Assembly: GCF_019263585.2 (NCBI RefSeq)
Contig: NZ_JADQDF010000001.1
Location: 2,976,001 to 3,040,000, forward strand
Direction of reading: 5' to 3'
Origin: Pseudonocardia oceani
Lineage (GTDB): Bacteria > Actinomycetota > Actinomycetes > Mycobacteriales > Pseudonocardiaceae
Length of the DNA: 64,000 nucleotides
A program made the translations under genes and the position numbers. This document shows, one piece after another, positions 1 to 64,000 of the stretch. Every line of letters starts with the position of its first letter. Position 1 is the stretch's first letter. The notes below the pieces were generated by a model, which saw nothing but the letters and a program-made list of their open reading frames with translations, did not search any database and was not told where the DNA came from.

Positions 1-123
1 CTTCGTCGTGGGTGAGGCACCGGTCGCAGCACACGGGCTACCGTCCTGAGCTGTATCGATCTATCGTCGGGACGTCGGCGCGTCGGGCGGCGACACACGG
101 GGAGCTCGCCGCCGGAGGTTGTT

Positions 124-768
124 GTGTCCTGGCACGTCGCTCCGATCACTCTGGACAATCTGGACGATCTGCCCAAGCGGTGTCGTCGCTGCGTGTTCTG
201 GGAGCTGTCGGAGACACTCGGCAAGCAGGCCGTCGAGTTCGGCTCGGTGGAGCTCGAGAAGGAGGCCTGGGTCTCCGAGGTCCTCCTGGAGTGGGGCTCG
301 TGCGGGCGGATCGTCCACGTCGACGGCGCCCCCGCCGGCTACGTCATCTACGCCCCGCCGTCGGCCTCTCCCCGCGCCGCCGAGATGCCCACCGGTCCGG
401 TCAGCGCCGACGCCGTGCTGATCACCACGATGCAGGTGATGCCGGAGTACGCCGGCGAGGGCCTGGGCCGCATGCTCGCGCAGGCGGTCGTGCGCGACCT
501 CACCCGCCGCGGCGTCAAGGCCGTCGAGGTCTTCGGCGAGGCCCGGCCCGGCACCGAGCCCGGCTGCATGATCCCCGTCGACTTCCTGCGCAGCGTCGGC
601 TTCAAGACCGTCCGCCCGCACCCGCGCTGGCCGCGGCTGCGCATGGAGCTGCGCTCGGCGATGACGTGGAAGGAAGACGTCGAGGCCGCGCTGGAGCAGC
701 TGCTCGGGTCGATCACGATCCCGATGCAGGCACCCGCTCCGGTAGAGCGGGTACTCACCCGTTCCTGA
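124..768 (+). CDS. GNAT-fold N-acetyltransferase
   Basis: This 214-residue protein probably transfers an acetyl group from acetyl-CoA; the substrate is unknown. An N-terminal Cys motif (CRRCVFWE) precedes the GNAT core, where MQVMPEYAGEGLGRML (about residues 102-117) resembles the acetyl-CoA-binding R/Q-x-x-G-x-G/A loop. The GTG start has a GGAGG five bases upstream. It lies convergent to cwlM, the same position as the Rv3916c-type gene between cwlM and parB in mycobacteria, so parAB and oriC probably lie beyond the left edge. Family assignment is good; function is inferred from fold only. Confidence 0.8.
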   Translation: MSWHVAPITLDNLDDLPKRCRRCVFWELSETLGKQAVEFGSVELEKEAWVSEVLLEWGSCGRIVHVDGAPAGYVIYAPPSASPRAAEMPTGPVSADAVLITTMQVMPEYAGEGLGRMLAQAVVRDLTRRGVKAVEVFGEARPGTEPGCMIPVDFLRSVGFKTVRPHPRWPRLRMELRSAMTWKEDVEAALEQLLGSITIPMQAPAPVERVLTRS

Positions 769-786
769 TCACCCCGCAGCGGCGAT

Positions 787-857
787 CTCAGGGCGCCCTG
801 AGAACGCCGGTGAGACCCGTTCCCGGGTCACCGCAGGTGAGGGGCCCGGGACGGGTC
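787..857. terminator. Bidirectional terminator between GNAT gene and cwlM
   Basis: A perfect 16-base palindrome (CTCAGGGCGCCCTGAG, 787-802) is followed by a larger hairpin with arms at 814-827 and 845-857, which match apart from one extra T. It sits between two convergent genes. There is no T-tract, which is common in high-GC actinomycete terminators. Function is inferred from position and structure. Confidence 0.5.
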
Positions 858-858
858 C

Positions 859-2016
859 TCAGATCGCCTGCGCCCCGCCCCGCTCCAGTTCGCGCGCCAG
901 CACGTCGGAGAAGGTGAAGGTCCCGGTCGGCTGGTCGTTCTGGCCGAGCAGGTAGAGGCGCTTGACGCCCACGAGGACGCCCTCGGCCACGACGTCGCGG
1001 AAGTTCGGGTCGAGCAGGTTGCGCCGGTCGCCGAGGTGGGTCAGGTAGCCGACCTCGATGCGCACGGTCGGCATCCGCGTCAGCCGCAGCAGCTCCCACG
1101 TGCGGCCCTGAGTGCCGCAGTCGGTCATCGCGGTGCGGGTGAGCAGCTCGCGCTGGATCAGCCCGGCCAGCGCCTCCCCCACCGTCGACGTGGATCCCGA
1201 GCCGTTGCCGAAGTGGAACGTCGCCAGCCCGTTGGCGTGCATGCTGGGGTTGGCGTCGGTGTGCAGCGAGAGCACGAGGTCGGCGCCGGCGTTGTTGGCG
1301 AACGCGGCCCGCTCCGTGTCGCTGGGGCAGGTGTCCTCGCGCCGCGACAGCATGGCCTCCATGCCGGTGGCGGTCATCCGGCCGACGATGCGGCGCCCGA
1401 GGTCCCACATCAGGTCGGCCTCGGTGGCGCCGGCGACGGAGACACCGCGGTCGAGGCCGCCGTGCCCCGGGTCGACGACGATCCGCTTGCCGCGCAGCCG
1501 CGGCCCGGCCTCGCGCAGCAGCTCCTGCTCGCGCAGCAGGTGCGGGCGGCCGCCGGTGACCTTGCGGCCCAGCTGCTTGAGCGAGCGCAGCGTGGCGGGG
1601 CCGCACACGCCGTCGGGGACGAGGCCGTACTCGCGCTGGAACGCCTTCAGCGCCTTCTCGGTGCGCTCGTCGAACACGCCGCCGGGACGGCCCGGGTCGA
1701 AGCCGAGCTCGAGCAGGCGCTCCTGCAACGTCGTGACGTCGTCGCCGCTCATCGGCGCGGCGATCATGTGCGCGAGCATCCGGTCGCCCAGGCTCCAGCC
1801 CGCCTCGCGCAGCGCGCGGTAGGTGGCCGGGCCGACGATCCCGTCGGTGATGAGGCCCCGGCGCTGCTGGAACGCCCGGACCGCCTGCTCCACGTGGACG
1901 TCGAAGTGCTCGTCCGGGAAACCGGCCAGGGGTCCGGCCAGCAGGCCGAACTGCCGCAGCGTGGCGCGGACCTCGACCACGGCACGACCGGTGTCACCTC
2001 GGCGCAACAGCTGCAT
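859..2016 (-). CDS. cwlM: CwlM-type N-acetylmuramoyl-L-alanine amidase / cell-wall regulator
   Basis: The 385-residue protein has two peptidoglycan-binding domains (about 1-70 and 85-150) and an Amidase_3 domain (about 175-355). Mycobacterial CwlM is cytoplasmic and, once phosphorylated by PknB, activates MurA at the start of peptidoglycan synthesis. The C-terminal PTGTFTF motif (363-369), in the region that carries the phosphothreonine in mycobacteria, is present. All four residues of the amidase zinc/catalytic set are here (H185, E199, H252, E321), whereas mycobacterial CwlM has lost several. No signal peptide is visible. The ATG at 2016 is chosen because GAGGGG lies just upstream; an in-frame start at 2073 would add 19 residues. 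A terminator separates it from trxA. Confidence 0.88.
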   Translation of the reverse strand: MQLLRRGDTGRAVVEVRATLRQFGLLAGPLAGFPDEHFDVHVEQAVRAFQQRRGLITDGIVGPATYRALREAGWSLGDRMLAHMIAAPMSGDDVTTLQERLLELGFDPGRPGGVFDERTEKALKAFQREYGLVPDGVCGPATLRSLKQLGRKVTGGRPHLLREQELLREAGPRLRGKRIVVDPGHGGLDRGVSVAGATEADLMWDLGRRIVGRMTATGMEAMLSRREDTCPSDTERAAFANNAGADLVLSLHTDANPSMHANGLATFHFGNGSGSTSTVGEALAGLIQRELLTRTAMTDCGTQGRTWELLRLTRMPTVRIEVGYLTHLGDRRNLLDPNFRDVVAEGVLVGVKRLYLLGQNDQPTGTFTFSDVLARELERGGAQAI

Positions 2017-2135
2017 GCACCCCTCGCTCGATGTCGCCGTCACCACCCGGCTACGGGCGGTCCGGGGAGACATTGTGCCCTGCCGCTACCCGGAAGGGGG
2101 ACAGCGGGCGGAACCCCGGCGTGTTCGAGTCGTGA

Positions 2136-2172
2136 TAAAAGCGTGCCCCGCTCCGGAGGGAGCGGGGCACGC
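2136..2172 (-). terminator. Intrinsic terminator of trxBA
   Basis: Perfect 14-base arms (2141-2154 and 2159-2172) enclose a 4-base loop. On the minus strand the hairpin is followed by TTTTATC. It lies just after the trxA stop codon, so trxB-trxA transcripts should end here before cwlM. Confidence 0.9.
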
Positions 2173-2180
2173 GGCGGGCA

Positions 2181-2510
2181 TCAGCCGAGGTAGTCGGCCA
2201 GGTCCTTCAGCAGCGCGGCCTTGGGCTTGGCGCCGACGATCTGCTTGACCGGCTTGCCGTCCTGGAACACGATCATGGTCGGGATCGACATGACCTGGAA
2301 CGTGCGGGCGGTCTCCGGGTTGGCGTCGATGTCGAGCTTCGCGACGGTGAGCTTGTCCTTGTTCTCACCGGCGATCTCGTCGAGCACGGGGGCGACCATC
2401 TTGCACGGACCGCACCAGGTGGCCCAGAAGTCCACGACGACGGTCTTGCCGCTCTTGAGGACGTCGGCGTCGAAGGTGTCGTCGGTGACGTCGACGGTGT
2501 TGTTGCCCAT
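2181..2510 (-). CDS. trxA: Thioredoxin
   Basis: A 109-residue cytoplasmic thioredoxin that reduces protein disulfides using electrons from thioredoxin reductase. The redox motif WCGPCK lies at about residues 31-36, and the cis-Pro loop (SIPTMIVF) is present. The length is standard. It follows trxB by 36 bases on the same strand and shares its oxidative-stress-type promoter. It is the equivalent of mycobacterial trxC in this locus. No unusual features. Confidence 0.96.
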   Translation of the reverse strand: MGNNTVDVTDDTFDADVLKSGKTVVVDFWATWCGPCKMVAPVLDEIAGENKDKLTVAKLDIDANPETARTFQVMSIPTMIVFQDGKPVKQIVGAKPKAALLKDLADYLG

Positions 2511-2546
2511 TTCGGTTCTCCCTCTGGGTGGGTCGGTCGGACGGTC

Positions 2547-3545
2547 TCAGCCGGTGACGGCGGCGACCTGCTCGGACGCCTGGCCGTAGCCACCGCCCGC
2601 CATCTCGGTGGTGACGGTTCCCTCGGCGAGCCAGCGCTCGGCGTCGATCGCCGCGGAACAGCCGGAACCGGCCGCGGTGATGGCCTGCCGGTAGGTGTGG
2701 TCGACGAGGTCGCCGCAGGCGAACACGCCGGGGATGGCCGTGGCCGTGCTCGGCGACGCGACCTTGACGTAGCCGGCGTCGTCGAGCTCCAGCTGGCCCT
2801 CCACGAGCCCGCTGCGGGGGTCGTGGCCGATCGCGACGAACATCGCGGTGGCCGGGATGGAGCGCTCCTCGCCGGTGCGGGTGTCGCGCAGGCGCAGACC
2901 GGAGACGCTGCCCTCCCCCTCGACGCCCACGACCTCGGAGTTGAGCGCCCAGCGCATCTTCGGGTCGTTCTGCGCGCGCTCCAGCATGATCCTCGAGGCG
3001 CGGAAGTCCTCGCGGCGGTGCACGATCGTCACCGACTTGGCGAAGCGGGTGAGGAACGTGGCCTCCTCCATCGCGGAGTCGCCGCCGCCGACCACGGCGA
3101 TGTCGTGGTCGCGGAAGAAGAAGCCGTCGCACGTGGCGCAGGAGCTGACGCCGCGGCCGAGGAGCTCCTGCTCACCGGGCACGTCGAGGTAGCGGGCGGC
3201 CGCGCCCATCGCCAGGATGACCGCGCGGGCGGAGTAGGTGACGCCGTTGGCGACCACGGTCTTGACCGGGCCCTCCAGCGACACCTCCTCGACGTCCTCG
3301 GCGCGCAGGTCCGCGCCGAAGCGCGTCGCCTGGCCGCGCATCTGCTCCATGAGCTCGGGGCCCATGATGCCGTCGGTGAAGCCGGGGTAGTTCTCCACCT
3401 CGGTGGTGGTCATCAGGGCGCCACCGAACTGCGTGCCCTCGAAGACCAGCGGCGCCAGCTGCGCGCGCGCGGCGTACACCGCGGCGGTGTAGCCGGCCGG
3501 CCCGGAGCCGATGATGATCAGCTCGTGCACCTTGTCGGTGGTCAC
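2547..3545 (-). CDS. trxB: Thioredoxin reductase (NADPH, FAD)
   Basis: A 332-residue flavoenzyme that transfers electrons from NADPH to thioredoxin. Visible motifs are the N-terminal FAD-binding GSGPAGYT, the redox-active CATC pair (about residues 137-140), the NADPH-binding [10 protein letters not shown], and the C-terminal FAD motif [10 protein letters not shown]. The GTG start is preceded by GAGGACGGGG. The gene leads the trxB-trxA operon and has a GGAAT-N18-GTT promoter upstream, so it is probably induced by thiol-oxidative stress through a SigR/SigH-type sigma factor. Confidence 0.96.
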
Positions 3546-3587
3546 TGCAACCCCGTCCTCTCAGCTGTACGGCGGTACATCGCCTCC

Positions 3588-3613
3588 AACACGATCCCAG
3601 GGACGGACATTCC
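3588..3613 (-). promoter_or_regulatory. SigR/SigH-type promoter of trxBA
   Basis: On the minus strand GGAAT (3613-3609) and GTT (3590-3588) are separated by exactly 18 bases. This is the consensus spacing of Streptomyces SigR and mycobacterial SigH promoters, which drive trxBA in those genera. It lies about 43 bases upstream of the trxB start. Confidence 0.75.
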
Positions 3614-3632
3614 GCGCCGGACCGGGCCGGGG

Positions 3633-4289
3633 TCAGCCGACCACGGTGTCGCTCAGCACCTGGCAGGACGGTGCGACGACCAGCACGCGCAGGCGCCCGA
3701 GCTGCCCGGTCGGGAGCACCAGGAGCACGCCGTCGACCCCGTCGAGGCGCACCCGCCGGCCGCCGAGCACCTCGCCGCCGGGATGTCCGGCGGCGTCCAG
3801 GCAGGCGGCCCGCCGGGTGGGGTCGGCCAGCGCGCCGAGGTCGGTGAGCCCGACCGTCGAGCGGGCGACGGCCGCGAGCCCGACCCGCGTGACGTCGGCC
3901 GGCCCGCCGGCGCCGGGCGCCACGGCCCCCGCCACCAGCGCGACGACGACGGCCGCGGCCGCGGCGGGCAGCCGCCACCCGGGAGCCGCGGCAGGCAGCC
4001 GCCGCCGGGGGGCCGCGGCGGGCAGCCGCCGCCGGGGGGCCGCCGTGCGCGGGGCGGGAGGGGCCGTCCAGGTCCGCGCCAGCTCGGGGGGCAGCGGCGG
4101 GGGGCGGAGCGCGGCGAGGTCGGCCCGGACGGTCGTGAGCGCGTGCAGGACGGCGGCGGAGGACGGGTGGGCCCGTGCGGCGTCGCGGACGGACGTGGCC
4201 CGGACCGGGTCGAGCAGGCCGGCGTCGAGGTCGGCCAGCAGGTCGACGTCCGGGCCGGTGCCGGAGCCCGGGGTGGTGTCCTCGCTCAC
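3633..4289 (-). CDS. rsmA: Anti-sigma factor for SigM
   Basis: A 218-residue single-pass membrane protein, probably the RsmA-type inhibitor of SigM. The N-terminal about 75 residues form the predicted cytoplasmic sigma-binding helix region; one membrane segment follows at about residues 115-135; a C-terminal extracytoplasmic domain follows, with two Cys. No HxxxCxxC zinc motif is seen. The GTG start overlaps the sigM stop by four bases (GTGA), so translation is probably coupled. A 27-base tandem repeat encodes three PRRRLPAAA-like units just before the membrane segment. The identity rests mainly on position next to sigM, as in mycobacteria. Confidence 0.82.
   Translation of the reverse strand: MSEDTTPGSGTGPDVDLLADLDAGLLDPVRATSVRDAARAHPSSAAVLHALTTVRADLAALRPPPLPPELARTWTAPPAPRTAAPRRRLPAAAPRRRLPAAAPGWRLPAAAAAVVVALVAGAVAPGAGGPADVTRVGLAAVARSTVGLTDLGALADPTRRAACLDAAGHPGGEVLGGRRVRLDGVDGVLLVLPTGQLGRLRVLVVAPSCQVLSDTVVG
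3967..4047. repeat. Three 27-base tandem repeats inside rsmA
   Basis: Units 3967-3993, 3994-4020 and 4021-4047 each begin GGCAGCCGCC. The first is the most diverged. They keep the reading frame and encode basic/Pro/Ala nonapeptides immediately on the cytoplasmic side of the anti-sigma factor's membrane helix. Confidence 0.8.
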
Positions 4290-4831
4290 GCCCCCTCCCG
4301 CAGGTGTCCGAGGAGCCGGGCGAGGCGGGTGCGCCCGCGGGCGCAGCGGCTCTTCACCGTGCCGACGGGCACGTCGAGGATCTGCGCGGTCTCGGCCACG
4401 GAGAAACCCTGCACGTCGACGAGCACGACCGCCAGCCGCTGCTCGGTGGGCAGCTCCGCCAGCGCGTCCTCCACGGCCAGGCGCGTGGCGAGGTCGTTGG
4501 CCGTGTCGCCGCGCCGCGCGGGCACGTCGTGGGCGGGCCAGGGCACGGTGCGGCGGACCGACTCGCGCCGGATCCGGTCGATGCAGGCGTTGACGAGGAT
4601 GCGGTTGAGCCAGGTGCGGACCGAGGACTCGCCGCGGAACCGGTGCGCGTTGCGGTGCGCCGACAGCAGGGCCTCCTGCACGGCGTCGGCGGCGTCGTCG
4701 CGGTGGGACAGCGTCTGCACCGCCACCCCCCACATCCGCTCGGTGTGCCGACCCACCAGCTCGGCGAACGCGGACCGGTCGCCGCCGAGGTGCGCGGCGA
4801 GGAGCTCCGCGTCGCTCCGGGCGCTGGTCAC
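4286..4831 (-). CDS. sigM: ECF RNA polymerase sigma factor SigM
   Basis: A 181-residue extracytoplasmic-function sigma factor. Region 2 (about 10-80) shows the DAVQEALLSAHRNAHRF-type core helix and WLNRILVN; region 4 (about 120-170) has the helix-turn-helix with LDVPVGTVKSR. It directs RNA polymerase to stress or cell-surface promoters and should be held by the co-encoded anti-sigma factor. The gene order sigM-rsmA-trxB-trxA-cwlM matches mycobacteria. A leaderless promoter (TAGCCT, six bases, GTG) lies directly upstream. Confidence 0.92.
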   Translation of the reverse strand: MTSARSDAELLAAHLGGDRSAFAELVGRHTERMWGVAVQTLSHRDDAADAVQEALLSAHRNAHRFRGESSVRTWLNRILVNACIDRIRRESVRRTVPWPAHDVPARRGDTANDLATRLAVEDALAELPTEQRLAVVLVDVQGFSVAETAQILDVPVGTVKSRCARGRTRLARLLGHLREGA

Positions 4832-4837
4832 GGGCGG

Positions 4838-4843
4838 AGGCTA
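4838..4843 (-). promoter_or_regulatory. Leaderless -10 of sigM
   Basis: TAGCCT on the minus strand ends six bases before the GTG start, so the transcript should begin at or next to the start codon. No clear -35 box is seen. Confidence 0.6.
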
Positions 4844-4893
4844 GGTCGCCGACCCCGCTTCCCGTGGCCGAACGGGAGAACTCGCAGCGGGAC

Positions 4894-6522
4894 TCAGCCC
4901 GCCCGGCGGAACTCCACCTCGCCGAGCTCCGAGGAGAACCCGCCGCCGGACGGCGCCAGCTCGATGATCCACAGCAGGACGTGCTCCACGGGCTGGCTGC
5001 CGTCGAGCGGGACGACCGTGGTGCCGCTGTCGAGCGTGGCCTCGGTCATCAGTTCGGTGTCGTCGGGCGAGGCGTCGGCCGACGGGGCCGAGCGCACCTC
5101 GATCCGCGTGCCCGCGCTGGCCGAGCTGATGGAGAGCTCGGAGAGCTGCACGGCGGAGGCGAACGACGCCATCACGCCGACGCCGGGCTTGAGCGCCGGG
5201 AACTGCTGGCGGTAGGTGACGGTGCCCCACGTGCTGGACGGGTCGCCGTCGATGAGCCGGGTGACGCGGTTGGCGTTGTCGCGGTCGCCCACGTCGTCGA
5301 CGACCTCGACGGACGCCACCCGCACCGGGCCGGCGGCCGGGGCCTCGCCGTCGGAGGCGGGCGGGGGCTCGGAGCCGCCCGCGTTGGGACCGACGACGAT
5401 CGTGGGCGCGCCCGGGTCGGAGAACAGCGACGTGACCTGCACCCCGACGTAGCCGAGCACGAGCAGCACGGCCGCGGCGAGTGTGGCCAGCCCGGTGAGC
5501 AGGCGCTTGCGGCGGATCGGGTCGACGGGGGTGGCGGGGCGGCCGTGGTCCTGCCAGACGTCGTCGGGGTCGGACGGGGCGCCGTCGTGTGCGGGAGGGA
5601 ACAGCGCGTTGCGGTCGTCCTCGGCCACGACGTCGGCGAGCAGCCGATGCACGGCCGCCGCGGTGCGCACGTGGCCGGGCGCGTTCTCCGGGCCGAGCGT
5701 GCCCCGGGCGACGGCGTCGAGCTCCAGCGGGACGCCGGGACGCACCGACGACGGCGGTTCGAGCGCGCCGCCGGGCGTGCGGTCGGCCGCCGTCAGCCCG
5801 GCGCGCGCGGCGTCGGCGCCCGACAGCGGCCAGCGCGCCGTGAGCATGGTGAACAGCACGGCGCCCAGGCCGCGCACGTCGTCGGCGGGGCGCAGGTCGG
5901 GACGGGGCAGGGCGAAGCACATGCGGGCGCGGCCGTCGGGGGTGATGCGGACGCGCTGCGGGTGGTCGCAGCCGAGCACGAAGCCGTGCCGGTGGGCCTC
6001 CTCGGCGGCGGCCGCCAGCGGCGTCAGCGCGCGGGCGGCGGCCAGCGGGCGCAGCATCCCCTCGGACACGACCTCGGCCAGGCTGCGGCCGTTGACCCAC
6101 TCCGTGACGGCCGCGCCGAGCACGTCGGCGGGCAGACCGGGCGCACCGGGGGCCAGGACGTCGAGCAGGCGGGCGCAGCCGGGGTGCTCGAAGGACCCCG
6201 ACCGCAGCGCGCGCACGATCATCTCGCCGGCGCGGGTGGCGCCGGTCGGGTCCTCGTCGCCGCCGATGGCGCCGTGCTCGGGAGCCAGGATGCGGAGCAG
6301 GGTGACGGCCACGTCGCGCCGGAGCACGGTGTCCTCGGCGCGCCAGAACTCCGCACCCGCGGCCAGATCGGACCCGACACGGGTGCGCAAGCGGTAACGA
6401 CCGGCCAGCATGGCGCCGGGACCGGCGTGTCGAGCGACCTCGCGGTCTGCTGGACCGGACTGCACGGGCACCAGTCCGGGCGGTTCCGTGGGCGCGGACG
6501 GGCGGCTCGCGAGCTCGCTCAC
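4894..6522 (-). CDS. Membrane pseudokinase with extracellular carbohydrate-binding-like domain
   Basis: A 542-residue protein with an N-terminal Ser/Thr-kinase-like domain, one membrane helix (about 345-368, LLTGLATLAAAVLLVLGYVG) and an extracellular jelly-roll-like domain with a STWGT element. The kinase fold lacks catalysis: the beta-3 lysine is replaced (AVTLLRI), the catalytic HRD is HGFVLGCD, and no DFG is seen. In mycobacteria this module is fused to the C-terminus of MurJ/MviN, where its phosphorylated form binds FhaA; here it is a separate gene 54 bases downstream of murJ. The GTG at 6522 has GGGGGAGG upstream; an ATG at 6543 is the alternative. Confidence 0.82.
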   Translation of the reverse strand: MSELASRPSAPTEPPGLVPVQSGPADREVARHAGPGAMLAGRYRLRTRVGSDLAAGAEFWRAEDTVLRRDVAVTLLRILAPEHGAIGGDEDPTGATRAGEMIVRALRSGSFEHPGCARLLDVLAPGAPGLPADVLGAAVTEWVNGRSLAEVVSEGMLRPLAAARALTPLAAAAEEAHRHGFVLGCDHPQRVRITPDGRARMCFALPRPDLRPADDVRGLGAVLFTMLTARWPLSGADAARAGLTAADRTPGGALEPPSSVRPGVPLELDAVARGTLGPENAPGHVRTAAAVHRLLADVVAEDDRNALFPPAHDGAPSDPDDVWQDHGRPATPVDPIRRKRLLTGLATLAAAVLLVLGYVGVQVTSLFSDPGAPTIVVGPNAGGSEPPPASDGEAPAAGPVRVASVEVVDDVGDRDNANRVTRLIDGDPSSTWGTVTYRQQFPALKPGVGVMASFASAVQLSELSISSASAGTRIEVRSAPSADASPDDTELMTEATLDSGTTVVPLDGSQPVEHVLLWIIELAPSGGGFSSELGEVEFRRAG

Positions 6523-6576
6523 CCCGTACCTCCCCCGGACCATGATCGGCCGTACTGCCCCGAGCGACAGCCTACG

Positions 6577-8169
6577 TCAGGCGCCGCCTCCACGACGAGG
6601 CATCACGCGCGTGGCGAGCCGCGAGATCCGGTTCACGACGGTGTCGACCTCGTGGACCTTCAGCAGGCGCATCGCCGCCAGGATCGCCGGCCCCGCGACG
6701 ACCAGCGCGACGACCAGCGACGTCCACGCCGTGACCGGTGCGGGCCACCCGTCCGGCAGCGGCAGGACCGTCACGACGCCGAAGGCGACGAGGGTGCCCA
6801 GGAGCGACGCGACCGTGACCGACGCCATGGTGCCGAGCACCTCCAGCGTCGGCAGACGGCCCAGCCGGCGGCGCAGCAGAAGCTGACCCAGCACCGCCCC
6901 GAACACGAACGACAGGCTGTTGGCCGCCGACAGCCCGAGCACGACCTGCTCCGCCGGCAGGAGCGCCCCGGCCAGCAGCAGCATCGGGATCTTCACCCCG
7001 ACCGTGAACAGCTGCACCAGCGTCGGCGTCCGGCTGTCGGCCAGGGCGTAGAACACGCGCAGCTGCAGCATCGTGATCGCGTAGGGCAGCAGGCCGAAGG
7101 CGGACACGGCCAGCGCGCTGCCGAGGATCTGCGCCCCGGGCACGTTGTCGGCGTCCCAGGCGAACAGGGCGAGCGCGATCGGCGTGCCGAAGACCGTGAT
7201 CAGGGCCGAGATCGGCAGCAGGAACACCGCGGACAGCCGGCTGCCCAGGGCGAGGTCGGCGACGACGTCCTCGGTGCGGCCCTCGGCGGCGGCGCGGCTC
7301 ATCCGCGGCATCAGCGCGGTGAGCATCGAGACGCCGAGGATCCCGTAGGGGACCTGCAGCAGCAGCCACGCGTTCGTGTACGTGGCCGGGCCGCCCGCGG
7401 AGGCCGCGATCGCCACATTGGTCGTGACGATGAGGCCGGCCTGTCCGATCAGCACGTAGCCGACCACCCACAGCGCGAGCCCACCGGTCTCGGTCAGGCG
7501 CCGGTCCCAGCCCCAGGTGGGCCGGAAGCGGAAGCCGAGGCGGCGGATCGCGGGCACGAGCACGACGGCCTGCACCACGATGCCCAGCGTCGTGCCGATG
7601 CCCAGGACGAGCAGCTTCGGCTCGCCCATCCGGACCGGGTCGACGCTGATCTCCCCCGGCACCAGCGCGAACACGCCGAGGACCACGAGCACGACGACGT
7701 TGTTGAGCACGGGGGCCCAGGCGAACGGCCCGAAGACGCCGCGGCTGTTGAGGATCGCCCCGAGCAGGGCGCCGAGGCCGTAGAAGAAGATCTGCGGCAG
7801 CAGGAGGTAGGCGAACGCCGTGGTCAGCGGGGACGCCGCGGCGTCGGCCGCGGAGCTCACGTACACCGATGTGATCAGCGGCGCGGCGGCCATCGCGGCG
7901 AGGGTCGCGAGCAGCAGCGCCGTGCCGGCGAGCGTCAGCAGCCGGCGGGTGTAGGTCTCGCCGCCGTCGGGGTCCTCCGTCTGCGCCCGCACCAGCAGCG
8001 GGATGAGCACGCTGGACAGGACACCGCCGATGAGCAGCTCGAAGATGATGTTGGGCAGGGTGTTCGCGATCGTGTACGAGCTGTTGACCAGCCCGAGCCC
8101 GAGCACCCCGACGAGCACGATCTGGCGCAGGAACCCGGTGACGCGCGAGACGAGGCTCGCGATCGCCAT
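6577..8169 (-). CDS. murJ: Lipid II flippase MurJ (MviN)
   Basis: The 530-residue core is a polytopic MATE/MOP-superfamily protein with about 14 membrane helices that moves lipid II across the cytoplasmic membrane. The first helix carries SLVSRVTGFLRQIVLVG, matching the family's SRxxGFxRD region, and ANTLPNIIFELLIGG follows. The ATG at 8169 is the first ordinary start, but it lacks a ribosome-binding site and would begin close to helix 1. The same frame stays open upstream through a Pro/Gly/Gln-rich stretch, so the real N-terminus may be longer. The pseudokinase domain fused in mycobacteria is a separate downstream gene here. Confidence 0.88.
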   Translation of the reverse strand: MAIASLVSRVTGFLRQIVLVGVLGLGLVNSSYTIANTLPNIIFELLIGGVLSSVLIPLLVRAQTEDPDGGETYTRRLLTLAGTALLLATLAAMAAAPLITSVYVSSAADAAASPLTTAFAYLLLPQIFFYGLGALLGAILNSRGVFGPFAWAPVLNNVVVLVVLGVFALVPGEISVDPVRMGEPKLLVLGIGTTLGIVVQAVVLVPAIRRLGFRFRPTWGWDRRLTETGGLALWVVGYVLIGQAGLIVTTNVAIAASAGGPATYTNAWLLLQVPYGILGVSMLTALMPRMSRAAAEGRTEDVVADLALGSRLSAVFLLPISALITVFGTPIALALFAWDADNVPGAQILGSALAVSAFGLLPYAITMLQLRVFYALADSRTPTLVQLFTVGVKIPMLLLAGALLPAEQVVLGLSAANSLSFVFGAVLGQLLLRRRLGRLPTLEVLGTMASVTVASLLGTLVAFGVVTVLPLPDGWPAPVTAWTSLVVALVVAGPAILAAMRLLKVHEVDTVVNRISRLATRVMPRRGGGA

Positions 8170-9161
8170 GAGGCTGCTGGACCGGCCCAGCGACGGCTCC
8201 GGCTCGGCGTCGGAGATCGGCGCGAAGATCTGCGTGATCTCGTCCGACGTCGGCGGCGGGGCGTAGCGGGGACGGATCGTGGTGGTCGGCGGGTCGGTCG
8301 GTGGACCGCCGCCGGGACGCCGCGAGGCGGCCCACGGGGGCGGGACGCCGGGCAGGGCGGGGGTCGGTCCGGGCGGGCGGCCCGGCCCGCGGCCCTGTGC
8401 GCCGGGGTCGTGGCCGCGTGGGTCGTGGCCGCGTGGATCGGGGCCGCGGGGATCAGGACCGGGACGGCGGATGCCCGGCGGGCCGGGGCGGCGCGGGTCA
8501 CCGGGACCGGCGGGCGGGGCGCCGGGGGGTCGCAGAGGTGCGCCGGGGCGCGACGGTCCCTGACCGGGTCCGGGCGGGGCGGATGCGGGGTGGCCGGAGC
8601 CGGACCGGCCGGGACCGGGATGCGGCGGTGCGGGCGGGTGCGGGGCGCCGTGCTGCGGACCGGCAGGCCCTGCCTGGGCGGGAGGCCCTGCCTGGGCAGG
8701 AGGGCCCGCCTGGCCGGGCGGTCCCTGCTGCGGACGGAAGAGGGGACGGGCGTGCGGGGACCCGGCGGGGGGCGGACCCCCCGGCCGGCCGGCCTGCGGC
8801 GGCGGGCCACCCTGCGGCGGCCCACCCTGCGACGGCTGTCCGCCCTGCGACGGCTGTCCGCCCTGCGGGTACGGCCGGCCGAATGGCGGGGGTCCGGAGG
8901 TCTGCGGGGGTCCGGGCGGCGGGCCGGCGCGTCGCTCACCACCGGGCGCGGGAGCGGCCGGTGGCGGCCCGGACCGGCCGGACGGCGGCGGGCCGGGGTG
9001 CTCGGCGTCGTGCGGGCCCTCGTGCGCCCCGTCGTGCGCGGACGCGCGAGCGTCCCCGGCCGGGGTGCCGGGAGCGGGCGCGTCGGGACCGTCGGCCCGG
9101 GGGGCCGCGACGCCGGGGTGCCGGGAGTCGGGGTGCGCTTCCCCGCCCGGGCCGCGGGGCT
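8170..9161 (-). other. Open, Pro/Gly/Gln-rich frame upstream of murJ, no standard start codon
   Basis: This 992-base gap between the DUF6049 gene and the murJ ATG stays open in the murJ frame. It would encode a low-complexity tail with repeats such as QGGQPS, QAGPPA and DPRGPDPRG, then a more ordinary segment (RPRYAPPPTSDEITQIF) just before helix 1. I found no in-frame ATG or GTG anywhere from 9161 down to 8170. It could be a real cytoplasmic extension with an unusual start, a frameshifted gene, or a non-coding GC-rich spacer. Confidence 0.5.
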
Positions 9162-11780
9162 CTACCGGGACCCCGGAGGACGGACCGGCGGGCGGCCGGG
9201 CTGCGTGTGGTCGGGCTGCGGGCGGCCGGGGAGGGGCCGGTCGGCGAGCGGGTGGGTGGGGAGCCGGTCCCGGTCGGTCGCCGGCGGGACCGGGAACCGG
9301 CCCGGGACGTCCGGACGCCGGGCCGGCGACCCGGCGGAGGGGTCGGTCGGGACGGACGGCGCGGGTCGGCTCGGGCCAGTGCGCGGGCCAGCCGGGATCG
9401 GTCCGTTCGAGGGGCCCGGGACGGTCTCCGGGACCGGCGGCACCGAGCGGGTCCGGCCGTCGGGCGTCATCAGGTCCTCCGGTGCCGCCGGCGTCGGCAG
9501 GTCCACCACCCTCGGGCTCTCCGCGGTGTGCGGCAGCGTCTCCGGGGAGCCCGGCCGCGCCGGGCGGTCCGGGCCGCGGGTCGGCTCGCTCCGGATCCGA
9601 CGCAGGATCCGGCGTCCCGCCAGCACCACGAGCAGCACCCCCGCGGTCCCCGTCAGCCACAGGGTGATGGTGCCGTAGGCGGTCGAGCGGACCTGCAGCC
9701 GGCTGGGTGAACCCAGCAGGGTTCCGTCGACCGTGCGCACCGAGGCGTCGACGGTGAACACGCCCGACCGCTGCACCTCCGCGCTGGCCTGGATCTGCCG
9801 GCGCCCGAACGGGGGGATCTCCACGACCGGGATCGGCGCCACCTGCAGCCCCGACGTGCTGGACACCTCGACGCGGACCCGCACCGTGACCGGCAGGCCG
9901 TTGGCGACGGTCAGCAGCAGCGGAGAAGTGGACGTGCCGAGCGAGAACGGGCTCGGCGGCTCCAGCACGGAGATGGACCCCCGCAGGTCGGTGACGCGCC
10001 GGGCCAGCGCGGCGGCCGAGGCCGAGGCGAGCTCCGGGCTGCCGCGCCAGGCCGCCGACGCCGGGCGCACCGCGCCGAGCAGGAGCGGGACGAACACGTC
10101 GTCGACGTCGACGCCGAGCTCGTCGTCGACGACGGAGGAGTCGAGGTCGCCGATGTCGTCGAGCACCGGCTCGATCGCGGCGACCGCGCTCGGCGACACC
10201 TCGCGGGCGCCGGCGTCGAGCGGGTAGTCCAGGGCGCGCTCGGTGGTGTCGGTGGGGGTGGCGGCGGCGGACCCGAGTGCGCGCGGGGTGAGCAGGGCGT
10301 CGTCGACGAGCGCGCCGAGACCCTCCAGCAGGGCCCGCCCGGCAACGCCGTCGGCGTCCCAGCGGTGCGGCGGGGCGATCACCAGGGGGCCGCCGGACGG
10401 CGGGTCCTCCGCGGCGCGGAACGCCACGGAGCCGAGCACGTCCTGCCCGGCGAGCGGGCCGGTGGCCGGGGTGGCGGCGGCCGCCCCGCCCCGGCCGGTG
10501 GGGACGGCGATGGTCGTCGTGGGCGTGCCGGCGGCCAGCGTGACCAGGGGATCGGTGACGACGGCGGTGGTGGCGGGACCGGGCGAGGCGACCTGGACGG
10601 TGCCCGCGGCCTCGGCGCCCGACGGCAGTTCGAGCCCGTCGGCCGACAGGACCAGCGAGCGCACACCGCCCTCGACGAGCGTGGCCAGCCCCGCCTCGTC
10701 GACGACGCCCTCGGCCGGCCAGGCGGTGTCCGCCAGCACCGGGGTGCCGAGCAGGTCGGCGACGAGCCCGCGCCCGGCGGTGATCGCGCCGACCGCGGTG
10801 CCCGCGAGGTCGCCCCGGGTGAGCGCGACGACGTCGGCGTCGGCGAAGGGCAGCGCGATCACGCACATGCCCCGGGCCGCGGCGGCGAACGCGGCGAGCC
10901 AGGCGCCGGCGGCCTCGGCGCCCCGGCCGGGCGTGAGGGCCCCGTCGACGCCGACGACCGTGTAGCCGGTGCTCATCTCCTGCGCGGTCTGGAGCAGGTC
11001 GGCGTCGACGACCACGCAGGTGGCGGCCCGCACCGGGGACCCGGCGGGCGCGGCCTCGGCGAGCGCGGCCACCAGCCCGGCGAGCCGGCCGCCGGGGGCG
11101 AAGGAGTCGGCGAGCACGTCGTCGGTGAGCAGCACGGGCTCGCCGGGCACGGTCGGGAGCCGGCGCGGGACGTCGACGACGGGGTAGAGCAGCGAGAACG
11201 GTGTGGCGGCCGCGGGCGCGTCGACGACGACGGGCGCGTCGGTGCCGTCGTCGGGCAGGCCCAGGACCGGCAGCAGCATCCGCACGGCGGCGAGGCGGGC
11301 ACGGTCGCCGTCGCCGGGTACGCCGTTGACGTTGACCAGCAGCTCGTAGACGCCGGTCTCCGCCAGCGCGAGCGTGGTCTCCGGCGCGCCGCGCAGCGGC
11401 ACCGTGATCCGCACCGGCACGCGCTCCCCCACCCCGAGGGCGTCGGGGAGCTCCTGGAACTGCGGCGCGATGGCGTCGGTCGGCGCGCCGCCCTCCAGCG
11501 CGTCCCGCACCTCGCCCTCGGTGGTGAGCGGGCGGCCGCGCTGTAGCCGGATCCCGATGTCGGTGACGGTCTCGCTGCCGGTGTTGGTGAGCGTGCCGGT
11601 CACCGTGAGCACGGTCGGGCCGCCCGCGGTGACGACGCGGGGCGCCAGGTCGTCGAGGGCCAGGGTCAGGGCGGCCGGCGGTGCCGGCGCAGGCTGACGG
11701 GGTGCCGCGATCGCCGCGCCCGTGAGCGGGCCGACGAGCAGCACGACGAGGATCGCGACCAGGGCCGCGACCGGCTTCAC
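9162..11780 (-). CDS. DUF6049 family membrane-anchored exported protein
   Basis: An 872-residue protein of unknown function, the counterpart of mycobacterial Rv3909 beside murJ. It has an N-terminal signal peptide ([20 protein letters not shown], then [11 protein letters not shown]), a large extracytoplasmic region with immunoglobulin-like beta segments, a membrane helix at about 725-745 ([16 protein letters not shown]) followed by basic residues, and a Pro-rich cytoplasmic tail of about 120 residues. The GTG start overlaps the Nudix stop by four bases, indicating coupling. The tail is rich in low-complexity DNA like the murJ leader. A role in cell-envelope assembly is inferred from conserved linkage. 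Confidence 0.8.
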
Positions 11781-12271
11781 GCCGAGTCCTCCAGAAGTTC
11801 GGTGGCCCGCCGGATCAGCCGCCGTTCGTCGGCGTAGGCGAGCCGCGACTCGAGCTCGTGCAGCGGCACCCATGCCACCTCGGAGACCTCGACGTCGGAG
11901 TCGGACAGCTCGCCGCCCAGGGCGCGCATGAGGAAGTGGTGCACGGTCTTGTGCACGCGCCGGTCCTCGGCGACGAACCAGAAGTCGATCGTGCCCAGGG
12001 GTGCGACCACGGAGCCGATGATGCCGGTCTCCTCCTCGACCTCGCGCACCGCCGCCTGCTCGGCGGTCTCGCCCGCCTCGATGTGGCCCTTGGGCAGGGA
12101 CCAGAGCAGGCGGCCGCGGCGGTCGAGCCGGCCGATCACGGCGGCGGTGCCGGAGGCGTGGTCGACGACGAGCCCGCCGGCCGACGTCTCGTCGACCGTG
12201 CGGAGGCGACGTCTTCGGTCCGGTGAGCCACCCGCGCGGCGCCCACCCGAGCGACCGCGGGATGTGGACAT
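11777..12271 (-). CDS. Nudix hydrolase (MutT4-like)
   Basis: A 164-residue hydrolase with a complete Nudix box: [20 protein letters not shown] at about 80-99 followed by TGI, i.e. GX5EX7REUXEEXGU. The family cleaves nucleoside diphosphates linked to another moiety; the substrate here is unknown. It has a basic N-terminus. The ATG at 12271 is chosen because TACCAT lies exactly six bases upstream (leaderless); an earlier in-frame start at 12304 would lie upstream of that promoter. The gene is divergent from pcnA and coupled by GTGA overlap to the DUF6049 gene, the arrangement known from mycobacteria (mutT4). Confidence 0.9.
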
Positions 12272-12277
12272 GTGGCG

Positions 12278-12283
12278 ATGGTA
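12278..12283 (-). promoter_or_regulatory. Leaderless -10 of the Nudix operon
   Basis: TACCAT on the minus strand followed by six bases and the ATG at 12271. It supports the downstream start and should drive Nudix-DUF6049-murJ. Confidence 0.6.
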
Positions 12284-12352
12284 ACGAGCCGGTCGCGACA
12301 GCACCGGGGGCGCGCGGGCCGGTAGCCCGACGGGTCTGCGCGCACGAGCACC

Positions 12353-12358
12353 TAGACT
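12353..12358 (+). promoter_or_regulatory. -10 of pcnA
   Basis: TAGACT followed by eight bases and the pcnA GTG. The spacing implies a leaderless or nearly leaderless mRNA. Confidence 0.6.
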
Positions 12359-12366
12359 GACCTGTC

Positions 12367-13797
12367 GTGCCTCCCACCGACCTCCTCCGCGCGCAGCACA
12401 ATGCGCTCGTGGACCTCGTGCCGATCCCGCCGGTGGCCGACGAGCTCGCCGCGCGGTTCGCCGCGGCGGGGCACCGGCTGTACCTGGTCGGCGGCAGCGT
12501 CCGCGACGCCCTGCTCGGCCGCCCCGTCAACGACCTCGACTTCACCACCGACGCCCGGCCCGAGGCCGTTCTCGCCGCGCTGGCCGACTGGGCCGACACC
12601 GTGTGGGACACCGGGATCGCCTTCGGCACGGTCGGCGCGCGCCGCCACGGCGACACCGTCGAGATCACGACGTTCCGCGCCGACGTCTACGACGGCGTCA
12701 CGCGGAACCCGGTCGTCGCGTTCGGCGACACGATCGAGGACGACCTGGTACGGCGCGACTTCTCGGTCAACGCCATGGCCGTCGAGCTGACCGGCACGCG
12801 CACGTTCGTCGACCCGCACGGTGGGCTCGCCGCCCTGCACGCCGGCATCCTGGACACACCGGCGACGCCCGAGGAGTCGTTCTCCGACGACCCGCTGCGG
12901 ATGCTGCGCGCCGCCCGGTTCGTCTCCCAGCTCGGGCTGGCGCCGGCGCCGCGCGTGGTCGAGGCGATGACGGCGATGGCGGGCCAGCTGTCGCGGATCA
13001 CCGCGGAGCGGGTGCAGGCCGAGCTGTCGAAGCTGCTGCTCGGGGCGCACCCGCGGCGGGCGATCGAGCTGCTCGTCGACACCGAGCTGGCCGAGGTCGT
13101 GCTGCCCGAGGTGCCCGCGATGCGGCTGGCCGTGGACGAGCACATGCAGCACAAGGACGTCTACGTCCATTCGCTCGTGGTGCTGGAGCAGGCGATCGAC
13201 CGGGAGACCGACGGCCCCGACCTGGTACTGCGCCTCGCCGCGCTGCTGCACGACATCGGCAAGCCGGCGACGCGGCGCAAGGAGCCGGACGGGCGCGTGA
13301 GCTTCCACCACCACGAGGTCGTCGGCGCGAAGATGACGCGCCGGCGGCTGCGGGAGCTGCGCTACCCGAAGTCGGTCGTCGACGACGTCGCGCAGCTGGT
13401 GTTCCTGCACCTGCGCTTCCACGGCTACGGCAACGGCGCGTGGACCGACTCCGCGGTGCGCCGCTACGTCACCGACGCCGGGCCGCTGCTCGAGCGGCTG
13501 CACCGGCTGGTCCGCAGCGACTGCACCACCCGCAACCGCCGCCGCGCCGCCGCCCTGCAGCGCAGCTACGACGGGCTGGAGGAGCGGATCGCGGCCCTGC
13601 GCGAGCAGGAGGAGCTCGACGCCATCCGTCCCGACCTGGACGGCAACGCGATCATGGAGATCCTCGGGATCCCCGCGGGCCCTCTGGTGGGCAAGGCCTA
13701 CAAGCACCTGCTGGCGGTGCGGATGGAGCAGGGGCCGCTCGACCGCGCCGAGGCCGAGGCGGAGCTGCGGCGCTGGGCGGCCGAACAGAGGTCGTGA
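12367..13797 (+). CDS. pcnA: CCA tRNA nucleotidyltransferase / poly(A) polymerase family
   Basis: A 476-residue enzyme that adds or repairs the 3' CCA of tRNAs. The N-terminal nucleotidyltransferase domain has [13 protein letters not shown] and the catalytic DLDFTTD (about 57-63). The central RNA-binding region shows the DFSVNAMA and RMLRAARF signatures. A C-terminal HD domain has [12 protein letters not shown] (about 295-306), possibly giving phosphohydrolase activity. The length matches mycobacterial PcnA. The stop codon lies inside a palindrome shared with the convergent MFS gene. Confidence 0.94.
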
Positions 13798-13833
13798 GTG
13801 GAAACCGGTGCTCCGGCACTCATATCCGCTCAC
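13794..13833. repeat. Imperfect palindrome at convergent gene ends
   Basis: Begins GTGAGTGGAAACCGG and ends ATATCCGCTCAC. It spans the stop codons of both pcnA and the convergent MFS gene, so it probably acts as a shared terminator. It belongs to the same GTGAGTGG family as the palindromes at 45819 and 46724. Confidence 0.6.
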
Positions 13834-15121
13834 GGGTGCGGCGCAGCTGCGCGTCGTGCGCCAGCAGCCCGACCACGTAGAGCAGCGCCGCCCCGGCCAG
13901 CAGCCACGGCGCCCGGCCGTCGGGCGGGCTCAGCAGCGCCGTGGCGGCCACCGCGAGCACGTAGCCGACGTTGAAGACGATGTCGTAGAGCGCGAACACC
14001 CGCCCCAGGACGCCGTCGCCCGCCTCCCCCTGCACGGCGGAGTCGGTGCACAGCTTCACGACCTGCCCCGCCAGCCCGACGACGAACGCCGCCACCATCA
14101 CGGCGGGCAGGCTCAGCAGCGCGGCCAGCCCGAGCTGCGTCACCGCGGCGACAACCAGCGCGGTCCGCACCGTGCGCGCCCGGCCCCACCGCCGCACGAG
14201 CCACGGCGTGACCAGCGCCGCGAGGCCCAGCCCGGCCGCCGCCAGCACCACCGCCTCGCCGAGCCCGGCGAACCCGGAGCGCAGCAGGCCCTGGTCGGTG
14301 AAGGCGTAGCGGAACAGCAGCAGCGTCACGAGCGTGGTGACGCCGAACGCCAGGCGGTGCGCGGCGAGCGCGAGGAACGTCGCCGCGACCGACGGCGTCG
14401 CCGCGACGGCCCGCGTCCCGTCGGCGAACCCGCGGAGCACGGCGTCGGCGGTGGTGCGGGGGTCGGCGGCGTCGGGACCCAGCTGTCCGCGCCGGAACCG
14501 CACGGCGGCGGCCGCGGCCAGCAGCGACCCCACGACGGCGACGGCCACCGTGGCCGCCGACCCGGCGTCGCCCGCCCCGAACAGCGCGCGCAGCCCCACC
14601 GCGCTCGCTCCGCCCAGCGCCGAGACGCCGGCCCCGGCCGTGACGGCCAGCGCGTTGGCCTCGACGAGGTGCCGGCGCGGCACGACGTGCGGCAGCGCCG
14701 TCGACAGCCCGGCCAGCACGAACCGCGCGACCCCGGCGGCCGACAGCGCGGCCGCGTACAGCCCCGGCCCCGTGATCCCCGACGCCACCACCGCGGCGAC
14801 GACGAGCACGAGCGCGCCGCGCAGGAGGTTGGCCCACAGCAGCACCTGGCGGCGGTCCCAGCGGTCGAGCAGCGCTCCCGCGAACGGTCCGATCAGCGAG
14901 TACGGCAGCAGCAGCACCGCGAGCCCGGCGGCCACGGCCAGCGGGTCGGCCTGGCGCTCGGGGTTGAACAGCAGCGCCCCGCCGAGCGCGGCCTGGAACA
15001 CGCCGTCGCCCCACTGCGCGGAGAACCGCAGCAGGAGCAGCCGGACGTACCCGGGGGTGCGGACCAGACCCGCGAGCCCGAGCCGGTCGTCGGGGGACGA
15101 CGGGGTCGGGGTCGTCGGCAC
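13820..15121 (-). CDS. MFS transporter
   Basis: A 433-residue, about 12-helix major facilitator. The N-half has PYSLIGPFAGALLDRWDRR, the family's cytoplasmic loop 2-3 signature. The substrate is unknown; related proteins are annotated as drug or sugar exporters. It corresponds by position to Rv0037c next to the YqgE gene in mycobacteria. The GTG at 15121 is supported by a leaderless TAGCCT seven bases upstream. It is divergent from yqgE across 42 bases and convergent with pcnA. Confidence 0.86.
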   Translation of the reverse strand: MPTTPTPSSPDDRLGLAGLVRTPGYVRLLLLRFSAQWGDGVFQAALGGALLFNPERQADPLAVAAGLAVLLLPYSLIGPFAGALLDRWDRRQVLLWANLLRGALVLVVAAVVASGITGPGLYAAALSAAGVARFVLAGLSTALPHVVPRRHLVEANALAVTAGAGVSALGGASAVGLRALFGAGDAGSAATVAVAVVGSLLAAAAAVRFRRGQLGPDAADPRTTADAVLRGFADGTRAVAATPSVAATFLALAAHRLAFGVTTLVTLLLFRYAFTDQGLLRSGFAGLGEAVVLAAAGLGLAALVTPWLVRRWGRARTVRTALVVAAVTQLGLAALLSLPAVMVAAFVVGLAGQVVKLCTDSAVQGEAGDGVLGRVFALYDIVFNVGYVLAVAATALLSPPDGRAPWLLAGAALLYVVGLLAHDAQLRRTRERI

Positions 15122-15128
15122 GGGGGGA

Positions 15129-15134
15129 AGGCTA
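15129..15134 (-). promoter_or_regulatory. Leaderless -10 of the MFS gene
   Basis: TAGCCT on the minus strand, seven bases before the GTG at 15121, within a 42-base divergent intergenic region. Confidence 0.55.
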
Positions 15135-15163
15135 CGCACGGGTGCGGGTGCGACGATGGTCCC

Positions 15164-15751
15164 GTGGTGGACGAGCGCCCTGCTGACCCGCCCGGCGTCG
15201 CGCCCGGGATGCTGCTCGTCGCCGCGCCCGGACTGCTCGACCCGAACTTCAGGCGGACCGTCGTCTACGTCATCGAGCACCGCCCGGAGGGCAGCCTCGG
15301 GGTGGTGCTGAACCGGCCGAGCGAGGTCACCGTCCAGGACGTCCTGCCCACGTGGGCGCCGCTGTCGTCGATCCCGCAGGCGGTGTTCGTCGGGGGGCCG
15401 GTGGAGGCGGAGACCGCGCTCTGCCTGGCCGCGCTGCGCACCGGCCAGACCGTCGACGGGGTGGACGGGCTGGTGCCGGTCCGCGGCCCGGTCGCCCTGG
15501 TCGACCTCGACGGCGACCCGTCGTCGCTGGCGCCGCGCCTGCGCGGGCTGCGCGTGTTCGCCGGCTACTCCGGCTGGGACGCCCGCCAGCTCGCCGGGGA
15601 GATCGAGCGCGGCGACTGGATCGTCGTGCCCGCGCTGCCCGACGACGTCGTCGCCGGGCACGGCCCGGAGCTGTGGGCGCGGGTGCTGCGCCGCCAGGGC
15701 GTGCCGGTCGCGCTGCTCGCGACGTTCCCCGACGACGTCAAGCTCAACTAG
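15164..15751 (+). CDS. yqgE: YqgE/AlgH (UPF0301) family protein
   Basis: A protein of about 195 residues in the YqgE/AlgH family, whose biochemical role is not established. Typical signatures are GMLLVAAPGLLDPNFRRTVV, HRPEGSLGVVLNRP, VFVGGPV and the Gly-rich FAGYSGWDARQL. The length is normal for the family (about 185-200). Two adjacent in-frame GTG codons (15164, 15167) are possible starts; GATGGT six bases before 15167 slightly favours that one. It is the Rv0038-type neighbour of the MFS gene and of leuS. Confidence 0.88.
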   Translation: MVDERPADPPGVAPGMLLVAAPGLLDPNFRRTVVYVIEHRPEGSLGVVLNRPSEVTVQDVLPTWAPLSSIPQAVFVGGPVEAETALCLAALRTGQTVDGVDGLVPVRGPVALVDLDGDPSSLAPRLRGLRVFAGYSGWDARQLAGEIERGDWIVVPALPDDVVAGHGPELWARVLRRQGVPVALLATFPDDVKLN

Positions 15752-15811
15752 GCAGCGGTCGAGAGGGGCGGTCGGCGCGCGCCGCCGCCCGGGCGGGCCC
15801 AGGATGGGGAC

Positions 15812-16309
15812 GTGCCCCGCCCCCGCCCCGAACCCGCAGGTCCCGGCCAGGAGTCCGTCTGGGACTACCCCCGTCCGCCGCACGCCGAGCCCGACCACCG
15901 CCGTGCGGTGCTGCGTCACGGCGGCGCGGTCGTCGCCGACACCACCGACCTCGTGCGCGTGCTGGAGACCAGTCACCCGCCCACGTTCTACCTGCCGCGC
16001 ACCGCGTTCGGTGAGTTCCTGGTGCCCGTCGAGCGCACGACGTTCTGCGAGTGGAAGGGCGTGGCCCGCTACGTCGACGTCGTGGTGCCCGGTGCGGAGC
16101 CGCTGCGCGAGGTCGGCTGGTGGTACCCCGAGCCCGACCGGCGCTACCCGTCACTGCTGGACCGGGTGGCCGTCTACGCGGCCGCGTTCGACGAGATCAC
16201 CCTCGACGGTGTGCGGGTGGACCCCCAGCCCGGCGGCTTCTACGGCGGCTGGGTGACGCCGGAGGTGGTGGGCCCGTTCAAGGGCGGTCCGGGCTCGTGG
16301 GGCTGGTAG
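15812..16309 (+). CDS. DUF427 family protein
   Basis: A 165-residue protein with the DUF427 fold: an N-terminal WDYPRPP, then RVLETSHPPTFYLPR, CEWKGVARY (about 79-87) and a C-terminal GGFYGGWVTPEVVGPFKGGP. The conserved Cys-Glu-Trp-Lys-Gly stretch is typical. No enzymatic role is established. AGGATGGGG lies just upstream of the GTG start. The last 32 bases overlap the 3' end of the convergent SdpI gene. Confidence 0.85.
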   Translation: MPRPRPEPAGPGQESVWDYPRPPHAEPDHRRAVLRHGGAVVADTTDLVRVLETSHPPTFYLPRTAFGEFLVPVERTTFCEWKGVARYVDVVVPGAEPLREVGWWYPEPDRRYPSLLDRVAVYAAAFDEITLDGVRVDPQPGGFYGGWVTPEVVGPFKGGPGSWGW

Positions 16310-16748
16310 CGGCGGGGCTGGTAGCGGCGGCCGGGCGGCAGCCGGCGACGAGGTCGCAGCCCGCGCACGCGCCGGCGCAGGCCGGGGCGGCCGCGGGGAC
16401 GGGCACCGCCGCGGCGGCCCGCTGACCGACCATCCCGCCGAACACGGCGAGCACCAGCGCGCCGAGCGCGGTGACGACCAGCACGACGACGGACACGGCC
16501 CCCGCCGGGCCCGCGGCCAGCACCGCCCCGCCCACGACGGCGACCGCACCGGCCGCCCCGAGCGGTGCGGCGGCGACCCGGTTGGCCAGGGCGAAGGCCG
16601 CGTCGGACGCCAGGGTCTCCGGGGTGCGGACGCCGGCCCAGCGGTTGCGCGGCAGCCGCCCGCGCGCCCCGAGCACCGCCACGGCGAGCAGCGCCAGACC
16701 GGCGATCACGAACAGCGCGGCGAGGACCAGGCGGGGCACGAGAGGCAC
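16278..16748 (-). CDS. SdpI family membrane protein
   Basis: A 156-residue small membrane protein with three predicted helices. NRWAGVRTPETLASDAAFALANRVA after the first helix is the SdpI/YhfL-type signature; the best-known member gives immunity to the SdpC killing peptide in Bacillus, but most actinomycete members are uncharacterised. The C-terminus has an unusual Cys cluster (CAGACAGCDLVAGC). The GTG at 16748 is chosen because TACCCT lies six bases upstream. A TTG at 16766 is in frame but upstream of that promoter. Confidence 0.75.
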   Translation of the reverse strand: MPLVPRLVLAALFVIAGLALLAVAVLGARGRLPRNRWAGVRTPETLASDAAFALANRVAAAPLGAAGAVAVVGGAVLAAGPAGAVSVVVLVVTALGALVLAVFGGMVGQRAAAAVPVPAAAPACAGACAGCDLVAGCRPAAATSPAATSPTSPDRP

Positions 16749-16754
16749 CCGACC

Positions 16755-16760
16755 AGGGTA
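16755..16760 (-). promoter_or_regulatory. Leaderless -10 of the SdpI gene
   Basis: TACCCT on the minus strand with six bases to the GTG at 16748. Confidence 0.5.
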
Positions 16761-16795
16761 GGTCAACCCGGGCGCGGCCCGGCCGGGACCGGGGC

Positions 16796-16801
16796 TACGC
16801 T
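16796..16801 (+). promoter_or_regulatory. -10 of the leuS leader transcript
   Basis: TACGCT followed by six bases and the GTG of the leader peptide, so the leader would be translated from the very 5' end of the mRNA. Confidence 0.6.
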
Positions 16802-16807
16802 GGTCAC

Positions 16808-16846
16808 GTGGCCCGTCGCCTTCTCCTCGAGGCCGCGCCGGTCTGA
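16808..16846 (+). CDS. leuS leader peptide (12 codons, three consecutive Leu)
   Basis: A 12-codon frame ([12 protein letters not shown]) that starts at the predicted transcription start and ends 80 bases before leuS. Three consecutive leucine codons (CTT CTC CTC) sit immediately before two hairpins. This is the architecture of ribosome-mediated attenuation: when charged tRNA-Leu is scarce the ribosome stalls on the Leu codons and the terminator is avoided. Confidence 0.72.
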
Positions 16847-16903
16847 CACCGACCCCGGCGCGGCGACCCCTCCTGCCTCACGGCGGAGGGGTTCCTTGCT
16901 TTC
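16832..16903 (+). terminator. leuS attenuator: leader hairpin and terminator
   Basis: The first hairpin has perfect 10-base arms (GCCGCGCCGG, 16832-16841; CCGGCGCGGC, 16854-16863) and overlaps the end of the leader peptide. The second has perfect 8-base arms (ACCCCTCC, 16866-16873; GGAGGGGT, 16885-16892) followed by TTCCTTGCTTT, resembling an intrinsic terminator. leuS starts 24 bases later. Confidence 0.7.
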
Positions 16904-16926
16904 CGGGCCCACACGACATCACCGGG

Positions 16927-19779
16927 ATGGACATGAGCACCGACACCAGCACCGTCGCCGACACCGACGCCCCGCCGTTCCGCTACGGCGCCGCGCTGGC
17001 CGCCGACATCGAGCGCCGCTGGCAGGACCGCTGGGAGCGCGAGGGCACGTTCCACACGCCCAGCCTCCCCGGCCCGGACGCGGGCGCGAAGGTCTACCTG
17101 ATGGACATGTTCCCGTACCCCTCGGGGTCGGGGCTGCACGTCGGGCACCCGCTGGGCTTCATCGGCACCGACGTCCTGGGTCGCTACCTGCGGATGAACG
17201 GCCGCACGGTCCTGCACACGATGGGCTTCGACTCGTTCGGCCTGCCCGCCGAGCAGTACGCCGTGCAGACGGGCACGCACCCGCGCACCACCACCGAGGC
17301 CAACATCCGGCGCTACAAGGAGCAGCTGCGGCAGCTGGGCCTGGCCCACGACGACCGGCGCACCGTCGCCACCACCGACGTCGAGTTCTACCGGTGGACG
17401 CAGTGGATCTTCCTGCAGATCTACAACTCCTGGTACGACCCCGAGCAGCAGCGAGCCCGTCCCATCGCCGAGCTGGAGGCCGAGTACGCCGCCGGCACCC
17501 GCGGCCCGTGGGACGAGCTGTCGCGCGTCGAGCAGCGCAAGGTCATCGACGGCCACCGCCTGGCCTACATCTCCGAGGCCCCCGTCAACTGGTGCCCGGG
17601 GCTGGGCACGGTGCTGGCCAACGAGGAGGTCACCGCCGACGGACGCAGCGAGCGCGGCAACTTCCCCGTGTTCCGGCGCAGCCTGAAGCAGTGGATGATG
17701 CGGATCACCGCGTACTCCGACCGCCTGGTCGCCGACCTGGACCGCCTCGACTGGCCCGATTCCGTCAAGGCGATGCAGCGCAACTGGATCGGCCGCTCCG
17801 AGGGCGCCCGCGTCAAGTTCGGCACCGCCACCGGCAGCGGTGCCCCCGCCGACATCGAGGTCTTCACGACCCGCCCCGACACGCTGTTCGGGGCCACCTA
17901 CGTCGTACTGGCGCCCGAGCACCCGCTGGTCGGGAGCCTGACCCCGCTGGAGTGGCCCGAGGGCACCGACGAGCGCTGGACGGGCGGGGCGGGCACGCCC
18001 GCGCTGGCCGTCGAGGACTACCGGTTCGAGGCGGGCCGCAAGTCCGACCTGGACCGCCAGGAGAACAAGGAGAAGACCGGCGTCTTCACCGGCGCGTACG
18101 CCGTGAACCCGGTCAACGGTGCGCTGCTGCCGGTGTTCGTCGCCGACTACGTCCTGATGGGCTACGGCACCGGCGCGATCATGGCCGTGCCCGGCCAGGA
18201 CCAGCGCGACTGGGACTTCGCGACGACGTTCGGCCTGCCGATCGTGCGCACCGTCGACCCGGGCGACTGGGAGGGCGAGGCGTTCACCGGCGACGGCCCG
18301 GCGATCAACTCGGCCAACGAGGAGATCAGCCTGGACGGGCTGGGCGTCACCGACGCCAAGCGCGCGATCACCGACTGGCTGGTCGCCCGCGGCGACGGCG
18401 AGGCGGTCACGCAGTACAAGCTGCGCGACTGGTTGTTCTCCCGCCAGCGCTACTGGGGCGAGCCCTTCCCGGTCGTCTGGGACGCCGAGGGCCTGCCCGT
18501 GGGCCTGCCCGACTCCGAGCTGCCCGTCGAGCTGCCCGAGATCGACGACTACTCCCCCAAGACCTACGACCCCGACGCGGCCGACACCGAGCCCGAGCCG
18601 CCGCTGTCGCGCAACGAGGACTGGGTCGTGACCGAGCTCACTCTGCCCTCCACGGACGGGGGAGCGCCGGTCCCGGCGTCCTACCGCCGCGAGACGAACA
18701 CGATGCCGCAGTGGGCCGGCTCGTGCTGGTACCACCTGCGCTACCTGGATCCCGACAACCACGAGCGCTTCGTCGACCCCGAGATCGAGCGCTACTGGCT
18801 GGGGGCCGACCCCGAGCGCCCCGGCGACCCGGGCGGCGTCGACCTGTACGTCGGCGGCGTCGAGCACGCCGTCCTGCACCTGCTGTACGCCCGATTCTGG
18901 CACAAGGTGCTGCACGACCTGGGGCACGTGAGCTCCGAGGAGCCGTTCCGCCGACTGTTCAACCAGGGCTACATCCAGGCGTTCGCCTACACCGACGCCC
19001 GCGGCACCTACGTGCCTGCGGAGGAGGTCGTCGACGACGGCGCCGGCGGTTTCACGTGGAACGACGCACCCGTCTCCCGGGAGTACGGGAAGATGGGCAA
19101 GTCGCTGAAGAACGTCGTCACGCCCGACGAGATGTGCGAGCGCTACGGCGCCGACACGTTCCGGCTCTACGAGATGTCGACCGGCCCCATGGACGTCTCC
19201 CGCCCGTGGTCGACGCGCGACGTGATCGGCTCGCAGCGGTTCCTGCAGCGGGTGTGGCGCAACCTGGTCGACGAGACGACGGGCGAGGTGCGGGTCACCG
19301 ACGCCGAGCCCGACGCGGCCACGCTGCGCGCGCTGCACAAGGCCATCGCCGGCGTGCACGCCGACTACCAGGCGCTGCACTACAACACGGCCGCGGCGAA
19401 GCTGATCGAGCTGAACAACCACCTGACCAAGGCGGGCACCGGCGTGCCGCGCCCGGTTGCCGAGGCGCTGGTGCTGATGATGGCCCCCCTGACGCCGCAC
19501 ATCGCCGAGGAGCTGTGGTCGCTGCTGGGCCACGAGGACTCGCTGGCCTACGCGGCGTTCCCGGTGGCCGACGAGCGCTACCTGGTGGCCGACACGGTCG
19601 AGTACCCGATCCAGGTCAACGGCAAGGTCCGCTCGCGGATCACGGTGGCCGCCGACGCCTCCCCCGCCGACGTCGAGGCGGCAGCGCTGGCCGACGAGAA
19701 GGTGGCGGGCGCGCTGGGCGGCAAGCCCCCGCGCAAGCTGATCGTGGTGCCGGGCCGCCTGGTGAACGTGGTCGTCTGA
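16927..19779 (+). CDS. leuS: Leucyl-tRNA synthetase
   Basis: A 950-residue class Ia synthetase that charges tRNA-Leu. The HIGH-type motif is in [16 protein letters not shown] (about 60-75), the editing (CP1) domain follows with [20 protein letters not shown], and the KMSKS-type motif appears as [10 protein letters not shown]. The C-terminal anticodon-binding and C-domains end [11 protein letters not shown]-type. The ATG at 16927 is used; an ATG two codons later is possible. Expression is probably controlled by the leucine-codon leader upstream. It converges with the HEPN gene with one base between stops. Confidence 0.97.
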
Positions 19780-19780
19780 C

Positions 19781-20230
19781 CTACCGGCGCTTGCGCGGCG
19801 GCCTCGGCTTCGGGGCCGCCCGCTGGGCCTTCGGGGCGCTCCGGGCGATCGCGACGAAGTCGGAGTGCGTCAGCCACGCCTCGACGGTATCGACCACCAG
19901 CGAGGCGTCCTTGATCGCCGTCGGTCCCTCGCCGGTGGGCACGGACCCGTCGTCGTGGGCGAGCTCGGCCCGGTTGTGCAGGGACCGCAGCATGCGCCCG
20001 GCCTCGGGGTCGAGCCCGCGCTCGGCCACGACGTGCCGCAGGAACGCGGCAACGACCGCGGCCGGCTCGGGACCGGGTGCGCGGCCCAGCTCCAGCAGCG
20101 CCGCCTCGGCGGCGGCCAACGCGGCCCGGTAGGCCAGCGCGACGGCCTGCGCGGCGAACCCGGTGGTGCCCAGCAGGTGCGCGGCGAACAGCTCTTCGCG
20201 GGCCCGCGCAACCCCGACACCGCTGCTCAC
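19781..20230 (-). CDS. HEPN domain protein, putative toxin partner
   Basis: A 149-residue, mostly helical protein resembling HEPN-domain proteins. It carries R87-x4-H92 (NRAELAH), fitting the RX4-6H motif of HEPN ribonucleases. It ends in a very basic tail (PKPRPPRKRR). The GTG start overlaps the stop of the upstream nucleotidyltransferase gene by four bases. HEPN/MNT pairs are known toxin-antitoxin systems in which the MNT protein AMPylates or otherwise neutralises the HEPN RNase. The RNase activity here is inference from the motif and pairing. Confidence 0.65.
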   Translation of the reverse strand: MSSGVGVARAREELFAAHLLGTTGFAAQAVALAYRAALAAAEAALLELGRAPGPEPAAVVAAFLRHVVAERGLDPEAGRMLRSLHNRAELAHDDGSVPTGEGPTAIKDASLVVDTVEAWLTHSDFVAIARSAPKAQRAAPKPRPPRKRR

Positions 20231-20976
20231 GCGATCAGCCTCGCCTCGGCGGCGGCCCGCGCGAGCAGGGGCGTGTGCGGGTCGGCGAGCTGGGCGGCGC
20301 TCACGGGCAGTGCGGTGACGGTGAACCCGGTGCGCTCGGTGTGGCGCCACAGCACATCGTCCATGCGGTGGAGCTCCTCCCACGGCCAGCGCAGGTCCGA
20401 CAGCACGACGAGGAGCTGCAGGTCGAACTCCCCCGGTCCGTTCCCGCGCACCCACGACCCGAACAGCAGCACCTGCTCCAGGCGGTCGCCGTAGAGCATC
20501 CCCAGGTCGACGGCGACGGCCGCGGGCAGGTCCTCGTCGCGCGCGACGGGGTCGGGGATGGCGGCCGCGAGGCGCTCGGCGTCGGCGCGGCCGATCAGCT
20601 CGACGTCGGCCAGCCAGTGCACCGCCCGGCGCCGGGCCCGTGCGCCGCGGTAGCGGAACCACTGGTCGCGCAGCTCCGGGAACTCGAAGAGGGTGTCCTT
20701 GAACCGGCGGAACGCGCCGGGGCCGCTGATCGCGCGGTCGAGCAGGTCGGCGGCGCGGCGGTGGTGCACGGCGGCCACGAACTGGGCCATGTCCTGGTAG
20801 CTCTCGCGCGACTCGGTCCGCCGGATGCGCACGCCCGACGGCCGGGGCGCTCCGACGTCGGCCAGGTGCGAGGAGATCGCACCGGTGCCGGGGTCGATCC
20901 ACCACGACGTCCCGGGCGTGCGGTCCTCGAGCGCCGCGCACAGCTCGTCGAGATCAACCGACTCCGGATCGAGCAT
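20227..20976 (-). CDS. UPF0158-nucleotidyltransferase (MNT) fusion
   Basis: A 249-residue protein with two parts. Residues 1-135 match UPF0158 (WWIDPGTGAISS; AFRRFKDTLFEFPELRDQWF), and about 155-249 form a minimal nucleotidyltransferase domain with LLFGSWVRG. The active-site pattern is GS-x10-D185-x-Q187, so the second metal-binding Asp is replaced by Gln. It is translationally coupled to the HEPN gene and has a leaderless promoter (TACCGT, six bases, ATG). It is the likely antitoxin-side partner, although activity is uncertain given the substitution. Confidence 0.72.
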   Translation of the reverse strand: MLDPESVDLDELCAALEDRTPGTSWWIDPGTGAISSHLADVGAPRPSGVRIRRTESRESYQDMAQFVAAVHHRRAADLLDRAISGPGAFRRFKDTLFEFPELRDQWFRYRGARARRRAVHWLADVELIGRADAERLAAAIPDPVARDEDLPAAVAVDLGMLYGDRLEQVLLFGSWVRGNGPGEFDLQLLVVLSDLRWPWEELHRMDDVLWRHTERTGFTVTALPVSAAQLADPHTPLLARAAAEARLIA

Positions 20977-20982
20977 CTGTCC

Positions 20983-20988
20983 ACGGTA
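20983..20988 (-). promoter_or_regulatory. Leaderless -10 of the UPF0158-MNT/HEPN operon
   Basis: TACCGT on the minus strand, six bases before the ATG at 20976. Confidence 0.6.
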
Positions 20989-20999
20989 CCGCTGCGGGG

Positions 21000-21422
21000 T
21001 CAGTGCGAACCGTGCGAACGGCCGCCGAGCGCCGAAGCGAGCAGGATCGCCCCCCAGATGCCGATCGGGAACATCGGCCAGAAGAACAGGAAGCCGCCGG
21101 ACGCGACCGAGGTGATGCCCCAGATCGTGATGAGGACGACCGCGGTGCCCGCCCAGGAGCGCCACTCCTCACCCGGGCCCTCCCGCTTGGCAACGGCTGT
21201 CGACCCGGCCTTCACCAGCGGCACGGCGGCCGGCGCCGGGAGGTCGGCGGTGATCTCCGCGAGCTCGCCGTAGGTCCGGGAGGCGTAGGTGTCGCGCAGG
21301 CGCTCGTCGTAGTCGGACAGGTCGAGCCTGCCCTCGTCGACGGCGTGCCGGAGCCGCTGGGCCACGGCGGCGCGGTCGGCGTCGGAGGCCCTCATCCCGG
21401 CGCGTTCGATGTCCCCGCTCAC
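21000..21422 (-). CDS. DUF1707 and 2TM domain membrane protein
   Basis: A 140-residue protein. The N-terminal DUF1707 domain (MRASDADRAAVAQRL, then DEGRLDLSDYDERLRDTYASRTYGELAEITADLP) precedes two membrane helices (about 88-105 and 110-130). Function is unknown; DUF1707 proteins are common in actinomycetes and often regulatory-looking. The GTG at 21422 is chosen because TACTGT lies seven bases upstream and GGAGAG overlaps the same stretch. A GTG three codons earlier is less likely. Confidence 0.8.
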   Translation of the reverse strand: MSGDIERAGMRASDADRAAVAQRLRHAVDEGRLDLSDYDERLRDTYASRTYGELAEITADLPAPAAVPLVKAGSTAVAKREGPGEEWRSWAGTAVVLITIWGITSVASGGFLFFWPMFPIGIWGAILLASALGGRSHGSH

Positions 21423-21429
21423 GCTCTCC

Positions 21430-21435
21430 ACAGTA
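21430..21435 (-). promoter_or_regulatory. Leaderless -10 of the DUF1707 gene
   Basis: TACTGT on the minus strand, seven bases before the GTG at 21422. Confidence 0.5.
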
Positions 21436-21506
21436 GGCGCGCCGGGGTCGCCGGCGCACCGTGCGGACGCGGTCCGGTGACAGTTGTCAGGTGCCGGCGA
21501 GGGGTG

Positions 21507-22190
21507 TCAGGCGCCCGCCGGCCGCAGCACCATCTCGGTGAGGGCGGCGTCCGGCGGGGCCGTGACGGCGAGCAGCACCGCGCCTGCCACCGACTCGGGC
21601 CGCAGGTAGGAGCCCGGGTCGTACTCGCCGCCCTCGTGCGCGACGACGGCCCGCTGCATGTCGGTGTCGACGCGTCCGGGGTGCACCGAGGTGACCCGGA
21701 CGCCCGCGGCGGCCTCCTCGGCGCGCAGCGCGTCGGCGAAGGCGCGCAGCGCGAACTTGCTGGCGGCGTAGGAGCCCCAGCCCGGGCGGGCGGTGAGCCC
21801 CGCGCCGGAGTTGACGAGGACCACCCGGCCGCGCGCGGCCCGCAGGGCGGGCAGCAGCAGCCGGGTGAGCTCGGCGACGGCGACGACGTTGACCTCGAAC
21901 TGGCGGCGCCAGGTGGCGGCCGGGGTGTCGGCGACGGTGCCGAGCAGCCCGACACCCGCGGAGTGCACGAGCACGTCGAGCCGCTCGATGCCGGCGGTGG
22001 CCTCGGCCAGCGCAGCGGCGTCGGTCAGCTCGACGGGCCAGGCCCGCGAGCCGGGGAGCTCGGCGGCCAGCGCCGCCAGCGCGGCCTGGTCACGCCCGCC
22101 CAGGAGCAGGTCGTGACCGGGCGCGAGCGCGCGGGCGACGGCGGCCCCGATACCCCGGGACGCACCGGTGACGAGCGCGACGGGCTTCAT
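21507..22190 (-). CDS. Short-chain dehydrogenase/reductase
   Basis: A 227-residue Rossmann-fold oxidoreductase. It has the nucleotide-binding TGASRGIG (8-15), NAG-like HSAGVG, and the catalytic Ser and YAASK (about 140-144). The GGRD after beta-2 suggests NADP preference. It is shorter than most SDRs, with a compact substrate loop; the substrate is unknown. TAGGGT eight bases upstream of the ATG suggests its own promoter. Confidence 0.88.
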   Translation of the reverse strand: MKPVALVTGASRGIGAAVARALAPGHDLLLGGRDQAALAALAAELPGSRAWPVELTDAAALAEATAGIERLDVLVHSAGVGLLGTVADTPAATWRRQFEVNVVAVAELTRLLLPALRAARGRVVLVNSGAGLTARPGWGSYAASKFALRAFADALRAEEAAAGVRVTSVHPGRVDTDMQRAVVAHEGGEYDPGSYLRPESVAGAVLLAVTAPPDAALTEMVLRPAGA

Positions 22191-22198
22191 GGCGCCGC

Positions 22199-22204
22199 AC
22201 CCTA
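22199..22204 (-). promoter_or_regulatory. -10 of the SDR gene
   Basis: TAGGGT on the minus strand, eight bases before the ATG at 22190. Confidence 0.45.
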
Positions 22205-22215
22205 TCCCGTGTGGA

Positions 22216-22818
22216 TCAGATGCGGCGGGCCGAGTTGTACGAGCTGCGGTCGATCGAGGCGATCGCCACCGGCTTGCCGGACGTGCTGGCGTGCACCATC
22301 TGCCCGTCGCCGATGTAGATGCCGACGTGGCTCACCGGCGAGTAGAAGAACACCAGGTCACCGGGGCGGAGGTCGCCGCGGGAGACCGGGGTGCCGGTCT
22401 GCGACAGCGCGCGCGAGGTGCGCGGGACGTCGATGCCGGCCCGCTCGAAGGCCCAGTTGACGAGCCCGGAGCAGTCGAACGCCGACGGGCCGCTGGCGCC
22501 CCAGCGGTAGGGGGACCCGACCTTGGACAGCGCGAGCGACACGGCGGACGCGCGGGCCGAGGACGCCGCGGCGGGGGCCGCGGCCAGGGGGGCGGTGACG
22601 GCGACCTGCGCGACGCGGGTGTCCACGACGGGAGCGGCCGGTGCGGTGGCGACCGGGGCCGCGGCGACCGCGGGGGCGGCGGCCGGGGCGTCGGCGGTGG
22701 CGGGGATGACCGCCAGGACCGCGGCGGCGGCGGAAGCGGTGGCCACGACGGCAGCACGGGTCACGTACGAGCGGAGGTGGTGCGTCGCGGTGGGGGTGGA
22801 CGCGGGGTGGATCGGCAC
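22216..22818 (-). CDS. Secreted NlpC/P60 peptidoglycan hydrolase
   Basis: A 200-residue cell-wall endopeptidase that should cleave D-Glu-meso-Dap bonds in peptide stems. The N-terminal signal segment (VTRAAVVATASAAAAVLAV) is followed by an Ala/Pro-rich linker and a C-terminal NlpC/P60 domain with catalytic Cys in FDCSGLVNWAF, His in SPVSHVGIYIG and a second polar residue in MVHAST. The GTG at 22818 has GAGGA nine bases upstream. The frame remains open further upstream, but that sequence is arginine-rich and unlike a signal peptide. Confidence 0.88.
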   Translation of the reverse strand: MPIHPASTPTATHHLRSYVTRAAVVATASAAAAVLAVIPATADAPAAAPAVAAAPVATAPAAPVVDTRVAQVAVTAPLAAAPAAASSARASAVSLALSKVGSPYRWGASGPSAFDCSGLVNWAFERAGIDVPRTSRALSQTGTPVSRGDLRPGDLVFFYSPVSHVGIYIGDGQMVHASTSGKPVAIASIDRSSYNSARRI

Positions 22819-23297
22819 AGACGGTTCCTCAGGGTGCGCACCGTCGGACGGCGATCGCGGGCCGGGGAGCACGCGGCGGTCGTACGGGGAACGCCGTCGA
22901 GGTTCTGGCCTGGCGGGTGCCGTCGTGGTGACCGGCGCGCCGTTCCCCGCCCGTCCGGACGGTGACCCCGCGCCCTCCGCTCCGGATGAGCAGTGGTGTC
23001 GCGAGGCCGTCCGCGACATTACGAACGGATTACTGCGGAATGGATGACGCAACTCTCATTCCGCGCTCCTCTTTCTTGTGACCGTGCTCACCGGAAATGG
23101 TGCGCAGAGGGACGAATTACACGGAGGGGATCCAGTCGATCACGCGATCGGCACTGGCGAGCGGGTGACCTGCGACGTCGTTTCCGCTGAGATAGACCCG
23201 TGATACGACCAGACGGGTGAAAGCACTTCCGGAACGAAAGCGCCGGATCGTGGTGAAAAGGTTGCAGGAGCGAAGCAAATAAGGGCGCTGCGATGGT
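22819..23297. other. Intergenic region upstream of the NlpC/P60 gene
   Basis: A stretch of 479 bases without a convincing gene. The part from about 23015 to 23290 is clearly richer in A+T than the rest of the window. It should hold the promoter and 5' leader of the NlpC/P60 gene. I looked for a ydaO-type c-di-AMP riboswitch, common upstream of such hydrolases, and could not match its conserved core. Confidence 0.5.
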
Positions 23298-24605
23298 TCA
23301 GCGTTGCCACGGCGGGCGCGGCCCGGGGCCGCCGTACGGCGGGGGCGGCGGCCACGACTGCGGCCCGGCCATCGGGGGCGGGGGCGGCCCGGGCGGCGGC
23401 GGGGTCCAGTTCTGCGGGCCCCGGTGGGCCATCGCCACCGTCAGCGCCTCCGGGTGCCCGACGGCCGCGGCCCGCGCCCGCCGCAGCGTGCCCAGTGCCT
23501 GCTCGTGCCAGATCGGCGCCGACGACCCGACCGTGCCGCGGGCGATGCGGGCCCGCAGGAACGCGAGCTCGGTGACGGCCATCTGGTACTCCACGACCGC
23601 CTTGGCGGTGGCGCGGCCCGAGCGGCGACGCACCGCGGCCTGCCAGCCCCGGCGCCCGGCCAGGCTCGACAGCAGGGGCACCTCGCTCGGCGCGATCCAG
23701 CCGGCCTGCGCGAACAGCGGGAGCTGGTCGGCCACCGTGCGCTGCTCGCGGCGGCGCTGCCACACGACCACGCCGATCATCACGAGGAACAGCGGCAGCA
23801 TCACGAACGCGTAGACGCCCAGGAACACCCCGCCGCCCGCGATGGTGGCCGAGCCGTTCCACAGGGCGTGCAGGAACACCGCGACGACGTAGCCCACGGC
23901 GATCGCGACGACCCGCACCACGGGGCTGCGGTGGCGCGCCGCGATGCCCGCGCCGATGCCGGTCATCGCCGTGAACAGCGGGTGCGCGAACGGCGAGAGC
24001 ACCCCGCGCACCAGCAGCACGCCGAGCACCGCGCCGCTCTGGCCCGCGACGGAGTCCTCGGCGAAGGCCCGCCCGATGTAGAGGATGTTCTCGGTGAACG
24101 CGAAGCCGGCCGCCACCAGCCCGGCGTAGACGATGCCGTCGACGATCCCGTCGAACTCGCGGTAGCGGAAGACCAGCAGGCCGACGAGGAAGACACCCTT
24201 GAACGCCTCCTCGACGACGGGCGCCACGATCACGGCCCCGTAGACGTCGCCCTGGCCGGTGAGCTCGTCGATCAGCAGCGCGGCGCCGGAGTTGATGAGC
24301 AGCGCCGACAGGGTGGCGAAGCAGGCGCCCCACAGGAACGCGAACAGCAGCAGCCGCGGCGGCTCGGGCTCCCAGCGGTCGATCCACAGGAACGCGGCGA
24401 CGACCGGCCCGACCGGCAGCAGGGCGCACAGCGCGCCGACGACCACCCCGCCCGGGCCCACGCTGCCCGCCACGAGCCCGATGACCACCAGACCGCAGAT
24501 CGCCAGGGCCAGCAGCCCGAGGACCGGGCCGAGGACGAACCGGCGCTGCCGGTCCGACGTCGGCAGCGGCGGCGGCGCGCCCCACCCCTGTGTCACCTGC
24601 GCCAT
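23298..24605 (-). CDS. PrsW family intramembrane metalloprotease
   Basis: A 435-residue, about nine-helix membrane protease of the PrsW/CPBP type. Active-site motifs are EEAFKG (about 122-127), the DGIVYAGLVAAGFAFTENILY helix, FAHPLFTAMTGIG and HALWN. Bacillus PrsW cleaves an anti-sigma factor; the substrate here is unknown. Pro-rich cytoplasmic tails lie at both ends. TAGGCT eight bases before the ATG is a probable -10. Confidence 0.88.
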   Translation of the reverse strand: MAQVTQGWGAPPPLPTSDRQRRFVLGPVLGLLALAICGLVVIGLVAGSVGPGGVVVGALCALLPVGPVVAAFLWIDRWEPEPPRLLLFAFLWGACFATLSALLINSGAALLIDELTGQGDVYGAVIVAPVVEEAFKGVFLVGLLVFRYREFDGIVDGIVYAGLVAAGFAFTENILYIGRAFAEDSVAGQSGAVLGVLLVRGVLSPFAHPLFTAMTGIGAGIAARHRSPVVRVVAIAVGYVVAVFLHALWNGSATIAGGGVFLGVYAFVMLPLFLVMIGVVVWQRRREQRTVADQLPLFAQAGWIAPSEVPLLSSLAGRRGWQAAVRRRSGRATAKAVVEYQMAVTELAFLRARIARGTVGSSAPIWHEQALGTLRRARAAAVGHPEALTVAMAHRGPQNWTPPPPGPPPPPMAGPQSWPPPPPYGGPGPRPPWQR

Positions 24606-24613
24606 GGCACCGG

Positions 24614-24619
24614 AGCCTA
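24614..24619 (-). promoter_or_regulatory. -10 of the PrsW gene
   Basis: TAGGCT on the minus strand, eight bases before the ATG at 24605. Confidence 0.45.
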
Positions 24620-24633
24620 CGGGCCGGGGTCGG

Positions 24634-25107
24634 TCACCGCGCGCGACCGGGCTGGTCGTCGTCGGGGGTCCGGCAGCACCGCTCGAGCCACAGCGCGCCG
24701 CCCACCAACACCAGTGCGGACAGGATCCCGACCGTGCCCGCGACCGCGTCGCCGGCCGCCGCGGCGATCTCCGCGGAGCGCGGCAGGGCGTGCACCAGCA
24801 GCCCGGCCCAGGCCCCGGCCATGATGGCGCCGGCCATCGACGAGGCCCGGGCGACGAGCACCGCGCGCGCGGCCACCAGCGGGGGCACCGGGGTCGTGCC
24901 CGGGCGCCGCTCGATGCGCGCCCGCAGCGCGCGCCCGCCGAGGGCCTCGGCGACGCCGAGCGCTGCGAGCGTGGCTCCGGCCGCGGCGGGGATCGAGGGC
25001 AGCGAGCCGTAGGTGAGCCGGACCAGCAGGTTGGCGACGACTGCGGTCACGAGCGCGGCGATCAGCAGGTCGCGCGGGCGCGTGGCCGTGACGAGCGGGC
25101 CGCTCAC
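24634..25107 (-). CDS. DUF3180 family membrane protein
   Basis: A 157-residue protein with four predicted membrane helices and a basic cytoplasmic loop (RALRARIERRPG). Function is unknown. Its place directly after folK matches mycobacteria (Rv3605c-type). The GTG start is the last of three tandem GTG codons, each set in a 17-base repeat with its own AGGGG, so it is the end of a chain of coupled mini-frames running from the folK stop. Confidence 0.85.
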   Translation of the reverse strand: MSGPLVTATRPRDLLIAALVTAVVANLLVRLTYGSLPSIPAAAGATLAALGVAEALGGRALRARIERRPGTTPVPPLVAARAVLVARASSMAGAIMAGAWAGLLVHALPRSAEIAAAAGDAVAGTVGILSALVLVGGALWLERCCRTPDDDQPGRAR

Positions 25108-25154
25108 CGCTGCGTCCCCTTCACCGCTGCGTCCCCTTCACCGCTGCGTCCCCC
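25104..25154. repeat. Three 17-base tandem repeats carrying RBS-GTG modules
   Basis: The units TCACCGCTGCGTCCCCT lie at 25104-25120 and 25121-25137, and 25138-25154 (last base C). On the minus strand each reads AGGGGACGCAGCGGTGA, i.e. a ribosome-binding-like AGGGG, a spacer, and a GTG overlapping a TGA. The two upstream GTGs (25141, 25124) each open a six-codon frame (VKGTQR) ending on the next repeat's GTGA. Confidence 0.9.
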
Positions 25155-25652
25155 TCACAGCGCGGGCCCCGGCCGCATCCCGTCCTCCGCGTCCGCGCCC
25201 AGCGCGGTCAGCAGCACGGCGACCGGGCCGTGGCCGGGCAGGACGGCGTCGGGGTCGACGTCGAGCCACGGACGCAGCACCGTGGCCCGCTCGGGCGTGC
25301 CGGGGTGCGGGAGAAGCAGGTCGGGATGGTCGCTCTCGACCGGCCCGTCGTCGCCGGTGACCGTGACGACGTCGACGTCGAGCGTCCGCGGGCCCCAGCG
25401 GACCTCGCGCACCCGGCCCGACGCGTCCTCCAGGGCCTGGCCGCGGCGCAGCCACTCCCAGGCGTCGGCGCCGGGGTCGTCGACGACGATCACGGCGTTG
25501 AGGAAGTCGTCCTGGTCGACCCCGCCCCACGGCGCCGTCTCGTACACCGGGGAGACGCCGACGAGCACGTCGGCGAACCCGGCGACCGCGGCGCGCAGGT
25601 GTGCGACCCGGTCGCCGAGGTTGGAGCCCAGGGAGAGCACCGCGCGGCTCAT
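25155..25652 (-). CDS. folK: 2-amino-4-hydroxy-6-hydroxymethyldihydropteridine pyrophosphokinase
   Basis: A 165-residue HPPK that transfers pyrophosphate from ATP to the pterin in folate synthesis. It opens [14 protein letters not shown], has [21 protein letters not shown], and carries the catalytic [11 protein letters not shown] region (about 90-100) and [10 protein letters not shown]. The ATG overlaps the folB stop by four bases (ATGA). It is the last fol gene of the operon before the 17-base repeats. Confidence 0.95.
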
Positions 25653-26035
25653 GACCGCGACCGCCGCGCCACCACCGCCACGTCGGCGAACTCCACCGGG
25701 ATCGGTGCCTGCGGCTTGTGCAGCACCACCTCGACGGCGCCCACGCGCGGGTCGGTGAGCACATCGTCGGCGATGCGGGCGGCCACGGTCTCGATGAGGT
25801 CGCACGGCTCGCCGCCGACGATGTCGGCCGCGCGCTGCGCGAGCTCGCCGTAGTGCAGCGTGTCGGCGAGGTCGTCGGACGCGGCGGCGGGGGCGAGGTC
25901 CATCCACACCGTGACGTCGACGACGAAGTCCTGGCCGTCGCGGCGCTCGTGGTCGAACACGCCGTGGTGCCCGCGGACCCGCAGGCCGCGCAGCTCGATG
26001 CGGTCGCCGCCGAGCACGTCCTCCCCGGGCTTCAC
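25649..26035 (-). CDS. folB: Dihydroneopterin aldolase
   Basis: A 128-residue enzyme converting dihydroneopterin to hydroxymethyl-dihydropterin plus glycolaldehyde. It shows [17 protein letters not shown], the [13 protein letters not shown] loop, [12 protein letters not shown] with the catalytic Glu region, and a [13 protein letters not shown] substrate-binding Lys. The GTG start overlaps the folP stop by four bases. The length is normal. Confidence 0.94.
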
Positions 26036-26901
26036 GAGTGCGGGTTGGCCGGGGGGCCGGTGCGGGCCCGCGAGGCGCCGAGCTGCCAGGCGGACGCGAC
26101 GGCGACGGCGTCCATGCTCGCGTCGACGTCGTGCACCCGCACCCCCCACGCGCCGGCGTGGGCGGCGAGCGCGGTGATCGCGGCAGTGGCGCCGTCGCGG
26201 CCCGGGGTCGGGCGGGGCGCGCCGTCGGCGTCGGCCAGGAGCTCGCCGAGGAACCGCTTGCGCGAGGCCCCGACCAGCACCGGGAAGCCCAGAGCGACGA
26301 GCACGTCGAGCCGGCGCAGCAGCGCCCAGTTGTGCGCGGCGGTCTTGGCGAAGCCGAGGCCGGGGTCGAGCACGAGCAGGCCCGGGTCGACGCCCGCGAG
26401 CACCGCGGCGTCGGCGCGCGCGACCAGCTCGGCGCGCACCTCGCCGATGACGTCCTCGTAGGAGGCCAGCTCGCTCATCCGGTCGCTGTGCCCGCGCCAG
26501 TGCATGAGGATCCACGGCACCCGCGCCGCGGCGACGACGGCGGCCATCCGCGGGTCGGCGAGGCCGCCGGACACGTCGTTGACCAGCGTGGCGCCCGCCT
26601 CGACGGCCGCCTCGGCCACGGCGGCCCGGGTGGTGTCGACGCTGACGCGCACGCCCTCGGCGACGAGGTCGCGGATCACCGGGACCACGCGGTCGGCCTC
26701 GGTGGCGGGGTCGACGCGGCCGGCGCCGGGGCGGGTGGACTCGCCCCCGACGTCGACGAGGTCGGCGCCGGCGTCGCGCATGGCGACCCCGTGCGCGACC
26801 GCGTGCTCGCGGTCGAGGTACCGGCCGCCGTCGGAGAAGGAGTCGGGCGTGACGTTCAGGACGCCGAGGACGGCGCAACGCCCGGGGTGCGGCAGGTGCA
26901 T
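26032..26901 (-). CDS. folP: Dihydropteroate synthase
   Basis: A 289-residue enzyme joining p-aminobenzoate to the pterin pyrophosphate; sulfonamides target this family. Diagnostic motifs are [14 protein letters not shown] (about 13-26), [27 protein letters not shown] and [10 protein letters not shown]. The ATG at 26901 follows the folE stop by five bases. It lies in the folE-folP-folB-folK operon. Confidence 0.96.
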
Positions 26902-26906
26902 GACCG

Positions 26907-27529
26907 TCAGGTACCCCGGATCAGCGAGTACGCCTCGGCACGTGAGGAGGGCGACGTCTGGAACAGCCCCCGCACGGCGGAGGTCATCGTGCGCGACCCG
27001 GGCTTGCGGATGCCGCGCATGCCCATGCAGAGGTGCTCGGCCTCCATGACGACGATGACGCCGCGCGGCGCGAGCTTGCGCACGAGCGCGTCGGCGACCT
27101 GCCCGGTGAGCCGCTCCTGCACCTGCGGGCGCCGCGCGTAGAGGTCGACGACCCGGGCGATCTTGGACAGGCCGGTGACCCGCCCGTTCTCGCCCGGGAT
27201 GTAGCCGACGTGCGCCATGCCGTGAAAGGGCACGAGGTGGTGCTCGCACGTGCTGAACATCGGGATGTCCTTGACGAGGATCAGCTCGCGGTGCGACTCG
27301 TCGAAGGTCTTCTCGAGGACGGCGTCGGGGTCGGTGTAGAGCCCGGCGAAGATCTCCTCGTAGGCGCGGGCGACCCGGGCCGGGGTCTCCCGCAGGCCCT
27401 CGCGGTCGGGGTCCTCCCCGACGGCGATCAGCAGCTCCCGGACGGCGGCCTCGGCCCGTGCGCGGTCGACGACCGGACGGCCGTTGGTGCCGGCCGCCGT
27501 GCGGAGCGCGCCTCCGGGGAGCCCGGCGC

Positions 27530-27533
<4 letters not shown>
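26907..27533 (-). CDS. folE: GTP cyclohydrolase I, apparent CTG start
   Basis: A protein of about 208 residues catalysing the first step of folate synthesis from GTP. Zinc ligands are visible in [14 protein letters not shown] and [27 protein letters not shown] and the C-terminal TTSAVRGLF-like end are conserved. Homology extends upstream of the first ATG (internal, 27260) through [20 protein letters not shown], but no ATG, GTG or TTG exists in frame there. A CTG at 27533 overlaps the ftsH stop (CTGA) and gives the expected length, so start by coupling on CTG is proposed. Confidence 0.88.
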
Positions 27534-29971
<2,438 letters not shown>

Positions 29972-30271
29972 GCAGCTTCGGCCTGAGGCGGCCTTCACCC
30001 TCCCTGGTGAGAAACTCCCTGCCAGGGGGCCGCGTCCGCGGCGAACGCGGCGCGACCGGCCCTGATCCGACCAGGGTAGCGGTCGGGGGGCGGTACTGCG
30101 CCGGGACGGCGGGACGATGCCCGCAGGCAGGGTCTGTGAGTGGTCAACGAGCACCGGGCGGGCGATGTTCCCGGTCACCCGTACAGGGGGGTAACGCGCG
30201 CCACGTCGCGCTCGTTAAGTTCCCCGCGGGCGTGTGACGGGCACAGGCGCGCCGACGACGGGGGTTCGTGC
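29972..30271. other. Divergent intergenic region ftsH / S1 protease
   Basis: About 300 bases that should contain both promoters. On the plus strand TTAAGT near 30214-30219 is the most -10-like hexamer before the protease start. A GTGAGTGGTCAACG half-copy of the window's GTGAGTGG palindrome family lies near 30137 without a matching right arm. No gene is supported. Confidence 0.4.
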
Positions 30272-31210
30272 ATGAAGGTCACCAAGCGGGGACCCGCGGC
30301 GTTCGCCGCAGCCTCCTGCGTCGTCGCACTCGCCGTCGTCGTCGCCCCCACGGCCACGGCCGCCCCGCCCGCCCTCGCGCTCCCCGCCGCCGTGTCCGCG
30401 CCGGCCGGCTGGGCGCCCGTCGGCGAGGCCGCGATCACCCCCGGCGTGATGACCGAGACCGCCGGCGGCGGCGCCTGCACCAGCAACTTCGTCTTCACCG
30501 GCGGCGACCGCACGTTCCTCGGCCAGGCCGCGCACTGCGCCGGCACCGGCGAGGCGACCGAGACCAACGGCTGCGACTCGGGCACCGGCCCGCTCGGCAC
30601 GGCCGTCACGATCCGCGCCGCCGACGGCACCGCGCGCGCCGGCACGCTGGCCTACAGCTCCTGGGTCACGATGCAGCAGAACGGCGAGGCCGATCCCGAC
30701 ACCTGCCAGTTCAACGACTTCGCGCTCGTCGAGCTCGCGCCGCAGGACGCCGCCGACGTCAACCCGAGCCTGCCGTTCTTCGGCGGCCCGGTCGGCCTCG
30801 ACACCGACGGCCTCCCCGCGGGCGAGCAGGTCTTCACCTACGGCAACTCCCCGCTGCGCCTGGGCATCCAGGAGCTCAGCCCCAAGGCGGGCGTGAGCGC
30901 GGGCGACGCCGGCGGCGGCTTCAGCCACGAGGTCTACACCATCACCCCGGGCGTCCCCGGTGACTCGGGCAGCGGCTTCCTCGACGCCGACGGCGACGCG
31001 GTCGGCCTGCTCTCCACCCTCAACCTGGCCCCGCTGCCGGTGAGCAACGGCGTCTCCGACCTGGCCCTGGCCCTGGCCTACGCCAACGAGTTCGGCGGCG
31101 TCGGGCCGGTGGAGCTGGTGCTGGGCACGGAGCCCTTCACGGCCCTGCCCGAGGGCGTGCCGCTCACGGCGGTGGCCCCGCCCGCCGGCCCGCCGGTGGG
31201 CGACGTCTGA
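30272..31210 (+). CDS. Secreted S1 family (trypsin-like) serine protease
   Basis: A 312-residue exported protein. The signal peptide spans about residues 1-32 (basic MKVTKRG, then a hydrophobic core ending TATAA). A chymotrypsin-fold catalytic triad is visible: His in GQAAHCAG, Asp in FNDFALVEL, and Ser in GVPGDSGSGFL. Two Cys near the His and one before the Asp could form a disulfide. There is no large streptogrisin-type propeptide. Substrate unknown. A perfect hairpin follows the gene. Confidence 0.82.
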   Translation: MKVTKRGPAAFAAASCVVALAVVVAPTATAAPPALALPAAVSAPAGWAPVGEAAITPGVMTETAGGGACTSNFVFTGGDRTFLGQAAHCAGTGEATETNGCDSGTGPLGTAVTIRAADGTARAGTLAYSSWVTMQQNGEADPDTCQFNDFALVELAPQDAADVNPSLPFFGGPVGLDTDGLPAGEQVFTYGNSPLRLGIQELSPKAGVSAGDAGGGFSHEVYTITPGVPGDSGSGFLDADGDAVGLLSTLNLAPLPVSNGVSDLALALAYANEFGGVGPVELVLGTEPFTALPEGVPLTAVAPPAGPPVGDV

Positions 31211-31240
31211 GCCCTTCGCCGGGTGCACGCACCCGAGGTT

Positions 31241-31289
31241 CAGGAAAGCCACGTTCAGGCCCGCTCAGGGCAGGAACGTGGCTTTCCTG
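31241..31289. terminator. Perfect 16-base hairpin after the S1 protease
   Basis: Arms CAGGAAAGCCACGTTC (31241-31256) and its exact reverse complement (31274-31289) around a 17-base loop. It lies 31 bases after the stop codon. The AGGAAAGCCACGTTC arm resembles a repeat I associate with terminators in Pseudonocardiaceae genomes. Confidence 0.65.
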
Positions 31290-31404
31290 CATGGAGGGTG
31301 GGGGCGGCGCTGCCACAACGGGTCTCGCGCACCTCTTGGCGCACCGCGTACCTCTGGACGTGCGCGAACGACGGGCGGGTGCGCAGTTCGTGGGTGCTGG
31401 GGCG

Positions 31405-31470
31405 GTGATCGTCGGAAGTGTGACGTGGAGGTCCCGGTGGGGGCCGCGGTGGCGCGGTCTCGGTGATCAC
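31405..31470. repeat. 66-base palindromic repeat, isolated copy A
   Basis: Starts GTGATCGTCGGAAGTGTGAC and ends CGGTGATCAC. It has the same length and left arm as the copies clustered at 60.8-61.3 kb. The right arm is more diverged. Confidence 0.7.
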
Positions 31471-31624
31471 GGGCGCCCGCCTCCGGGCTGACGGCCGGCT
31501 GCGCCGTCGCGCTCACCCGCCGGCCGCGCACCGGCCGGGGAACCCGGCGCCCCTCGCCCGCCGTCCCGCGCACCGCCGGAGTGCGCAGAAAGCCGGTCGA
31601 TGCGCAGTTCGCGGTCAGCGGCGG

Positions 31625-31688
31625 GTGATCGCCGGGAGTGCGACGTGGGGGTCGCTGTGGGGACCTGGTGGCACGGTCCCGGTGATCA
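31625..31688. repeat. 66-base palindromic repeat family, isolated copy B
   Basis: Starts GTGATCGCCGGGAGTGCGAC and ends CCCGGTGATCA. It is a near-full-length copy about 150 bases after copy A in the same orientation. Confidence 0.65.
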
Positions 31689-31817
31689 ACCCCGACCGGC
31701 GGCCCGGGTCGAGCCGGTGCCGCCCACCCCGCGCTCCGGTCGTTCCCCCACTGCGCACCTCCTGGCGTCCCGCGCAGGTGCGCGGCCCGCCGGCGGGTGC
31801 GCGAGCCCGACGGTGCG

Positions 31818-32381
31818 TCAGGCGTAGACCGAGGGGTGGAGCGTGCCGATGTAGGGCAGGTCGCGGTAGCGCTCGGCGTAGTCGAGGCCGTAGCCCACGA
31901 CGAACTCGTTGGGGATGTCGAAGCCGACGTACTTCACCGGCACCTCGACCTTCACCGCATCGGGCTTGCGGAGCAGCGTGCAGACCTCCAGCGACGCCGG
32001 CCCGCGCGACTCCAGGTTCTTGAGCAGCCAGGACAGGGTGAGGCCGGAGTCGATGATGTCCTCGACGATGAGGACGTGGCGGCCCGCGATGTCGCGGTCG
32101 AGGTCCTTGAGGATCCGCACGACCCCCGACGACGAGGTCGACGACCCGTAGGAGCTCACGGCCATGAACTCCAGCTGCACCGGCAGCGGCAGGGCGCGGG
32201 CGAGGTCGGTCATGAACATCACGGCGCCCTTGAGGACGCCGACGAGCAGCAGGTCGGAGTCGCGCCCCAGGCCCGCGCAGCTCTCCGCGTAGTCGCGCCC
32301 GACCTCCTGCGCCAGCTCCGCGGTCTTCTCGCGGATGGCCTGCTCGGTGACCAGCGTGGATGCGATGTCACCGTCGTACAC
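31818..32381 (-). CDS. hpt: Hypoxanthine phosphoribosyltransferase
   Basis: A 187-residue purine-salvage enzyme making IMP/GMP from hypoxanthine/guanine and PRPP. The PRPP-binding motif is [13 protein letters not shown] (about 112-124); [15 protein letters not shown] and [19 protein letters not shown] are also typical. The GTG at 32381 has AGGAGG ten bases upstream. It follows tilS by 29 bases, the usual tilS-hpt order of actinomycetes. Confidence 0.95.
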
Positions 32382-32410
32382 GGCGGAGGACCTCCTGCGG
32401 TTGGCGATCG

Positions 32411-33370
32411 TCAGCGCGCCCAGTGCGCAGGGCGCACCCCGAGCCTGCCACGCGCGCGGACCAGCTCCAACCCTCCCGGCAGCGCGGGACCCGTCCGGTC
32501 CGGGCCGCGCGCGGCGAGGGCGTCGGCGCCGTGCAGGTGCTCCGCCGTGAGGCTCGTCACGCCCGCGGCCAGCAGCCACGCGCGGAGCACCCGGCGGCGC
32601 ACGGCGGGTGGCGCGGCGGCGACCGGGTCGAGCGCGAGGTCCTCCCCCGTGGCCGCCCGGCCGAGCAGGTCGTCGGCGACGGCCGTCAGCGCCTCGTCGT
32701 CCTCGCGCAGCTGCGCGGCCGTGCGGGCCAGCGCCCGCGCCACCCCGCCGGCGAGCACGTCCTCCAGCAGCGGCAGCACCTCGTGGCGCAGGCGCACGCG
32801 GGTGAAGCGGGGATCGGCGTTGTGCGGGTCGTCCCAGACGGGGAGGTCCTGCGCCGCGCAGGCCGCCCGGGTCGCGGTGCGCCGGACGTCGAGCAGCGGG
32901 CGCAGCCACGGCTCGTCCCACGCCCGCATGCCCGCCATCGACCGCGCGCCCGACCCGCGGCCGAGCCCGAGCAGCACGGTCTCGGCCTGGTCGTCGAGGG
33001 TGTGGCCGAGCAGCACGGGCGCGGCCGGGTGCGGGCGGGCGGCGCGCAGCGCGGCGTAGCGGGCGGTGCGGGCGGCGGCCTCGGTGCCACCGGGGCCGCG
33101 GACCTCGACGCGGTGCACCCGGGCCCGCGCCCCCATCGCGGTCAGCCGGGCGACCACCCCGTCGGCGACGTCGGCGGACCCGTCCTGCAGCCCGTGGTCG
33201 ACGACGGCGGCGTGCACCTCGTCGTGGACGGCCAGTGCGGCGGCGGCGAGGGCGAGGGAGTCGGCGCCGCCGGAGCAGGCGACGAGCACGGGCGCGCCGC
33301 GGTGCGGGAGCAGCGCCCGGCGGACCGCGCCGCGGACCTCGGTGACGGCGTCACGGGCGGGCGGGGGCAC
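32411..33370 (-). CDS. tilS: tRNA(Ile)-lysidine synthetase
   Basis: A 319-residue PP-loop ATPase that makes lysidine at C34 of tRNA-Ile2, changing its codon specificity from AUG to AUA. The P-loop is [12 protein letters not shown] (about 30-41); [24 protein letters not shown] and RPLLDVRR follow. The C-terminal region is short, as is common in actinomycetes. The GTG start is used. It is co-directional with hpt downstream. Confidence 0.94.
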
Positions 33371-33425
33371 GGCTCACGGTCCCACGGGCGTGCACGCTCC
33401 CACGAGTGCGCGGCCCCACCTGGGA

Positions 33426-34493
33426 TCAGGGGCGCACGCGGGCCAGCCACGCGCCCGGGTCCTCCAGCTCCGACCGCAGCGGCAGCGTCTCCGGGCTCGT
33501 CCACACCGTGTTGAAGCCGTCCATCCCCGCCGCCAGCACCACGTGCCGGGTGAAGGCGGCACCGACGGCGTACTGCTTGACCTTCGCGTCGACGCCCAGC
33601 AGCGCGCGCAGCACGCGGTCGACCAGGCCGCCCCCGCGGCGGCGGGCGGTGAACCGGCGGCGGATGGTCTCGACGCCGGGCACCACCTCGGGCCCCGCGG
33701 CGTCCATGACGTGGTCGGCGTGGCCCTCGAGCAGCGTGGTGAGGGCCAGCAGGCGGTCGAGGACCCTCCGCTGCTCGGGGCCCTGCAGCAGCTCGACGAG
33801 GGCGAGGGCGTCGCCGCGGGAGTCGCGCAGCGCGCGGACGGCGTCGGGCAGGCGCTCGGCCAGGCCCCCGACGCTCTCGGACGGCGAGATCGACAGCAGC
33901 CGCCCCACCTCGCCTGCGAAGTGGGCGCGCAGCCACGGCACGGCGGTGAACTGCAGCCGGTGCGTGGCCTCGTGCAGGCACACCCACATGCCGAAGTCGG
34001 CGGACGGCACGTCGAGCGCCTGCTGCGCCGCGTGCACGTTGGGGGCGACGAGCAGCAGCCTGCCGCCGTCGTCCGGGCCGCCGAAGGGGTCGTACTGGCC
34101 CAGTACGCGCCCGCCGAGGTAGGCGAGGACCCCGCCGATCTGCAGGCCCGCCGTGCGCGACGTGACGGCCCGCGCGAGCCGGGGCGTGGCGGGCAGCCGG
34201 GCGCCGTCGGTGAGCGAGCGCATGCCCTCGACGGCGGCCAGCGCCCACGCCGGACGGTCGACGACGTCGGCGGGCAGCAGCGGCATGCCGGCACCCAGCC
34301 CGGTGACCTCCCGGACGTGCCCCTCGGCGACGGCCGCGTCCGATCTCAGCCGCGCCACCAGCTCCGTGGCCTCGGCGAGCGTGGCCTCGGGCCCGGGGGA
34401 CGCCAGCCGCGCCGCGGTGCGTGCGGCGAGCCGCCAGTCGACGGGCAGCCCCTGCTCGGTGGCCGCACCGGTGTCCTCGATCGTCAGTCCCAC
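33426..34493 (-). CDS. DUF2342 family zinc-dependent metalloprotease-like protein
   Basis: A 355-residue protein, the Rv3626c-type neighbour of tilS. It has the zinc-protease motif HEATH in WVCLHEATHRLQF (about 155-167), with LLEGHADHVMD supplying a likely third ligand. It has no signal peptide. Proteins of this family are annotated as zinc-dependent metalloproteases or F420-biosynthesis-associated proteins; the activity is unproven. The GTG at 34493 is fixed by TAGCGT seven bases upstream. Confidence 0.85.
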   Translation of the reverse strand: MGLTIEDTGAATEQGLPVDWRLAARTAARLASPGPEATLAEATELVARLRSDAAVAEGHVREVTGLGAGMPLLPADVVDRPAWALAAVEGMRSLTDGARLPATPRLARAVTSRTAGLQIGGVLAYLGGRVLGQYDPFGGPDDGGRLLLVAPNVHAAQQALDVPSADFGMWVCLHEATHRLQFTAVPWLRAHFAGEVGRLLSISPSESVGGLAERLPDAVRALRDSRGDALALVELLQGPEQRRVLDRLLALTTLLEGHADHVMDAAGPEVVPGVETIRRRFTARRRGGGLVDRVLRALLGVDAKVKQYAVGAAFTRHVVLAAGMDGFNTVWTSPETLPLRSELEDPGAWLARVRP

Positions 34494-34500
34494 CCGATCC

Positions 34501-34506
34501 ACGCTA
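34501..34506 (-). promoter_or_regulatory. Leaderless -10 of the DUF2342 gene
   Basis: TAGCGT on the minus strand, seven bases before the GTG at 34493, lying in the 20-base gap after dacB. Confidence 0.6.
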
Positions 34507-34513
34507 CGCACCG

Positions 34514-35932
34514 TCAGGTGCAGCCGCAGCCACTCAGCTCGGCGGCCAGCGCGTCGAGGCGGGGGCGCACGGTCGCGGGCGAGGCCCCGTTCGACATGAA
34601 CGCGAAGACGAGCAGCCGCCCGTCGGCGTCGGTGACGAGGCCCGCGAGGCTGCTGACGTTCGTCAGCGTGCCGGTCTTGGCCCGCACCAGCCCGCGTCCG
34701 GGCGACGAGGGGGCCTCGGCGCCGAACCGGTCGTCGAGCGTACCGTCGCCGCCCGCCACCGGCAGGCCGGTGATGAGCGGTCGCAGGAAGTCGGTGTCGC
34801 GGTCGCCCTCGGCCGGGGTGGCCGCGGCGGTGAGCAGCGTGCCGAGCACGCGGGCGGGCACCTCGTCCTGCGTGGAGAGCCCGCTGCCGTCGACGAGGAC
34901 CGCGCCCGTCGGGTCGAACCCGGCCTGGGTGAGCGCGGCGAGGGTCTGCTCGGCGGCCCCGGCGAACGTCGGCTGCCCGCCGCGCGCGATGGCGACCTCG
35001 CGGGCCAGCGCCTCGGCGAGGACGTTGTCGGAGGTGCGCATGACGTGCTCGACGAGCTCGCTGAACGGCGCCGACGTGACCGCGCCGAGCCGCTGCGCGT
35101 CCGGCGTCGCGGTGCCCTCCTCGACGTCGTCGGCCCCGAGCAGCCGGGCCAGCGCCTGTCCGGCCTCCGCGGCGGGCTCGGTGGTGCGGGGGCCGTCCTG
35201 CAGCGACGGGTCGGCGCGGCCGCCGTCGAGCATCAGCGGCACGATCGGGGTGACGAACCCGGCGCCGACGTCGGCGGGGTCCCAGCCGGGGGCCGAGGTG
35301 GGGCCGTCGTAGCGGCTCGTGTCGATGACGACGGTGTCGATCGGGCCGGTCGCCGCCTGCTGCACCTCCGCCGCGAGCTCGGCGAGCCGGGCGGCGCCGG
35401 GGTAGGTGCCGTCCTCGCCCTCGGGCAGGGCGGTGAGCGTCGGGTCGCCGCCACCGACCAGCACGACCGTGCCCGGCTCCGCCCCGGCGACGACGCGGGT
35501 GACGAAGCCGTCGGTCGGGTTGAGCGTCAGCAGCGCGGCGGCGGCCGTGAGGATCTTCGCGGTGGAGCCGGGGACGAGCGCGCGGTCGGCGTCGGAGGCC
35601 CACAGGACATCGCCGGTGACCGGGTCGAGGACGGTGCCGGTGAAGCGGCCCGGCATCTCCTCGACGGCCGCGCCGAGCGCGGACTCCAGCCCGGCGGTGG
35701 TCGGCAGCGGCGCGGTGGCGGCCAGCGGGCCCAGCGAGGGCACCGGCGGCACGGGCTCGACGGCGGCGGGCGCGCCGGCCAGGCCGAGGTCGGAGACGAG
35801 CGTCGGGGCCGTCAGCGAGACGGCGCTGCCCACTCCGCCGGCCAGCACGAGCACGGTGAGCACCGTGATCCCCCGTCGCACTCCGCGACCGGGTACGCGC
35901 AGGGTGTCACCGATCCGGCCCCCGAAACCCAC
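34514..35932 (-). CDS. dacB: D-alanyl-D-alanine carboxypeptidase/endopeptidase (PBP4 type)
   Basis: A 472-residue exported class C penicillin-binding protein that trims or cuts peptidoglycan cross-links. The N-terminal signal/anchor helix ([19 protein letters not shown]) precedes the catalytic domain with SxxK in [12 protein letters not shown], SxN in [10 protein letters not shown] and KTG in [13 protein letters not shown]. The protein ends SGCGCT. The GTG at 35932 has GAGGAGG six bases upstream; a start at 35980 is less likely. It is divergent from ppa. Confidence 0.93.
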
Positions 35933-36069
35933 GCCAACCTCCTCGTCGGCCCCACCCGGTGGGTGGGTGCGCAACGGCACTGTCGGCCGGTCACGTCCAC
36001 GGGGAGGCGGTCCCCCACACTAGAGGGGTCCGACGTACACCCGTTCCCGAACCTCAGGAGAGCACCCCA

Positions 36070-36588
36070 GTGGACTTCGACGTCACCATCGAGATCCCCA
36101 AGGGCGGGCGCAACAAGTACGAGGTGGACCACAAGACCGGGCGCATCCGCCTGGACCGCACGCTGTTCACCGCCACCCAGTACCCCGCCGACTACGGCTT
36201 CATCGACGACAGCCTGGGCGAGGACGGCGACCCCCTCGACGCGCTGGTGCTCGTCCGCGAGCCCACGTTCCCGGGCTGCATCATCCTGTGCCGCGCCATC
36301 GGCATGTTCCGCATGAAGGACGAGATGGGTGGCGACGACAAGGTGCTGTGCGTGCCGTCGGTCGACCCGCGCCAGGAGCACCTGCGCGACATCCACCACC
36401 TCGCCGAGTTCGACCGCGCCGAGATCCAGCACTTCTTCGAGATCTACAAGGAGCTCGAGCCCGGCAAGAGCGTGGAGGGCGCCACGTGGGTGGGCCGCGC
36501 CGACGCCGAGCGCGAGGTCCGGGCGTCGTGGAAGCGCGCCCAGGACGCCGCGGCGGCCGAGGCCGAGGGCGAGTCCTCCGGCCACTGA
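36070..36588 (+). CDS. ppa: Inorganic pyrophosphatase
   Basis: A 172-residue family I soluble pyrophosphatase that hydrolyses PPi and pulls biosynthetic reactions forward. It starts [20 protein letters not shown]; the metal-binding signature [10 protein letters not shown] (about 54-63) and the [13 protein letters not shown] segment are intact. The GTG at 36070 has AGGAGA upstream. The dacB-ppa divergent pair matches mycobacteria. A strong hairpin follows. Confidence 0.96.
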
Positions 36589-36612
36589 GCCCGGCTCCCG
36601 AGGCCCGGACGG

Positions 36613-36649
36613 ACGAACGGCCCCCTCCGCCGCGAAGGGGGCCGTTCGT
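36613..36649. terminator. Bidirectional terminator ppa / DHA2 exporter
   Basis: Perfect 14-base arms (ACGAACGGCCCCCT, 36613-36626; reverse complement 36636-36649) with a nine-base loop between two convergent genes. Confidence 0.8.
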
Positions 36650-36674
36650 CGTGCGGTGGTCGGTCGTGCGGTGG

Positions 36675-38834
36675 CTACTCGGCCGCGTGCGCCCCGTGGC
36701 GCGGGGCCAGCGGGCCCTCCTCCTCGGACAGCCCGAGCAGGTCCTGGACCTGGCGCGGGCTCAGGCCCTGCGCGACGAGCTCCTCGGACGCCCCGTCGAG
36801 CTCGGCGGTGCGCACCTCCAGCTCGCGGCGCGCGTGCCGCACGGCGTCGCGCGCCCGCTCGGCCGTGGCCACGACGGTGAGCGCGCGGCTCGGGTCGGGC
36901 AGCAGCATCGCGAGGAGCCGGTCGCGGGCGTCGGTGCCGCCCGGGGCCGGGTCGGTCGCCGGGGCGATCCGCTCGGTGCGCGGCTCGGCGAGCACGCCCA
37001 CCGCGGCCGAGCCGCTGCCACTGCCGTTCCCGCTGCCGTTCCCGCTGCCGTTGGCCGACGCGTAGGCGCTCGTGGTGATCGCGGCGCCGTGCACCGGGCG
37101 CGGCGCCTCGGCGGGATCCTCGGGAGTGCCGTCGACGGACGGGGCGGGGACCGCGTCGGGTCCGCCCTCCGACGCCGCGGCGGCGGCCGCGACCTCGTCG
37201 TTGCGGGCGTCGACGCCCGAGCGGGTGCGCAGCGGCACCTCCTTCATCATGATCACCGCGAAGAGGCCGAGGACCAGCACCGCGGCGGCGCCGAGGAAGA
37301 CGACGCTCATCGAGCCCGCGAACCCGTCGAGGATCGGGCGGGCCAGCGTCGGGTCGGCCGTGGCGAGGAACGACGAGTCGTCGAGCGAGAGCCCGCCGCC
37401 GCCCTGCAGGCCCTGCAGGATCGGTGCGTTGGCCGGGTTGGCGAGCACGGCCGGGTCGGCGATCGCGGCCTGGAAGGCCGGGGTGCCGGCGGCGGTGCGG
37501 AAGTTGTCGGCCACCTTCCCGCCCAGGACGCTGAACAGCACGGAGATGAACACCGCGGTGCCCAGCGTGCCGCCCATCTGCCGGAAGAACGTGGCCGACG
37601 CGGTGGCGACTCCCATGTCGCGGGGCGCGGCGTCGTTCTGCACGGCCAGCGTCAGGGGCTGCATGTTGCCGCCCAGGCCCCAGCCGATCACGACCATGAT
37701 CAGCGCGACCTGCCAGTACGGGGTGTCGACGCCGATGAACGACAGGGCGCCGATGCCGACGATCATCAGCGAGAGGCCGATGATCGGCCAGATCTTGTAG
37801 CGGCCCGTGCGGGAGATCATCTGGCCGGAGAACACCGACATGCTCATGATGCCGAGCACCAGCGGCAGGGTCTGCAGGCCGGCCTCGGTGGGCGTCGACC
37901 CCTTGACGATCTGCAGGTACAGCGGCAGCAGCGCGAGCGCACCGAACATCCCGATGCCCGCGACGAAGCCGGCGATCGAGCCCCAGGTGAAGACGCCGCT
38001 GCGGAACATCCGCAGGGGCAGCAGCGCGTCGTCGCCGATGCGCCGCTCCAGCAGGACGAACGCGATGATGCCGAGCACGCCGACGGCGTAGCAGGCGATC
38101 GAGCGCCCGGAGTCCCAGCCCCAGATGCGGCCCTGCTCCGCGACGATCAGCAGCGGCACCAGCCCGACGACCAGAGCGAGCGCGCCGGGCCAGTCGATGC
38201 GGTGCGAGCGCTTGGTGTGCGGGACGTTGAGGACCTTGGTGACGACGGCCAGCGCGAGGATGCCGAGCGGGACGTTGATCAGGAAGACCCAGCGCCAGCC
38301 GGTGATGCCGAGGATCTCGGCCTGGCCGGCGAAGAAGCCGCCCGCGACCGGGCCGAGCACGCTCGACGTGCCGAACACGGCGACGAAGTAGCCCTGGTAC
38401 TTGGCGCGCTCACGGGGGGCCACGATGTCGCCGATGATCGTCAGGGCCAGCGAGAACAGGCCGCCGGCGCCGAGTCCCTGGATCGCCCGGAACGCGGCGA
38501 GCTGGTACATCGACGCGGCGAACGTGCACGCGATCGACCCGAGCACGAAGATCGTGATGGCCGTGAGGAACAGCGGTTTGCGGCCGAAGATGTCGGACAG
38601 CTTGCCGTAGAGCGGCGTGGTGATCGTGGCGGTGATCAGGTAGGCGGTGGTCGCCCACGCCTGGAGGCTCAGCCCGTCGAGGTCGTCGGCGATGGTCCGG
38701 ATGGACGTCGCGACGATGGTCTGGTCGAGCGCGGCCAGGAACATGCCGATCATCAGGCCGGCGAAGATCGTGAGGATCTGCTTGTGGCTGAGTGACCCGG
38801 CGGTCGGCGCGGGTGCCGCGGTGGGCGCGGACAT
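36675..38834 (-). CDS. DHA2 family MFS drug exporter with long cytoplasmic tail
   Basis: A 719-residue, 14-helix MFS transporter of the EmrB/QacA type, driven by proton exchange. It has ALDQTIVATSIRTIADDL (motif D1), GKLSDIFGRKPLF (motif A), FRAIQGLGAGGLF and motif C-like GTSSVLGPVAGGF. After the last helix (about 525) there are about 195 extra residues with a GSGNGSGNGSGSGS linker and a C-terminal helical segment. It starts eight bases after the MarR gene, so the two form an operon probably autoregulated by MarR. The substrate is unknown. Confidence 0.9.
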   Translation of the reverse strand: MSAPTAAPAPTAGSLSHKQILTIFAGLMIGMFLAALDQTIVATSIRTIADDLDGLSLQAWATTAYLITATITTPLYGKLSDIFGRKPLFLTAITIFVLGSIACTFAASMYQLAAFRAIQGLGAGGLFSLALTIIGDIVAPRERAKYQGYFVAVFGTSSVLGPVAGGFFAGQAEILGITGWRWVFLINVPLGILALAVVTKVLNVPHTKRSHRIDWPGALALVVGLVPLLIVAEQGRIWGWDSGRSIACYAVGVLGIIAFVLLERRIGDDALLPLRMFRSGVFTWGSIAGFVAGIGMFGALALLPLYLQIVKGSTPTEAGLQTLPLVLGIMSMSVFSGQMISRTGRYKIWPIIGLSLMIVGIGALSFIGVDTPYWQVALIMVVIGWGLGGNMQPLTLAVQNDAAPRDMGVATASATFFRQMGGTLGTAVFISVLFSVLGGKVADNFRTAAGTPAFQAAIADPAVLANPANAPILQGLQGGGGLSLDDSSFLATADPTLARPILDGFAGSMSVVFLGAAAVLVLGLFAVIMMKEVPLRTRSGVDARNDEVAAAAAASEGGPDAVPAPSVDGTPEDPAEAPRPVHGAAITTSAYASANGSGNGSGNGSGSGSAAVGVLAEPRTERIAPATDPAPGGTDARDRLLAMLLPDPSRALTVVATAERARDAVRHARRELEVRTAELDGASEELVAQGLSPRQVQDLLGLSEEEGPLAPRHGAHAAE

Positions 38835-38842
38835 GGTTCTCC

Positions 38843-39334
38843 TCACGGCCGGCCGGCCGCGGCGGCCGGTCCGGTGCTGGTCCTGTGGTGGTTCTCGAAG
38901 TCGGTGGTGAAGCGGACGAGCAGGTCGGCGAACCGCGCGCGGTCGGTCGGCTCCCAGTCGTCCATGAGCCCGGCGATGCGCTCGTTGCGGTTGCGGCGGT
39001 TCTCCTCGAAGACCCGCCTGCCCTCGTCGGTGGCGGCGAGCAGCGTGGCCCGGCCGTCCTCGGGGTCGGCCGTGCGCTCGACGAGCCCCAGGCGCACGAG
39101 CTGGGCGACCTGGCGGCTGATCGTGGACGGGTCGGAGTACACCGACTCCGCCAGCGTGCCCGCCCGCTGCGGCCCGTCCTTCACGAGGTGGACGAGCAGG
39201 ATGTAGGTCGCGCGCTCGACCGCGTCGGGGTGGTCGGCGTGGTACTGGGCCTGCTTGCGCTCCAGCAGCCGGACGAGCCGGACGAGCTGGGTGCCGACGA
39301 GGTCGGCGGTGGTGATCTCCGCGTCGGAGTGCAC
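38843..39334 (-). CDS. MarR family transcriptional regulator
   Basis: A 163-residue winged-helix repressor. The DNA-binding region is AESVYSDPSTISRQVAQLVRLGLVERTADPEDGRATLLAAT (recognition helix and wing, DxR motif). It lies directly upstream of the DHA2 exporter and probably represses both, releasing on binding a toxic ligand. The GTG start has AGAGG nine to ten bases upstream. A strong palindrome sits just before the ribosome-binding site. Confidence 0.9.
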   Translation of the reverse strand: MHSDAEITTADLVGTQLVRLVRLLERKQAQYHADHPDAVERATYILLVHLVKDGPQRAGTLAESVYSDPSTISRQVAQLVRLGLVERTADPEDGRATLLAATDEGRRVFEENRRNRNERIAGLMDDWEPTDRARFADLLVRFTTDFENHHRTSTGPAAAAGRP

Positions 39335-39351
39335 GGGACTTTACCTCTGGT

Positions 39352-39376
39352 TTGCATGCGGCATACAACAAGTTGT
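39352..39376. promoter_or_regulatory. Candidate MarR operator
   Basis: TTGCATGC-G-GCATACAA (39352-39368) is an inverted repeat with one mismatched pair; ACAACAAGTTGT (39365-39376) overlaps it as a second, smaller one. The pair lies 18 bases upstream of the MarR start in an A+T-richer patch, where a promoter should be. Confidence 0.65.
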
Positions 39377-39430
39377 CGGGCGCAAGCATGTACCCGTGCA
39401 GCGCGGGTCCGCAATCTGGTTGCGTGTGAT

Positions 39431-39682
39431 CTACACCGTCGTGAGCAGGGTGCGACCGGCCTCGGTGGCGGTGGCGGGCTGCACCGGCACGCGGGCGTCG
39501 GGCGCCGCGACGAGGCCGAGGTCGACGAGCCGCCGCGCCACCCAGGAGTCGGCGCACGCCAACCCGTCGACGAGGAGCACCGGCTCGCACCCGCCCCGGA
39601 ACTGGCAGCGCCCCGCCACCACCGCGCGCAGCAGCGCCCGTTCTCGTCCGCTCACCGTGATCGCCACCGGCATGTTCGTCAT
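39431..39682 (-). CDS. Small hypothetical protein
   Basis: An 83-residue protein I do not recognise. It contains a GRERALLRAVVAGRCQ helix, two or three Cys (RCQFRGGC, LACADSW) and a C-terminal TATEAGRTLL segment, and resembles a compact helical/winged-helix remnant. An AGGAG is placed correctly before the ATG, and codon use is like the neighbours, so it is probably expressed. It lies alone between the MarR operator and the thiolase gene. Confidence 0.6.
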   Translation of the reverse strand: MTNMPVAITVSGRERALLRAVVAGRCQFRGGCEPVLLVDGLACADSWVARRLVDLGLVAAPDARVPVQPATATEAGRTLLTTV

Positions 39683-39770
39683 CTCCCCGACTCCTCAGGA
39701 CGACTTCCGACCACCCCTGGGGCCGGTCTGCTACTGGAGTAGTCGCCCTGGGCCGTCCGGGTGTTTCAGG

Positions 39771-40982
39771 TCACCCCCGTTCGAACACCGCCGCGAGCCC
39801 CTGGCCGCCGCCGATGCACATCGTCTCGAGCCCGTAGCGGGCCTCGCGGCGCACCATCTCGCGGGTGAGGGTGGCCAGGATCCGCCCGCCGGTGGCCCCG
39901 ACGGGGTGGCCGAGCGAGATGCCCGAGCCGTGCACGTTGACGCGCTCCATGTCGGCGTCGGTGAGCTTCCACTCGCGCGTGCAGGCCAGCACCTGGGCGG
40001 CGAACGCCTCGTTCAGCTCGATGAGGTCCATGTCGGCCATGCGCAGCGACGCGGCGTCCAGCGCCTTCGCGACGGCGGGCACCGGCCCGATCCCCATCGT
40101 CGCGGGCGCCACTCCGCCCACGCCCCACGACACGAGCCGGGCGAGCGGGCGCAGCCCGAGCTCCTCGGCGCGCGCGGGATGGGTGACGACGCAGATCGAC
40201 GCCCCGTCGTTCTGGCCGCTGGCGTTGCCCGCGGTGACGGTGGCGTCGGGGTCGTCGCGGCCCAGGATCGGGCGCAGGCCCGCGAGCTTCCCGACCGAGG
40301 AGTCCGCGCGGATGTGCTCGTCGGCGTCGACGACGGTGTCGCCCTTCCGTCCCTTCACGGTGACGGGCACGATCTCGTCGGCGAACAGGCCGGAGTCGCG
40401 CGCCGCGGCCGCCCGGTGGTGGCTGCGGACGGCGAACTCGTCCTGCTCCGCCCGCGGGATCGCGTACTCGCGGCGCAGGTTCTCCGCGGTCTCCAGCATC
40501 CCGCCGGGCACCGGGAAGTGCACACCGCCCGCGGTGACCCGCCCGCGCGCGAGCGAGTCGTGCAGCAGGACGCCGGGGCCGGCCTTCGCGCCCCAGCGCA
40601 TCGACGTCGAGTAGAAGGACGCGTTCGACATCGACTCGGCTCCGCCGGCCAGCACGACGTCGGACGCGCCCGCCTGCACCTGCATCGCCGCGTACAGCAC
40701 CGCCTGCAGGCCGGACCCGCAGCGGCGGTCGATCTGCAGCCCCGTGACGCTCACCGGGAGCCCGGCGTCGAGCGCGGCGACCCGGCCGATCGCCGGGGCG
40801 TCCATCGTCGGGTAGCAGTGCCCGAGGAGGACGTCGTCGACGGCGTCCGGGGGCAGCCCCGTGCGGTCGAGCAGGCCGCGGATCACCGTGGCGGCCAGCT
40901 CGTGGGCCGGGACGTCGCGCAGGGAACCGCCGAACCCCCCGACGGGGGTGCGCAGCGGCTCGCAGACCACCGCCTCGCGCAT
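39771..40982 (-). CDS. Acetyl-CoA acetyltransferase (thiolase)
   Basis: A 403-residue thiolase. The nucleophilic Cys is in QIDRRCGSGLQAV (about 87-99), the basic His is in NVHGSGISLGHPVGATG, and the C-terminal Cys is in CIGGGQGLAAVFE. It probably acts in beta-oxidation or degradation of an acyl-CoA. Its ATG overlaps the MaoC stop by one base (TGATG), so the two are coupled. Which direction or substrate is used cannot be told from sequence. Confidence 0.93.
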   Translation of the reverse strand: MREAVVCEPLRTPVGGFGGSLRDVPAHELAATVIRGLLDRTGLPPDAVDDVLLGHCYPTMDAPAIGRVAALDAGLPVSVTGLQIDRRCGSGLQAVLYAAMQVQAGASDVVLAGGAESMSNASFYSTSMRWGAKAGPGVLLHDSLARGRVTAGGVHFPVPGGMLETAENLRREYAIPRAEQDEFAVRSHHRAAAARDSGLFADEIVPVTVKGRKGDTVVDADEHIRADSSVGKLAGLRPILGRDDPDATVTAGNASGQNDGASICVVTHPARAEELGLRPLARLVSWGVGGVAPATMGIGPVPAVAKALDAASLRMADMDLIELNEAFAAQVLACTREWKLTDADMERVNVHGSGISLGHPVGATGGRILATLTREMVRREARYGLETMCIGGGQGLAAVFERG

Positions 40983-41434
40983 CAGACGTACCGGCGGGTC
41001 AGCCACTCGGCGACGAGCGCCGGGCGCTCCGCGCCCTCGATCTCGACGGTGATCTTCGTGATCACCTGGACGCCGCCGGTGACGTCGGCGACCTCGTCGA
41101 GGTCGACCACGGCCCGCACCTTGCTGCCCACCGGCACCGGGGAGGTGAACCGCACCTTGTTGAGGCCGTAGTTCACGCCCATCTTCGTGCCGTGCACCTC
41201 GAACACCGAGGAGACGAGCGAGGGCAGCAGCGACAGCGTGAGGAAGCCGTGCGCGATGGTCGTGCCGAACGGTCCCTCCTTCGCCCGCTCCGGGTCGACG
41301 TGGATCCACTGGTGGTCGTTCGTGGAGTCGGCGAACGTGTCGATCTGGCCCTGCTCGATCGTCACCCAGTCGCCCGTGCCCAGCTGCGTTCCCACCGCGG
41401 CCCGCAGGTCGTCCACTCCGTCGAAGACGCGCAT
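40982..41434 (-). CDS. MaoC family (R)-enoyl-CoA hydratase-like protein
   Basis: A 150-residue hot-dog-fold dehydratase. The hydratase motif is in FADSTNDHQWIHVDPERA (about 49-66), with FGTTIAHGFLTLSLLP after it. It probably hydrates an enoyl-CoA feeding the thiolase that follows. The ATG at 41434 has GGAG a few bases upstream. Divergent from the MEDS sensor gene across about 100 bases. Confidence 0.9.
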   Translation of the reverse strand: MRVFDGVDDLRAAVGTQLGTGDWVTIEQGQIDTFADSTNDHQWIHVDPERAKEGPFGTTIAHGFLTLSLLPSLVSSVFEVHGTKMGVNYGLNKVRFTSPVPVGSKVRAVVDLDEVADVTGGVQVITKITVEIEGAERPALVAEWLTRRYV

Positions 41435-41536
41435 CGATGCTCCAGAAGATCGGTGACAGGTACCGGGAACACCCTGCCACGCTCCGTGCTGCTGCGGGCG
41501 GTGGCGGCGGTTAGTGTCCGCGCATCGGAAGGGCGG

Positions 41537-42145
41537 GTGACGACGGTGGACGGCACGACGGGGATCGTCGACCACCTGGCCGTCCCCTACGCGCAGCCGG
41601 GCCAGCTCACCGACCGCCTCGAACCGGTGCTCGACACCGCGCTCGCGGCGGGCGACCCGGTCCTCGCGGTGCTCGACGGGCCCGAGCGCGACGCGGTCCG
41701 CACGCGCCTGGGCACCTCGGCCGGGCGCGTCGAGTTCGCCGACCCGTTCGACGTCCACGCGGTCCCGGCGTTCACCGTCGCCGTGCGGTGGGCGCGGCTG
41801 GCCCGGCAGCTCGCCTCCGGGCGCGTGCTCGTCATCGGCCAGCACGTCGACCTCCCCGGCAGTCCCGTCGGGCACTGGCCCCGGCTCGACATGGCCCTCG
41901 ACGTGGCCATCGCGGGCCTGCCGATCACCGTGCTCTGCCCGTGCGGGGAGCTCGACCCCACCCTCGACACGACGCACCCGCTGGTCCTCACCGCCGCCGG
42001 CCGCCGCTCCGGCACCGGCTACCGGGCCCCGCGCGAGGCCGTGCTGGCGTACCCGCCGCCGCCCCCGCCCGACCTCGGGCCCAGCGCGGTCGACCTGCCG
42101 TTCGGCCTCGACGACCTCTCGGCGGTGCGCCGGCGCACCGCCTAG
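41537..42145 (+). pseudogene. MEDS-domain sensor, 5' part of an amber-split gene
   Basis: A 202-codon MEDS (methanogen/methylotroph DcmR sensory) domain with HLAVPYAQPGQLTDRL, the LASGRVLVIGQHVDLP region and an LCPC-type motif before TTHPLV. In related actinomycete proteins this domain is followed in the same polypeptide by a HATPase_c domain. Here the frame ends with TAG (42143-42145) after LSAVRRRTA and continues in the same frame into the ATPase part at 42155. Start is GTG with GGAAGGG upstream. It is either a pseudogene, two separate polypeptides, a readthrough site or a sequence error. Confidence 0.7.
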
Positions 42146-42154
42146 GCAGGGGCC

Positions 42155-42451
42155 GTGGCCGGGCTCGACCCCGACTGGGTCGACGACTTCGTCCTCGCCG
42201 TCAACGAGCTCGCCACCAACAGCGTCGAGCACGGGCCGGGCTCGGGCCGGCTCCGGGTGTGGACGGCCCCCGGCCTGCTCACGGTGGAGGTCTCCGACCA
42301 CGGCCGCATGGACGTGCCCTTCCCCGGCGTCGTGCCGCCGTCGCCGACCGGGCAGCGCGGCCGCGGCCTGTGGCTCGCCTCCGAGTTCAGCGACGTCCTC
42401 GAGGTGTGGAGCGACCCGGCGGGCACCGTGATCCGGGCCCGGGCCCGGTAG
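42155..42451 (+). pseudogene. HATPase_c (anti-sigma/RsbW-like) domain, 3' part of the split gene
   Basis: A 98-codon GHKL ATPase domain: AVNELATNSVEHG (N box), VEVSDHGR (G1) and GQRGRGLWLASEFSD (G2-like). It lies in exactly the same frame as the MEDS part, only three codons after the TAG. A GTG at 42155 could start it separately, but no good ribosome-binding site is seen. Typical fused relatives are membrane-free regulators of sigma-factor or partner-switching pathways. Confidence 0.7.
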
Positions 42452-42470
42452 CTCGCCCGGCGACCTGCGC

Positions 42471-43478
42471 TCAGTCGGCGATCTGCAGGATCAGCTTGCC
42501 GGTGTTCTCGCCGCGGAACAGCTTGAGCAGCGTGTCCGGGAAGTCGGCGACGCCTCCGCGCACGACGTCCTCGCGGCTGCGCAGCTTCCCCTCGCGCAGC
42601 CAGCCGCCCAGCTCTACGGCGGCCTCGGCGTAGCGGTCGGCGTAGTCGAAGACCACGAAGCCCTCCATGCGCGCGCGGTTGACCAGCAGCGACATGTAGT
42701 TCGCCGGCCCCTGCGGGCGCTCGGTGGCGTTGTAGGTGCTGATCGCCCCGCAGACCACCACGCGGGCGCCGCGGGCCAGCCGGGCGAGCGCGGCGTCGAG
42801 GATGTCGCCGCCGACGTTGTCGAAGTAGACGTCGACGCCGTCGGGGGCGTGCGTGCGCAGCGCCTTGCCGACGTCCTCGCTGCGGTAGTCGATCGCCGCG
42901 TCGAAGCCCAGCTCGTCGACGATCCACGCGCACTTCTCCGCACCGCCCGCGATGCCGACGACCCGGCAGCCCCTGATCCTCGCGAGCTGCCCCACGACGC
43001 TGCCCACCGCGCCGGCCGCGCCGGAGACGACGACGGTCTCGCCCTCGCGCAGCGCGCCGACGTCGAACAGGCCGAAGTAGGCGGTCATGCCGGTCATGCC
43101 CAGGACGGCGAGGTAGGTGGCCAGCGGGACGACCGAGGGGTCGACGACCAGCACGCCCGAGCCGTCGGACTCCGCGTACTCCTGCACGCCGAAGATGCCC
43201 GTGACGTGCGCGCCCTCGGGGAAGTCGGGGTGCGCCGACGCCACGACCCGCCCCGCACCGAGCGCGCGCATGACCTCGCCGATGCCCACCGGTGGCACGT
43301 AGGAGCGGCCCGCGTTCATCCAGCCGCGCATGGCCGGGTCGAGCGAGAGGTGCGTGACCCGGACGACGAACCGGCCGTCGGCGGGCGTGGGCACGGGCTC
43401 GGTCGTGTGCTCCCACACCTCGGGCGTCGGGAGGCCGTCGGGGCGGGCGGCGAGGCGGACCTGGTGGTTGTCGGTCAT
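42471..43478 (-). CDS. NADP-dependent MDR oxidoreductase (curcumin/prostaglandin reductase type)
   Basis: A 335-residue zinc-free medium-chain reductase. The Rossmann motif is VVVSGAAGAVGSVVGQLA (about 148-165), and HLSLDPAMRGWMNAG near the N-terminus is the family's hallmark; the NYMSLLVNRARMEGF region follows. It reduces double bonds of alpha,beta-unsaturated carbonyls with NADPH. The ATG has AGGAC seven bases upstream. Divergent from the SirB1-like gene. Confidence 0.92.
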   Translation of the reverse strand: MTDNHQVRLAARPDGLPTPEVWEHTTEPVPTPADGRFVVRVTHLSLDPAMRGWMNAGRSYVPPVGIGEVMRALGAGRVVASAHPDFPEGAHVTGIFGVQEYAESDGSGVLVVDPSVVPLATYLAVLGMTGMTAYFGLFDVGALREGETVVVSGAAGAVGSVVGQLARIRGCRVVGIAGGAEKCAWIVDELGFDAAIDYRSEDVGKALRTHAPDGVDVYFDNVGGDILDAALARLARGARVVVCGAISTYNATERPQGPANYMSLLVNRARMEGFVVFDYADRYAEAAVELGGWLREGKLRSREDVVRGGVADFPDTLLKLFRGENTGKLILQIAD

Positions 43479-43527
43479 GCGGTCCTGTCTACCCGGCGGC
43501 TCGACTCCCGGCGGTCCGGGGCGCACG

Positions 43528-44313
43528 ATGGGGCGCGTGAATCCCGTGCAGCGCTTCGGACGGGTCGTCGCGGTGCCCGATCCGCCGCTGGACCGGGCCG
43601 CCCTGGCGCTGGCCGCGGGCGCCGATCCCACCCTCGACGCCGACCGCTGGCTCCGCGAGCTCGACCGCCTCGCCGTCGGCGTCACCTCGGTCGACGCCCT
43701 GCGCCAGCGGCTGTTCGTCGAGGAGGGCTTCGGCGGCAACTCCGGCGACTACACCGACCCGCGCAACTCGCTGCTGCACCACGTCCTGGCCCGGCGGCTC
43801 GGCATCCCGATCACCCTCGCCGTCGTCACGATGGAGGTGGGGCGCCGCGCCGGCGTGCCGATGGAGGGCGTCGGGATGCCCGGGCACTTCCTCGTGCGCC
43901 CCACCGGCACGAGTCGCTACCTCGACGTCTTCGCGGGTGGCGCGGAGATCAGCGGGGCGCGGTGCGAGGAGCTGTTCCGCGGCGCCACCGGCGCCGGGCC
44001 GGAGGTCCCGTTCGGCCCGCACCTGCTCACCGCCACACCGACGCGCGCGATCCTCGTGCGGATGCTGGAGAACCTGCGGGCGGTCTACGGGGCCCGCCGC
44101 CGCGCCGCCGACCTGGAGTGGGTGCTGCGGATGCGGCTGCTGCTGCCCGGTGTGCGCCTGGCCGACGTGCTGGAGCTGGGCGAGGCCCTCGGCGACCAGG
44201 GCCGCTGGCTGGAGGGCGCGAAGCTGCTCGAGGACCGCGTGCCCTCGGCCTCGGCCGCGCACGCCGAGCGGCTGCGCACGGCGGCGAAGAGCCTCAAGGC
44301 GCACCTGAACTAG
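43528..44313 (+). CDS. SirB1/transglutaminase-like family protein (UPF0162)
   Basis: A 261-residue cytoplasmic protein. RQRLFVEEGFGGNSGDYTDPRNSLLHHVLARRLGIPITLAVV is the SirB1 transglutaminase-like core, but the position of the catalytic Cys is not evident; GMPGHFLVR supplies the His. The C-terminal about 80 residues form helical/TPR-like repeats. Function unknown. ATG at 43528 or GTG at 43537 are both possible starts. Confidence 0.83.
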   Translation: MGRVNPVQRFGRVVAVPDPPLDRAALALAAGADPTLDADRWLRELDRLAVGVTSVDALRQRLFVEEGFGGNSGDYTDPRNSLLHHVLARRLGIPITLAVVTMEVGRRAGVPMEGVGMPGHFLVRPTGTSRYLDVFAGGAEISGARCEELFRGATGAGPEVPFGPHLLTATPTRAILVRMLENLRAVYGARRRAADLEWVLRMRLLLPGVRLADVLELGEALGDQGRWLEGAKLLEDRVPSASAAHAERLRTAAKSLKAHLN

Positions 44314-44326
44314 CTGCTTCGCGCGA

Positions 44327-44902
44327 TCAGGTGCGGAGGCCGGGGTCCGGGCGGTTGACGGCGCGGTCGCTGTCGGGCCGCATCCGGCGCCCCAGCAGCA
44401 GGAACGGCCAGACCAGGAACTCCAGGACCGTGAACACGAGCAGCCCGACGACGATCGCCACCGCCGGCAGCGCCACGACCGGCAGCGCGACGACGGTGAC
44501 GAGCAGGACGGCGGGCAGGTCGCGGACCCATCCGACGCGGCCGTCGCGGTCGGTGAGCGAGCCCAGCCGCACCGCGGCCCACATGAACCAGCGCAGCAGG
44601 AACGGCACGCCCAGCTCGCGCATCGCGCGCCGGAACAGCCCGTCGGCGTCGACGGCGCTGATCCGCCCGGCCGGCCGCTCCACGCGCACGAGGTGGTCGT
44701 GCAGCACCGAGGGTGCGGTGTACCGACCGAACTCCGGCACCAGCCAGACGAACACGCGCGGCACGGACGCGAAGTCGGTGCGGGTGCCCACCGGGATGAC
44801 GAACCGCTCGGTGCGGCCCTGGTAGACGACCTCCTCCTCGAGCGTCCAGTCCTCGTCGTCGGCCTGCCGGACCAGCACCCGGGGACCCGTCAGGAACGTC
44901 AT
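44327..44902 (-). CDS. DUF1353 family protein with C-terminal membrane segment
   Basis: A 191-residue protein. The N-terminal DUF1353 domain (FVIPVGTRTDFASVPRVFVWL; SVLHDHLV) is best known from phage proteins. It is followed by one or two hydrophobic segments (about 138-175) and a basic tail. Function unknown. The ATG overlaps the stop of the aldose epimerase gene (ATGA), so it is cotranslated with it. No other phage genes surround it. Confidence 0.8.
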   Translation of the reverse strand: MTFLTGPRVLVRQADDEDWTLEEEVVYQGRTERFVIPVGTRTDFASVPRVFVWLVPEFGRYTAPSVLHDHLVRVERPAGRISAVDADGLFRRAMRELGVPFLLRWFMWAAVRLGSLTDRDGRVGWVRDLPAVLLVTVVALPVVALPAVAIVVGLLVFTVLEFLVWPFLLLGRRMRPDSDRAVNRPDPGLRT

Positions 44903-45786
44903 CGGGGCGCGATCCCCCAGCGGCCGGTCCAGGTCTCGCCGGGGGCGACGGTGAGCAGGCCGTCGCCGGAGTTGAGGGCGTCGGGCGGGCAGGTCATCGG
45001 CTCGACGGCCACCGCGCGGCCGCGGCCGGGGTGGTCGCCGGGGGTGAAGACCTGCACCCAGCCGAAGTCGGGGTCGGCCCACAGCTCGACGTCGCCGTCG
45101 GGGCCGGACAGCCGGTGGCGCACCAGCCCGTCGACGGGCGTGCAGCCGCCGAAGGCGTGGTCGAGCTCGGCGCCGCGCAGCGCGATCTCCGGCGGCGCGA
45201 CGCGCGAGGCCGACGCGACCGGCAGCCCCCCGCCCAGCGGCAGTGCGGTCGTGGCGGCCAGGTGCAGCGTGCAGTCGTCGGTGTCGGTGTCGCCCACGCG
45301 CAGGTAGGGATGGGCGCCGACACCGAACGGCACCGGCTCCGTGCCCGCGTTGGTGACGGTGTGGGTGACGGTGAGCCCGTCCTCGGCCACCGCGTAGCGG
45401 ACCGCCGTGGCCAGCGGCACCGGCCAGCCCGGCTGCGGCGCGACGACGGCGACCAGCGTCACGGAGTCGGGCGTGCGCTCGTCGACCCGGTAGAAGGTGT
45501 GGCGCAGCAGGCCGTGGATCGCGTTGCCCGCGGCGGGCTCGGTGAGCGCGAGCTGCTGGGGCGCGCCGTTCCAGTGCCAGCGCCCGCCCGCCGTGCGGTT
45601 GGGCCAGGGCACCAGGACGTTGCCCGAGCCGCGGGGCGGGCGGGCGGTCTCGTCGAAGGTCTCGACGTAGGGGCGGCCGTCGACGGTGAAGGCCCGCAGC
45701 CCCGCCCCCACCTCGGTGACGACGGCCCGCGCGGCCCCGGAGCGGATCTCGAACTGCTCGCCCGTCGGCGGCATCGGCATGAGCAC
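44899..45786 (-). CDS. Aldose 1-epimerase family protein
   Basis: A 295-residue beta-sandwich epimerase of the galactose mutarotase superfamily, interconverting alpha and beta anomers of a sugar. Active-site elements are VPWPNRTAGGRW, NAIHGLLRHTFY (His), FGVGAHPYLR (His) and the C-terminal AVEPMTCPPDALNSG (Glu). A leaderless TAGCCT lies six bases before the GTG at 45786. The substrate sugar is not evident. Confidence 0.92.
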   Translation of the reverse strand: MLMPMPPTGEQFEIRSGAARAVVTEVGAGLRAFTVDGRPYVETFDETARPPRGSGNVLVPWPNRTAGGRWHWNGAPQQLALTEPAAGNAIHGLLRHTFYRVDERTPDSVTLVAVVAPQPGWPVPLATAVRYAVAEDGLTVTHTVTNAGTEPVPFGVGAHPYLRVGDTDTDDCTLHLAATTALPLGGGLPVASASRVAPPEIALRGAELDHAFGGCTPVDGLVRHRLSGPDGDVELWADPDFGWVQVFTPGDHPGRGRAVAVEPMTCPPDALNSGDGLLTVAPGETWTGRWGIAPR

Positions 45787-45792
45787 GCGCGC

Positions 45793-45798
45793 AGGCTA
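45793..45798 (-). promoter_or_regulatory. Leaderless -10 of the aldose epimerase operon
   Basis: TAGCCT on the minus strand, six bases before the GTG at 45786. Confidence 0.55.
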
Positions 45799-45818
45799 TC
45801 GGGATGCGCTTCGCACCC

Positions 45819-45858
45819 GTGAGCGCCAACCGTCGCCAGGACCACGTTCGCCACTCAC
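45819..45858. repeat. Diverged GTGAGTGG-family palindrome
   Basis: Left GTGAGCGCCAAC (45819-45830) and right GTTCGCCACTCAC (45846-45858) form an imperfect inverted repeat. Unlike its relatives, it lies between two divergent genes, so it is not an obvious terminator. Confidence 0.5.
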
Positions 45859-45925
45859 GAGCGCGTCAGCGCAGGCGGGGTCGTGACCGTCGTCGCCGCT
45901 CCCGTCGCCGGGAGCTCCCACTCGC

Positions 45926-45931
45926 TACCGT
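45926..45931 (+). promoter_or_regulatory. Leaderless -10 of surE
   Basis: TACCGT followed by seven bases and the GTG at 45939. It overlaps an alternative start at 45930, which it therefore argues against. Confidence 0.5.
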
Positions 45932-45938
45932 GGAGCGA

Positions 45939-46727
45939 GTGGCCTCCTCGCGACGACTCCGCGCCCTGATCACCAACGACGACGGCATCGACTCGCCCGG
46001 GCTGTGGGCGTTGGCCGCGTCCGCGCGGGACGCGGGGTTCGAGGTCGTCGTGGCGGCGCCGCACGTCGACGCGAGCGGGGTCGGGGCGTCGGTGCTGTCG
46101 GTGCGGGAGGACGGCCGGGTACGGCTGCACGGGCGCGAACTCCCCGGCCTCGACGGTGTGCCGGCGTTCGCGGTGGAGGGGCACCCGGCGTTCATCGTCA
46201 CCTCCGCGGGCCGCGGCTGGCTCGACCCCGAGCCCGACGTCGTGCTGTCGGGCATCAACCTCGGCGCCAACACCGGGCACGCGGTGCTGCACTCGGGGAC
46301 GGTCGGCGCGGCGCTGGCTGCCGGGCTGCAGGGCAGGCGGGCGCTCGCCGTCTCGCTCGACACCGGCTGGAACCCGCCCGAGCAGCCGCACTGGGAGGCG
46401 GCCGCGCACGTGCTGCCCGAGGTGCTCGACCTGCTGCTCGGCACCGACGACGGCACCGTGCTCAACCTCAACGTGCCCGACGTCGCCCCCGCCGGGCTCG
46501 GGCCGCTGCGGGAGGCGCGCCTCGCCCCGTTCGGCACCGTGCAGGTGCGGATCGCGCAGCGCACGACCGAGAGCTCCGAAGGTCTGCACATGACCTGGGA
46601 CGAGCGGGCCGAGCCGCCGGAGCCGGGCACCGACACCGCACTCCTGCGCGCGGGGCACCCGACGCTGACGCGGCTCGTGTCGGTCGGCGAGCGGCCCGGC
46701 GTCCTGGGCGGCGTCCCGACGTCGTGA
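45939..46727 (+). CDS. surE: 5'-nucleotidase SurE
   Basis: A 262-residue metal-dependent nucleoside-5'-monophosphatase, a survival protein in stationary phase. The metal-binding start RALITNDDGIDSPGL and SGINLGANTG are intact; the GTVGAALAAGLQG helix and NLNVPD are also typical. The length is normal. The stop codon is embedded in the left arm of a perfect 14-base hairpin. Confidence 0.94.
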   Translation: MASSRRLRALITNDDGIDSPGLWALAASARDAGFEVVVAAPHVDASGVGASVLSVREDGRVRLHGRELPGLDGVPAFAVEGHPAFIVTSAGRGWLDPEPDVVLSGINLGANTGHAVLHSGTVGAALAAGLQGRRALAVSLDTGWNPPEQPHWEAAAHVLPEVLDLLLGTDDGTVLNLNVPDVAPAGLGPLREARLAPFGTVQVRIAQRTTESSEGLHMTWDERAEPPEPGTDTALLRAGHPTLTRLVSVGERPGVLGGVPTS

Positions 46728-46763
46728 GTGGCAACCGTTGCTCTGACACCGGTTGCCACTCAC
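46724..46763. terminator. Perfect GTGAGTGG-family hairpin at the surE stop
   Basis: Arms GTGAGTGGCAACCG (46724-46737) and CGGTTGCCACTCAC (46750-46763) pair perfectly around a 12-base loop. The surE TGA lies inside the left arm. It is a likely terminator and the best-conserved member of a small repeat family in this window. Confidence 0.7.
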
Positions 46764-46811
46764 GGGCACCCCGGTGCAGGTGTGATTCGGATCACCGGTC
46801 ACCATCTCTCC

Positions 46812-46988
46812 ATGCGTGACGCTGAGTGCAGGACCGAATGGTCTACCCAGTTCGCCCGGACGGTGGCCGCGGAGATCCGGTCCGGCGTCCAGAGCGGAGC
46901 CCTGACCTGGGGCGAGGCCGATCAGCTGCTCGCCCGGCTCCGGGTGCTCGTCGACCAGGCCCTCGACCTGCCGAGCATAGCGGTCTGA
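46812..46988 (+). CDS. Small hypothetical protein
   Basis: A 58-residue mostly helical protein (FARTVAAEIRSGVQSGALTWGEADQLLARLRVLVDQAL) that I do not recognise. The ATG at 46812 is chosen because the helical region and charge pattern start there. No ribosome-binding site is clear. It is convergent with the YbjN-like gene across about 30 bases. The call rests on its non-random amphipathic sequence and position. Confidence 0.5.
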   Translation: MRDAECRTEWSTQFARTVAAEIRSGVQSGALTWGEADQLLARLRVLVDQALDLPSIAV

Positions 46989-47017
46989 GGCAGGTCGTCG
47001 CGCTCGGTGGCCGACGG

Positions 47018-47407
47018 TCAGTGCTCGTCGGCGCCCGTCAACTCGTGCTCCATCGCGTCGGCCACGTCGACGACGAGCCGGAACGAGCGGTCGAAGCCGT
47101 CGAGCGCGGTGTCGTGCAGCGGGATCGAGTGCCGGAACAGCACCAGCCCGTTCTCGACGACCAGCCCACCGGTGACGGGCGCCGCCGCGCGCTCCAGCGC
47201 CAGCGCCAGGTCGATCTGCCCGACGCGCCCCACCGGCGACGTGATCTGCGCCCACGGGTGGTGGTCCTCGCCGGTGACCAGGCGGACGGCGACGATCTGC
47301 GTGCGCTCGCCGGTGGTCGGCAGGTTGAACCACAGCTCGCCCTCGCGCTGGCGCATGATCTCGTAGCGCACCCGCACGAAGGACCCGAGGTCGTCCCAGC
47401 TCGCCAT
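47018..47407 (-). CDS. YbjN/CesT-like hypothetical protein
   Basis: A 129-residue protein with an alternating alpha/beta pattern (WDDLGSFVRVRYEIM; ELWFNLPTTGERTQIVAVRLV; FRHSIPLHDTALDGFDRSFRLV) like YbjN or type III chaperone-fold proteins. It has no enzymatic motifs. Function unknown. TACGGT seven bases before the ATG marks a leaderless promoter. Confidence 0.72.
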   Translation of the reverse strand: MASWDDLGSFVRVRYEIMRQREGELWFNLPTTGERTQIVAVRLVTGEDHHPWAQITSPVGRVGQIDLALALERAAAPVTGGLVVENGLVLFRHSIPLHDTALDGFDRSFRLVVDVADAMEHELTGADEH

Positions 47408-47414
47408 GCGTCGG

Positions 47415-47420
47415 ACCGTA
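47415..47420 (-). promoter_or_regulatory. Leaderless -10 of the YbjN-like gene
   Basis: TACGGT on the minus strand, seven bases before the ATG at 47407. Confidence 0.55.
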
Positions 47421-47433
47421 CCGCTCCGCGGAG

Positions 47434-48882
47434 TCAGGTCTGCAGCTGGTCGACGGGGGCCCGGTCGTCGGTGAGCACGGGGGCGCCCACGGCCCGCTGC
47501 CGCGTGGCGGCGTCGTCGAGGACCGAGCCCGGCTCCCCGCGCGCCGCGGACGACGCGGCCAGCGCGGCCAGGTCCGGGGCCCGGTCCGACGCCAGGAGGA
47601 CGGCGTTGCCGCCGCCGCCCGGCACGAGCTGGTCGGGCCGCACCATCAGCGCGACGGTGACGAACCGGTCGGCGACGGTGGCGATCTCCGCGTCGAGCAG
47701 CGTGAGCGGGTCGCGGTCGATGATGTTGAGGACGTAGAGGCCGCCCGGGCGCAGGACGCGGCGCACGTCGTCGACGAACTCCGTGGTGGCCAGGTGCCAG
47801 GGCACCGAGCGGGCGCCGAACGCGTCGCCGACGACGACGTCGGCGGAGTTCGCCGGCAGCCGGGCCAGGGTCGTGCGGGCGTCGCCCACCTGGATCTCGG
47901 TGTCCGGGATCTCGTCGACGCCGAGCTCGCGGCGCCCGAGGTCGACGACGCCCTGGTCGACCTCCAGCACCGTCGACGTGCTGCCCGGTCGGGTCGCGGC
48001 GAGCCAGCGCGGCATCGTGAAGCCGCCGCCGCCCACGTGCACGACGTCGAGGGGCTGGCCCGCCGGGTACGCGGAGTCGATCGCGCCGCCGAAGCGCTGC
48101 GTGTAGGCGAACTCGAGGTGCGCGGGGTCGGCGCGGTCGACGTAGGAGTGGCGCAGGTCGTCGAGGACGAGGACCTGGCCGTTGACGTTCTCCGGGTCGG
48201 CGTCGACGCGGGCGCAGTAGTAGACGGTGTCGGCGTCGCAGCGCCCCGGCACGGCCACCAGCGCGACGGCGAGCAGCACCGCGGCCACGGCCGTGCGCGT
48301 GACCTCGGCCCGGTGCGCCGCTCCGGCCACCGTGGCCGCGAGGACCAGGCAGGCCAGTGCCGTGACCAGCAGGATCGCCGTGACCGGCAGGAACGTGACG
48401 AGGACGAACCCGGTGAGGAACGTGCCCGCGAGCGAGCCGATCGTGCCCGCCGCCGACAGCTCGCCGATCACCGTGCCCGACCCGTCGACGCCTGTCAGCC
48501 GGGCCCGCGTGACGGCCGGGGTGACCATCGCCAGCGCCGTGACCGACACCAGCGTCGACGCCGCCACCAGCAGGATCGCCGCCACCGGACCGGGGCCGAG
48601 CACCGGGCCGAGCAGTCGCACCAGCGGTCGCACGGCCAGCACCCCGAGCCCGCCCACGGCCAGCGCGCCCGCCGCCACCCGTTGCGGCGGGAAGACGTCG
48701 GCCCACCGGCCGCCCAGCGAGGCGCCCGCCGCGATCCCGGCGAGCGCCACCCCGATGACGGCGGTGGTCGACTCCAGCGTCAGCCCGACGTAGGGCGCGA
48801 CGAGCCGCGTCGCCAGGGTCTCGACGACGAGGATCGCGGCACCGCTGACGAGGACGACGAACCGGGCGAACCGTGCATTCAC
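47434..48882 (-). CDS. Membrane-fused spermidine synthase-like protein
   Basis: A 482-residue protein. The N-terminal half has about six to seven helices (MFS/SpeE-type membrane domain), and the C-terminal half is a Rossmann methyltransferase-like spermidine synthase domain with VVHVGGGGFTMPRWL, an acidic VLEVDQGVVDLG and VVVGDAFGARSVPWHL. Fused forms are widespread in actinomycetes, and their product is not established. The GTG start has GAGG upstream. Confidence 0.87.
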   Translation of the reverse strand: MNARFARFVVLVSGAAILVVETLATRLVAPYVGLTLESTTAVIGVALAGIAAGASLGGRWADVFPPQRVAAGALAVGGLGVLAVRPLVRLLGPVLGPGPVAAILLVAASTLVSVTALAMVTPAVTRARLTGVDGSGTVIGELSAAGTIGSLAGTFLTGFVLVTFLPVTAILLVTALACLVLAATVAGAAHRAEVTRTAVAAVLLAVALVAVPGRCDADTVYYCARVDADPENVNGQVLVLDDLRHSYVDRADPAHLEFAYTQRFGGAIDSAYPAGQPLDVVHVGGGGFTMPRWLAATRPGSTSTVLEVDQGVVDLGRRELGVDEIPDTEIQVGDARTTLARLPANSADVVVGDAFGARSVPWHLATTEFVDDVRRVLRPGGLYVLNIIDRDPLTLLDAEIATVADRFVTVALMVRPDQLVPGGGGNAVLLASDRAPDLAALAASSAARGEPGSVLDDAATRQRAVGAPVLTDDRAPVDQLQT

Positions 48883-48936
48883 CCGCTCATCCTCGCCTCT
48901 CTTCCGGGCCGCCGCGCGGGCGGGTCAGGAGGGGTC

Positions 48937-50085
48937 CTACAGCCCGAGCTGGCGGGCGATGAGCATGCGCTGCACCTCTGAGGTGCCCTCGCCGATCTCC
49001 AGGATCTTGGCGTCGCGGTAGAACCGGCCGACCGGGTACTCGTTCATGAACCCGTACCCGCCGAAGACCTGGGTGGCGGCGCGGGCGTTGTCCATCGCCG
49101 CGTTGGAGGAGACGAGCTTGGCGATCGCCGCCTCCTTCTTGAACGGCTCGCCCTTGAGCATCTTGGCCGCGGCCGCGTAGTAGGCCAGGCGCGCGGTGTG
49201 TGCGCGCACCTCCATGTCGGCGATCATGAACTGGACGGCCTGGTAGCCGCCGATCTTCTGCCCGAACGCCTCGCGCTCGTGGGCGTAGCGCACCGACTCG
49301 TCGACGCAGCCCTGCGCCAGTCCGACCGAGAGCGCCGCGATCGCGACGCGCCCCTCGTCGAGGATGGACAGGAACTGGGCGTAGCCGCGACCGCGCTCGC
49401 CGACGAGGTTCGCCGCGGGCACGCGCACGTCGTCGAAGAACAGCTCGCGGGTGTCCGAGGAGCACCAGCCGACCTTCGAGTACGGCTTCGCGACGCGGAA
49501 CCCGGGCGTGCCGGCCGGCACCATGATCGCGGAGATCTCCTTCTTGCCGCCCTCGCGCTCGCCGGTGATGGCGGTGACGGTGACGACCGAGGTGATGTCG
49601 GTGCCGGAGTTGGTGATGAACGCCTTCGAGCCGTTGATCACCCACTCGTCGCCGTCGAGGCGGGCGGTGGTGCGGGTGGCGCCGGCGTCGGAGCCGCCGC
49701 CGGGCTCGGTGAGGCCGAACGCGCCGAGCTTCTCCCCCGCGGCCATCTGCGGGAGCCACTCCCGCTTCTGCTCCTCGGTGCCGAACCGGTAGATCGGCAT
49801 GGCGCCGAGCGAGACGCCGGCCTCCAGCGTGATCGCCACCGACGAGTCGACGCGGGCGAGCTCCTCCAGCGCCAGGCACAGCGCGAAGTAGTCGCCGCCC
49901 ATGCCGCCGTACTCCTCGGAGACGGGCAGGCCGAACAGGCCCATCTGCCCCATCTTGGCGACGATGTCGTAAGGGAACTCCTCGCGCTCGTACAGGTCGC
50001 CGATGACGGGCGCGACCTCCTTGCGCGCGAAGTCCTCGACGGTGGCGCGCAGCGCCTCGTGCTCCTCGCTGAGTTCCAGGTCCAT
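48937..50085 (-). CDS. Acyl-CoA dehydrogenase (isovaleryl-CoA/FadE19-like)
   Basis: A 382-residue FAD enzyme that oxidises an acyl-CoA to the 2-enoyl-CoA. Signatures are FGLTEPGGGSDAGATRTTA (FAD/substrate), WVINGSKAFITNSG and the C-terminal EIGEGTSEVQRMLIAR with a Glu at the usual catalytic-base position. Linked to biotin carboxylase and carboxyltransferase genes it probably acts on isovaleryl-CoA in leucine breakdown. The ATG follows the carboxylase stop by two bases with GGGGAG upstream. Confidence 0.92.
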   Translation of the reverse strand: MDLELSEEHEALRATVEDFARKEVAPVIGDLYEREEFPYDIVAKMGQMGLFGLPVSEEYGGMGGDYFALCLALEELARVDSSVAITLEAGVSLGAMPIYRFGTEEQKREWLPQMAAGEKLGAFGLTEPGGGSDAGATRTTARLDGDEWVINGSKAFITNSGTDITSVVTVTAITGEREGGKKEISAIMVPAGTPGFRVAKPYSKVGWCSSDTRELFFDDVRVPAANLVGERGRGYAQFLSILDEGRVAIAALSVGLAQGCVDESVRYAHEREAFGQKIGGYQAVQFMIADMEVRAHTARLAYYAAAAKMLKGEPFKKEAAIAKLVSSNAAMDNARAATQVFGGYGFMNEYPVGRFYRDAKILEIGEGTSEVQRMLIARQLGL

Positions 50086-50087
50086 GG

Positions 50088-52070
50088 TCACTCCCCTTCG
50101 GGTTCGACGATCAGGAGCGCGGCGTCCCGCGCGACGGTCGCGCCCGCACGGGCGCGCAGTTCTCGGACGGTGCCGTCCACCGGTGCGGTGAGGACGTGCT
50201 CCATCTTCATCGCCTCGACGACGACGAGCCGGTCGCCGGCGGCGACCCGCTGCCCCTCGGTGACCTCGACGACGGTCACCGTGCCGGGCATCGGCGACAG
50301 CACCGGGCCACCCGCACCGGCGGCGGCCTCGGCGGCCGCGGCGTCGAGCGGGGCCTGCTCGCGCACCGCCCAGCTCCGGCCGTCGCGGCCGAGCCAGAGG
50401 GTCTCGCCGTCGCGGGCGACGGCGTAGGTGCGCGTGAGGCCGTCGACGGCGGCGACCAGCTCGTGGGGGCTGCGGCGGCGGACGGCGGCCGCGACCGGCT
50501 CGCCCTCCCCGACGACCACCACGCCGTCGGCCGCCCGGCCCCGCACCCTGACCTCGACCGGCTCGTGCCCGGAGACGGCCGTCTTCCAGGTCGTCCACGC
50601 GGGCTCGCCGATCCGCCAGCCGCCGGGCACGTCGAACGGGTCGACGACCGGACCGGCCGGCTCCAGCTCGTCGAGCGCGTGGACGGCGGCGGCCGCGAGG
50701 ACGTCGTGCGGCAGGTCCTCGCGGGTCCACTCCTCGACCCGGCGCCCCACCAGCCCGGTGTCCAGCCGGGCGGCGCGGACGTCCTCGTCGGCGAGCAGCG
50801 CGCGCAGGAAGCCCACGTTGGTGCCCAGGCCGAGCAGGACGGTGTCGCGCAGCGCGGCGTCGAGCCGGCGGATCGCCTCCGCGCGGTCGGCGCCGTGGGC
50901 GATGACCTTGGCCAGCATCGGGTCGTAGTCGGAGCCGACGACGCCGCCCTCGGCGATGCCGGCGTCCACCCGCACGCCCGACGGCGGCGCCCAGCGCAGC
51001 ACGCGCCCGCCGGTCGGCAGGAAGCCGGCCGCCGGGTCCTCGGCGTAGACGCGGACCTCGACGGCGTGCCCGGTGAGCGCGACGTCGTCCTGCGTGATCG
51101 GCAGCGGCTCCCCGGCGGCCACGCGCAGCTGCAGCTCGACCAGGTCGAGACCGGTGACCAGCTCGGTGACCGGGTGCTCGACCTGCAGCCGGGTGTTCAT
51201 TTCCATGAAGAAGAACTCGTCGGGCGCGTCGGCGCCGACGATGAACTCGACGGTGCCCGCGCCGCGGTACCCGCACGCCCGGGCGGCCTCGCAGGCCGCC
51301 TCGCCCATCGCGGCGCGCTGCGCCTCGGTGAGCAGGGCCGACGGCGCCTCCTCGACGATCTTCTGGTGGCGCCGCTGCAGCGAGCACTCGCGCTCGCCGA
51401 GGTGGATCACGGCGCCGTGCGCGTCGGCCAGCACCTGGATCTCGATGTGGCGCGGGGTGGTGACGAGCCGCTCGACGAGCAGCGTGTCGTCGCCGAAGGA
51501 CGCCTTCGCCTCGCGGCGGGCGGTGGCGATCGAGGCCGACAGCGAGGCGGCGTCGTGCACCTCGTGCATGCCCTTGCCGCCGCCCCCGGCGCTCGGCTTG
51601 AGCAGCACCGGGTAACCGACCTGCTCGACGGCCAGCGCGAGCGCGGCGTCGTCGAGACCGGCCCCGTCGGAGCCCGGGACGACCGGGACGCCCGCCTTGG
51701 CGACGGTCTGCTTGGCGCGGATCTTGTCGCCCATCGCCTCGATCGCCGAGGACGGCGGGCCGACGAACACCAGCCCCGCCTCCTCGCACGCCGCGGCGAA
51801 CGCGGTGTTCTCGGACAGGAAGCCGTAGCCGGGGTGGATCGCCTGCGCCCCGGTGGCGCGGGCGGCCTCGATGACCGCGGGGATGGAGAGGTAGCTCTGC
51901 GCGGCGGCGGCGGGCCCGATCCGCACGGCGACGTCGGCCGTCGTGACGTGCGGGGACCCGGCGTCGGCGTCCGAGTAGACGGCCACCGACCGGATGCCCA
52001 GGCGGCGCAGGGTGCCGATCACGCGGACGGCGATCTCCCCGCGGTTGGCGACGAGCACGGTGTCGAACAT
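50088..52070 (-). CDS. accA: Acyl-CoA (methylcrotonyl-type) carboxylase alpha subunit
   Basis: A 660-residue biotin-dependent carboxylase with three parts: a biotin carboxylase domain ([23 protein letters not shown]-grasp [25 protein letters not shown]), a middle BT region, and a C-terminal biotinyl domain with the biotinylated Lys in [10 protein letters not shown]. It carboxylates biotin using ATP and bicarbonate and pairs with the beta subunit upstream. The arrangement is like mycobacterial accA1-accD1, which acts on 3-methylcrotonyl-CoA. Confidence 0.93.
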
Positions 52071-52075
52071 GGGCC

Positions 52076-53590
52076 TCACATCCGGAAGACGCCGAAGGCC
52101 GGATCGGCCAGGGGCGCGTTGGCGGCGGCGGACAGGGACAGGCCGAGCACGGTGCGGGTGTCGAGCGGGTCGATGACGCCGTCGTCCCAGAGCCGGGCTG
52201 TGGAGTAGTACGGGTGGCCCTGGGTCTCGTACTGGTCGCGGATCGTGGTCGGATCGGCCCCGACGGTGCTCAGCACGGTGGCCGCCTGCTCCCCGCCCAT
52301 GACCGAGATGCGGGCGCCCGGCCACATGAACAGGAACCGGGGCGAGTACGCCCGCCCGCACATCGCGTAGTTGCCGGCGCCGAACGAGCCGCCGATGACG
52401 ACCGTGAACTTCGGGACGCGGGTGGAGGCGACGGCGGTGACCATCTTGGCGCCGTTCTTCGCGATGCCGCCCGCCTCGTACTCGCGGCCGACCATGAACC
52501 CGGAGATGTTCTGCAGGAACACCAGCGGGATGCCGCGCTGGTCGCACAGCTCCACGAAGTGCGCGCCCTTGAGCGCGGACTCGGAGAACAGGATGCCGTT
52601 GTTCGCGACGATCCCGACCTGGTGGCCGTGGATGCGGGCGAAGCCGGTGACGAGGGTGGTGCCGTACTCGGACTTGAACTCGTGGAACCGCGAGCCGTCG
52701 ACGACGCGGGTGATGACCTCGCGCACGTCGTAGGGGATGCGTGAGTCGGTGGGGACGACGTCGTAGAGCTCGGCGGGGTCGGCGAGGGGCTCCTCGGTGG
52801 GCGCGACGTCCCACGGCCGCGGCGCGCGCGGGCCGAGCGTGCCGACGATCCGGCGGACGATCGACAGCGCGTGCGCGTCGTCGTCGGCCAGGTGGTCGGT
52901 GACTCCGGAGGTCTTCGAGTGCAGGTCGCCGCCGCCCAGCTCCTCGGCGGTGACCACCTCCCCGGTGGCCGCCTTCACCAGCGGCGGACCGCCCAGGAAG
53001 ATCGTGCCCTGGTTGCGGACGATCACGGCCTCGTCGCTCATGGCCGGCACGTACGCGCCGCCCGCGGTGCACGAGCCCAGCACCGCGGCGATCTGCGGGA
53101 TGCCCAGGCCCGACATCTGTGCCTGGTTGTAGAAGATCCGGCCGAAGTGCTCGCGGTCGGGGAACACCTGGTCCTGCTCGGGCAGGTAGGCGCCGCCGGA
53201 GTCGACGAGGTAGAGGCAGGGGAGCCGGTTCTGCAGCGCCACCTCCTGCGCCCGCAGGTGCTTCTTCACCGTCATCGGGTAGTAGGTGCCGCCCTTGACG
53301 GTGGCGTCGTTGGCGACGATGACGCACTCGCGCCCCGCCACCCGCCCGACGCCGGTGATGATCCCGGCCCCCGGGGCGTCGCCGCCGTACAGGCCGTGCG
53401 CGGCCAGCGGCGAGAGCTCCAGGAACGGGCTCGACGGGTCGACCAGCGAGTCGACGCGGTCGCGCGGGAGCAGCTTGCCCCGTTCGACGTGCCGGATCCG
53501 TGACCGCTCGGGGCCGCCCAGACGGGCGGTGGCGAGCTGGGCGTGCAGGTCATCGACCAGCTCTCGATGACCCGTGAGCGTGGCTGTCAC
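52076..53590 (-). CDS. accD: Acyl-CoA (methylcrotonyl-type) carboxylase beta subunit
   Basis: A 504-residue carboxyltransferase that moves CO2 from biotin to the acyl-CoA. It has two crotonase-like halves, with [17 protein letters not shown] and [19 protein letters not shown] followed by [19 protein letters not shown], which are characteristic of methylcrotonyl-CoA carboxylase. The GTG start is preceded by AGGAGG. It heads the accD-accA-acyl-CoA dehydrogenase operon opposite the TetR gene. Confidence 0.93.
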
Positions 53591-53603
53591 CCTCGACCTC
53601 CTC

Positions 53604-53637
53604 GGTTAGCGCTTGTTAACAAGGTTAGCGCTTGTTC
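53604..53637. promoter_or_regulatory. Candidate TetR operator between accD and tetR
   Basis: GGTTAGCGCTTGTT occurs twice, at 53604-53617 and 53623-53636, spaced 19 bases (about two helical turns). TTGTTAACAA at 53614-53623 is a perfect palindrome between them. The site lies 24 bases before the tetR start and just upstream of accD, so one bound site can control both directions. Confidence 0.75.
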
Positions 53638-53648
53638 ACCGCGGGCGC

Positions 53649-53654
53649 TAGGGT
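53649..53654 (+). promoter_or_regulatory. Leaderless -10 of tetR
   Basis: TAGGGT followed by six bases and the ATG at 53661. Confidence 0.65.
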
Positions 53655-53660
53655 GGACAG

Positions 53661-54230
53661 ATGGTGGCGACCCGGTCCCGGCGCGAGCAGATCCTCGCCG
53701 TGGCCGCGCAGCTGTTCGCCCGCCACGGCTTCCACGGCGTGAGCATCGCCGACCTCGGCGCCGCCGTCGGCGTCAGCGGGCCGGCGCTCTACCGGCACTT
53801 CCCCGGCAAGGAGGCCCTGCTCTCCGAGCTGCTCGTGGGCATCAGCGAGCACCTGCTGGCGGGCGGGCAGGAGCGGGCCGCCGCGTCCGACGACCCGCAC
53901 GAGGTCCTCGACGCGCTCGTCGACTTCCAGGCCGCGTTCGCCCTGAGCGAGCCGGAGCTGATCGTCGTGCAGGACCGCGACCTGGCCAACCTCCCGCCCG
54001 CGGCCCGGCGCCGGGTCCGGCGGCTGCAGCGCACCTACGTCGAGATCTGGGTCGACACGCTGCGCCGCGTGCACCCCGGCTTGTCCGCCGAGGACGCGCG
54101 GGTCGCCGCGCACGGCGCGTTCGGCCTGCTCAACTCCACGCCGCACGCCGGGCGCTCCCCCGAGGCGGCCGCCCTGCTGCGCCGCATGGCCCGCGCCGCG
54201 CTCACCGGCCTGGACACCGTCGCGTCGTGA
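53661..54230 (+). CDS. TetR family regulator of the acc cluster
   Basis: A 189-residue repressor. The N-terminal helix-turn-helix is REQILAVAAQLFARHGFHGVSIADLGAAVGVSGPALYRHFPGKEAL; the rest is a ligand-binding helical domain. It is divergent from accD and probably represses the branched-chain catabolic operon, as the equivalent TetR gene next to accD1 in mycobacteria does. The ligand is probably an acyl-CoA. Its stop overlaps the GTG of the decayed phosphatase gene. Confidence 0.92.
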   Translation: MVATRSRREQILAVAAQLFARHGFHGVSIADLGAAVGVSGPALYRHFPGKEALLSELLVGISEHLLAGGQERAAASDDPHEVLDALVDFQAAFALSEPELIVVQDRDLANLPPAARRRVRRLQRTYVEIWVDTLRRVHPGLSAEDARVAAHGAFGLLNSTPHAGRSPEAAALLRRMARAALTGLDTVAS

Positions 54231-54765
54231 CCGGGCCCTGCTCCCCCGGCGACCAGGCCGCGGTGGTGCGGGTGCTGCGCGAGGCGTTCGCCCAGCACGT
54301 GGTCGCGGGGGAGGACGGCACCGAGGACGGCCCCGACGCCCGGCACGTCTGGTACGTCGACGGGCTCGACGGCACGAGCAACGTCGCGCACGGCATCCCC
54401 TGGTACTGCGTGCCGCGGGCCGCGGACGCGGGGCCACCGGCAACGGCGTGCCGCTGCGGGTCGACGGCACCGACCGCGTGGACCGCGCGGTCGTCGTCAG
54501 CCAGGTCCAGTCGTCGGACCGCGCCGGGATCCACGAGTTCGTCGTCCTGTTCGAGGCGCTGATGAACGCCGCGGGACACCTCACGGCCTACGTCGAGCGC
54601 GCGATGGCGCCGTGGGACATCACCGCGGGGCAGCTCCTGGTGGAGGAGGCGGGCGGGCGGCTCACCGACTTCGCCGGCGCGCGCGTCGCGGAGCCGGGCA
54701 CCACCGACGTCGTCGCGACGAACGGGGCCGTCCACGACGAGCTCCTGGGCGTCCTGCCCCGGTAG
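54227..54765 (+). pseudogene. Decayed inositol monophosphatase-family gene
   Basis: Two reading frames together encode a shortened phosphatase. Frame 1 (from GTG 54227) has GEDGTEDGPDARHVWYVDGLDGTSN, matching the GEE and DPLDGT metal sites, then WYCV. Near 54413-54425 the frame shifts and homology resumes as AGRGRGATGNGVPLRVDGT and later APWDITAGQLLVEEAGG (WDxAAG motif). Roughly 25 residues of the usual core are missing at the join and the N-terminus is short. It is therefore probably inactive. Confidence 0.75.
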
Positions 54766-54831
54766 CATCACCGCGCAACCAGTCGTTCCCAGTGGTGCGG
54801 GCGGCCCCTCCCGGCCGATCGGAGCCCTCTC

Positions 54832-57525
54832 GTGAACACGGTCGCGACCCACGCCGGCGTCACCTCGGAGTCCGGGCACGACGCCCTGCGCGCCGACATC
54901 CGCCGGCTCTCCACGATGCTCGGGCGCACGCTCGTGCACCACGGCGGCCCCGAGCTGCTGGAGCTGGTGGAGCAGGTCCGCCACGGCTCCCGCGACGGCG
55001 ACGCGCAGGCGCTGCTGTCCGGGCTCGACGCGGGCACGGCCGTGGCGCTGGCCCGGGCGTTCTCGCAGTACTTCCAGCTGGCCAACATCGCCGAGCAGCG
55101 CCACCGGGCGAAGGAGATCGCCGCCGTCGACGGCCGCGGCCCGCTGCGCCGGGTGATGGAGCGCGTCGCGCAGGAGTGCGACCGCGACGAGGTGCAGGAG
55201 GTGCTGGCCCGCGCCGAGCTGCGCCCGGTGTTCACCGCGCACCCCACCGAGTCGTCGCGGCAGTCGGTGCTGGCGATCCTGCGCCGCGTCGCCGACGGCC
55301 TCGACCGCGGCGCCACCGACGACGCGCTGGAGGCGCTCGTCGAGCTGCTGTGGCAGACCGACGAGCTGCGCCCGGGCAAGCCCACCGTCGCCGACGAGGC
55401 ACGCGCGATCGGCTGGTACATGGAGCAGCTGGGCCGCGGCGCGGTGCCGGAGCTGCTCGCCGAGTACGAGCGCGAGGTGCGCGCCGCCGGGTTCGAGGTG
55501 CCGCCGGGGACCGGTCCGCTGGTGCTCGGCTGCTGGGTCGGCGGCGACCGCGACGGCAACCCCAACGTCACCCCGGCCGTCACGCGCGAGGTCCTGGAGC
55601 TCTACTCCGACCGGGCGCTGCGCATCCACGAGGGCCTGGTCGAGGAGCTCATCCAGGAGCTGTCGATCAGCACGCGGGTGATCGGGGTGTCGGAGGAGCT
55701 GCGGTCGTCGCTGGCCCGCGACCGGCGCGCGCTGCCCGGGGTCCACGACCGGTTCATCCGGCTCAACGCCACCGAGCCCTACCGGCTCAAGCTCTCCTAC
55801 GTGCAGGCGCGCCTGGCCAACACGCGCACCCGCGACGGGCACGTACCCGGCCGCGACTACCTCGGCCCCGAGGCCTACCTCGAGGACCTCGCGGTCGTCG
55901 ACCGCTCCCTGCGCGGGCACCTCGGCGGGCGCATCGCCGACGGCACGCTGGCCCGTGCGCTGCGCACCGGCCGCGCGCTCGGGCTGCACCTGGCCGAGCT
56001 CGACGTCCGCGAGCACAGTCAGCGCCACCACGACGCACTCGGCGCCGTCTACGACGCACTGGGCGAGCTGGAGCAGCCCTACGCCTCCCTCTCGCGGGAG
56101 CAGCGCACGGAGCTCCTGTCGCGGGAGCTCGACGGCGGCCGCCCGCTGGTGCGCCGCCACTACGGCCTGCCGGCCGAGGCCGTCGACGTGCTCGGCGTGT
56201 TCGACCTGCTGCACGAGGTGCAGCACCGCTACGGCCCGCAGGTCGCGCGCACCTACATCGTGTCGATGTGCCAGGGCGTCGACGACCTGCTCGCCGTCGC
56301 CGTGCTGGCGCGCGAGGCCTTCATGGTGGAGCTGCAGCGCGACCCGCGCTCGTCGATCGACCTCGTGCCGCTGTTCGAGACCGTCGAGGAGCTGTGCCAG
56401 GCGGGCGACCTCCTCGACGGCCTGCTCTCGGTGCCCGGCTACCGCCAGCACGTGCGCAACCGCGGTGACCTGCAGGAGGTCATGCTCGGCTACTCCGACT
56501 CCAACAAGGGCGCGGGCATCACGACCTCGCAGTGGGAGATCCACCGGGCCCAGCGCCAGCTCCGCGACATCGGGGCCAAGCACGGGGTGCGGCTGCGGCT
56601 GTTCCACGGGCGCGGCGGATCGGTCGGGCGCGGCGGCGGGCCGTCGGCGGAGGCGGTGGCGTCGGCGCCCTACGGCTCGGTCGACGCGACGATGAAGGTC
56701 ACCGAGCAGGGCGAGGTCGTCTCCGACAAGTACTCGCTGCCCGCGCTCGCGCACGACAACCTGGAGATCATGCTGGCGGCGGTGCTGGAGGCCACGCTGC
56801 TGCACCGGGCCTCGCGCTGGGACGACCCGTCGCTGGAGCGCTTCGACGACACGATGGACCTGGTCAGCGACGCCGCCCGCGCCGCCTACCGCGGGCTCGT
56901 CGGGCAGCCGGGGCTGCCGGACTTCTTCTCCGCGGCCACGCCCGTCGACGAGCTGGGCGAGCTCAACGTCGGCTCCCGCCCGTCGCGGCGGCCCGGCAAG
57001 GGCGCGGCCACCCTAGACGACCTGCGCGCGATCCCGTGGGTGTTCGGCTGGACGCAGACGCGGATGGTCGTGCCCGGCTGGTACGGACTGGGCAGCGGGC
57101 TGGCCGCGGCGCGGGAGGCCGGGCACGGGCCGGTGCTCGAGGAGATGCGGGAGTGGGCGTTCTTCGCCAACCTGCTGGGCAACGTCGAGATGACGCTGGC
57201 CAAGACCGACCTCGGCATCGCGCGGCGCTACGTCGACGAGCTCGTCGACCCGTCGCTGCACCCGATCTTCGACGACATCGTGGCCGAGCACGCGCTCACG
57301 CTGCGGGAGGTGCTGCGCCTGACCGGCTCGCCGACGCTGCTCGCCCGCTACCCGGTCCTGCGCGGCACCCTCGCCGTGCGCGACTCCTACCTACAGCCGC
57401 TGCACCACCTGCAGGTCGAGCTGCTCGCCCAGCGCCGACGCACCGACCAGCCCGACGCCGACGTGCACCGCGCCCTGCTCCTCACGATCAACGGCATCGC
57501 GGCGGGGCTGCGCAACACCGGCTGA
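54832..57525 (+). CDS. ppc: Phosphoenolpyruvate carboxylase
   Basis: An 897-residue anaplerotic enzyme that forms oxaloacetate from PEP and bicarbonate. Catalytic motifs are the His in VFTAHPTESSRQSV (about 135-148), GGDRDGNPNVT, LGYSDSNKGAGI and FHGRGGSVGRGGGP. It ends NTG, as in this family. The GTG start has GGAG upstream; TAGCAT at 54763-54768 overlaps the preceding pseudogene stop and could be the -10. It is convergent with the SDR gene. Confidence 0.96.
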   Translation: MNTVATHAGVTSESGHDALRADIRRLSTMLGRTLVHHGGPELLELVEQVRHGSRDGDAQALLSGLDAGTAVALARAFSQYFQLANIAEQRHRAKEIAAVDGRGPLRRVMERVAQECDRDEVQEVLARAELRPVFTAHPTESSRQSVLAILRRVADGLDRGATDDALEALVELLWQTDELRPGKPTVADEARAIGWYMEQLGRGAVPELLAEYEREVRAAGFEVPPGTGPLVLGCWVGGDRDGNPNVTPAVTREVLELYSDRALRIHEGLVEELIQELSISTRVIGVSEELRSSLARDRRALPGVHDRFIRLNATEPYRLKLSYVQARLANTRTRDGHVPGRDYLGPEAYLEDLAVVDRSLRGHLGGRIADGTLARALRTGRALGLHLAELDVREHSQRHHDALGAVYDALGELEQPYASLSREQRTELLSRELDGGRPLVRRHYGLPAEAVDVLGVFDLLHEVQHRYGPQVARTYIVSMCQGVDDLLAVAVLAREAFMVELQRDPRSSIDLVPLFETVEELCQAGDLLDGLLSVPGYRQHVRNRGDLQEVMLGYSDSNKGAGITTSQWEIHRAQRQLRDIGAKHGVRLRLFHGRGGSVGRGGGPSAEAVASAPYGSVDATMKVTEQGEVVSDKYSLPALAHDNLEIMLAAVLEATLLHRASRWDDPSLERFDDTMDLVSDAARAAYRGLVGQPGLPDFFSAATPVDELGELNVGSRPSRRPGKGAATLDDLRAIPWVFGWTQTRMVVPGWYGLGSGLAAAREAGHGPVLEEMREWAFFANLLGNVEMTLAKTDLGIARRYVDELVDPSLHPIFDDIVAEHALTLREVLRLTGSPTLLARYPVLRGTLAVRDSYLQPLHHLQVELLAQRRRTDQPDADVHRALLLTINGIAAGLRNTG

Positions 57526-57531
57526 GCCGGT

Positions 57532-58365
57532 CTACTCGGCGCGGCGCACCGTGGCGCCCTCGCCCGTCGTCCCGCGGTTGACGCCGACCAGTCCGCGCTT
57601 CCCGGGGTCGCCGCCGTAGGCCTCCTGCATGCGCGGGCCGGCGGCGGTCAGCCCGCCGTCGACGGTGATCGCCTCGCCCGTGACGAACCGCGACGCGTCA
57701 CCGGCGAGGAAGGCGATCACCTCGGCGACGTCCTCGGGGCGGCCGAGGTCGGGCCACGGCTGCGCGCCCGCCATGACCTCCGCGGCGCCGACGCCGTCGC
57801 CGACCAGCGGCGTCACGACGAGGCCGGGGCAGACGGTGTTGACGCGGATGCGCTCGGGGCCGAGCTCGGTGGCCGCCGTGCGCCCGAGGTTGATCACCGC
57901 GGCCTTGGCCGCGGAGTACGCCTGCGGACCGGCGCCCGCGGCGAGGCCCGCGATCGACCCGAGGTTGACGATCGACCCGCCGCGCCCGCGCATCGCCCGC
58001 GCCCCGTGCTTGATGCCGAGGAACACCCCGCGCACGAGCACGGCGAACGTGTAGTCCCAGTCGTCGACCTCGATGTCGGTGAGGCGGCCGAACGCGCCGC
58101 CGACGCCGGCGTTGTTGACGACGCAGTCGACGTGCCCGAACGCCTCCACGCAGGCGCCCACCGCCGTCTCGACGTCGGCCTCGCGGGCGACGTCGGTGCG
58201 CACGAACCGCACGTCGTCGCCGAAGCCCGCGGCCGCGGCCTCCCCGCTGGCGGCGTTGTAGTCGGCGAGCACCACCCGCCACCCGCCCGTCACGAGCCGG
58301 GTGACCGTGGCCAGCCCGATCCCGCTCGCCCCACCCGTGACCACTGCCGCGCGTCGTTCCGTCAT
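57532..58365 (-). CDS. Short-chain dehydrogenase/reductase
   Basis: A 277-residue classical SDR. It has TGGASGIG (10-17), an Asp after beta-2 (LADYN) suggesting NAD preference, NNAGVGG, the catalytic Ser region LGSIAGLAAG and YSAAK (about 148-152). The C-terminal DGGLTAAGP is typical. About 25 extra residues follow the core. The substrate is not evident; members act on sugars, steroids or acyl alcohols. Confidence 0.9.
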   Translation of the reverse strand: MTERRAAVVTGGASGIGLATVTRLVTGGWRVVLADYNAASGEAAAAGFGDDVRFVRTDVAREADVETAVGACVEAFGHVDCVVNNAGVGGAFGRLTDIEVDDWDYTFAVLVRGVFLGIKHGARAMRGRGGSIVNLGSIAGLAAGAGPQAYSAAKAAVINLGRTAATELGPERIRVNTVCPGLVVTPLVGDGVGAAEVMAGAQPWPDLGRPEDVAEVIAFLAGDASRFVTGEAITVDGGLTAAGPRMQEAYGGDPGKRGLVGVNRGTTGEGATVRRAE

Positions 58366-58426
58366 GCCGCGATCGTGTCAGGGTCGGGTGGCGCCGTGGC
58401 GGGTGTGCTCGGAGCAGGTCGTGGCG

Positions 58427-60358
58427 TCAGACCGAGGCGTGCTCCCGCCGGTGGCTGGGCGCGGGCGCGGGCCAGCCGGGCCGCACCAGCAGGCGCAGCC
58501 CGTTGAGGCAGACCAGCACGGTGGAGAGCTCGTGCCCGGCCACCCCGATCGCCAGGGGCAGGGTCGCGACCAGGTCCCAGGTGACCAGCACGACGATCAC
58601 GGCCGCGGCGAACGCCAGGTTGGCCCGGGCGATCCGCTGCGCGCGGCGGGCCAGCGCCAGCAGCGGCGGCAGGGAGCCGAGGGGGTCGCGCAGCAGCACG
58701 CCGTCGGAGGCCTGCACCGCGAGCGCCCCCGCGCCCTCCCCGACGGCCAGCCCGGCGTCGGCCGTGGCGAGCAGCGGGGCGTCGTTGATGCCGTCGCCGA
58801 CCGCGAGCACCCGCCGCCCGCCGCCCTGCCACTGCGCCACGACGGCGGCCTTGCCCTCGGGCAGCAGGCCGGCGCGCACGTCGTCGACGCCCAGCTCGCG
58901 GCCGATGCGCGCGGCCGGCGCCGGGGCGTCGCCGGTGAGCAGGACGGGCGGGGTGCCGACGGTGGCGGTCAGCGCCGCGAGGGCGTCGGCGGCGCCGGGG
59001 CGCAGGGCGTCGGCCAGGGCCAGCACGCCGGCCGGTTCGCCGCCGACCAGCACGACGACGGTGGTCCGCCCGGCGTCCTCGTGGCGGGTGACCGCGGCGC
59101 GGGCCCCGGCGTGGCCGCTCCCGTCCAGCAGCGACGGACGCCCGACGACGACCTCCACCCCGGAGACGACCGCCCGTACCCCGACGCCGGGCAGCGCGTC
59201 GAACGCGGCGGCGGCGGGGACCCGCAGGTGGGCCGCGGCTTCGCGGACGGCGCGGCCGAGCACGTGCTCGCTGCCGGACTCGGCCGCGGCGGCCAGCGCC
59301 AGCACCCCGTCGCGCCCGCCGTCCCCCGCGAGCCGGGCCGTGGTGGCGACCGTGTCGGGGTGGCCGAGCGCCTCCACCGCCACCAGCTCGGGGCGCCCGC
59401 GGGTGACGGTGCCGGTCTTGTCCAGCGCCACGGCGTCGACGACGGCCAGCGCCTCGACCACGGTGGCGTCGCGCAGCAGCACGCCGCGCCGACCGGCCAC
59501 CGCGATCGCGGCGAGCAGCGGCGGCATGGTCGCGAGCACGACCGCGCACGGCGAGGCGACGATCATGAACGTCATCGCGCGCAGCAGCGTCGGCTCGAAC
59601 TCCGCGCCGAACAGGAGCGGCCCGCCCAGCAGCGCCAGCGCCCCGGCGACGACGGCCACCGAGTACCGCTGCTCGATGCGCTCGATCCACAGCTGCCGCC
59701 CGGCCTTGGTCTCCGTGGCCCGCTCGACCTGCGCGGCGATGCCGGCGACGACCGAGTCGGCCGGGTCGCGCTCGACGCGGACCCGCAGCGTGCCGGTGCC
59801 GTTGACGGTGCCGGCGTGCACGTCGTCGCCGGTGGCGCGGGGCACCGGCACGGGCTCGCCCGTCAGCCCGGCGGTGTCGACGTCGCTCGCACCGCCGACC
59901 ACGCGTCCGTCGGCGGGGATCTTCTCCCCGGGCCGCACGACGACCTCGTCGCCGACGGTGAGCGCGTCGGCCCGGACGACGCGCTCGGAGTCCGCGAGCG
60001 TCGCCGTCTCGGGGGCGAGGTCGAGCAGGGTGTGGATGCTGCGCTCGGTGCGCGCGGTCATCACGGCCTCCAGCGCGCCGGAGCTCGCGAAGATCACGAT
60101 GAGCAGGCCGCCGTCGAGGGGCTGGCCGATCGCGGCGGCGGCGAGGGCGGCCACGACCATGAGCAGGTCGACGTCCAGGCGCCGCTCGCCCAGCGCCCGC
60201 ACGCCCTCGACCAGCGGTTCCCAGCCGCCCGCGAGGTAGCAGACCGCGTAGAGCGCGACGACCGCGGCGCCCGGCGCCCCGAGCAGGTCGGCGGGCACGG
60301 CCAGCGCGAACGCGGCGAGGGAGAGCAGGGCCCAGCGGACCTCGGGCATCGACCACAT
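58427..60358 (-). CDS. P1B-type metal-transporting ATPase (SPC type)
   Basis: A 643-residue heavy-metal ATPase with about eight helices and no N-terminal metal-binding domain. It has the phosphorylation motif DKTGTVT, the TGEPVPV actuator loop, [10 protein letters not shown], and in helix 6 [12 protein letters not shown] rather than CPC. SPC in helix 6 with a HExxT-like element in helix 8 (GHELSTVLV) fits the P1B-4 group (Co/Fe/Ni-type). ATG at 60358 is favoured by TATGGT seven bases upstream; 60370 is in frame. Paired with a divergent ArsR regulator. Confidence 0.92.
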
Positions 60359-60365
60359 GCGAGCC

Positions 60366-60371
60366 ACCATA
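60366..60371 (-). promoter_or_regulatory. Leaderless -10 of the metal ATPase
   Basis: TATGGT on the minus strand, seven bases before the ATG at 60358. Confidence 0.5.
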
Positions 60372-60372
60372 G

Positions 60373-60437
60373 CTGCGCAGGTGCGCAGGTATGCAGACCG
60401 GCTCGGTCAGAGGTGGGTGCTTCAGGGCGGTGTGCAG
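60373..60437. promoter_or_regulatory. Candidate ArsR operator: octamer repeats
   Basis: Three head-to-tail octamers CTGCGCAG, GTGCGCAG and GTATGCAG occupy 60373-60396. A fourth, GTGTGCAG, lies at 60430-60437, one base before the arsR -10. The first is itself palindromic. The layout places a repeat next to each of the two divergent -10 boxes. Confidence 0.6.
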
Positions 60438-60438
60438 G

Positions 60439-60444
60439 TAGTCT
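60439..60444 (+). promoter_or_regulatory. Leaderless -10 of arsR
   Basis: TAGTCT followed by six bases and the GTG at 60451. Confidence 0.6.
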
Positions 60445-60450
60445 GGCCGC

Positions 60451-60774
60451 GTGCACGACGGCATCCCCGGCTTCGCGATGCCGCACGCCGACGACGTCCG
60501 GCGGGCGGCCGACTCGCTGCGCCTGCTCGCCGACCCCACCCGCATCAAGATCCTCTGGGCCCTGCTGCACGGCGAGGAGTCGGTGGCGTGCCTGGCCGAC
60601 CTCGTCGGCGCCAGCCCCACCGCGGTGAGCCAGCACTTGGCCAAGCTGCGGCTCGCGGGCCTGGTCGAGGGCCGGCGCGAGGGCACCTTCATCTACTACT
60701 CGGCGGGTGACGGGGTGCGTGGGGTGCTGGCCGAGGCTCTGCGGCTCGGCCAGCCGGCGGCGGTGCAGCGGTAG
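60451..60774 (+). CDS. ArsR/SmtB family metalloregulator
   Basis: A 107-residue winged-helix repressor. RLLADPTRIKILWALLHGEESVACLADLVGASPTAVSQHLAKLRLAGLV is the ArsR DNA-binding core. A single Cys in the SVACLADL helix (ELCVCDL position) and N-terminal His residues (HDG, PHADD) may bind metal, as in NmtR/CzrA-like sensors. It probably represses itself and the divergent ATPase until metal binds. Confidence 0.92.
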   Translation: MHDGIPGFAMPHADDVRRAADSLRLLADPTRIKILWALLHGEESVACLADLVGASPTAVSQHLAKLRLAGLVEGRREGTFIYYSAGDGVRGVLAEALRLGQPAAVQR

Positions 60775-60813
60775 CTCCTGCGTCCATCGGTGATCACCGC
60801 GGTCGGCGGATCG

Positions 60814-61310
60814 GTGATCGTCGGAAATGTGGCGTGAGGGTCGCGCGGAGGGCCGTGGTGGTGTGGTCCCGCCGATCACCAGCGCTGGTCGGGTCGGTGA
60901 TCGCCGGGAGTGTGACGTCCCGGCCCCCGCCGCGACCGTGAGTGCGCACTCCCGAGGATCACTGCGCTGGCTCGGGTCGGAGCGGCGGGGAGGGTGACGT
61001 CTTGGCCCTCCGCGCGACGGTGGCGGCGCACTTCCGACGATCACCGCGCTCGGTCGGGTCGGGAGCGGCGGGGAAGGTGACGTCCCGGCCCTCCGGGCGA
61101 CCGCGGGGGTGCACTGCCGACGATCATGCTGCAGGTTCTCAGCCTCGGTGTGCCGCCGGGCCGGTCGCAGCGGCAGCCAGTCCCCCTCCGCCGACGGCCT
61201 CCGGAGGTGGGTCGGTGATCGACGAGTGTGTGCCGTGAGGGCGGCCGGACGGCCGTGGTGTGACGTCCCGGCCCTCCGCGCGACCGTGGTGGCGCACTCC
61301 CGGCGATCAC
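60814..61310. repeat. Cluster of 66-base palindromic repeats
   Basis: Copies lie at 60814-60879, 60897-60962, 60979-61044, 61062-61127 and a composite 61215-61310. The first four are each exactly 66 bases, with similar 16-17-base linkers, giving a period of about 83 bases. The best arms are GTGATCGCCGGGAGTG and CACTCCCGGCGATCAC. The first copy is inverted relative to the others. This 546-base gap has no supported gene. Confidence 0.85.
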
Positions 61311-61320
61311 GTCGTCCGGC

Positions 61321-62976
61321 TCAGCCCGCCTGCTTCACCGCCAGCTCCGCGACGGCCTGGCGGGCGGCGGCCGGGTCGGCGGCGGCGCAGGCGGCCTCCG
61401 CGCGCTCGCGGCAGTCCTCCAGGCTCGCGCCGGCGAGCGAGGCCCCGACGGCGGCCAGCGCGCCGGCGCCCATCGACAGCGTCGCCATCCCGAGCCCGAC
61501 CAGCACCGGGGCGAGGGCGGGGTCGGCGGCGGCCTCACCGCACACCCCGACCGGCGTGCCGGTGGCGGCCGAGGCCTCGCCGAGCAGGCGGAGCAGGCGC
61601 AGGAGGGCGGGCTGCCAGGGGTCGTTGAGGGCCGCGACCGGGCCGGACTGGCGGTCGGCGGCGAACAGGTACTGGGCCAGGTCGTTGGTGCCGACGCTGG
61701 CGAAGTCGACCTCGGCGAGCACCTCGTGGGCGGTCAGGACGGCCGCGGGGACCTCGATCATCACTCCGGCCGAGCGGATGCCGTGCTCCCGGCAGCGCGC
61801 GACGAACCAGCGGGCCTCCTCCGCGGTGGCGACCATCGGGGCCATCACCTTGAGCTCGGCGCCGGTCTCGGCGGCCGCGGCGGCGAGCGTCGCGAGCTGG
61901 CGGTCGAGCACGTCGGAGCCGGGGCCGGGCACGCGCGCCACGCGCAGCCCGCGCACACCCAGCGCCGGGTTCGGCTCGCCGTCGAGGGTGAGGAACGGGA
62001 GGGGCTTGTCGGCGCCCGCGTCGAGCGTGCGCGCGGTGACCGGCAGACCGGCGAACGCGGCCAGCACCCCCGCGTAGACCTCGTGCTGGCGCGCGACCGA
62101 CGGCTCCTCGGCCGCGGAGAGGAACGCGAGCTCGGTCCGGAACAGCCCGACACCCTGCGCGCGCAGCCCGGCCGCCGTGACCGCCCCCTTCGCCTCGCCG
62201 ACGTTGGCCAGCAGCGGCACCCCGTGCCCGTCGGACGTGCGCCCGACGCCGTCCCACTCAGCCGCGACGACGGCGCCGTTCTCCTGCTCGACCACCTCGG
62301 TCACCTCCTGCACCACGCCCGTCGCCCCGTCGACGACGACCGCGGCGCCCTCGGCGATCGAGGTGGCGCCCGCGCAGCCGACGACCGCGGGGATGCCGAG
62401 CGAGCGGGCCAGGATCGCGGTGTGGCTGGTCGGGCCGCCCTGCTCGGTGACCAGCGCCAGCGCGATGCCGGGGCGCAGGCCCGCGGTGTCGGCCGGGGCG
62501 AGGTCGGCGGCGACGAGGACGCACGGGGCGTCGAGGTCGGCGACGCCCGGCGCGGGCAGGCCGAGGAGCTCGGCGACGATCCGGTCGCGCACGTCGTGGA
62601 TGTCGCGGGCGCGCTCGGCCATGTAGCCGCCCATGCCGGTGAGCAGGTCGGCGAACGCGCCGGCCGCCTCGTACACAGCGCGGGCGGCGGGGCGCCCGCC
62701 GCCGGTGACCAGGTCGCGGGCGTAGTCGAGGAGGGCGGGGTCGGTGACCATCGCGACGGTCGCCTCCAGCACGTCCCGTGCGTCGCCCGTGACCGTGGCC
62801 GCGCGGGCCTCCAGGCGGGCGGCGACGACGGCGACGGCCGGGGCGATGCGCGCCGCCTCCGCCGCCGGGTCCAGCGGCGCCGGGCCCACCGGGGGCTCGC
62901 CGGGCGCGTCGGCGACCCGGACCACCCGTCCGCTCGCACGCCCGCTGCTCGCCGGGATCCCGCTCAGTGTCCGCAT
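61321..62976 (-). CDS. ptsI: PTS enzyme I (phosphoenolpyruvate-protein phosphotransferase)
   Basis: A 551-residue enzyme that passes phosphate from PEP to HPr, feeding sugar import. The phosphorylated His is in EQGGPTSHTAILAR; the PEP-binding domain has GLFRTELAFL, VMAPMVAT, GVMIEVPAAVL, VGTNDLAQYLFAADR and the C-terminal CGEAAADPA. The ATG at 62976 has GGAG six bases upstream. Divergent from a DeoR regulator and fruK, so it is part of a fructose PTS locus. Length is normal. Confidence 0.95.
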   Translation of the reverse strand: MRTLSGIPASSGRASGRVVRVADAPGEPPVGPAPLDPAAEAARIAPAVAVVAARLEARAATVTGDARDVLEATVAMVTDPALLDYARDLVTGGGRPAARAVYEAAGAFADLLTGMGGYMAERARDIHDVRDRIVAELLGLPAPGVADLDAPCVLVAADLAPADTAGLRPGIALALVTEQGGPTSHTAILARSLGIPAVVGCAGATSIAEGAAVVVDGATGVVQEVTEVVEQENGAVVAAEWDGVGRTSDGHGVPLLANVGEAKGAVTAAGLRAQGVGLFRTELAFLSAAEEPSVARQHEVYAGVLAAFAGLPVTARTLDAGADKPLPFLTLDGEPNPALGVRGLRVARVPGPGSDVLDRQLATLAAAAAETGAELKVMAPMVATAEEARWFVARCREHGIRSAGVMIEVPAAVLTAHEVLAEVDFASVGTNDLAQYLFAADRQSGPVAALNDPWQPALLRLLRLLGEASAATGTPVGVCGEAAADPALAPVLVGLGMATLSMGAGALAAVGASLAGASLEDCRERAEAACAAADPAAARQAVAELAVKQAG

Positions 62977-63071
62977 GTCCGCTCCAGATGACTTCGTCGT
63001 GACCCGTTGACAAACACAGTAAAACCCACATACTCGGACACAAGCAAGCACCAAGTCGGGAGCAAACAAAG
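62977..63071. promoter_or_regulatory. Divergent promoter region ptsI / deoR-fruK
   Basis: A short A+T-rich stretch. Plus strand: TTGACA (63007-63012), 18 bases, TACTCG (63031-63036). Minus strand: TTGTGT (63043-63038), 16 bases, TACTGT (63021-63016). The two promoters overlap. CAAACA occurs at 63011-63016 and 63063-63068 and may be part of the DeoR operator. Confidence 0.55.
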
Positions 63072-63833
63072 ATGTATGCAGCGGAGCGGCAGCAGTGGCT
63101 GCTGAACCGGGCCCGTGAGGCCGGTCGGGTGGACGTCGCCGCCACGGCGGACGAGCTCGACGTCACCCCCGAGACGATCCGGCGCGACCTCGGCGCCCTG
63201 GAGCGCCAGGGCCTGCTGCGCCGCGTGCACGGCGGGGCCATCCCGGCCGACCTGCTCGGCTTCGAGCCCGGCATCTCCACCCGCGACGCCGTCGCCACGC
63301 AGGAGAAGGACCGCATCGCCAAGGCGGCCCTGGACGAGCTCGACGGTGCCTCCACCGTGCTGCTCGACGCCGGCACGACGACGGCCCGGCTCGCCGCGCT
63401 GCTCCCCGCGGACCGCGAGCTCACCGTCGTCACCAACGCCCTGCCGATCGCCTCGGTCCTCGCCGCGCGGCCCAACGTCACGCTGCTGCTGCTCGGCGGC
63501 CGGGTGCGCGGCACGACGATGGCCACCGTCGACGAGTGGGCGCTCGACGTCCTCGGCGACCTGACGGCCGACGTCGCCTTCCTCGGCACCAACGGCTTCT
63601 CCGTGGAGCGCGGGCTCACCACGCCCGACCGCGCCGAGGCCGCCGCCAAGAAGGCGATGCTCGCGGCCTCCCGTCGCACGGTGGTGCTGGCCGACTCGGC
63701 CAAGCACGGCGCCGACCAGTTCGTGCGCTTCGGCCGGCTGGACCAGGTCGACGCGCTGATCACCGACACCGGTCTGACGGCGGCCGACGCGGCCGCGCTG
63801 TCGGCCGCCGGACCGAGAGTGGTGCGCGCCTAA
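63072..63833 (+). CDS. DeoR/GlpR family regulator of the fructose operon
   Basis: A 253-residue repressor. The N-terminal helix-turn-helix is RVDVAATADELDVTPETIRRDLGALERQGLLRRVHGGAI; the C-terminal sugar-phosphate-sensing domain has LDAGTTTARLAALL, TNALPIASVLA and DSAKHG. It lies one base before fruK on the same strand and opposite ptsI, so it should control fructose PTS genes and respond to fructose 1-phosphate or a related sugar phosphate. Confidence 0.92.
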   Translation: MYAAERQQWLLNRAREAGRVDVAATADELDVTPETIRRDLGALERQGLLRRVHGGAIPADLLGFEPGISTRDAVATQEKDRIAKAALDELDGASTVLLDAGTTTARLAALLPADRELTVVTNALPIASVLAARPNVTLLLLGGRVRGTTMATVDEWALDVLGDLTADVAFLGTNGFSVERGLTTPDRAEAAAKKAMLAASRRTVVLADSAKHGADQFVRFGRLDQVDALITDTGLTAADAAALSAAGPRVVRA

Positions 63834-63834
63834 C

Positions 63835-64000
63835 ATGATCGTCACCGTCACGCCGAACCCCAGCCTGGACCGCACGGTCGAGGTCCCCCGCCTGCTCCGC
63901 GGCGAGGTGCACCGGGCCACGTCCGTGCGCCTGGACCCGGGCGGCAAGGGCGTCAACGTCGCCCGCGCGCTCACCACCGCCGGCATCGACACGGTCGCCG
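63835..64000 (+). CDS. fruK: 1-phosphofructokinase (partial, runs off the end)
   Basis: Only the first 55 codons are present. They read IVTVTPNPSLDRTVEVP, then LDPGGKGVNVARALTTAGI, the N-terminal PfkB sugar-kinase signature of FruK/LacC. It should phosphorylate fructose 1-phosphate to the 1,6-bisphosphate. The ATG follows the DeoR stop by one base, so the two are coupled. The enzyme IIABC gene is expected just beyond the window. Confidence 0.9.
   Translation, partial: MIVTVTPNPSLDRTVEVPRLLRGEVHRATSVRLDPGGKGVNVARALTTAGIDTVA

Follow-up and report, generated by a model that had tools for sequence, protein, structure and literature searches.

A dispersed family of 66-base palindromes in Pseudonocardia, often arrayed in steps of about ten bases and mostly oriented along replication

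Why should several 66-base palindromes stand in a row, at nearly constant spacing, between two genes of Pseudonocardia oceani? The window analysed here is a stretch of 64,000 nucleotides (contig NZ_JADQDF010000001.1, positions 2,976,001 to 3,040,000), and an initial annotation of its sequence described four consecutive units at 60814–61310 followed by a composite fifth copy. We confirm both: the four units are exactly 66 bases each, with linkers of 16–17 bases and a period of 82–83 bases, and the fifth copy is indeed composite. The total of seven copies given for the window also stands, two of them lying outside the array (Table 1). Of the four array units, only 1 and 2 have both of the ends, GTGATC and GATCAC, ascribed to the arms. 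Similarly, the inner core of the copy at 60814 is truly inverted, as had been described, but its arms share the model orientation with the other copies. The hairpins were weaker than claimed: folded as single-stranded DNA, two of the six window copies tested reach z < −3, and the remaining four lie between −1.48 and −0.06. The pattern GTGATC-N50-60-GATCAC occurs three times in the window, twice within the array, whereas 100 shuffled versions average 0.00 occurrences.

The genes on either side, an ArsR-family gene and a ptsI-like gene, form a convergent pair, and 10 bases separate the end of the composite fifth unit from the end of the ptsI gene. A terminator scan returned 0 sites, which says little, given that shuffles also return 0.0. 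Between positions 60300 and 61600, no Rfam covariance model matched at E ≤ 1. A second palindromic family, of the GTGAGC...GCCACTCACGA type, flanks one gene elsewhere in the window (45816–45860 and 46722–46766), and palindromes of this type are also interspersed with 66-mers in a block at the same place in the close relative G072 (L182:8467–8537 and 8778–8848).

Table 1. Features of the window, and blocks of copies present in G072 and absent from P. oceani (window positions, or locus of the block)
Feature	Position	Strand	Remark
Dispersed copy, 66 bases	31405..31470	+	
Dispersed copy, 65 bases	31625..31689	+	
ArsR-family regulator gene (PF01022)	60451..60774	+	directed towards array
Unit 1, 66 bases, GTGATC...GATCAC	60814..60879	+	inner core inverted relative to units 2–4
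Linker, 17 bases	60880..60896	+	
Unit 2, 66 bases, GTGATC...GATCAC	60897..60962	+	best folder among the four array units
Unit 3, 66 bases	about 60979..61044	+	degenerate left end GGAGCG
Unit 4, 66 bases	61062..61127	+	degenerate left end GGAGCG; right end GATCAT
Composite fifth copy	61215..61310	+	clear profile match 61258–61309, weak match before
Enzyme I (ptsI)-like gene, three PEP-utilising-enzyme domains	61321..62925	-	directed towards array; start codon uncertain
848-base G072 block, 7 copies	45800..45801	.	absent from P. oceani
894-base G072 block, 4 copies	L248		absent from P. oceani
642-base G072 block, 6 copies	L242		absent from P. oceani
461-base G072 block, 4 copies	L244		absent from P. 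oceani

That the host genome might hold no further copies, which would have spoken against a repeat family, is excluded by a covariance-model search. The model was built from a 39-copy alignment having just three single-base gaps, and it returned at least 145 rows over both strands of the P. oceani genome, with 150 candidates scored; BLAST with the array had given 60 rows, a figure that counts both strands and the query array. When the 48 chromosomal stretches around the model rows were searched with a profile, they resolved into 86 distinct copies (84 in later runs using a larger search set). This count looks near complete, since 26 more stretches of the same genome, fetched for other reasons, held no new copy, the one extra hit being a known place. 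In G072, whose ptsI protein is 97% identical to that of P. oceani, there are at least 150 model rows and at least 322 copies, 286 of them in 54 stretches and the remainder from 20 stretches matched to P. oceani places; the true number is probably higher.

Beyond this pair, the genomes nearest by ptsI are G005, with 13 model rows, and G007, with 1. At E ≤ 0.001, 26 of 36 genus members (P. oceani included) have a match, which in several is a single weak one; outside the genus, 5 of 24 genomes have one match each at this threshold. Across the order, 4 of 249 genomes match at E ≤ 1e-6, three of these within the genus. The family looks all but confined to the genus, and in some species it has undergone bursts. 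Given that we found no copy in the ptsI neighbourhood of G005 or G007, and that the other 10 of the 36 genus members gave no match at E ≤ 0.001, the function of the arrays, whatever its nature, is dispensable. Carriage by phages or plasmids was considered and rejected: 0 viral contigs have the exact pattern and the 526-base array is unmatched in phages and plasmids, records very near the window possibly being missing from both searches. A wider contig search gave a single hit, to a metagenome contig (60% G+C) that matches over 23 bases and has no full copy. A search of the open-access literature found no description of the family.

Copies avoid genes almost entirely. By the calls of a simple, purpose-written codon-usage caller, 2 of 84 copies in P. 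oceani and 1 of 322 in G072 are centred in a gene. With the remaining gaps of 66 bases or more in the same fetched stretches as controls, gaps bearing copies are more often convergent (17 of 48 against 11 of 89 in P. oceani, p = 0.003; 26 of 67 against 26 of 233 in G072, p = 1e-6), the copy-bearing gaps being longer, partly owing to the copies themselves. Divergent gaps are depleted of copies in both genomes alike. Copies also lie nearer to the 3′ ends of genes than to their starts, with median distances of 90.5 and 164.5 bases in P. oceani (p = 0.003) and of 101.5 and 216 bases in G072 (p = 1e-4). At L189:2601–4021 in G072, tandem repeats resembling GGGCCGCCGGCTTCTC and GCCGCCGGCTCGGCTCCTCGCCCGGCCAGTCC share an intergenic block with 66-mers.

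The length of the unit is nearly fixed: 49 of 58 near-full copies in P. oceani and 254 of 274 in G072 measure exactly 66 bases, while the rows of G005 are mostly of 64 bases. The family has terminal inverted repeats, GTGATC/GATCAC, and its arms have in common TGATC, followed by conserved positions occupied by C, A, G and C, and GGTC-8-GACC on the inside. The consensus sequences of the arms are unequal, one side reading GGGAGTGTGACGT and the other GAGACCGCACCACCACGG, so the palindrome has a direction. Several copies that end in GATCAA (L068, L185, L206, L208, L227, L272 and L279) are followed by a flank resembling GGGC-G-TGG, by which one subfamily may extend further outwards.

Does this palindrome vary in the way a hairpin under selection would? 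Arms that vary without compensating changes had been named in advance as a finding against the initial annotation, and this is what we see, with no positive compensation in the stem. Double-change pairs number 5, against 9.5 in shuffles, and Watson–Crick pairing between the arms of a copy is 0.620, against a slightly higher 0.638 when arms are reshuffled between copies, in 101 thinned G072 copies, a test biased downwards by the orienting of each copy by its better strand. Such uncompensated variation speaks against a function as RNA or as a strict hairpin, but not against an element that acts as duplex DNA.

The spacing within the array proves to be one case of a more general rule. In P. oceani and G072 the distances between the centres of neighbouring copies peak at 72, 82, 92–93 and 108–114 bases, that is, in steps of about 10 bases; no distance falls at 75–80 or 85–88, and smaller groups lie off the peaks at 89–90 and 98–100. 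If each value is counted once for a given stretch (112 votes, 62 stretches), the power at periods of 9.8–10.8 bases is 51.6, a level that 5000 uniform draws never approach, their maximum being 11.6, the votes not being fully independent, since the two genomes share sites by descent and arrays contain duplicated units. Leaving out the 72 class (n = 70) reduces the power to 21.3, against at most 9.6 in uniform draws, and the best period is then 10.0, not 10.5. With a lenient threshold (E ≤ 0.5), other species of the genus give distances of 72 and 72 (G006), 83 (G009), 83 (G025), and 73, 112, 73 and 82, 80, 82, 79, 83, 80 (G018). Spacings that break the rule occur in G031 (63, 86, 101 and 105, alongside 94), at locus L171 (63, 101 and 105, alongside 94) and in G018 (79–80). 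Most neighbours no more than 100 bases apart have the same orientation, 19 of 20 in P. oceani and 131 of 149 in G072 being direct repeats. Many linkers within one spacing class look unrelated by eye and others repeat, with arrays L183, L193 and L225 having linkers common to their members.

Among the readings first proposed for the locus, that of a protein-binding array is the best supported, from the spacing steps and the uncompensated arms. Our preferred interpretation, to which we assign a probability of roughly 0.47, is that the 66-mers are BIME-like arrays of putative duplex-DNA docking sites, phased and laid out with replication. Each unit would be a docking site formed from two similar but unequal half-sites. 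Direct tandem spacing would keep adjacent sites turned to roughly one side of the helix, allowing the proteins bound there to touch, and the units would be arranged along the direction of replication. We infer that a host protein binds them, perhaps a wrapping or multimeric one such as gyrase or a nucleoid protein, and that the purpose of the arrays may lie in torsion or fork passage, a BIME-like role at places where converging transcription and replication cause torsion to build up. Docking arrays explain the spacing best. What the computation establishes is the family itself, its location, its spacing steps and polarity, the uncompensated arms and the differences in arrays from one species to the other. 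A bolder proposal, which we consider doubtful, is a genus-specific system of chromosome organisation, in which phased polar arrays on each replichore would be read by a candidate protein sensing fork or torsion direction and would have been amplified to hundreds in some species.

The strangest part of the family is its replication polarity. Placing the origin at dnaA and assuming the terminus to lie opposite, clusters are oriented with replication in 32 of 45 voting cases in P. oceani (48 clusters in all, p = 0.007) and in 48 of 63 in G072 (65 in all, p = 4e-5). The bias is strongest in convergent gaps, where copies with and against replication number 29:3 in P. oceani and 123:23 in G072; beside genes that oppose the fork it is weaker but persists (10:3 and 35:23). 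Gene direction for the most part has no bearing on the polarity of the element. On the fork-aligned strand G exceeds C and T exceeds A, and strand-biased mutation may contribute to the polarity observed. A pure C-to-T skew was rejected as its source, given that transversion-only diagnostics (three positions) still place clusters with replication at 28:9 in P. oceani and 44:18 in G072.

The two strands differ in folding too: with DNA energies the median z is −2.08 for the fork-aligned strand and −1.31 for its complement, which leaves mobility through a hairpin read on the lagging strand as the main rival to docking sites. The 66-mer would then be a non-autonomous REPIN-like or MITE-like element, copied via single-stranded DNA on the lagging-strand template, and the arrays would be repeated landings or rolling copies. 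We regard this as possible rather than probable. Constant ends and length agree with it, as do the polarity and the lineage-specific difference in rows between G005 and G072. In the 47 gaps that could be compared between P. oceani and G072 by hand (four repeat rows excluded, and only copies between aligned blocks counted), G072 has more copies in 40, equal numbers in 5 and fewer in 2, a sample that is not unbiased, since stretches were picked because one species had copies. A further hand count gives 10 of the 47 in which G072 has copies and the P. oceani stretch none at all, with 57 bases or fewer left in P. oceani at four of them (window 45800, L242, L244 and L248). The clean differences between the species are blocks of several copies, however, and none of the 47 gaps offers a clean empty site for a single copy. 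Furthermore, no direct repeats are evident by eye at the flanks of units, and the Y1 transposase domain PF01797 has no match in 12 of 12 copy-bearing genomes, several of them drafts; a control search for this domain gave matches in 5 of 14 named genomes. With no Y1 match and no clean single-copy empty site in these comparisons, the earlier suggestion that the units are moved by an unknown transposase is not borne out. The uncompensated arms also count against mobility, which gives no account of the spacing steps.

A signal at the level of RNA, either a two-way terminator or a 3′-end stabiliser between genes, appears improbable. The bias towards gene 3′ ends and convergent gaps would suit such a signal, and so would the folding of 116 thinned copies as RNA, in which z < −2 is reached by 78% on the model strand and 60% on the other, although many copies fold better than shuffles simply as a palindrome would. 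Mispairs in co-directional gaps tell a different story. On the sense strand GU and AC are about balanced, at 94:72 in P. oceani and 346:360 in G072, and they track the orientation of the element rather than the direction of the gene, as expected of a duplex-DNA site and not of a selected transcribed hairpin. Taken with the lack of compensation in the arms, this balance indicates that it is in DNA, and not in RNA, that the pattern is maintained; the Rfam search of the array region and an orientation that tracks replication more than genes also count against a transcribed signal. Neutral satellite DNA, arising by slippage and unequal crossing-over and polarised by strand-biased mutation, is very improbable, for although copy number differs greatly at the same (selected) gaps, similar linkers recur inside an array and the fork-aligned strand is skewed, the spacing peaks hold across stretches whose linkers often look unrelated, transversions alone still track replication, and copies are nearly absent from genes and prefer convergent gaps.

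An IS481-type element of 1281 bases is present in two copies in G072, both inside 66-mers (L280, L281; L183:8236–9514); the assignment to IS481 is from Pfam domains and annotated IS481-family plasmid relatives of 33–34% identity, and a relative of the transposase at 65% is found in G073 (L298). The target duplications are of 26 and 28 bases, which seem long, and the duplicated bases span positions 21–46 and 20–47 of the 66-mer, exactly symmetric about its dyad. Given this symmetry in both insertions, the transposase appears to read the dyad; two cases are few, and we say only that they suggest it.

How, then, do the 66-mers compare with known repeat systems? MITEs are short, intergenic, of nearly fixed length and bounded by inverted ends. 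The 66-mers share these features but differ in having no target duplications by eye and no clean single-copy empty site. REPINs (PMC3116915) resemble the 66-mers in their two inverted arms per unit, many copies and amplification within a genome, but have a RAYT transposase, the Y1 domain of which is unmatched in the 12 genomes bearing 66-mers.

The closest likeness is to REP/BIME sequences, a class marked among other things by the binding of gyrase, IHF or DNA polymerase I, and as a resemblance the REP/BIME-like label of the initial annotation holds: the 66-mers are dispersed, extragenic, clustered, nearer to gene 3′ ends than to starts, and a target of an insertion sequence. In E. coli, Pseudomonas and Stenotrophomonas, REP/BIME are dispersed, extragenic, imperfect palindromes, often clustered and regularly spaced, variable in copy number between strains, and serving as protein binding sites and as targets of insertion sequences (PMC2817692 and PMC1525189); the 66-mers are likewise palindromic and present in many copies. 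IS1397, ISPpu9 and others target REPs; the G072 element lies in 66-mers in two of two copies, centred on the dyad. The families named as targeting REPs are IS3, IS110, IS4, IS256 and IS5, and IS481 is absent from that text (PMC1525189). The differences are equally plain. A REP unit is about 20–40 bases long and has a GTAG or CGTC tag at one of its ends (PMC3733652), whereas the unit here has 66 bases and GTGATC/GATCAC ends. BIME orientation alternates, whereas neighbouring 66-mers are mostly direct, and Stenotrophomonas REPs show signs of selection for complementary mutations (PMC2817692), which the 66-mers lack. REPs are further marked by a cognate RAYT in the genome; PF01797 is unmatched in all 12 of the genomes with 66-mers, some of them drafts, and we reject a RAYT-driven REP reading.

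REP-type repeats are usually ascribed to RAYT transposases, and here is a large palindrome family with no RAYT found in 12 genomes. Three of its properties are directly testable, namely the spacing steps of about 10 bases, the replication polarity and an IS481-type element that apparently reads the dyad, and two close species with 86 and more than 300 copies found provide a natural comparison. Our conclusion is that the 66-mers are BIME-like in behaviour and, by size, tag, alternation and RAYT, stand outside the REP/RAYT family.
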